Positions 1 to 33,705 of a stretch of DNA of 33,705 bases are shown piece by piece (within the stretch, counting starts at the first letter, position 1; each line of letters starts with the position of its first letter). The notes beneath the pieces are model-generated. The model was not told the origin of the DNA, searched no databases, and was given only the letters and a program-made list of their open reading frames with translations. Source of the stretch: Opitutia bacterium (lineage in GTDB: Bacteria > Verrucomicrobiota > Verrucomicrobiia > Opitutales > Seribacteraceae). Location of the stretch: assembly GCA_002689665.1 (NCBI GenBank), contig NZEN01000005.1, forward strand, positions 129,443-163,147, read 5' to 3'. The translations under genes and the position numbers were made by a program.

Positions 1-792
1 CTTTATGTCGAAAAATATTTGGAAAACCCAAGGCACATTGAATTTCAAATCATGGCCGACAAACATGGCAATGTCGTTCATCTTGGTGAGCGAGATTGCT
101 CAGTTCAGAGAAGACATCAAAAAGTAATTGAGGAAGCTCCCTCGCCTTTTTTAGATAAGACTCTGCGAAACCGCATGGGGAAAGCGGCCATCAAAGCAGC
201 AGAAGCTTGTGATTATGTCAATGCCGGCACCATTGAATTTTTGGTCGATGCAAAAGGAAATTTTTATTTCATCGAAATGAATACTAGAATTCAGGTCGAG
301 CACGGAGTCACTGAAGAGGCGACCGGAGTAGACTTGATCAAGGAACAAATTCAAGTTGCATCAGGTAATCGACTCAGCTTTTCACAAAAAGATGTAGTTC
401 TAAGTAAACACGCAATTGAATGCAGAATCTGCGCAGAAAACCCTGCAAGAAACTTCATACCCTCGCCTGGTACGATTGATTTATATTACGCCCCAGGCGG
501 GCATGGAGTAAGAGTTGATTCTCATGCGTACGGAGGATACACAGTTTCTCCGCACTACGATAGCATGATTTGTAAGCTAATTACCTATGGCAGAACTCGA
601 AAAATTGCGATGGATCGAATGTATCGTGCTCTAAGTGAATATATAATTAGAGGAATTGATACCAATATCGAATTTGTTAAAGCAGTCGTGCTTGATCCAG
701 CATTTAGGCAAGGAGAAGCAACAACTTCTTATGTCGAAGAGTTCTTAGCTCGTGCCCCAAAAGATTTATTTGAAAATGATAAAAGCGATTAA
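1..792 (+). CDS. accC: Acetyl-CoA carboxylase biotin carboxylase subunit, C-terminal part (5' truncated by window edge)
   Basis: Reading frame is open from base 1 ([24 protein letters not shown]...). Carries biotin carboxylase motifs such as [16 protein letters not shown] and the C-terminal domain [17 protein letters not shown]. Confidence 0.95.
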
Positions 793-804
793 CTACTCAT
801 CAAA

Positions 805-1254
805 ATGACAAAGAAGAAACCAGAAACCGAGGAAGAGATAATACCAACTATTTCAGAAGAATCAAGTGAGCTCGGAACGATCAGAATCAATCACAGTGTT
901 GTTGCTGGGATAGTTCGATTAGCAACTCAGTCCGTTCAAGGAGTGGTGAATGTAGGGGGAGGTGGTGTCGTCGAAGGATTGACCGATTTCTTCTCTAAAA
1001 AAGAGTCCGAGCGGGGGGTAAAGGTTACTGAATCACCTGAAGGTGGATATGAAATCGAAGTCAGGGTGGTTCTAGAGTTCGGTGTAGATTTAGCAAAAAT
1101 AGGTATGCAAATCCAGGAAGCAGTACGAGACCAAATCTTAGCAATGACTGGAAATCATGCCAAAAATATAGATGTCGTTATTGATGATATCAAAATGGAC
1201 TCTGGGGATAAAGATTCAGATGATGATAATTGGACATCAAATGCCTCAAACTAG
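805..1254 (+). CDS. Asp23/Gls24 family envelope stress response protein (YqhY-like)
   Basis: GTIRINHSVVAGIVRLATQSVQGVVNVGGG...VRVVLEFGVDLAKIGMQIQEAVRDQILAMTG is typical of the Asp23/Gls24 (DUF322) family; sits directly after accC. Confidence 0.9.
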   Translation: MTKKKPETEEEIIPTISEESSELGTIRINHSVVAGIVRLATQSVQGVVNVGGGGVVEGLTDFFSKKESERGVKVTESPEGGYEIEVRVVLEFGVDLAKIGMQIQEAVRDQILAMTGNHAKNIDVVIDDIKMDSGDKDSDDDNWTSNASN

Positions 1255-1261
1255 CTATTGA

Positions 1262-1696
1262 ATGCCATTAGATCTTGAAAACTTTTGGCTATGGGATCTA
1301 GAAGACGCGGTCACTAAACCTGTCTGGTGGTACTCTTGGGTACTACTTGGATTATTAATTCTTATTCTTTGGATTTCCAAACGAATCAAGAAAGACCTAG
1401 TACCGATCTTGTCTGATGAAGAAGGCAATGTAAGAATAACTCCGCATGCACTTCAGGAACTTGTCAGTAAATCGTGTATTGAAATGGAAGGCATTCATGC
1501 ACCTTCCACGATCATCAAATGTCAGAATGGAAAAGTTCGATTGTTAGTCAGGTTGCAAGTGAATACGAATTGCAATGTAAAAGAAGCTAGGCAAGAACTA
1601 AGAAAAAAGATCGAGAGTATAATGGTTAAAAATCTTTGTTTTTCGAATTTTGGAGGAGTTGACTTAATCATCAAGGGTTTTAAAGACTCAAAATAA
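1262..1696 (+). CDS. AmaP-like membrane protein: N-terminal TM helix plus Asp23-like domain
   Basis: N-terminal hydrophobic segment WWYSWVLLGLLILILWISKRI, then an Asp23-like region (VRITPHALQELVSKSCIEMEG...KVRLLVRLQVNTNCNVKEARQELRKKIES). Confidence 0.65.
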   Translation: MPLDLENFWLWDLEDAVTKPVWWYSWVLLGLLILILWISKRIKKDLVPILSDEEGNVRITPHALQELVSKSCIEMEGIHAPSTIIKCQNGKVRLLVRLQVNTNCNVKEARQELRKKIESIMVKNLCFSNFGGVDLIIKGFKDSK

Positions 1697-1711
1697 TTTA
1701 TTGCAACTCCT

Positions 1712-2809
1712 CTACCTCTTAAGAACTGGTTTGGAAAACTCTATGGGTAATAACTTGCCCCTTACCTCTGCGTACCAATCTGAAGATCGTTTTTGTTTTA
1801 TAAACTCAGATGTAATGTAAGCAGTTCCAATTGGAGTCTTAGCCAAGGGAGAAAACCCTCCAGACAATACCCTGCCTGCACTGGTTTCGTTAAAAAAAAC
1901 AGAACTTCCTTCGCGCGGAATTCTTCTATCGCGAACTTCATAGTGCAAAACTTGACCAAAATTTTTCTCATTCAGTTGTTTTTGCAAAGCCATTTTACCC
2001 ACAAAATCTTCTTTATCGAAGCAAGCAGCCCACAACAACCTAGCCTCGACTGGAGAAATTTCTTCAGAAATCTCATGCCCGTGGAGACAGAAACCAGCCT
2101 CCAGTCTCAAGGAATCACGAGCCGCAAGTCCAACCCAAGAAGTATCTGTAGATGATGATGAAATTAAGCTCGCAAATTTTGACAAGACACTAATTGGCAA
2201 AAAGATTTCAAATCCGTCTTCTCCTGTATATCCAGTCCTAGCAATGTAGCTTTGTTCTCCCCATATTTCCCTTTTGGCAAAATGCATGCGAGAGATATTG
2301 GAGCAATACTCTGGCATTAATTTGGTAAGAAAGTTAATTGCTTTTGGACCTTGCACTGCTATCAACCCATAATCATCTGAAAGATCCGTAAGAGAACATT
2401 CGAAGGACTCTACAAAAGTCTGTAAATGTAAAAAATCTTTCTGAGCATTGGATGCATTTACACAGAGAAAAAATTCATACGAAGATATTCGATATACAAT
2501 CAGATCGTCGATTACACCTCCGTTTTCGTTACACATCAAAGAATAGATAGCCTGTCCATCTTGAATTCTATTTAAATTATTAGTGAGAACATAATTCAAA
2601 AAATCAATTGCCTCTGGTCCCTTGATTAATATCTCGCCCATATGACTCACATCAAAAAAACCAAACTCCTCACGAACTCTCAGATGCTCAGCTACAGAAC
2701 TGCCATACGAGACCGGCATATCCCAACCAGCGAAAGTAGTAAACTTGGCGGAGTTACTGAGGTGAAAATCGTGAAGTGGTAATCGTTTTACATTATTCAT
2801 AGAGATCAA
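1712..2809 (-). CDS. gcvT: Glycine cleavage system T protein (aminomethyltransferase)
   Basis: LPLHDFHLSNSAKFTTFAGWDMPVSYGSSVAEHLRVRE, DVSHMGEI, ARTGYTGEDGFEIF and LAARDSLRLEAGFCLHGHE motifs. Start may be at the second Met (MNNVKRL). Confidence 0.95.
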   Translation of the reverse strand: MISMNNVKRLPLHDFHLSNSAKFTTFAGWDMPVSYGSSVAEHLRVREEFGFFDVSHMGEILIKGPEAIDFLNYVLTNNLNRIQDGQAIYSLMCNENGGVIDDLIVYRISSYEFFLCVNASNAQKDFLHLQTFVESFECSLTDLSDDYGLIAVQGPKAINFLTKLMPEYCSNISRMHFAKREIWGEQSYIARTGYTGEDGFEIFLPISVLSKFASLISSSSTDTSWVGLAARDSLRLEAGFCLHGHEISEEISPVEARLLWAACFDKEDFVGKMALQKQLNEKNFGQVLHYEVRDRRIPREGSSVFFNETSAGRVLSGGFSPLAKTPIGTAYITSEFIKQKRSSDWYAEVRGKLLPIEFSKPVLKR

Positions 2810-2891
2810 GGCTTGCCTTCATCTTTACCAAAGACTTTCCTGTCTAGAAATGATAAAAGACCCAGTCAAAAAAATCATTCGCATTTAACAA

Positions 2892-3941
2892 ATGACAATC
2901 GAACTTGTTTTAGCAATAAGTCTAACGATTGGGATCTCAGCACTTTGCTCAACCCTCGAAGCTATGATTCTCAGCATTACCGTAGCTGAAATTGAATCTC
3001 TTAAGGAGAAAAAACCAAAAAAAGGAAAACTTCTCGAAAAATTTAAAATTGAACTGGAAGAAACCAGTTCAGCCATTCTAAGCTTAAATACCATTGCTAA
3101 TACACTCGGAGCCACCCTTGTGGGAGGGTTAGCTGAAAAAACCTTCGGTAGCCAAGGTAACAGCCTTCTTATTTTTGCTCTTGGTATGACTTTAGGAATT
3201 TTATTTTTCTCTGAAATCCTTCCTAAAAACCTAGCTGTCTCATATCGCTACGAGATGGCACAGAAACTCGTTATTCCACTGGCCATAGTAAGATGGTGTA
3301 TGGCACCAATTTCTAAAATTTGTAAGGTTACAGTTAGAGCTATTGTGCCTCCCAAAGACAAACAAACAGAAAGCGACGAGCAGGAAATCATTCTTTTAGC
3401 ACAGAAAGGTGCGAAAGAAGGAACATTGACGAGCGAGGAGAGCGACCTGGTTACTAACGCCCTTCAACTAGACAACCTAAAGGTAGAAGAAATAATGACT
3501 CCAAGAACAGTTATGTTTGCTCTAGACGAAACCTTAACTGTTGAGCAAGTATTTAGAGAACACCCAAATATTCCTTTCGCAAGAATTCCGCTAACCCAGG
3601 AAAACATTGATCATGTCTCTGGTCTAGTAAGACGAAGAGACCTGCATAGTGCCATAGTGGATGGGAAAGGTAAAAAAACGATCAGGGAATTATCCAGGGA
3701 GGTTATTTTTGTCCCTGAAAACGCAACCGCAGACAAAGCACTTAGGTTATTGCTCAACGAGCATTGCCAATTAAGCGTAGTAGTGGATGAATATGGCTCT
3801 GTAGCTGGTGTTTTAGCTATGGAAGACATTATCGAAAGTATTATCGGGCAAGAGATATTTGAACATGATGATATTGCAGTCGACATGAGAGAATTGGCGA
3901 AAAGACGTCATGAGTCTCAAAAACTCAAAAAAAATAAATAA
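2892..3941 (+). CDS. CNNM (DUF21) transmembrane plus CBS-pair protein, hemolysin/CorC-like
   Basis: N-terminal multi-TM CNNM-like domain, then a CBS pair (EEIMTPRTVMFALDE...VVDEYGSVAGVLAMEDIIESIIGQE). Appears to lack the CorC_HlyC C-terminal domain. Confidence 0.9.
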   Translation: MTIELVLAISLTIGISALCSTLEAMILSITVAEIESLKEKKPKKGKLLEKFKIELEETSSAILSLNTIANTLGATLVGGLAEKTFGSQGNSLLIFALGMTLGILFFSEILPKNLAVSYRYEMAQKLVIPLAIVRWCMAPISKICKVTVRAIVPPKDKQTESDEQEIILLAQKGAKEGTLTSEESDLVTNALQLDNLKVEEIMTPRTVMFALDETLTVEQVFREHPNIPFARIPLTQENIDHVSGLVRRRDLHSAIVDGKGKKTIRELSREVIFVPENATADKALRLLLNEHCQLSVVVDEYGSVAGVLAMEDIIESIIGQEIFEHDDIAVDMRELAKRRHESQKLKKNK

Positions 3942-3949
3942 ATCGATAG

Positions 3950-4798
3950 ATGTCATTTTCCTTATCAACTTCCTCCTATTGGATTCATGATTTAAGCCCA
4001 TTTCTCTGGAGGTTCCCCGGTGAATTAGCTAATTGGGGTCCTGGAGGAATAAGGTGGTATGGAATATCTTATTTGCTGGGTTTTATTTCTGCTTATTTTC
4101 TTCTTAAATTATACTTTAAACATAATCGAAGTCCTTACGATCAAGAGCAGATTATGAATCTTATTACTTTTCAAATAATAGGAGTTCTGATTGGAGGAAG
4201 AATTGGGTACTTGCTTTTATACCAAGGTGAAAAATTTCTTAGCGACCCCTTGACGATTTTTAGAGTCTGGGAAGGAGGCATGGCCAGCCATGGTGGATTC
4301 GTTGGAGTCTTTGTTGCCACACTTTGGTATGCTAAAAAATCCTCTCAAAGTATTAAGCCAATCGGCGATTTAATCGTTTCGATCGTTCCTCCGGGGCTAT
4401 TTTTCGGTAGAATAGCAAATTTTATTAATGGAGAGCTTTGGGGGAAAGTAACCCAGGTTGAATGGGGAGTAATCTTTCCCAAGGCACCTGATTTCGCTTT
4501 GGGAATGGCTAGACACCCCTCACAGATTTATGCGGCAATTTCTGAAGGACTGATTCCATTTATTTATATTCAATGGAGATTTTGGAGGTCTTCGATAACA
4601 AATAAATACCCTGGTCAATTAGCAGGAGAATTTCTAATTCTTTATTCCATTGCCAGAATATTCAATGAACTTTTTCGGGAACCAGACGCCACTTTGCTTT
4701 TCGGAATAAGTCGAGGTCAGTTTTATTCAATTTTCCTCCTAATTGGTGGTGCTTTCATTGTTTATTGGGCAAGAAAAGCTGAAGATACCGCAAAATAA
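3950..4798 (+). CDS. lgt: Prolipoprotein diacylglyceryl transferase
   Basis: GGIRWYGISYLLGF, GGRIGYLLLY, WEGGMASHGGFVGV and GRIANFINGELWG are Lgt signatures. Confidence 0.97.
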   Translation: MSFSLSTSSYWIHDLSPFLWRFPGELANWGPGGIRWYGISYLLGFISAYFLLKLYFKHNRSPYDQEQIMNLITFQIIGVLIGGRIGYLLLYQGEKFLSDPLTIFRVWEGGMASHGGFVGVFVATLWYAKKSSQSIKPIGDLIVSIVPPGLFFGRIANFINGELWGKVTQVEWGVIFPKAPDFALGMARHPSQIYAAISEGLIPFIYIQWRFWRSSITNKYPGQLAGEFLILYSIARIFNELFREPDATLLFGISRGQFYSIFLLIGGAFIVYWARKAEDTAK

Positions 4799-4877
4799 AT
4801 CTAGATACTTGAAAAGTTGTTCACTTTTAAACTCTAATTATTTTCGTTTTGTCAATTATTTGTCTTTGACACCATGA

Positions 4878-5954
<1,077 letters not shown>

Positions 5955-5964
5955 TTGGGCACCA

Positions 5965-6825
5965 TTGGCCAATAATAAACAAAGGCCAAATGGAAAACCC
6001 TTCTTTTTTCTGGGAATCATTCTTGTTGCTTGGCTATTAGTCCCAACCACATGGAAAATTATATTCAAATCAGCATTTGACGAGTTTCATGCTCCCATCT
6101 GGGAAGCGAGTAGCCGAATTCGTGATCTGTCCCATTATTGGGGTCATATTTCAGACTCCAAAAATACGCTCATCGAGAAAGGCCGTGACCATCAGAGAAT
6201 CTTATCGGATGCCTATTTGCAAATAAGCAGGAAAGAAGATCTCGATAGGGAATTGAAAACCCTACGAATATTAAATAAGGAAATTCGGGATTTAGAAAAA
6301 TCTCTTAATGTTTTACCCGCTCTGTCAGTTTCTCCAGAGTTAGCCAGGGTCACACATCGGACTATTTCAGGCTGGTCTCAAAATTTTGAGATAAATAAAG
6401 GAAAAAACTTTCAAATCAATCAAGGAGCGGGTGTTATTTCGGCAATCGGAATGGTAGGCAAAATAGAAAAAGTTAGCTCCCGCTCTTCAACGGTCCAACT
6501 TTTAACCAATCAGGAGTTCCGAGTTGTTGCTCATATAAAAGAAGATGAAAGGCCCATTACTTATAGAGGTGCAGGTGTTTCGTTCGGCAGGCAAAATCTT
6601 GGTTTCATAATGGATATTCCTCAAGATGTATCAATTCCCGAGGATGGTTTTCTTGAAATTGTCAGTTCATCCCTCGGAGGAACTTTTCCACAAAATTTAA
6701 GCATTGGAAAGGTCTTCGAATTAGAACCTAGTGTGGACGGTTTGTTCCAAAGCGCTCAAGTTATTTTAAGCTCTGATCTTAACATAATCAAAGAAGTGAC
6801 GATCCTAAACAGTGATTATGAATAA
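5965..6825 (+). CDS. mreC: Rod shape-determining protein MreC
   Basis: Follows mreB; N-terminal TM, coiled coil, then the MreC beta domain (INKGKNFQINQGAGVISAIGMVGKIEKVSSRSSTVQLLTNQEFRVVA). TTG start. Confidence 0.92.
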   Translation: MANNKQRPNGKPFFFLGIILVAWLLVPTTWKIIFKSAFDEFHAPIWEASSRIRDLSHYWGHISDSKNTLIEKGRDHQRILSDAYLQISRKEDLDRELKTLRILNKEIRDLEKSLNVLPALSVSPELARVTHRTISGWSQNFEINKGKNFQINQGAGVISAIGMVGKIEKVSSRSSTVQLLTNQEFRVVAHIKEDERPITYRGAGVSFGRQNLGFIMDIPQDVSIPEDGFLEIVSSSLGGTFPQNLSIGKVFELEPSVDGLFQSAQVILSSDLNIIKEVTILNSDYE

Positions 6826-7357
6826 GATTTCCAATTATTTACTTCTTTTAGCCGCAGCTCTTTACTGCTTCATCCTGCACCTATTTATAACCTTTCTTAA
6901 TTCAACTTTCGCTCAAATTGGAATTTACTGTTTGATTCCATCACTTTTTCTTTTTACCCCACCTCTACTAAGTAAGAATTTCTCCCTAGTTTTAATCATT
7001 TTCAATGGTTTCATGCTAGACTATCACCACCATTTACCCCTTGGATTTAATGTTTTTTTACTTGTCGGCTTGCATCTGTTGACTCAGGGGAATTTTAAAC
7101 TGAGTAGAAACTATGAATCGAGCGTTAGCAGAACCCTGCCAATTCTCATAAATGTTTCTTTTTTCTTCTGCTTATATTTTTTTACGCAGATGCAGATATC
7201 TTCCTCAAACGAATGGAATCTTTCAAAATTCTTTATCGACTTATTAGTTTCAACAATCATGTTGATCTTTTTCCTAAGGCCTCACCTTCAGATTCTCCAG
7301 ATCCTTAGTACGAAGTCCCATTCGTTACCCATCAATAAATCACTGGTAAAAGAATAA
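6812..7357 (+). CDS. mreD: MreD-like membrane protein
   Basis: Hydrophobic multi-TM protein of 181 aa between mreC and PBP2, overlapping mreC by 14 bp. Call rests mainly on gene order. Confidence 0.7.
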   Translation: MIMNKISNYLLLLAAALYCFILHLFITFLNSTFAQIGIYCLIPSLFLFTPPLLSKNFSLVLIIFNGFMLDYHHHLPLGFNVFLLVGLHLLTQGNFKLSRNYESSVSRTLPILINVSFFFCLYFFTQMQISSSNEWNLSKFFIDLLVSTIMLIFFLRPHLQILQILSTKSHSLPINKSLVKE

Positions 7358-7358
7358 G

Positions 7359-9941
7359 ATGGAGGTGTTTTTTCCAGAAGGCCGTAGATTAATTGTCTTT
7401 AAAATACTCTTCGGCATCTTATTTGCCACCTTAAGTATTTTTTTGATCTATCGCCAATTTTTCCAATACCATGAATTTAAAGAGCAAGAAAGGAAACAGG
7501 GCCAAAGAAGAATCATTAGACCTGGACCAAGGGGAGATATTTTTGATCGAAATGGAAGACTGCTCATTGGCAATCAGGCTCACTTCTCTGCAAAACTTCA
7601 CATAGGGTCTATCGATCAAGAGATTTGGGAAAAAAAGAAAAAACTTCGGAATACTTCCATTCGCCTTTTGGAAGAACTTAAGAAAAAGCCTTATTTGGAA
7701 GTAGAACAGCTCATCAGCTATGGATTTCAACAAGCTGAGATCAAAAATCGCTTTATTCGGTTTTCAGGGAAGGCAAGAATTGTGAATCAAGAACCTGAAA
7801 GGGTAAGTCTTTTTTTTCAAGGTAAACGAGTGGATGTGGATCAAGACAGCAACGGTAACTGGCATTCAAAAATTAATGGAATAAATTCAAACCAAAAGAG
7901 TTCCTTACAAATAAGGAACTCTCAGAAATCAATCTCTGTAAATCTTGCGAATTTATTTAAGGTTTTATTCGAAATTAATGACCAAGGAGACTTCAAAACA
8001 ATTTTTCCAGTAGAAGAAAGTTCCGAAGGATCTAAAATTCTAAATTTTTTCTCTCCTAATAAACCAGCATGGGAAGGAATCTTTTCCTCAAGTGGATCCT
8101 CAATCGGATGGGAGGCTAGATTGGCCATAATTCAAAAATATACAAATTCCGTAAATCTACTGACTGGAAGAAATAAGCAATTTACTCTCAAGGAGATTAT
8201 CAAACATTGGAGGGAAAAACTTCTTCTTCCAATCGAATTAGCAAGTGATCTTAAACCCATTGAATATGCTCGATTAGTGGAAGGGATAAGTGCCCACTCC
8301 CCTATTGAGGTTCAAGCAGAAGCAATCAGGCACTACCCCTACAGAGACTTGGCTTCTCATGTTTTGGGATATGTGGGTAGCGGTTACATCGCAAACCCCG
8401 AAGGTTTATCAGGCGAGGATTTAGCTACTTATGAAATAAAGGGCAGGACAGGAAAAGCTGGTTTAGAGAAGGTTTGGGACCAACATCTCAGGGGAGTCGA
8501 TGGGGGCGAAATTTGGAGGGTAAACCCTGACGGAACAAGGTATGAGCAACTTGAGAAGAAAGTTTCACAAAAAGGAAAAGATCTCACAATCAGCATAGAC
8601 GCAGATCTTCAAAGAATAGCAGAAACATCTATCGAAAAAATGGTTTTTTCAGTGGCTCAATCTAGAATTCTTCCTGATCAAGACTGGAGGAAGACCATCC
8701 TGAGAAGAACCAACCAAGCTCTCCTTGGGTCGAATGAAAAGAAAGTTCCTGCCCAACTATTACTCTCGGCATTTGTTGATGCTCCATTTCCTCTTAGTGG
8801 TGAGCAAGCTTCAACTGTTGCTGGTTTTCAGGGTACTTCGAATGATGCACAAAAGTTACTCAAACTTCTTTATGCCAGGGGAGTGCTGGCTAAGCCAAAT
8901 CTTGAAATTGATGAATTTGAACTAGCTCCGCCACCTTTGCCCCCAGGTGCAGCTGTTCTCATTGACTTAAAAAGCGGAGAAATTCTAGCTTTAGCAAGTA
9001 AGCCAAACTACGATTTATCGAAACTAACTCCTTTCATTCCACAATCTGTTTACGATCAAATCCAAAGACGGGAGGCATGGCTACCCAGAGCATGGCATCC
9101 CGGATATGCTCCAGCTTCCCCTTTTAAATTGATTTCCGCAATTGCCGGATACAAGGCAGGTCAACTGGACGCAAATGAGACGAAGACATGTGACGGAATT
9201 TATCGAGGAATGGAATGCCATGTTTTCCCGGGAATCCATGGTGAGATGAATCTTGAGGATGCCATATCGCAAAGTTGCAATGTTTACTTTTACAGACTTG
9301 CGGAAAAAATCGGATTTCAAAACTTAATTGATACAGCAAGAGAGCTTGGGCTTGATAAAAGTCCATCAATAGAAGTCCCAAGCTTACGAGATAACCCGAT
9401 TGTTCCTGATCCCAGATGGAAAAGAAAACGAATCGGAGTTCGTTGGACTTTAGAGGATACTTTTAACATAGCTATAGGACAGGGTGGGTTAAGGCAAAGC
9501 CCCCTTCAAATGGCATGCATGGTAGCCCGTATTGCTACAAACAGAAAAGAATTTAAACCAACTTTAATGCACAGTAAAAACGCCTCGCTTCCACCCTGCC
9601 CTGAACTCGGGATCGACAATGCATTTTTGAATGAAATTATAAAAGGAATGAGGAAAGCAACAGAGCAAGGAACCGCCCGAAGGTGCCAAATCAAAGGTAT
9701 CTCTATCGCGGGAAAAACGGGTACGGGTCAATGGAGAAATCATAACATGAATTTGAACCTTGCTTGGTTTGTCGGATTTGCACCTGTAGAAAAACCCGAA
9801 ATTGCTGTAGCAACCCTCGTTGAAGGTGTAATCCCTCAGGATCATGTTCAAGGAGGGTTGACAGCAACTCCTATCGCCAGAGATCTAATCCAAGCCTATT
9901 TTGAACAGAAGAATGCCAAGCTAGCCTTCGGTAAAAACTAA
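7359..9941 (+). CDS. mrdA: Penicillin-binding protein 2 (elongasome transpeptidase), unusually long (860 aa)
   Basis: RGDIFDRNGRLL; transpeptidase motifs S-x-x-K (ASPFKL), SxN (SQSCNVYFY) and KTG (GKTGTGQ); position after mreBCD. Confidence 0.93.
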   Translation: MEVFFPEGRRLIVFKILFGILFATLSIFLIYRQFFQYHEFKEQERKQGQRRIIRPGPRGDIFDRNGRLLIGNQAHFSAKLHIGSIDQEIWEKKKKLRNTSIRLLEELKKKPYLEVEQLISYGFQQAEIKNRFIRFSGKARIVNQEPERVSLFFQGKRVDVDQDSNGNWHSKINGINSNQKSSLQIRNSQKSISVNLANLFKVLFEINDQGDFKTIFPVEESSEGSKILNFFSPNKPAWEGIFSSSGSSIGWEARLAIIQKYTNSVNLLTGRNKQFTLKEIIKHWREKLLLPIELASDLKPIEYARLVEGISAHSPIEVQAEAIRHYPYRDLASHVLGYVGSGYIANPEGLSGEDLATYEIKGRTGKAGLEKVWDQHLRGVDGGEIWRVNPDGTRYEQLEKKVSQKGKDLTISIDADLQRIAETSIEKMVFSVAQSRILPDQDWRKTILRRTNQALLGSNEKKVPAQLLLSAFVDAPFPLSGEQASTVAGFQGTSNDAQKLLKLLYARGVLAKPNLEIDEFELAPPPLPPGAAVLIDLKSGEILALASKPNYDLSKLTPFIPQSVYDQIQRREAWLPRAWHPGYAPASPFKLISAIAGYKAGQLDANETKTCDGIYRGMECHVFPGIHGEMNLEDAISQSCNVYFYRLAEKIGFQNLIDTARELGLDKSPSIEVPSLRDNPIVPDPRWKRKRIGVRWTLEDTFNIAIGQGGLRQSPLQMACMVARIATNRKEFKPTLMHSKNASLPPCPELGIDNAFLNEIIKGMRKATEQGTARRCQIKGISIAGKTGTGQWRNHNMNLNLAWFVGFAPVEKPEIAVATLVEGVIPQDHVQGGLTATPIARDLIQAYFEQKNAKLAFGKN

Positions 9942-9964
9942 AACATTGCCAACAAATTTAAATT

Positions 9965-10555
9965 ATGGTCGCCACACATTCATCCATGCTCCCTCTGGGG
10001 ACTCCAGCTCCTGCTTTTAATCTTAAAGATGTTGTTTCAGGCGATATGATTTCGCTCCAAAAAAAAGATACCGCCAATGGATACTTGGTCGCATTTATAT
10101 GCAACCACTGTCCATTTGTAATTCATTTGCTTGAGCACCTACCTGCTCATTTTAACGAAATTCAAGATAAGGGGATAGAAGTTTTTGCGATTTCATCCAA
10201 CGATATTGTTAACTATCCGCAAGACTCTCCGGAAAAAATGAAAGAGTTTTCGGAATTTCATGGATTCAAATTCCCATACCTTTATGACGAAAAGCAGGAT
10301 GTAGCATGTGCTTACACGGCTGCCTGTACGCCAGACTTTTTCTTATTTAATAAAGAATTGAAGCTTTTCTATCGTGGCAGATATGATGCAACAAGACCCG
10401 GATCGGAGGCTCAAATTACCGGGGAAGACTTGCTTGGTGCAATTGATTGTTTGCTTGAAGAAAGCGTACCGCCAAAAGATCAGTTTCCCAGCATTGGTTG
10501 CAATATCAAATGGCAAGTTGGACAAGAACCCTCTTCTTTTAAGAAAAAAAGCTGA
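9965..10555 (+). CDS. Thioredoxin-like / AhpC-TSA family protein with CNHCPF motif
   Basis: APAFNLKDVVSGD...LVAFICNHCPFVIHLLEHLP...YTAACTPDFFLFNKELKLFYRGRYD. Confidence 0.9.
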   Translation: MVATHSSMLPLGTPAPAFNLKDVVSGDMISLQKKDTANGYLVAFICNHCPFVIHLLEHLPAHFNEIQDKGIEVFAISSNDIVNYPQDSPEKMKEFSEFHGFKFPYLYDEKQDVACAYTAACTPDFFLFNKELKLFYRGRYDATRPGSEAQITGEDLLGAIDCLLEESVPPKDQFPSIGCNIKWQVGQEPSSFKKKS

Positions 10556-10566
10556 GCACTTTTTTT
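10544..10566. terminator. Possible bidirectional terminator between convergent genes
   Basis: AAAAAAAG-CTGAGCA-CTTTTTTT perfect 8-bp arms at the convergent stops. The stem is almost all A-T, so it is likely weak. Confidence 0.35.
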
Positions 10567-13500
10567 ACTTGGTAGTCATTACATAAACTCCATCCCAATC
10601 GTCTCCTGGAGGGTTTTCCTGCATCACTTTGCAGCGATCGATAAGGATCATCGAGGGATTATCCTTCACGCCAGGAGTTACGCCGGGGCGGTTGGGTTCC
10701 AGTTCTTTGGCTTGCTCGAAGAGGGAAAGTGCACCAAGCCAATCTTGGTTTAAGTACTTATCAATGCCCTGACGGAAACAATCCAAGCAATCCTGAGTCT
10801 CCTGAGTCAATTCGTTCATAAACCCAGTAGGCTCATACATCGCCACGGGTTGTGATCTTCCTTTTACTACGATCTTATCCAAGTAACGAAAAGCGATATC
10901 ATCCCTAAGTGCTTCAGACGCCAACTTCGTTTCTTCCGTAACCATAATATAAGCACCATAAGCTTTAGCTCCACTTTCACATCGAGCAGCCAAATTTACC
11001 ATATCTCCCATCATCGTGTAATTAAATCGATCTAATGCACCCATATTACCAACGGTTGCTGTGCCCGTATTACAACCGATTCTAGTTTGCATTTGTGTAA
11101 CGAGACCGTGACACTTACCCCATTTTTCAGCTTCGGGAACCCACTTTTCACGAAGTTCAATTTGTTTCTGTTGCATCAAAATAGCTGTTTTAACAGCTTG
11201 ATATGCATGGTCATTCATAGGAATTGGGGCCCCATACATGGCAACAATTGCATCACCGATGTATTTGTCTAATGTGCCCCTTTCCTCTTGAAGAATATTG
11301 GTCATCGCAGTCAAATACTCATTCATTAGATCAACAAGACCGGTTGGAGTAAGCAATTCGGAAAAGCTTGAGAAAGCTTGAACATCTGAAAAGAAAGCTG
11401 TGATTGAGGTTTCTTCTCCCCCAAGTTGCGGTTCCTTTCCAGACTCGACCATTTGCTCAACAAGGTCAGAAGAAACATAACTACCAAACATACCCTTAAG
11501 TTTACCTTTAGCTTTCTGTTCAATGACAACCATGGCAGCCAAACCTAAAAAGGAAGTGCTAAGACCTGCACATGCAGGTGTAGTAATAGGCCAGATCACA
11601 TGAGTCTCCGCAAAAGTAAAGAAACCGAAACCGATATATCCGATAAGCAGTAATATACCCGCTGCCTGCACAAGACTTGCTCGGTTCCCCTGATAAACCG
11701 CGAGTCCTCCCATAACTATGCAAACGATAAAGGTTGCGAGGTAATTCATGTCCTCGGGCATTCTCTTCAAATATTTTCCTGTTGTAAGTGTTTTTATGAG
11801 ATTTCCATGAACACTTACCTTGGGGACAGAAGCTTTATCGAAAGGAGTTGGAGCTAAATCCTGAAAAGTTTTCTCTTCTGGGCCAATCATAACGATAGAA
11901 TTGTTAAAGGAATCAAAGAACTGATTAATTCTTGTTAGTTCTTCTTTTTGAGACCCAAGATTTTTTTGATTTATTGCTATCGCATCCTCCACCTGTTTTC
12001 TCTTTTGCAATAAATCTTGATTCTCCGGACTTAATTCAAGTGCTGAGAGAATTTTTCCCATGAAATTTGGTCCGTTCAGACTTTTAATTTTTTCTTCCAA
12101 TTGAAATATACTATCTTTCACTTCATCTTGGAATCGAGCGTTCTCCAACACATCTCTCATTCCACACATTGGATTGAAATCAGATTCAAGTCTTGGTGAA
12201 ACAAAATAATAACTAACACTCGTAGCCACCTGGCTCAAAGTTTCAAAGCTTGGTATATTTTGATCGGTGGGGCTAGCATTCAGCAACTTTTCAGCTTGTA
12301 AAAGGATTTCAGAATCAACACCAAGTTCTTCGATTGATTGAATGATGTTGTCAAAATCCTTATCCGGCTGATTTTCAAACGCTCTACCAAGCAAGGTCTT
12401 AAAAATGGGCCGTATGAGTTCCAAATATTTTTTGTACTCTCCATCCCCGTATAGCTTTTTAGCTTTGCGTAAAAGTTCTTCTTCTTCAAGAAGATCAGTC
12501 CACTTTGAAAACCAATTTACTTCGACAAATTGGCCTTCTGCCATGTTTGAAGTGATCAAAGCATTGCCATTTGAGTCTAATATCCGAAGCATTTGGTTAT
12601 CGCTAGAGATCTCTACGGAATCTTGCCCCAAACTATAATAGGCCAACAATGCCTCTAAACCCAGAGTGAAGAACTTCTTTTCGTAAGTAAGTGGAACTTG
12701 GTTTGGTAAGCTATCAACCAACCGGTAATCTAAATGCTGTGTATTCTGTTGACTCTTATCTGAATAGATGAGCATCAGGGAATTATTATGCTCCACCAAC
12801 TCCGTTGGAAAGGTTCCATTGAGTTGCTCTATTCTTGCTTGTTTAGAACTTATTTCAGTACTAATTTTTTCGAGTTCCTCTCTTTTTTCTGCCAGTTCTT
12901 TTCCTGCCAATAAGACCTTTGAGCTCACTTTTTCCAATTTCTCATTTAAACCTTTGATCTCAGCTTTTATATTTCGTTCAGCTCTTTTGCTCTCTTTATC
13001 ATTCAATGGCTTCTGATTTGAACCTTCATGTTCGGCAAAAGAAACCTCAATTTCCTTTAAACGCTTTTCTTTAATCTCAATTTGCGGACCGATAACTCCG
13101 GAAAGTGCTGGATTTGCATTTATCGCTACTTGCAGATTTTGAAGTGTAACTTTCAATTCTTTCTGCTCTGCCATCATTTCATCTTTGTTAGGGACACTCG
13201 AAGAATTGGTTTCTCCCCGTGGAAGATAAAATCTTAAAACATCATCAATTTCCTTCTGTTTCCTTTCGATTTGGGGAGAAATTACCGCAGCTATTGCTGG
13301 ATTTGCTTTCAGGGTGGCGGAAAAATTATCGATCACTAATTGTGCTTCTTTGATTTTTGCATCGTGGTCTTTCACACTTAAAAGTTGTTTTGTAAGTTGT
13401 TCTTTTTGTCCGGTGAGTATTGCTATTTCAGATGCGGACTGACCAACATTAGCTTGTATTTCATCCCTTTGAGTTGAAAGGATTGAAATTTCGGAAGTGT

Positions 13501-14314
13501 ACTTTGCAATCAAATCAGAATTTTCCCGGGGAAGTTCAAAGATCAATTTACTTTGTTTTCCTCCTAAAAGATTGTATGCGTGTGATTTTCCACCAGAGGG
13601 GAACCACAAGGGTACCCAGCGTGGAATTTCATCAACAGCTTGGTATGGCGGCACTGTAAATGAGCCAAGCCTCCCAAGATGTTCCCCGTTTTCATAATTA
13701 ATTAGTGGGTAAGTGGGTGACTCAGGGTAATGATATTTCCCAGAATTTAGCGATGAGCCCCAAGAATAACCATCCTTGAATAAAGGCGGAAACGCACTGG
13801 CTCCAACATCTTTGACATATGGAGTAGGCACTCCAGAATATAAACATCCAAGAACGACCTTTTCAGGATATTTAGAAACAAGTTCCCCCAACGCCATATC
13901 ACTACGAAATGAATTCTCACGAGGAACCATCTTAGACATGCTTTTGGGTGTAAAGCCGAAGTCAAAAGCTAGTACTCTTGCATTGCCGCGTTCAATCAAT
14001 GCGAGAGCCATATCCCTAAAAAACGCACGATCCCAGGGTCTTTCTCCCACATCGTCCATTGCCAATGTCGAAGCATCAAAATTGACATAGGTAACTTTAG
14101 GAATTTTCGGAATTGAAAGATTACCCTCAACAACTATGGTTTCATTACCATCAAAAGATGATTGAGGAACTTCTCCCCGGAACTGCATCCTCCAATCCAC
14201 AGATTTAGTCTTGAGGTAGTCAAGGAAGCCAAAATAATTCAGACTAGACCAAATAATTGGAATAATCAGGAGACAAAAGAAAGTGATTTGAGACTCTTTA
14301 CTAAATTTGATCAT
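10565..14314 (-). CDS. CHASE2 sensor-domain class III adenylate/guanylate cyclase
   Basis: N-terminal TM and CHASE2-like segment (KSVDWRMQFRGE...VTYVNFDASTL...RPWDRAFFRDMALALIERGNARVLAFDFGF), C-terminal TM helices, and a cyclase domain (TAFFSDVQAFSSFSELL...GTLDKYIGDAIVAMYGAP...RFNYTMMGDMVNLAARCESGAK). Confidence 0.92.
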   Translation of the reverse strand: MIKFSKESQITFFCLLIIPIIWSSLNYFGFLDYLKTKSVDWRMQFRGEVPQSSFDGNETIVVEGNLSIPKIPKVTYVNFDASTLAMDDVGERPWDRAFFRDMALALIERGNARVLAFDFGFTPKSMSKMVPRENSFRSDMALGELVSKYPEKVVLGCLYSGVPTPYVKDVGASAFPPLFKDGYSWGSSLNSGKYHYPESPTYPLINYENGEHLGRLGSFTVPPYQAVDEIPRWVPLWFPSGGKSHAYNLLGGKQSKLIFELPRENSDLIAKYTSEISILSTQRDEIQANVGQSASEIAILTGQKEQLTKQLLSVKDHDAKIKEAQLVIDNFSATLKANPAIAAVISPQIERKQKEIDDVLRFYLPRGETNSSSVPNKDEMMAEQKELKVTLQNLQVAINANPALSGVIGPQIEIKEKRLKEIEVSFAEHEGSNQKPLNDKESKRAERNIKAEIKGLNEKLEKVSSKVLLAGKELAEKREELEKISTEISSKQARIEQLNGTFPTELVEHNNSLMLIYSDKSQQNTQHLDYRLVDSLPNQVPLTYEKKFFTLGLEALLAYYSLGQDSVEISSDNQMLRILDSNGNALITSNMAEGQFVEVNWFSKWTDLLEEEELLRKAKKLYGDGEYKKYLELIRPIFKTLLGRAFENQPDKDFDNIIQSIEELGVDSEILLQAEKLLNASPTDQNIPSFETLSQVATSVSYYFVSPRLESDFNPMCGMRDVLENARFQDEVKDSIFQLEEKIKSLNGPNFMGKILSALELSPENQDLLQKRKQVEDAIAINQKNLGSQKEELTRINQFFDSFNNSIVMIGPEEKTFQDLAPTPFDKASVPKVSVHGNLIKTLTTGKYLKRMPEDMNYLATFIVCIVMGGLAVYQGNRASLVQAAGILLLIGYIGFGFFTFAETHVIWPITTPACAGLSTSFLGLAAMVVIEQKAKGKLKGMFGSYVSSDLVEQMVESGKEPQLGGEETSITAFFSDVQAFSSFSELLTPTGLVDLMNEYLTAMTNILQEERGTLDKYIGDAIVAMYGAPIPMNDHAYQAVKTAILMQQKQIELREKWVPEAEKWGKCHGLVTQMQTRIGCNTGTATVGNMGALDRFNYTMMGDMVNLAARCESGAKAYGAYIMVTEETKLASEALRDDIAFRYLDKIVVKGRSQPVAMYEPTGFMNELTQETQDCLDCFRQGIDKYLNQDWLGALSLFEQAKELEPNRPGVTPGVKDNPSMILIDRCKVMQENPPGDDWDGVYVMTTK

Positions 14315-14453
14315 TATACTCTCGGGATTATTATCTTATTTAGCATCTCCACCGACCTCATATCCGCAAGTAGAAAATCCTGCTGCATTATTTACTGAGT
14401 TTAATCTTGGACAAATTCACTGATTGCTTACGCTTCCAGTTTCTTGAATCACT

Positions 14454-15461
14454 ATGACAGAATCAAACACGCAACCTCCTGCTCCAGAAGAGCAACAAAA
14501 AATAAAAAACGAAGCGTCTTGGGTAGAGCTCCTTAAAAGTGAAATTGGAAGGGTCATTGTAGGGCAAAAATACCTCGTCGATCGTTTAATCGTAGGATTA
14601 CTCGCGAACGGACATGTTCTATTGGAAGGCGTCCCTGGATTAGCAAAAACGCTTGCAGTAAAAACCCTCTCACAATGCCTGCGTGCTGACTTTAAACGCA
14701 TACAATTCACACCAGACTTACTTCCAGCGGATGTACTTGGAACCTTAATTTACAGCCCAAGTAAGGGAGAATTCACCACTAAGAAAGGACCCATATTTAC
14801 AAATTTGTTGCTTGCTGATGAGATAAACCGTGCTCCTGCTAAAGTTCAAAGTGCTCTGCTTGAAGGAATGCAGGAGAGACAGGTTACAATTGGAGATGAA
14901 ACTTATCCCCTCCCCCAACCCTTTTTAGTACTAGCTACCGAGAATCCGATTGATCAAGAAGGGACTTACCCTCTCCCTGAAGCACAAATGGATCGCTTCA
15001 TGCTAAAACTGGTGGTTGATTACCCTGATCGCGAAGACGAATTAAGAATACTTAATGCCAATGCAAATGTTTCAGTTTCACACACGGTAAACCCGGTTGT
15101 AGATGCTGAGACAATTTTTAGATCAAGGAAGCTCATTGACGGAATTTACCTTGATGAAAAGTTGAAAGGATACCTTGTTGATGTTGTCTTAGCTACTCGA
15201 AACCCGGATACATATGGTGTATCTGAGCTTAGTGCTTTTATCCGTTTTGGAGCTTCACCTCGGGCAACAATCAGCCTAGCCCTTGCGTCCAAAGCAGTTG
15301 CTTTCATGAATGGAAGGAGCTTTGTAACCCCACAGGATATAAAGGATGTAGGTTTAGATGTACTTCGGCACCGAGTGATTGTTACCTATGAAGCGGAAGC
15401 TGAGAATGTCACCAGTGACGACATCATTAAAAAGATTTTTGAAACCATCCCTGTCCCTTAA
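14454..15461 (+). CDS. MoxR family AAA+ ATPase
   Basis: GHVLLEGVPGLAKTLAVKTL Walker A, LLADEINRAPAKVQSALLEGMQE Walker B, ATENPIDQEGTYPLPEAQMDRF. Confidence 0.97.
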   Translation: MTESNTQPPAPEEQQKIKNEASWVELLKSEIGRVIVGQKYLVDRLIVGLLANGHVLLEGVPGLAKTLAVKTLSQCLRADFKRIQFTPDLLPADVLGTLIYSPSKGEFTTKKGPIFTNLLLADEINRAPAKVQSALLEGMQERQVTIGDETYPLPQPFLVLATENPIDQEGTYPLPEAQMDRFMLKLVVDYPDREDELRILNANANVSVSHTVNPVVDAETIFRSRKLIDGIYLDEKLKGYLVDVVLATRNPDTYGVSELSAFIRFGASPRATISLALASKAVAFMNGRSFVTPQDIKDVGLDVLRHRVIVTYEAEAENVTSDDIIKKIFETIPVP

Positions 15462-15488
15462 TACTTTCTACAATCTCAGACCTCAGGT

Positions 15489-16421
15489 ATGAAAGAACCG
15501 GATCAGGAGTTTACCAGAGAAATTCTCCGAAAAGTCAGGCAGATTGAAATTAAGTCCAACCGCTTAGTTTCTGAAGTCTTATCTGGCTCCTACCAAAGTG
15601 CATTCAAGGGGCAAGGAATTGATTTTGAGGAGGTTCGGGAATACCAGCCCGGCGATGAGGTAAGATCAATTGACTGGAATGTAACTGCAAAAATGGGAAT
15701 TCCTTTTGTTAAGCAGTACCGAGAGGAAAGAGAGCTGACTATTTTGCTCGCCGTCGATATCAGCGAGAGCACCACTTTTGGTTCTGAAAAAAGATCGAAA
15801 AGAGAGCGGATGGCCGAGTTAAGTGCACTATTAGCATTTTCTGCTGCTCGTAATGGTGATAAAGTAGGGCTTCTTCTCTTTTCCGAAGATGTAGAGCAGT
15901 ACCTTCCTCCCGCTAAAGGCCAAAAGCATGTGCTGCGTATCCTCCGTGAAATTTTATTTTATCCAAATAAAACTAAAGGTACTAACCTAAATGAGGGTCT
16001 ACGCTTTATTAATCAAGTTATGCGTAGAAGGGCGGTTGTTTTCTTTGTCTCTGATTTTACGATGCCAGAGTCTGAAAAAATAGAGGATGAAAACATGGAA
16101 GATCTTTTTTACAAAGAGATTTCATCGACAAAGAGAAGACACGATTTGATTTGTGCACAAATAGAAGATCCTCATGAAGTTTCTCTTCCCAAGTCTGGGC
16201 TAACAACTTTTGAAGATGCTGAATCTGGAGAAGTCATCACGGTAGATTTATCAGACAAAAATTTCCAAAGAGAATATGTTAATGCAATTCAATTCAAACA
16301 TAACGATTTCAGTGGAAAACTTAAACGAAGAGGAATCGATACTTTTAAGTTTTCCACGACAGTCGATTTCGATAAATCTCTGAAAGAATTTTTTCATTTA
16401 AGGAAATCTCGCAGAAGATAA
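15489..16421 (+). CDS. DUF58 domain protein (vWA-like fold)
   Basis: GQGIDFEEVREYQPGDEVRSIDWNVTAKMGIPFVKQYREERELTILLAVDISES; follows MoxR. Confidence 0.95.
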   Translation: MKEPDQEFTREILRKVRQIEIKSNRLVSEVLSGSYQSAFKGQGIDFEEVREYQPGDEVRSIDWNVTAKMGIPFVKQYREERELTILLAVDISESTTFGSEKRSKRERMAELSALLAFSAARNGDKVGLLLFSEDVEQYLPPAKGQKHVLRILREILFYPNKTKGTNLNEGLRFINQVMRRRAVVFFVSDFTMPESEKIEDENMEDLFYKEISSTKRRHDLICAQIEDPHEVSLPKSGLTTFEDAESGEVITVDLSDKNFQREYVNAIQFKHNDFSGKLKRRGIDTFKFSTTVDFDKSLKEFFHLRKSRRR

Positions 16422-16426
16422 TACCC

Positions 16427-17038
16427 ATGCAAGATTTCTCAGCCAATGCCGATAAACCTTATCTGTTAGACCCTACTGTAGAAAGTGATGGCCCTCTAAC
16501 AATTTATAAAAGTTTATGGCAGATTCTCTTGGAAAACTACACTTGGATTTCCATCCTCTCGCTGGCACTTATTGTAATAGTCTTTGTTTTTTATTCTATT
16601 CGGAAAAGAAAAAAGGGTAGCCAAACCGAAACCATTGAGGAAAGAGTTGATCCATACGAAGAAGCACTCCTAGCTATTGAAGAGCTTCAAGGGAGGAAAT
16701 TGAAACTCGAGCCAAAGCCATTTGTTTTCAGGTTATCCGAAATCCTCAGGATCTATGTGCAGAAAAGATTTCAAATGCCCGCCATGGAACTTACTGGTGA
16801 AGAGTTTATTGTGGAGATTGCATCCAACCCCTTCTTCAGTCGAAATTACGAGGATTTACTAAGAGATTTCGTGGACCAGGGAGACCGAGTTAAGTATTCC
16901 AAAGAAGCCACGGAAACCAGTCAAATCAACCTGCTACTTGATTCAGCACTCTTCTTTGTCAAAGATACCAACAAACGTATAGAGGACCAGGAACAGGCGA
17001 AGGATGATGGTGGAAAACTGGCCCCAATTAAAAACTGA
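16427..17038 (+). CDS. DUF4381-like membrane protein of the Bat operon
   Basis: Single TM (TWISILSLALIVIVFVFYSI) followed by a helical cytoplasmic domain; placed between DUF58 and BatA as in Bat operons. Confidence 0.65.
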   Translation: MQDFSANADKPYLLDPTVESDGPLTIYKSLWQILLENYTWISILSLALIVIVFVFYSIRKRKKGSQTETIEERVDPYEEALLAIEELQGRKLKLEPKPFVFRLSEILRIYVQKRFQMPAMELTGEEFIVEIASNPFFSRNYEDLLRDFVDQGDRVKYSKEATETSQINLLLDSALFFVKDTNKRIEDQEQAKDDGGKLAPIKN

Positions 17039-18093
17039 TGGAAAACTTTGAATGGAATAATCTAAGCTTGGGAGAACCATACTGGTTATTCTTACTTTTA
17101 TTACTTCCCGGAGTTCTTTGGTTATGTCGAAGAAAAAAGAAATTTCAGGCAATCAAATTTCCGAGTATCATAGATATTAAAAAGACGCGAAAATCATGGA
17201 AGGCAAAACTGCTTTGGCTTCCAAAGCTTTTTTTCTACCTAGGCCTAGTCCTCACTATATTATCAATTTCGAGACCAAGACTGGATCAAAGTACTCAAAG
17301 AATTGTGTCAAGTGGAGTAGATATCGTATTGGGCGTAGATTTATCGGCGTCTATGTTGGCCCTTGACATGAGTCCCTCCCCAAGCGAGCCAAATACCCGG
17401 TTGGATGTGGTCAAAGAGGTCATACAGGAATTTATTGAAAAAAGAAAATATGACCGTATTGGCTTGGTTGCTTTTGCGGTAGACCCCTATCTTGTTAGTG
17501 CTCTCACTCTGGACAAGGAATACTTGCAGTCCAACCTGGCAAGGCTGAAAGTTGGTCTTACACAGCAGACTGGTACCAACATTGGTTCCGTTCTGGCAGA
17601 GGGTATTAATAGACTTCGGACACTTGAATCCAAAAGTAAAATTCTTATTCTTTTGACAGATGGAAAAGACGAACCTGCTCCCAAACATAGTCCAATTATT
17701 TTTGCCGAAGGGGCCAAGAAGGATAAAATTAAAATCTATACCATTGCCATTGGTGCAAGCACCCGGACTCGTACCTATCTATACGATCCTAATGCAAGAG
17801 ATATTATGCGTTACGCAAATGGAACTCCAGTGGTAGAAGTCGCTGAATATCCCGTTGATAAAGAAATCCTCCAGGAAATCGCCCAAAGAACTGATGCCAA
17901 GTTTTTCGAGGCTGGCGACAAGTCAACTCTTCGTTCTATTTATGATGAAATCGACCAGCTTGAAAAAACTGATATTCAACTGGAAGTAAACGCGTTGTAT
18001 GAGGATCTTTATCAATGGCCACTGGCAAGTGGGTTTATATTGCTTATAATAGGATTTTTACTTGAACGATCAATTTTCCTGCGGATACCATGA
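17038..18093 (+). CDS. BatA-like vWA domain membrane protein
   Basis: Two N-terminal TMs, MIDAS DLSAS with GTN and TDGKD, and a C-terminal TM. Start overlaps the previous stop (TGATGG). Confidence 0.93.
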   Translation: MENFEWNNLSLGEPYWLFLLLLLPGVLWLCRRKKKFQAIKFPSIIDIKKTRKSWKAKLLWLPKLFFYLGLVLTILSISRPRLDQSTQRIVSSGVDIVLGVDLSASMLALDMSPSPSEPNTRLDVVKEVIQEFIEKRKYDRIGLVAFAVDPYLVSALTLDKEYLQSNLARLKVGLTQQTGTNIGSVLAEGINRLRTLESKSKILILLTDGKDEPAPKHSPIIFAEGAKKDKIKIYTIAIGASTRTRTYLYDPNARDIMRYANGTPVVEVAEYPVDKEILQEIAQRTDAKFFEAGDKSTLRSIYDEIDQLEKTDIQLEVNALYEDLYQWPLASGFILLIIGFLLERSIFLRIP

Positions 18094-20507
18094 ATATTTT
18101 TTCTGATCAAAGTTTTCTCTACATCTCCCTAGGTGTATTACTTTGCATTTGTATCCTTTATTTTTGGAGCGAAAAAACTAAGAAAAGTAAAATCCTGCAA
18201 CTTACTTCCCTTAAGCTACTACCGAGAATTGCACCCAATTACTCAACCAAAAGAAATCTTATCAAATTTGGAGTTTTTACTTTGGGATTAATCCTCCTTT
18301 CCATCGCATTAGCCCGCCCACAATGGGGTATAGAGAGAAGAACCAATCAACCGACTGGAATTGATCTAATTATAGCACTCGATGTCTCCAAAAGCATGTG
18401 GGCTAGGGATGTTAAACCCAACCGTCTTGAGCGAGTCAAACTAAGCATTTCAAACTTAATTGAAAATGTAAGAGGAGATCGAATTGGACTTATCGCATTT
18501 GCAGGAAATGCATTTCTTCAATGCCCGCTTACCCTAGATCATCAAGCTTTCATCAACACTTTGAATAATATACAGGTTGGTACCATAAAAATGGGAGGCA
18601 CCAACCTCGCAGCCCCTATAGATGAAGCATCCCGATCATTTTCGCTAGATGATCGTGACCGTTTTTTGGTTTTAATTTCAGATGGAGAAGACCTGGAAGG
18701 GGAAGGTTTGAAAAGGGCAAAAGAAGCCGCTGAGGAGGGAATTAAAATCTATACTATTGGTATCGGGTCCAAGTCTGGAGCCAGAATACCCACTGACCCA
18801 ATAAATTCACCTGCAAGGAATTTCCTACTTAATCCCGAAGGAAAAACGGTTATCACTCAACTTGATGATACCTCGTTAAAAGCAATTTCTTCGGAAACTA
18901 AAGGAAAATACTATCCCCTCGGCTCTACCGGCCAAGGTCTAGTGTCCGTATTCAAGACCCTCAAATCAATAGGAGAACAAAAAAAACGGGAACAAATTTC
19001 ATCTGAAATCCCAGTGGAAAGATTTCAACCATTTGTTCTGCTAGGACTATTCGCCCTACTCTTTAATCAGCTCACGCCTTCTACAGTTAGAGGGGCATCC
19101 GATCTAAGTTCGCTCATTCTTATCATAACGTTCTTTTATTTAGGCGGGTGCCTGAAACAAGATAATATTAGAAGAGCAGAAGAAGCTGCAAAAGATAATA
19201 ATTGGAATGAAGCAGCTAAAAACTATGAAATTGAGCTAAATGCATCCGCTGAAATGTCTTCAGCTACAAAAGCAAAAATTTTACTCAACACAGGTTTGGC
19301 TTACGCTCAAGCAGGTCGTTTTGACCAAGCAAAAGAAAGATTACAAGAAGCTATCGATCAAAGCTTAGATTCACCCAAGCTCCAATCGCAAGCTCTCAAT
19401 GAACTGGGAAATCTTTTTTACCGGAAGGCAAATCAGTGGCTGGACCAGCAAAATGTAATGCAAGCCAGAACAAGCTGGGAACAGTCCCGTAAATACTACG
19501 AGTCTGCCATCGAATTAGATGGAAATATCAAGGCAGAGGGTAACCTCGCATCTCTGAACAAACAAATCGAAGAAAGAATTAACTCATTGGTTTGCCTCAT
19601 TAATGGCTTAATTTGGAGGGATAAAAACGGAGATGGAATTGCACAGAAAAACGAAAACAGGCTTCAGGGAAAAGTTTTTTGGGATAAAAATAACGACGGT
19701 GAACACAACTCCTCCAATGAACCTTTTTTAAAAACAAACGCATCCGGTCAGTTTGCGTTTGAATGGATTTCTTCGGTTTATCCAATTTCTTTGTCTTTGG
19801 ATTCTGAACTTATTGAGGATGAAAACCAAAAGATCGAACTTCTTGTTCCCGTTTTTCCTGCACCTCCACCTCCACTGAATGCAGACTCAGTCAAAAACCA
19901 TTCAAAGACCATTCAAAAAGCAGGAGCAAGTTCTGTACTATTACCTTACAGAGCTGCACCGATTATTCGAGGAAAAGTTTGGATGGATAAGAATGGAGAT
20001 ACCCAGAAAAATGAAGATGAAGGACCATATTCTCAGGCAAAACTATTCCTCGATCAAAATGGTAATTTTAATTTAGATGAGAATGAAACATCATTCACAC
20101 CGGATTCGAATGGTTCCTTCCTACTCCCACTTCCACCTGGCCAGTATTCACTCTGCATCGCACCAGACAACGCAGATGCGAATATCACTTTTCCGATTGA
20201 GGAAAAAAAGGCTTATCTCACATGGGTGGATTATGAATCTCCTTCCGATAGCCTTCTTTTTGGAGTACAAGATAATCAACAACAAGACTCTCAGTCATCC
20301 GAAAATAATCAGACTCAACAACCAAAAGCTGGAGGCCAAGATAATGATCAAAACACCCAAGAATCAGAATCAAGTGAGAATACTCCCCCTGAAGAAGTAA
20401 ATGCTCTTTACGAAAGATTATTGCAGGAAATGGAATCAAAAAGCAAAAACTTGAATGACGAAAAACAGAGAGCAATTGGTACAATACCGAAGGGAAGGGA
20501 CTACTGA
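18090..20507 (+). CDS. BatB-like vWA domain fused to BatC-like TPR and SdrD-B/EF-hand-like repeats
   Basis: MIDAS DVSKSMWARDVKPNRLERVK, MGGTNLA, SDGED; then TPR-like helices (RAEEAAKDNNWNEAAKNYE...LLNTGLAYAQAGRFDQAKERLQEAI) and DKNGDG/DKNNDG repeats. ATGA overlap with the previous gene. Confidence 0.9.
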   Translation: MNIFSDQSFLYISLGVLLCICILYFWSEKTKKSKILQLTSLKLLPRIAPNYSTKRNLIKFGVFTLGLILLSIALARPQWGIERRTNQPTGIDLIIALDVSKSMWARDVKPNRLERVKLSISNLIENVRGDRIGLIAFAGNAFLQCPLTLDHQAFINTLNNIQVGTIKMGGTNLAAPIDEASRSFSLDDRDRFLVLISDGEDLEGEGLKRAKEAAEEGIKIYTIGIGSKSGARIPTDPINSPARNFLLNPEGKTVITQLDDTSLKAISSETKGKYYPLGSTGQGLVSVFKTLKSIGEQKKREQISSEIPVERFQPFVLLGLFALLFNQLTPSTVRGASDLSSLILIITFFYLGGCLKQDNIRRAEEAAKDNNWNEAAKNYEIELNASAEMSSATKAKILLNTGLAYAQAGRFDQAKERLQEAIDQSLDSPKLQSQALNELGNLFYRKANQWLDQQNVMQARTSWEQSRKYYESAIELDGNIKAEGNLASLNKQIEERINSLVCLINGLIWRDKNGDGIAQKNENRLQGKVFWDKNNDGEHNSSNEPFLKTNASGQFAFEWISSVYPISLSLDSELIEDENQKIELLVPVFPAPPPPLNADSVKNHSKTIQKAGASSVLLPYRAAPIIRGKVWMDKNGDTQKNEDEGPYSQAKLFLDQNGNFNLDENETSFTPDSNGSFLLPLPPGQYSLCIAPDNADANITFPIEEKKAYLTWVDYESPSDSLLFGVQDNQQQDSQSSENNQTQQPKAGGQDNDQNTQESESSENTPPEEVNALYERLLQEMESKSKNLNDEKQRAIGTIPKGRDY

Positions 20508-20522
20508 AGAAACTCCTGTGTT

Positions 20523-22307
20523 ATGAGTATCAAGACTACCCTACATTTACTATTAATCTTTTCATTAGGGATAATCGCCCAAAAGACTGCCGCTCAAACT
20601 ATCCGTGTTGAGGCGATCTTTACTCCGTCTTCCATATCAAGTTCATCCCGCACAGTTTACAAGGTAGTTATTCACGGTACACAGCAAAATCCCCAAGGAA
20701 GCCTTCCGCAAGTCCCAGGCCTTAGAATTTCAAACAATCCTCAATCGCTACGCTCAGCTAATTTCATAAACGGAGTACCATCGGTGCGCGTGGAGTTAAA
20801 TTTTCAAGTTCAACCTCAAAGAACCGGAAATTTTACGGTTCCATCCTGGAAAGTCATGATCGAGGGTAAAACTTATCAAGTGCCCCCAGCAACTCTTCAA
20901 GTGCTCGACCCAAGTCAACAAGAGAAACAGGCTCAACTAGATCTAAGACAGGCTGCATTTTTGAAGCTACCATTTCCCAGATCCTATTTTTTTGAAGGTG
21001 AGACCATTATGACTTCCCTCACTCTTTTCATCTGGGACCGATTGCCCGTCAATCGAATTGAAAATGCACCAACAAAAATTGGTGAATCTTTTTCATGTAA
21101 TAATCTGGGCAAGTGGACAGAAGAAAAAAGAAATGTATCAAGAAATGGCAAGATTTACTCCACCTTTACATGGCCCGTTGCCCTAACTGCAGCTATGGCG
21201 GGCACCAAGGAAATCAGTTTTAATGTTAATCTGAGGGTAAGGGTAAACTCGAGAAAAAATTCACCCTTTTCTAGTCCTTTCTTCAATGACCCTTTCTTTG
21301 GATTTGGACGAGAAGAATCCTTGACCGTGGAACTTCCGAGAAAATCAATTGAAATCAAACCCCTTCCATCGACCAACAGGCCCAGCGATTATTCCGGTGC
21401 GATCGGAAATTTTCGCGCTCAATATTCTGTGGATTCCAAGCAGGTCGAAGTGGGAGATCCAGTTCGTCTAAATTTTAGCATCGAAGGGAAAGGGAATTTT
21501 GCTGCAATCCCTGCTCCTACACTCGAATCTAACGAAGAATTTAAAATTGGACCTCCTGCCTTTTTATTTCAAGGAAATGAAGAAACTAAATCCGAAGGCA
21601 GACAGAACTTCGAATTTATCCTGACTCCACAAAAAGCTGGAAATTTAAAAATAACTCCAATCAACTTTTCCTATTTCGATCCCATACAGGAGAAGTATTC
21701 AACCATTATTGGAAACGAAATTAATCTATTTGTGAAACCAGGAGAAAAGTGGATTGAACCTCCAAACCAAATCGAATCGCAGAATTCTATTCCCTCGACT
21801 ATTGCTATGTCGACTAATGATTTATTTCAAACAGCGAGCGATCCGGGGATATGGCACTCAAACCTACAGCTCGAGCCTATCCAAAGCAATTACTGGTTTT
21901 GGACCTTTCAAATATTGCCGCTATCAGGAACGCTAGCATTTGGCTTCCTCGGTTGGAAGAGAAGGAATAAATTTAATGAAGATTTTCGTATCAAAAAAGC
22001 CAATTTAAGCCGAAAATTGAATGAAAGCGCCGACCATCGTGATCCAACAGGCTTCTTCCGAGCGTTCAAAGATCTCACGAGAATGCAGATAAGCAAAAAA
22101 GACAAAAGTCGAAATACATTCGCATTTTCAAGTGATGAACTGATCTCATTCATAAAAGAACAAAAGTTCGACAAAAATTTGATTATCGAAATCGAAGAAA
22201 TGCTCAGACTAGGCGATGGCTTGGAATTTGCTGAATCAAGTTCTCAGGAGCTAGATTTTAAAAGTCTCAGAGGCAGGGCTTCTGAAATTCTCAAAAAATT
22301 ATCATGA
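20523..22307 (+). CDS. BatD-like protein
   Basis: Signal peptide; IRVEAIFTPSSISSSSRTVYKVVIHG...; repeated Ig-like segments with VEVGDPVRLNFSIEGKGNFAAIPAP; C-terminal TM. Confidence 0.88.
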   Translation: MSIKTTLHLLLIFSLGIIAQKTAAQTIRVEAIFTPSSISSSSRTVYKVVIHGTQQNPQGSLPQVPGLRISNNPQSLRSANFINGVPSVRVELNFQVQPQRTGNFTVPSWKVMIEGKTYQVPPATLQVLDPSQQEKQAQLDLRQAAFLKLPFPRSYFFEGETIMTSLTLFIWDRLPVNRIENAPTKIGESFSCNNLGKWTEEKRNVSRNGKIYSTFTWPVALTAAMAGTKEISFNVNLRVRVNSRKNSPFSSPFFNDPFFGFGREESLTVELPRKSIEIKPLPSTNRPSDYSGAIGNFRAQYSVDSKQVEVGDPVRLNFSIEGKGNFAAIPAPTLESNEEFKIGPPAFLFQGNEETKSEGRQNFEFILTPQKAGNLKITPINFSYFDPIQEKYSTIIGNEINLFVKPGEKWIEPPNQIESQNSIPSTIAMSTNDLFQTASDPGIWHSNLQLEPIQSNYWFWTFQILPLSGTLAFGFLGWKRRNKFNEDFRIKKANLSRKLNESADHRDPTGFFRAFKDLTRMQISKKDKSRNTFAFSSDELISFIKEQKFDKNLIIEIEEMLRLGDGLEFAESSSQELDFKSLRGRASEILKKLS

Positions 22308-23116
22308 GAATGCTTCATTTTTCCCTAACCTGCTTTTTGAGTATCATTTCAGTTTTTGTATGGGCGAGCTCAAAAGAACAGCTTTTCTATGACGCAGTAC
22401 GATTCGAGGCTACTGGTAATATTAATCAAGCCATTGAAAACTATGAAAAGATCTTAGAACAGGCTAGTTCTGCAAACCTTCATGGAAATTTAGCGAATTT
22501 ATACTACAAGAAAAGTGATTACGGAAGATCAATCCTACACTACCGCAAAGCACTTTTGCTGGACGGAAATAATCGGGAATTCCTATCAAACCTTTCTTTC
22601 GTGTGCAGGACAGCCAATCTGGAAAATACCGATCCTCTAAAAAATAATTTCATCGATGGCTTTTCCAATAATTTTTGGAAGGGATTCCTAGTACTTTTTC
22701 TTTGGTTTGGGTTACTCCTTATTAGCTTTTTATTTTTTCTACGAACAACCAACAGATCGATTATTTTTACTTGCTTGGCATGGGTGGGAGGAATAACTCT
22801 GCTTGCCTTTGTTGTTTTTGATTCAACTAAGCATGAAAGCCTAACTGAAAGTCAGGTTATCGCACTCCTCGATAGGAAACAGGGTGACAAGAATGCATCT
22901 GCAACTATACCGCTGAGAAGATTTGCTGCATCTTCCAGCACTGCAAATGCATCAGTTCGTGCCGGAGAATCTCTATTTGTCGACCAGTCTCAACTCGAGG
23001 GATATCAATCTCACCAAGGTCCAAACTCCCGAAATTGGCTTTTAGTAAGAACTGCCGACAACCTCAAAAAAGGCTGGGTGCGACAGGATGAGGTCGGGTG
23101 GATTTTAAAAAACTAA
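22304..23116 (+). CDS. BatE-like protein: TPR plus TM helices plus SH3-like C-terminus
   Basis: TPR ([57 protein letters not shown]), two TMs, C-terminal SH3-like [24 protein letters not shown]. Confidence 0.85.
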
Positions 23117-24576
23117 ATCAATTGCGAAGAATCAATCTTCTCTATCGAAACAAAATTTACTTTATAATCTTCAACTAAAGATTTTCGTAATTGCTCCGGT
23201 AGTTGTTCGACTCTTTTACTTATTTCTGACTCGTCCTGTATTTGTCTATCATCTTTGACCTCAGGTTTTTTTTCTGTTATTTCTTTTTTCGCAATCTCAA
23301 CAGGTTCAGCAATTTCTTCGGCAACTGGATCGACAGCGCATATTTTGTCCACGGGCGGTTTGTCAACTACATCTGAAAGATTTGACTCTAAAGGAGTACT
23401 TATCTCTTTAGTATCTACAGCACGGACCTTTGAATCATGTTCCGTTATCCCAGCAAATTCAGTTTTTTTTTTGAGTTCCTTTTCCGGCAAAACTTTTGAA
23501 ATTTTGCGAATAACTTGATCTATGGACCGAGACTTGCCCGACTCCACGGCCCGAAAGAGTGTAACTTCAAAATTGGTTTTTTCCGAAAGGCCTAATCGCA
23601 CCAGTTCATCCCCTTCTCTCAACGCATCCAATATACGAACAATTTGCTCAGGATAAGAATTATTACCCCCGTCACTAAGTTCAAGAACAAGTTTCTGTCT
23701 AAACTGATCACTTAGATCCTGCAATGCACGATAGAAATCCAGACCCTCTTGTGAAAAGGCATCGGTTTCACTAAGGATTGATCCGTAATCTGCAGAAAGA
23801 ATAGCACGAGCCAATAATTCAATTCTATCCGCAGATACCAAGCCATAAACTTCCAAGACATTTTGCTGGGTGATTGAGTTCCCGCAGAAAGAAATCATTT
23901 GATCCAAAATACTTTGTGCATCACGCATACCGCCCATAGCCATTCGAGCAATCGCCTCGAGTGCAGGTGGTTCCACTTCTATATTCTCTTTCGCACAGAT
24001 CTCATTTAATTTAAGCGAAATAAGATCGATCGGAATTGAACGAAACTCGAATCGCTGACATCTTGAAACAATAGTGGGTAGAACTTTGTGCGATTCGGTT
24101 GTGGCAAAAACAAACTTAACATGAGGAGGAGGTTCTTCCAAGGTCTTGAGCAAAGCATTAAACGCTGCCTGACTAAGCATATGAACCTCGTCTATCACAT
24201 AAATCTTAAATCTACACTGTGCTGGGGCATACTGACATTCATCCCTTAAATCCCTTACTTGATCGACCGAGTTATTGGAAGCTCCGTCAATTTCGATAAC
24301 ATCCAGACAACGGCCTTCCATAATCGCTTTTCCAATTTCAGAATCATCAGGAACATAAAGAGAAGGACCGTCCTCCCAGTTAAGCGACTTCGCAAACAGC
24401 CTGGCAGAGGTGGTTTTTCCCGTTCCTCTCGGCCCCACAAAAAGATATGCATGAGCAATTCTGCCTAAATCTATAGCATTACCAAGAGTTTTCACCACAT
24501 GATCCTGTCCGACTAGTTCGGAGAACTGTTGCGGGCGCCATCTGCGGGCAATGACTTGATAAGAAGAATCTGCCAT
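23113..24576 (-). CDS. dnaX: DNA polymerase III subunit gamma/tau
   Basis: [76 protein letters not shown]. Start set to MADSSYQ (24576), because the longer ORF start at 24672 lies inside the SRP RNA. Confidence 0.97.
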
Positions 24577-24648
24577 TAATCCCTTTTGTTCGTAATTTAA
24601 AAAACAGGCAAGATAAACTAGCTCATTTTTAAAACTGTGCACAAAAAA

Positions 24649-24744
24649 GGCCAGGCACCCCACAGCACACACTTCTCCTAACTACCGCTGCTTCCTTCCG
24701 GACCTGACGGGGTTCGTTCGAGACGCGTCGCATGGGACCCGGCC
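24649..24744 (-). ncRNA. ffs: Bacterial small signal recognition particle RNA (4.5S type)
   Basis: Minus strand reads GGCCGGGTCCCATGCGACGCGTCTCGAACGAACCCCGTCAGGTCCGGAAGGAAGCAGCGGTAGTTAGGAGAAGTGTGTGCTGTGGGGTGCCTGGCC then T6. Contains the canonical GTCAGGTCCGGAAGGAAGCAGC domain IV core; the ends pair. Confidence 0.95.
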
Positions 24745-24869
24745 TAAATTTCAATAAATTCTAATATTCAATGCGTGGCAAACTCTTTCATTATCCTAAT
24801 TTCAGCGTTCATAGTGCCGTTAACCAATTTGTTTTTGCCATGTGGAATAATTTCACGAATAATTAACAA

Positions 24870-25967
24870 ATGGGAAATTCTTTTGGGACATTGTTTCGCA
24901 TCTCCTCCTGGGGAGAAAGTCATGGTGGTGGAATAGGAGTGGTGATTGATGGCTGCCCACCTCGCCTGGACTTATCTGAGGAGGATATTCAGCCTTGCCT
25001 AGACCGAAGAAGACCTGGTCAAAGCAAACTAACAACCCCCAGGGACGAAGCGGATCAAGTAGAAATTTTATCCGGCACTTTTGATGGAAAGACGCTCGGA
25101 ACGCCAATCGCACTGCTTGTGAGAAATAAGGATGCCCGCCCACAGGCTTATGATGAAATGAAGACTAAGTTTCGGCCGTCTCATGCAGATTTTACTTATC
25201 AAAATAAATTTGGAATTCGAAACCATGAAGGAGGGGGGCGATCATCCGCCAGGGAAACCATAGCTAGAGTTGCAGCAGGGGCTATTGCTAAAAAGCTTCT
25301 CAACATGGATCAAGTTAATATCTCAACTTATATAGACCGAATTCACGATATCGAATGCCCTAAGTTGGAGGAAGTTCCAACTCTAGAAAGCATCGAAGTC
25401 TCTCCCACACGATGTCCACATCCGGAAACCGCAGCTAAAATGGAATCTCGAATACTCGAAGCCAAAAAAGCAGGAGATTCCGTTGGCGGAACTATAGTTT
25501 GTCGAGTCAACGGTCTACCAATTGGATTGGGAGCACCAGTTTTTGACAGGCTCGAGGCTGATTTAGCAAAAGCCATGATGTCTCTCCCGGCGACCAAAGG
25601 ATTCGAAATCGGCAGTGGATTCAATGGAACTTATCTCAAAGGCTCCGAACACAACGACTTATTCGAAGAAAGAGAAGGGAAAGTAAGGACCAAGTCAAAC
25701 CGATCGGGAGGAGTGCAAGGTGGAATCAGTAATGGAGAGGAGCTTTACTTTCGAATAGCCTTCAAACCGACGGCAACGGTTTTACAAATGCAAAAAACCG
25801 TTAACGAAAAAGGCGAAAATACTGAACTTATGGGACGAGGAAGGCATGATCCCTGCGTTTTACCCCGGGCTGTGCCAATTGTCGAAGCGATGACTGCATT
25901 GGTCTTGATCGATCACAAAATGAAGCATCATGCCCAATGCTTATCTTTTCAAAATGATGGCTTGTGA
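24870..25967 (+). CDS. aroC: Chorismate synthase
   Basis: [79 protein letters not shown]. Confidence 0.98.
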
Positions 25968-26655
25968 GGATCGTTTCTTGTATATTATTTTGGAATCTCC
26001 TGGCTCAGGAGGCTTTGAATTTTTAGTAAACGGCTTAAACGACTTCAATCATCAGGGTTTTCATTTTCTCCTTCCTGAGTCTACTGAACATACAATTGTT
26101 CCCAGCCAAAAGGAAAGTGTTTCTTTTTGGCCGGATAATGAGTCGACAGATATATCATTCAATCTAAGTAAAAATGAAGAAAATATTGATTTATTTCTAT
26201 TCCTCTCCCCTTCAATGAATATAAGTGATCAATTTGAATCCCTCTTAAGTCAAACTGACAAACCTTCCAAGATCGAAATTGGCAGGATCATTTCTTTTTT
26301 GGATGCAAATATTTTACCTGAGATATCCACACAATTTCAGGTATGGTTGGATGCAGTAGCCCATTTTTCCGATGTATTATGCTTTTCGAACCGAAGCAAT
26401 CAAAACGGGAAATCGGTAAAGATGATAATTGATCGGTACGAGAATATGCGTTATCCAATGGAGACTTATTTGATATCTCAAAACAAAAAGGGTAAACTCT
26501 TGAATATTCTCAACCCAACCGCACGAAGAATTACTCACATTTTCGATTCTCCCGATTTACTTGATTCGGAGGAGACACCTGAGGATGACCCTTATCTAAA
26601 AAAATTAGCTAACGGCAAAAGAGAAAAAGTAATCCCAATACCCTTTCCTCGATAA
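25954..26655 (+). CDS. Hypothetical protein overlapping the aroC 3' end
   Basis: Long ORF on the same strand. The ATG-ATG at 25954/25957, near the aroC stop, is a more plausible start than 25930. No confident family. Confidence 0.7.
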
Positions 26656-26704
26656 TTCTACACTCGACAATTACTCTAAACACATTTTCTTATGTTAATT
26701 TAAT

Positions 26705-26791
26705 GCCGGGGTGGCGGAATTGGTAGACGCGCTAGATTCAGGTTCTAGTGTCCGCAAGGATGTGCGAGTTCAAATCTCGCCCTCGGCACCA
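26705..26791 (+). tRNA. tRNA-Leu (anticodon CAG), CCA encoded
   Basis: GCCGGGG acceptor pairs with CCTCGGC; anticodon stem CTAGA/TCTAG with loop TTCAGGT; long variable arm GTGTCCGCAAGGATGT; T arm GCGAGTTCAAATCTCGC; terminal ACCA. Confidence 0.95.
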
Positions 26792-26833
26792 AAAGAAAGT
26801 AAATCTTTGGATTAAAACTTCAAAAAAAGCTTG

Positions 26834-26861
26834 TTTTCAACAATCTTTTATTCAATATGAT
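26834..26861 (+). promoter_or_regulatory. Possible sigma70-type promoter (TTTTCA-16-TATGAT)
   Basis: -35-like TTTTCA (26834-26839) and -10-like TATGAT (26856-26861), just upstream of the preferred start at 26884. Confidence 0.3.
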
Positions 26862-26883
26862 GTTAAATTCCCAAACTAACAAT

Positions 26884-28395
26884 ATGAAGAATCTTATTAA
26901 ACTACTGCTCTCACTGCTTTTTTTACACTCGTTCTCTCTCGCTTTCGGTCAAGAAGAGGACTCTGAGGAAGGCGGTGAATCCACGGCAGAGGCGTCTGTT
27001 ACAGGAGCTGCAACAGCCCCTGCAGTATCGGCACCAGGCTCGATCGAAAGTAATCCTGTGGTAGGTGCACTCCGCTCCGGGATTTCTATCAGTGCTATTA
27101 AATCCCTTGGCATTAAAAATCTTAGATCTCTATATGCTCAGGGCGGATTCGATAATCTGATAAGCACACTAGAAGCAGTAGCTAGTTCAACGGGTGATAT
27201 TGATTTAGAGTTACTATCAGCCCTTTCAGCTTACGATAAGTACATCAAAACTGCTGCTCTTGATGTCTCATCTATGTCTTTTTACACTTCTAGCGACAGA
27301 CCCGCTTTGGAAGCAGCAGCACTACTTGCCAGCACACTTCTTTCTGATCGTTCAGTCACTTCCGCTTCTGATTTATCTCCTAACATAAATGTTTCTTCCT
27401 TCACCACTGACTACAATATTGCCTTTGTGAATTTGCTTTCCAAATATGGTGCCATTGGTTCAAACGGCGATTCAGTAGTTGCAGAAATCCTTACGGGTTC
27501 ACTAAGCGATGCCCTTGACTTAGGTAGTAATACCAGAACTTCAAATTACCTAAGCTACCTTGCTACTTTCACTGGGAGTGCCTCATTTGGAGACCTCGAC
27601 GCAACATCCTCGGTGCTCGATATTCCTGTAGATAACATTTCAATTACTCCTGGAGCTATTGTATCTATAGGTTCAACTTCAAGCGAAAGCACTGTGGATG
27701 TGTCCACACTACTTGGTAAGGCAGCGTCAGATCATAGAGATTCTAGGAAAGTTCATGTAATTGGAGCAGCTAAAGATATGAAATTCTTCGGAGATGTTAT
27801 ATTTTCCAATTCTAATGATGCTGAGGACCACGCCCTTGTCCTAGGTGCTGCTGATGATTTTATGCTCGATGGAAGCGATGTCACCTACACAGGTTCTAAT
27901 CTTGGATTTGGTGCTGGTGGTGCTGATTCTGACAGCATGTACTTAGTTAATACTAATATCACTACTGGAGGAAACCTTGCGGCTGCTACCCTTGGGACAC
28001 TCAACATCAGCAATGCAAACTTCGAAGTAGGGAATGGTGGTCAAAATTCCGACCCCGACAATGTTTATCTATACGCAAATGAATTGATTCAGGTTAATGG
28101 GCTTAATTTTTCAGGCAGTCGATTGGATGATGTATACATGGAAGCAATCACAATCAACCTTAAAGATGTCGCATTTCCTAACACGGCTGATGTAATTCTG
28201 AAGAGTAGGGATGGAACAGTTAATTTCCCTGATACTTTTTCTAATTATAAAGTCGGTAGCGTAAACTTAACAAATGTTTCTCACGGTGGAACTGTGTTAA
28301 CAGAAAGTCATTTTGACGGGGTTGCCGGGCACCATGATTCATCCATTCGCTTACCGAACGGTACTGCAGCCGTTAAAATCCGTAAGCAATATTAA
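26884..28395 (+). CDS. Secreted hypothetical protein with repetitive, probably beta-helical C-terminal half
   Basis: Signal peptide MKNLIKLLLSLLFLHSFSLAFGQ. C-terminal half is rich in N/D/G/T with beta-helix-like strand repeats (DVIFSNSNDAEDHALVLGAADDFMLDGSDVTYTGSNLGFGAGGADSDSMYLVNTNI...). The longer ORF starts at 26857. Confidence 0.75.
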   Translation: MKNLIKLLLSLLFLHSFSLAFGQEEDSEEGGESTAEASVTGAATAPAVSAPGSIESNPVVGALRSGISISAIKSLGIKNLRSLYAQGGFDNLISTLEAVASSTGDIDLELLSALSAYDKYIKTAALDVSSMSFYTSSDRPALEAAALLASTLLSDRSVTSASDLSPNINVSSFTTDYNIAFVNLLSKYGAIGSNGDSVVAEILTGSLSDALDLGSNTRTSNYLSYLATFTGSASFGDLDATSSVLDIPVDNISITPGAIVSIGSTSSESTVDVSTLLGKAASDHRDSRKVHVIGAAKDMKFFGDVIFSNSNDAEDHALVLGAADDFMLDGSDVTYTGSNLGFGAGGADSDSMYLVNTNITTGGNLAAATLGTLNISNANFEVGNGGQNSDPDNVYLYANELIQVNGLNFSGSRLDDVYMEAITINLKDVAFPNTADVILKSRDGTVNFPDTFSNYKVGSVNLTNVSHGGTVLTESHFDGVAGHHDSSIRLPNGTAAVKIRKQY

Positions 28396-28415
28396 TTTCC
28401 GCAAATTTAAACATA

Positions 28416-29393
28416 ATGAAAAAAACATCATTACTTCTCGCCTTACTCAGCTCTTCACTTGTTTCTAACGCACAGACTGCTGCTGAGGCAAGCCAGTCGA
28501 GAATCCAGGGTACTCAAAGGGAACAACCAGCTCCTGTGACTGGTAAAAATATCACCGCACAAGAAGCCGAAGGCACAAACCCCGCAGAGAGTGACACAGG
28601 AGCCCAGAGACCTATTTCATTAAAGAAAAGTGGGATATCCTCCTTCTTTGGTTACGATACAAAATTATTCTACAGAGATAATCCTCTTTCAGTGGATAGT
28701 GCACTTAGTGAGATGAAAACTGGCATGTGGACGAATACTTTCTTCGGAGGTGCCGGACTAGGTGTATTCGATATGGACGACGCAGTCATAACCCCATACA
28801 TAGGAGGCAGTTATTCTATCAATGACTATTTGGAAACTGCTGTTCAAGAACTTGAATTGAATTACAACTCGACTAATGCATATGCTTTACTATTGGCCCA
28901 ATTTTCAAGTGGATGGTCTGGAAGAATTGGTGTCAGCTATGCCATGGACAAAAACACGGAATCCGATACCGAAGAATATTCAGAATTCTTTCCGAATATT
29001 GGAATTATGAAGTCACACACTTTATCATCCGAAACTGTTTCTATATTTGATGCTTATGTTGGTAAGCATGCATCTACTTCTAACCAAAATCCTGAAGACA
29101 GTTTAGATAATTTTGAAGTTACTGCCTCGTATGGACTAATCCACAGACAAGGTGCTTTTATCATTAAGCCAAAATATTTATTGAGCTATAAATCATACGA
29201 TAATGGTGAGAACTCAAATAGAGAAGATCTTACACACAATCTTTCTGTAAAGGTCGAATACCCATTAGCTGACTCTTTGTCGCTTAGTCTCTTCTCTGGT
29301 TACACTATCCGCGAAACTAGTGGATACGAACTAGGGGGTGACTATGAGAATTTTGACGGAGGTCTTGGACTTACCTTAAATTCAAGATTCTAA
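28416..29393 (+). CDS. Predicted outer-membrane beta-barrel protein
   Basis: Signal peptide MKKTSLLLALLSSSLVSNAQ; alternating amphipathic strands; C-terminal ...FDGGLGLTLNSRF ending in Phe. Confidence 0.75.
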   Translation: MKKTSLLLALLSSSLVSNAQTAAEASQSRIQGTQREQPAPVTGKNITAQEAEGTNPAESDTGAQRPISLKKSGISSFFGYDTKLFYRDNPLSVDSALSEMKTGMWTNTFFGGAGLGVFDMDDAVITPYIGGSYSINDYLETAVQELELNYNSTNAYALLLAQFSSGWSGRIGVSYAMDKNTESDTEEYSEFFPNIGIMKSHTLSSETVSIFDAYVGKHASTSNQNPEDSLDNFEVTASYGLIHRQGAFIIKPKYLLSYKSYDNGENSNREDLTHNLSVKVEYPLADSLSLSLFSGYTIRETSGYELGGDYENFDGGLGLTLNSRF

Positions 29394-29414
29394 TTGTTTA
29401 GATTCAGCAATAAA

Positions 29415-30200
29415 ATGTTGTACTTCGCCGTTGCATCTGCAGCGGCGTTTTTTTTGCACGGGCAAAAACCTATAGTTAGTTTTGTCTCCGGTAAAGTAGA
29501 ATATGTTGAGTTAAAGAATGGTAAAGCCAACAATATTGGGACTCTTGAAAACAACTCCACAATTCAATCAAATCATCTGATTGCCACTGCCAAAGGTTCA
29601 AGAACAGAAATACAGCACGATTCTAAGATTTGGCGATTAGGTAGTCTATCTGCTGCGAAATGGATAGATGAGAACTCATTCTGGATTCACTCCGGAAGCG
29701 CATTATTTTGCTCAGAGGAAATTACCACCGTTCATTTCAGCTCAATTGATGCAAACGCTACATTCAAGGGGAAAGGAACAATCATAGTAGAAGCGACCAG
29801 TAATGGAGGATTCAAATTCATTCCACTTGAAGCAAAAGGAACAATAACTACCGTTAAAGGTGGTGATAAAGATATAAATGAGGGACAGATGCTACTTGTT
29901 TTAGGAAAACCCAGTGAATTTGGTGATGCATACGATCTTGATCTTACGTTACTCGTTAAATCGAGTCGTCTTCTTAACAGCTTTCCTACCCCGCTTGCCA
30001 CATTCGATCAGATTGGACTCGCTATTTATGTTCAGCAATTGAAACTAAAAGGGAAGTATGATGCCTTGATTGGGGATGCTACGACAAATGAAAATTTGCA
30101 ATTATGGAAGTTTGGTAAAAAGACTGGTTTAGAACCTCCAACTAAAAAAAGTCCAGAAAGTAAGAAGGGATTCTTTAAGAGTTTTTTTGGTAAGGAGTAA
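29415..30200 (+). CDS. FecR-like domain secreted protein
   Basis: Signal peptide MLYFAVASAAAFFLHGQ (ATG at 29415; TTG start at 29394 also possible). FecR-like VSGKVEYVELKNGKANNIGTLENNSTIQSNHLIATAKGSRTEIQHDSKIWRLGSLS. Confidence 0.7.
   Translation: MLYFAVASAAAFFLHGQKPIVSFVSGKVEYVELKNGKANNIGTLENNSTIQSNHLIATAKGSRTEIQHDSKIWRLGSLSAAKWIDENSFWIHSGSALFCSEEITTVHFSSIDANATFKGKGTIIVEATSNGGFKFIPLEAKGTITTVKGGDKDINEGQMLLVLGKPSEFGDAYDLDLTLLVKSSRLLNSFPTPLATFDQIGLAIYVQQLKLKGKYDALIGDATTNENLQLWKFGKKTGLEPPTKKSPESKKGFFKSFFGKE
29426..29455 (+). terminator. Rho-independent terminator-like hairpin plus T8, inside the 5' end of the FecR-like CDS
   Basis: CGCCGTTGCA-TC-TGCAGCGGCG (10-bp GC-rich stem with one G-U) followed directly by TTTTTTTT, about 33 bp after the beta-barrel gene stop. 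Confidence 0.75.
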
Positions 30201-30206
30201 ATTTCT

Positions 30207-30980
30207 ATGACCCCGCAAAGAAAGGTTCTTTTTCCAATTCTTTGCTTCATTTGCTTTATTTCACTTGGGTATTCTCTCAGCTTGAAGCAAAAAGCACTGA
30301 GAGGAGATACTGATGCACAAATACGAATAGGTTTCAATTACATGAACCAGACGCCGTCGGATTGGGCTAGTGTGATATTTTGGTTTCAACTTGCTTCCGA
30401 TCGCGAGCAGGCATTACCCTGTTTCTGGCTTGGTCATATATACCAAAATGGGCTCGGCACCCAAGTTAACCTATCGAAATCTATTTATTTTTATGAAAAA
30501 GGTGCCTCTCTCAAATCAACGGATTGCTCAAAAGCACTCGCCTACCTATACGATAAGCAATTTAGACACCTTGAAGCTAATACATGGAAGATCATTTATC
30601 TAGAATCATCAAAACATCATGCTAACCGATCTTCATTGGATAATATTGGATCTCTAAGTAGTCTCGAACATCAGCAAGCAAAGTTGCTTGCCGCCGAAAT
30701 TAAAAGTTCTTGGCTAGTTAAAAATGAAAGCCCAATTCTTGACCCAATAACGAAAGCTCCAGAATTTCGAAGCATAGCTCTAAGTAATGGAAATTATTAC
30801 AAAGGATATATTTTTAGAGACAAACCTCATGGATATGGAATGGTAAAATCCAATAATGGTGAAACTTACTTCGGACACTTTAAAAACGGAAGAATGCATG
30901 GCCCGGGACAGCAATTCTCAAGTGATGGTCAAATTATATTCAAAGGGCACTGGTCCAATGGCAAACCTCTAATCAAGTAA
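30207..30980 (+). CDS. Sel1-like repeat and MORN repeat protein
   Basis: Sel1-like repeats (ALRGDTDAQIRIGFNYMN..., FWLGHIYQNGLGTQVNLSKSIYFYEKGA) and MORN-like repeats (YYKGYIFRDKPHGYGMVKSNNGETYFGHFKNGRMHGPGQQFSSDGQIIFKGHWSNGKP). Confidence 0.85.
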   Translation: MTPQRKVLFPILCFICFISLGYSLSLKQKALRGDTDAQIRIGFNYMNQTPSDWASVIFWFQLASDREQALPCFWLGHIYQNGLGTQVNLSKSIYFYEKGASLKSTDCSKALAYLYDKQFRHLEANTWKIIYLESSKHHANRSSLDNIGSLSSLEHQQAKLLAAEIKSSWLVKNESPILDPITKAPEFRSIALSNGNYYKGYIFRDKPHGYGMVKSNNGETYFGHFKNGRMHGPGQQFSSDGQIIFKGHWSNGKPLIK

Positions 30981-31048
30981 CAGATGGGAAAGAAAACCTT
31001 ATCCGTTGAAATTTAAAATCTAAGATTTAAAATTAGAGCACTCCTATC

Positions 31049-31213
31049 TTATTGAATCCCGCTATCCTCGTTATGGTGATCCATGACACTATTCACATAA
31101 ATCTTAGTGGCAATAATCCCTAAAACTACGGCAGCGAGCATAATAACGGGAACCAACATTACTGGTAGGCGATTTTTGGTGTGTCCTAACTTAGGGTCGT
31201 CAATAAAGTCCAT
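31049..31213 (-). CDS. 54-aa single-TM membrane microprotein downstream of korB
   Basis: Minus-strand ATG to TAA: MDFIDDPKLGHTKNRLPVMLVPVIMLAAVVLGIIATKIYVNSVMDHHNEDSGIQ. One clear TM helix; below the 60-aa cutoff of the supplied ORF track. Confidence 0.6.
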   Translation of the reverse strand: MDFIDDPKLGHTKNRLPVMLVPVIMLAAVVLGIIATKIYVNSVMDHHNEDSGIQ

Positions 31214-31264
31214 ATTATATTACTAATTTTTGATATAGCTGAGGTCAAATATTTAGAGTAACCC

Positions 31265-32296
31265 CTACCCTTCAACTACCCAGGAATTATTTCCTGTTAG
31301 AAGTTCCTGAAGCGAACCTTCACCTTTTGCCCGGGCATGATCTATTTGGCCGACCACTGACTCTTCATAGGTTTCTCGCCCCTCCAGTTGTCTAAGTACC
31401 CCCAACGGTGTTGGATAAGTGGGATATGTCATTTGGGCAAGTAAAGTGGCGTATGCTGGATTGGGATCTTTGGGGTTATGCACCATTAAATCATCAGTAG
31501 AACATCCTTCTGATAATTCAACCGTCTCCATATTCAGCCCATTCAGTTTGATTCCTTTGGAATCTCCTTCGCCATAAACTAGAGGTTTACCTTCTTCAAG
31601 AAACATGACCTGATCATTACGAACATCTCTTCCTGTTACGGAATCAAAGGTCTTGTTGTTAAAAATGACGCAGTTTTGGAAGACTTCAACAAATGAAGTT
31701 CCCTTGTGGGCTTGTGCCGCCTTAAATGTCTCCACCATATGCTTTTGATCTGTATCAGTGGTGCGAGCAATGAAAGTGGCTTCGCTTCCCAAAGCAAAAA
31801 GTAAAGGGTTTACTGGATAATCAACTGAACCAGCTGGAGTACTTTTGGTTCTCTTTCCAACCTCAGATGTCGGACTGTATTGCCCTTTGGTCAAACCGTA
31901 AATTCGGTTGTTAAATAAGAGTACATTAATATCCAGGTTTCTACGCAGAAGGTGCAGAAGATGATTCGCCCCGATTGACAGACCATCGCCATCTCCGGTA
32001 ATCATCCAGACGGACAAGTCGGGATTAGCAACCTTTACTCCTGTGGCAACAGTTGGTGCCCTTCCATGAATAGTATGAAAGCCATATGTGTTCATGTAGT
32101 AGGGAAAACGGCTTGAACAACCAATTCCGCTCACCACAACAAACTTTTCCTTAGGTACACCAAGATCTGGCAGAGTTCGTTGCACCGCATTGAGGATAGC
32201 ATAGTCGCCACAACCGGGGCACCAACGAACATCGTTGGGAGTGACAAAATCTTTTTTCGTTAATGTACCTTCTTCAGTAGTTGTACTCATATTCAA
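31265..32296 (-). CDS. korB: 2-oxoacid:ferredoxin oxidoreductase beta subunit
   Basis: RWCPGCGDYAILNAVQRTLPDLG, GIGCSSRFPYYM, GDGDGLSIGANHLLHLLRRN, YGLTKGQYSPTSEVG. Confidence 0.93.
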   Translation of the reverse strand: MNMSTTTEEGTLTKKDFVTPNDVRWCPGCGDYAILNAVQRTLPDLGVPKEKFVVVSGIGCSSRFPYYMNTYGFHTIHGRAPTVATGVKVANPDLSVWMITGDGDGLSIGANHLLHLLRRNLDINVLLFNNRIYGLTKGQYSPTSEVGKRTKSTPAGSVDYPVNPLLFALGSEATFIARTTDTDQKHMVETFKAAQAHKGTSFVEVFQNCVIFNNKTFDSVTGRDVRNDQVMFLEEGKPLVYGEGDSKGIKLNGLNMETVELSEGCSTDDLMVHNPKDPNPAYATLLAQMTYPTYPTPLGVLRQLEGRETYEESVVGQIDHARAKGEGSLQELLTGNNSWVVEG

Positions 32297-32299
32297 TAA

Positions 32300-33705
32300 T
32301 TAGTTAGAAGATAGATGCTTAACAAATTCTTCTCGAAGTTCTACGACTTTGAAAGGTTTGCCCTGCAATTTATTAAATGAGATTATATCGCGAACATACT
32401 TTGCTTTTAGTATCGTACTCAATTGTCCCAAGTTCAGCTCCGGAACAATTACTTTTTTGAAAGATGATAATAATGTATCCAAATCATTGGGCAAAGGATT
32501 TAAGTGCCTGAGGTGGATACTGCTGACAGAAAAACCCTCATCCTGAAGGGCTTTAGTAGCTGAAAAGATTGCACCATAGGTCCCTCCCCAACCAATGACC
32601 AATAAATCACCTTCTTTTTCACCCTGCACGGCGATAGGATCATAACTCTTGGCGATGCCATTTATCTTTTCTGCCCGTAGTTGGGACATTTTCTCATGGT
32701 TTTCAGGGTCATAACTAACGCCACCATCTTCTGATTTCTCCAAGCCTCCAATCCGATGTTCAAGACCTGCTTGTCCAGGTATTGCCTGAGTACGAGCAAG
32801 AGTCTCAGGGTCCCTTTTGTAAACAATTAATTCTTCATTGGGGTCCGCAAATTTAGTATCGATCGCAGGAAGTTCAGAAACATTTGGTATTTTCCATGGC
32901 TCTGCCCCATTGGCTACATATAGGTCACTTAGCAAAATAACTGGTGTCATGTAAGTAAGAGCAATTCGACTCGCTTCGATGGCACAATCAAAACAATCTG
33001 AAGGAGAATGAGCGGCAATAACAGGCAAAGGGCAGTCTCCGTGCCTGGCATAAAGGCTTTGCAATAAATCACTCTGTTCTGTCTTCGTAGGCAGTCCAGT
33101 ACTTGGTCCCCCTCGTTGAACATCGACAATGACAACGGGCAGCTCTGTGATTGATGCCAAGCCAATAAACTCACTTTTCAAACACATCCCCGGGCCACTT
33201 GTCGCTACGACGGATAAGTCCCCAGCGAAACTTGCTCCAATCGCCATTCCCATGGCAGCGATTTCATCTTCAGCCTGTAAAGTTTTCACACCAAATTTTT
33301 TCAAAGCAGACAAACCCTCCAGGATAGGAGAAGCTGGAGTAATCGGATAACCCGCATACAAAAGTTCCCGATTTGCCTGCTTGGCTCCGGCTACGAGTCC
33401 GTAGACCAACGCTTCATTTCCTGAAATCTTACGATAAACACCTGCCTGCACAGGTGCCTTAGATACCTGATAACGGTTACGGGCAGTTTCCATCGTATGG
33501 CCTAAATTAAATCCCGCCCTAAGAGCAGTTGAATTTGCAACTGCAAGTTCGGGAAGTTTTTTACCCCACTTATCACTGAAAAATTTTAATGTTGGTTCCA
33601 ACGGGCGACCATATACATAGTACATAAACCCAAGGGCGAAGAAATTCTTACAACGGGCCTTGTCAGAAGGTTTCAGGGGACTTTCCTTCAGCGCCTCCTT
33701 GGTTA
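32300..33705 (-). CDS. korA: 2-oxoacid:ferredoxin oxidoreductase alpha subunit (5' truncated by window edge)
   Basis: YAGYPITPASPILEGLSALKKFGVKTLQAEDEIAAMGMAIGASFAG, TSGPGMCLKSEFIGLA. Frame stays open past 33625 (...ALKESPLKPSDKARCKNFFALGFMYYVYGR). Confidence 0.93.
   Translation of the reverse strand, partial: TKEALKESPLKPSDKARCKNFFALGFMYYVYGRPLEPTLKFFSDKWGKKLPELAVANSTALRAGFNLGHTMETARNRYQVSKAPVQAGVYRKISGNEALVYGLVAGAKQANRELLYAGYPITPASPILEGLSALKKFGVKTLQAEDEIAAMGMAIGASFAGDLSVVATSGPGMCLKSEFIGLASITELPVVIVDVQRGGPSTGLPTKTEQSDLLQSLYARHGDCPLPVIAAHSPSDCFDCAIEASRIALTYMTPVILLSDLYVANGAEPWKIPNVSELPAIDTKFADPNEELIVYKRDPETLARTQAIPGQAGLEHRIGGLEKSEDGGVSYDPENHEKMSQLRAEKINGIAKSYDPIAVQGEKEGDLLVIGWGGTYGAIFSATKALQDEGFSVSSIHLRHLNPLPNDLDTLLSSFKKVIVPELNLGQLSTILKAKYVRDIISFNKLQGKPFKVVELREEFVKHLSSN

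Follow-up and report, generated by a model that had tools for sequence, protein, structure and literature searches.

A terminator-like hairpin conserved within the signal-peptide code of a FecR-like gene in marine Opitutales

In Ruminiclostridium, the stoichiometry of operon products has been shown to depend on internal terminators, which lie in non-coding gaps between the genes (PMC9045158). In Escherichia coli, a terminator near a stop codon is repressed by ribosomes and reaches full efficiency beyond about 27-30 nt; a terminator located 30 bp after an AUG also works, terminators in the first 100 nt of an ORF keep full strength, and over that distance ribosomes rarely catch up with the polymerase (PMC4824070). 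A terminator predicted within a gene is normally dismissed as a false positive. For the in-gene element described here, comparative evidence suggests a real and old terminator that has been kept across a bacterial family. No description of a conserved terminator inside a signal-peptide code was found in the literature searched, which included few of the subscription papers; as far as that literature shows, the natural and conserved dual use of such a code as a terminator is undescribed.

The window (the whole stretch of DNA analysed, 33,705 nt) comes from a genome of 2.1 Mb in 100 contigs, whose named relatives are uncultured marine Opitutales/Opitutia of the Verrucomicrobiota, such as TMED44, AG-892-I21 and IN921. 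The genomes compared are draft MAGs and SAGs. The features of the locus are listed in Table 1. The cassette consists of a gene for a 512-aa protein, an outer-membrane beta-barrel-like gene, a FecR-like gene and usually a Sel1/MORN-repeat gene, and beyond it lies a convergent gene that was read from its translation as a 2-oxoacid:ferredoxin oxidoreductase. This order around the terminator is kept in most orthologous loci with enough flanking sequence, and the Sel1/MORN gene was unmatched in some g2 and g3 loci. The triad of 512-aa, barrel and FecR-like genes is also a multi-copy paralogous cassette across the family, and its diverged copies are without the T-tract terminator (L032-L039, L041).

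Table 1. Coordinates of the cassette genes, the candidate starts and the terminator-like element in the window
Feature	Coordinates	Strand	Remarks
First cassette gene, 512-aa secreted/repeat-like protein	26857..28395	+	Directly 5' of the barrel gene in relatives and in paralogous cassettes
Outer-membrane beta-barrel-like gene, 325 aa	28416..29393	+	Stop TAA at 29391-29393; C-terminal ...LTLNSRF is barrel-typical
FecR-like stand-alone protein, 268 aa, N-terminal signal peptide	29394..30200	+	Alignment, structure model, PDB matches
Probable start TTG of the FecR-like gene	29394..29396	+	Directly abuts the barrel stop TAA; orthologue comparison
ATG, probably an internal Met	29415..29417	+	Not conserved in relatives
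Terminator-like hairpin CGCCGTTGCATCTGCAGCGGCG	29426..29447	+	Codons TTC GCC GTT GCA TCT GCA GCG GCG (FAVASAAA)
T8 tract	29448..29455	+	Encodes FFL together with the next G
Sel1/MORN-repeat gene	30207..30980	+	Next after the FecR-like gene, same direction

The Pfam search gave no match for the 512-aa protein, and the barrel protein had weak family matches only. The best PDB matches of the FecR-like protein were FecR-type anti-sigma factors (4m0h, 4m0n and 6ovk; probability 1.00, E about 5e-3, TM 0.35-0.38), and its structure model consists of a helix at residues 2-22 followed by beta-strands (pLDDT 69). None of 11 FecR-like orthologues matched the FecR family PF04773 in Pfam at E values up to 0.1. 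The name 'FecR-like' follows this moderate structural match and comes without a Pfam match.

The hairpin has a stem of 9 bp with seven G-C pairs and a loop of 4 nt, and its predicted free energy is -16.0 kcal/mol. A G+C-rich hairpin of at least 7 bp with a short loop and a U-rich tract directly after the stem are the usual marks of an intrinsic terminator, and both are present. The original prediction, a strong rho-independent terminator by sequence, is thus borne out at the sequence level, although the stem drawn there (10 bp with a 2-nt loop) contains a last pair that is sterically impossible. The element was rightly placed downstream of the barrel stop; 32 nt, not 33, separate the stop from the stem. 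The hairpin and the T tract were also correctly read as encoding FAVASAAAFFL in frame within the FecR-like ORF, and as belonging to a signal peptide that would be lost with any later start, as no start 3' of the hairpin keeps the hydrophobic leader.

This site is the strongest terminator-like one in the right-hand 13.7 kb of the window (20000-33705). The genomic background for terminator counts was 1.24 Mb of contigs from the same genome, in which only three clean hairpins (at least six G-C pairs and a T tract) lie in the sense strand of ORFs. One of the other two is an artefact of start calling, and the FecR-like one lies in frame in a signal peptide. The clear intergenic terminators of this genome are mostly found 19-27 nt after a stop. 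The exact hairpin pattern was searched in 42 family genomes and was found at the FecR-like locus only, which rules out a lineage-wide repeat of the stem. In Rfam, the only match was to SorY over 29386-29454, below threshold (27.6 bits, cut-off 111), and this was taken as generic similarity to terminators.

Two other terminator-like sites were observed. Within the window, GCTTTGGCTTCCAAAGC TTTTTTT at 17211-17227 lies inside a VWA-domain gene and looks like an in-gene terminator by chance. At locus L086 (12528-12552 on the minus strand, G000:C13), a strong hairpin with a T tract lies 37 nt past the stop of a DUF-like gene and directly precedes a co-directional barrel gene without a clear ATG, leaving little room for a promoter. 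This element is a second candidate for an operon-internal terminator; it is kept in about ten genomes of the same genus (L179-L189) and is intergenic in most of them. Its listing as an in-ORF terminator was rejected, because it is an intergenic terminator covered by an over-extended ORF.

Orthologues were collected from 42 family genomes and one genome scan, and were aligned at the barrel stop. Among about 25 family genomes in which a relative could be read, 19 keep the hairpin and T tract at the same spot (20 loci), and so does one further genome (L099). In total, a hairpin with a T-rich tract immediately behind it lies in frame within the signal-peptide code of the FecR-like gene at 21 loci, and the distance from stop to stem is 22-38 nt in the 17 loci tabulated. 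Three unrelated stem sequences occupy this place in the family: GCCGYTG.. in most of the genus and part of g2; GTGCTCCC/ATGCTCCC.. in G012, G013 and the second copy in G016; and GGCGAGGG.. in g3. In genome G009 (L018 near 1490-1520; G009:C37:18273-18304), A5 and T5 flank the element, which thus resembles a terminator on either strand. The family can do without the terminator, because four relatives of one sister genus, g4, and a divergent g2 type are without the T tract and have at most an intergenic hairpin; the g4 and divergent g2 loci that were read mostly have a longer gap 5' of the FecR-like gene. Six loci without the T tract (L013, L014, L016, L063, L108 and L109) have a hairpin (e.g. 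GCCCTTGTATTCTACAAGGGC) just past the barrel stop, and their FecR-like gene starts further downstream.

The stem itself shows signs of selection. In the common stem, 97.1% of the cells are paired and five of the eight pairs have changed on both sides, whereas control stems slid along the alignment have at most 66% of their cells paired; the covariation score was reached by none of 500 shuffles. On a tree reconstructed from the rest of the protein, in which some inner branches are weak and the orthologues are related rather than independent samples, two of the pairs need at least four and at least five changes. Synonymous recoding equalled the strength of the real hairpin in 0-5.3% of draws per locus at 20 loci (no match in 300 draws at ten of them), values which are not to be multiplied as the loci are related. 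When the FecR-like protein of the window was recoded synonymously 1000 times, 999 versions gave a weaker hairpin than the real one. Codon use in the T tract is also biased: Phe is encoded by TTT in 31 of 31 cases (19 loci) compared with 68% elsewhere in the same genes (p 1e-5), and Leu by TTR in 17 of 17 compared with 44% (p 1e-6). These results support selection of the hairpin and T tract as an intrinsic terminator; both have been conserved against the alternative Ala and Phe codons, a comparison that had been suggested when the element was first noticed. Moreover, the RNA stem seems to have constrained the signal peptide, and in places appears to dictate its amino acids, because some of the pairing changes are not silent: GCT..GCG (A..A), GTT..ACG (V..T) and ACT..GTG (T..V) differ in the residues on both sides, and GTT..GCG (V..A through G-U) also occurs.

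The hairpin leaves the reading frame open in all hairpin-bearing loci, and its indels preserve that frame (hairpins of 20, 22 and 25 nt). The ATG had been proposed as the likely start of the FecR-like gene; among the 17 loci, however, an in-frame ATG 5' of the stem is present in this species only. The first in-frame start is TTG in 15 of the 17 and CTG in the other two, where CTG appears to be used, and its position relative to the barrel stop ranges from -4 to +6 nt. The tight tie between start and upstream stop, which had been offered for TTG as the alternative, therefore holds in all 17 loci. Judged from these alignments, TTG at 29394 is the probable start of the gene, and the start is less clear in the two g3 loci. 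A start at TTG or CTG places K/R before the hydrophobic core in 15 of 16 loci, and gives a start-to-stem spacing of 26-35 nt in the loci with the common stem.

The reading that fits these observations best is that the element is probably a selected operon-internal intrinsic terminator, which would end most barrel transcripts and let through a small fraction that sets a low, translation-coupled expression of the FecR-like and Sel1/MORN genes. It would serve the 512-aa gene/barrel cassette, and its position, about 30 nt after the barrel stop, matches that of the other terminators of the genome. The FecR-like gene would since have placed its start on or across that stop, and the terminator thereby doubles as the code of the signal-peptide h-region. 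Most RNA polymerases would halt at 29450-29456, so that barrel mRNA is abundant and ends in a stable hairpin, and a minority of read-through polymerases would produce mRNA for the FecR-like and Sel1/MORN proteins; the Sel1/MORN gene is expected on the same read-through transcript. FecR-like translation would depend on ribosomes that finish the barrel gene and then re-initiate at the TTG, and FecR-like protein would be held at a constant, low level relative to the barrel protein. Such a ratio-setting role, retained from the original prediction, is plausible. The co-direction of the genes, the abutting start and the lack of a conserved promoter are consistent with co-transcription by read-through. 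A counterpoint is that terminated RNAs would contain a start codon but no stop, and non-stop ribosome complexes would result.

Several other explanations might account for the element. It had been suggested that a ribosome initiating on the FecR-like gene covers the 5' arm of the stem, allowing translation-coupled antitermination; in this regulated attenuator, a re-initiating ribosome would disrupt the hairpin and read-through would report translation or coupling. The FecR-like start overlaps or abuts the upstream stop in all tabulated loci, and ribosomes are known to suppress the terminators that they overrun (PMC5021804). With the start 26-35 nt upstream, however, a ribosome initiating at TTG cannot cover the stem, which undercuts this proposal and favours termination by default with leak-through. 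Only an elongating ribosome, after rapid re-initiation, could bring about antitermination, but ribosomes seldom reach the polymerase in the first 100 nt, and the E. coli terminator 30 nt past a start behaves normally (PMC4824070). Single-sequence folds of six species also gave no common helix that could act as a competing antiterminator. Regulated antitermination is therefore considered unlikely. A combined version, in which a family-wide dual-coding element has been shaped at its signal-peptide residues by termination pairing and is tuned in its read-through by re-initiating ribosomes, would place an attenuator in a structural gene rather than in a leader; it is doubtful, though somewhat easier to entertain.

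The hairpin could instead act mainly as a 3'-end stabiliser or processing site that shields the barrel mRNA from exonucleases, for which the cip-cel operon of R. cellulolyticum offers stem-loops for comparison (PMC10311766). The T-tract-less relatives G034, G029 and G058 still have a hairpin just past the barrel stop, and since several such relatives keep it, a 3'-stabilising role may predate the terminator. As the main function it is improbable, because the T tract follows the stem directly in 21 of 21 hairpin-bearing loci and shows codon-level selection of its own. Even less probable is a promoter of the FecR-like gene inside the barrel gene, with the hairpin as its leader attenuator, as in E. 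coli frdD-ampC: in this species, 29353-29382 resembles a promoter at 9 of 12 positions, but this match is not conserved, and a search of the barrel 3' end for a conserved promoter found none, with scores no better than those of codon shuffles (mean p 0.64). In a T-rich genome, signal peptides rich in Ala and Phe readily resemble terminators, and hairpins that arise from the protein sequence alone average about -7 kcal/mol; the covariation, the unrelated stems at one place, the recoding tests and the T-tract codon bias nevertheless rule out amino-acid composition as the cause, and chance is hardly credible. Operon-internal termination with leak-through thus remains the preferred reading. If so, the locus shows how a compact genome can fit a ratio-setting operon terminator into zero non-coding space, and it offers a clean natural test of ribosome against RNA polymerase at a terminator between a stop and an abutting start.

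The frdD-ampC attenuator of E. coli resembles the FecR-like case in that an upstream gene's terminator stands before the gene of an exported protein and limits it; in contrast to the FecR-like element, its terminator lies in an untranslated leader and the promoter is inside frdD. The ABC-transporter terminators of Ruminiclostridium cellulolyticum are also similar, with a stem-loop and U tract after the first, abundant operon gene and a read-through that sets the ratio of the downstream products, as is proposed here (PMC9045158). Those terminators are found in long non-coding intergenic regions, whereas the FecR-like one is protein-coding, within the signal peptide of the next gene, whose start touches the upstream stop. 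The pyrBI-type leader-peptide attenuators share a terminator hairpin that overlaps translated codons (PMC4824070, PMC5021804). Their short leader peptide senses supply through the position of the ribosome at pause sites, whereas the ORF overlapped here encodes a complete exported protein, and the folds examined showed no antiterminator. The geometry equals that of the E. coli construct W48, in which tR2 lies 30 bp after the start, early in the ORF and more than 27 nt past the upstream stop, and works efficiently (PMC4824070); W48 is synthetic, whereas the FecR-like element is natural and conserved in its family.
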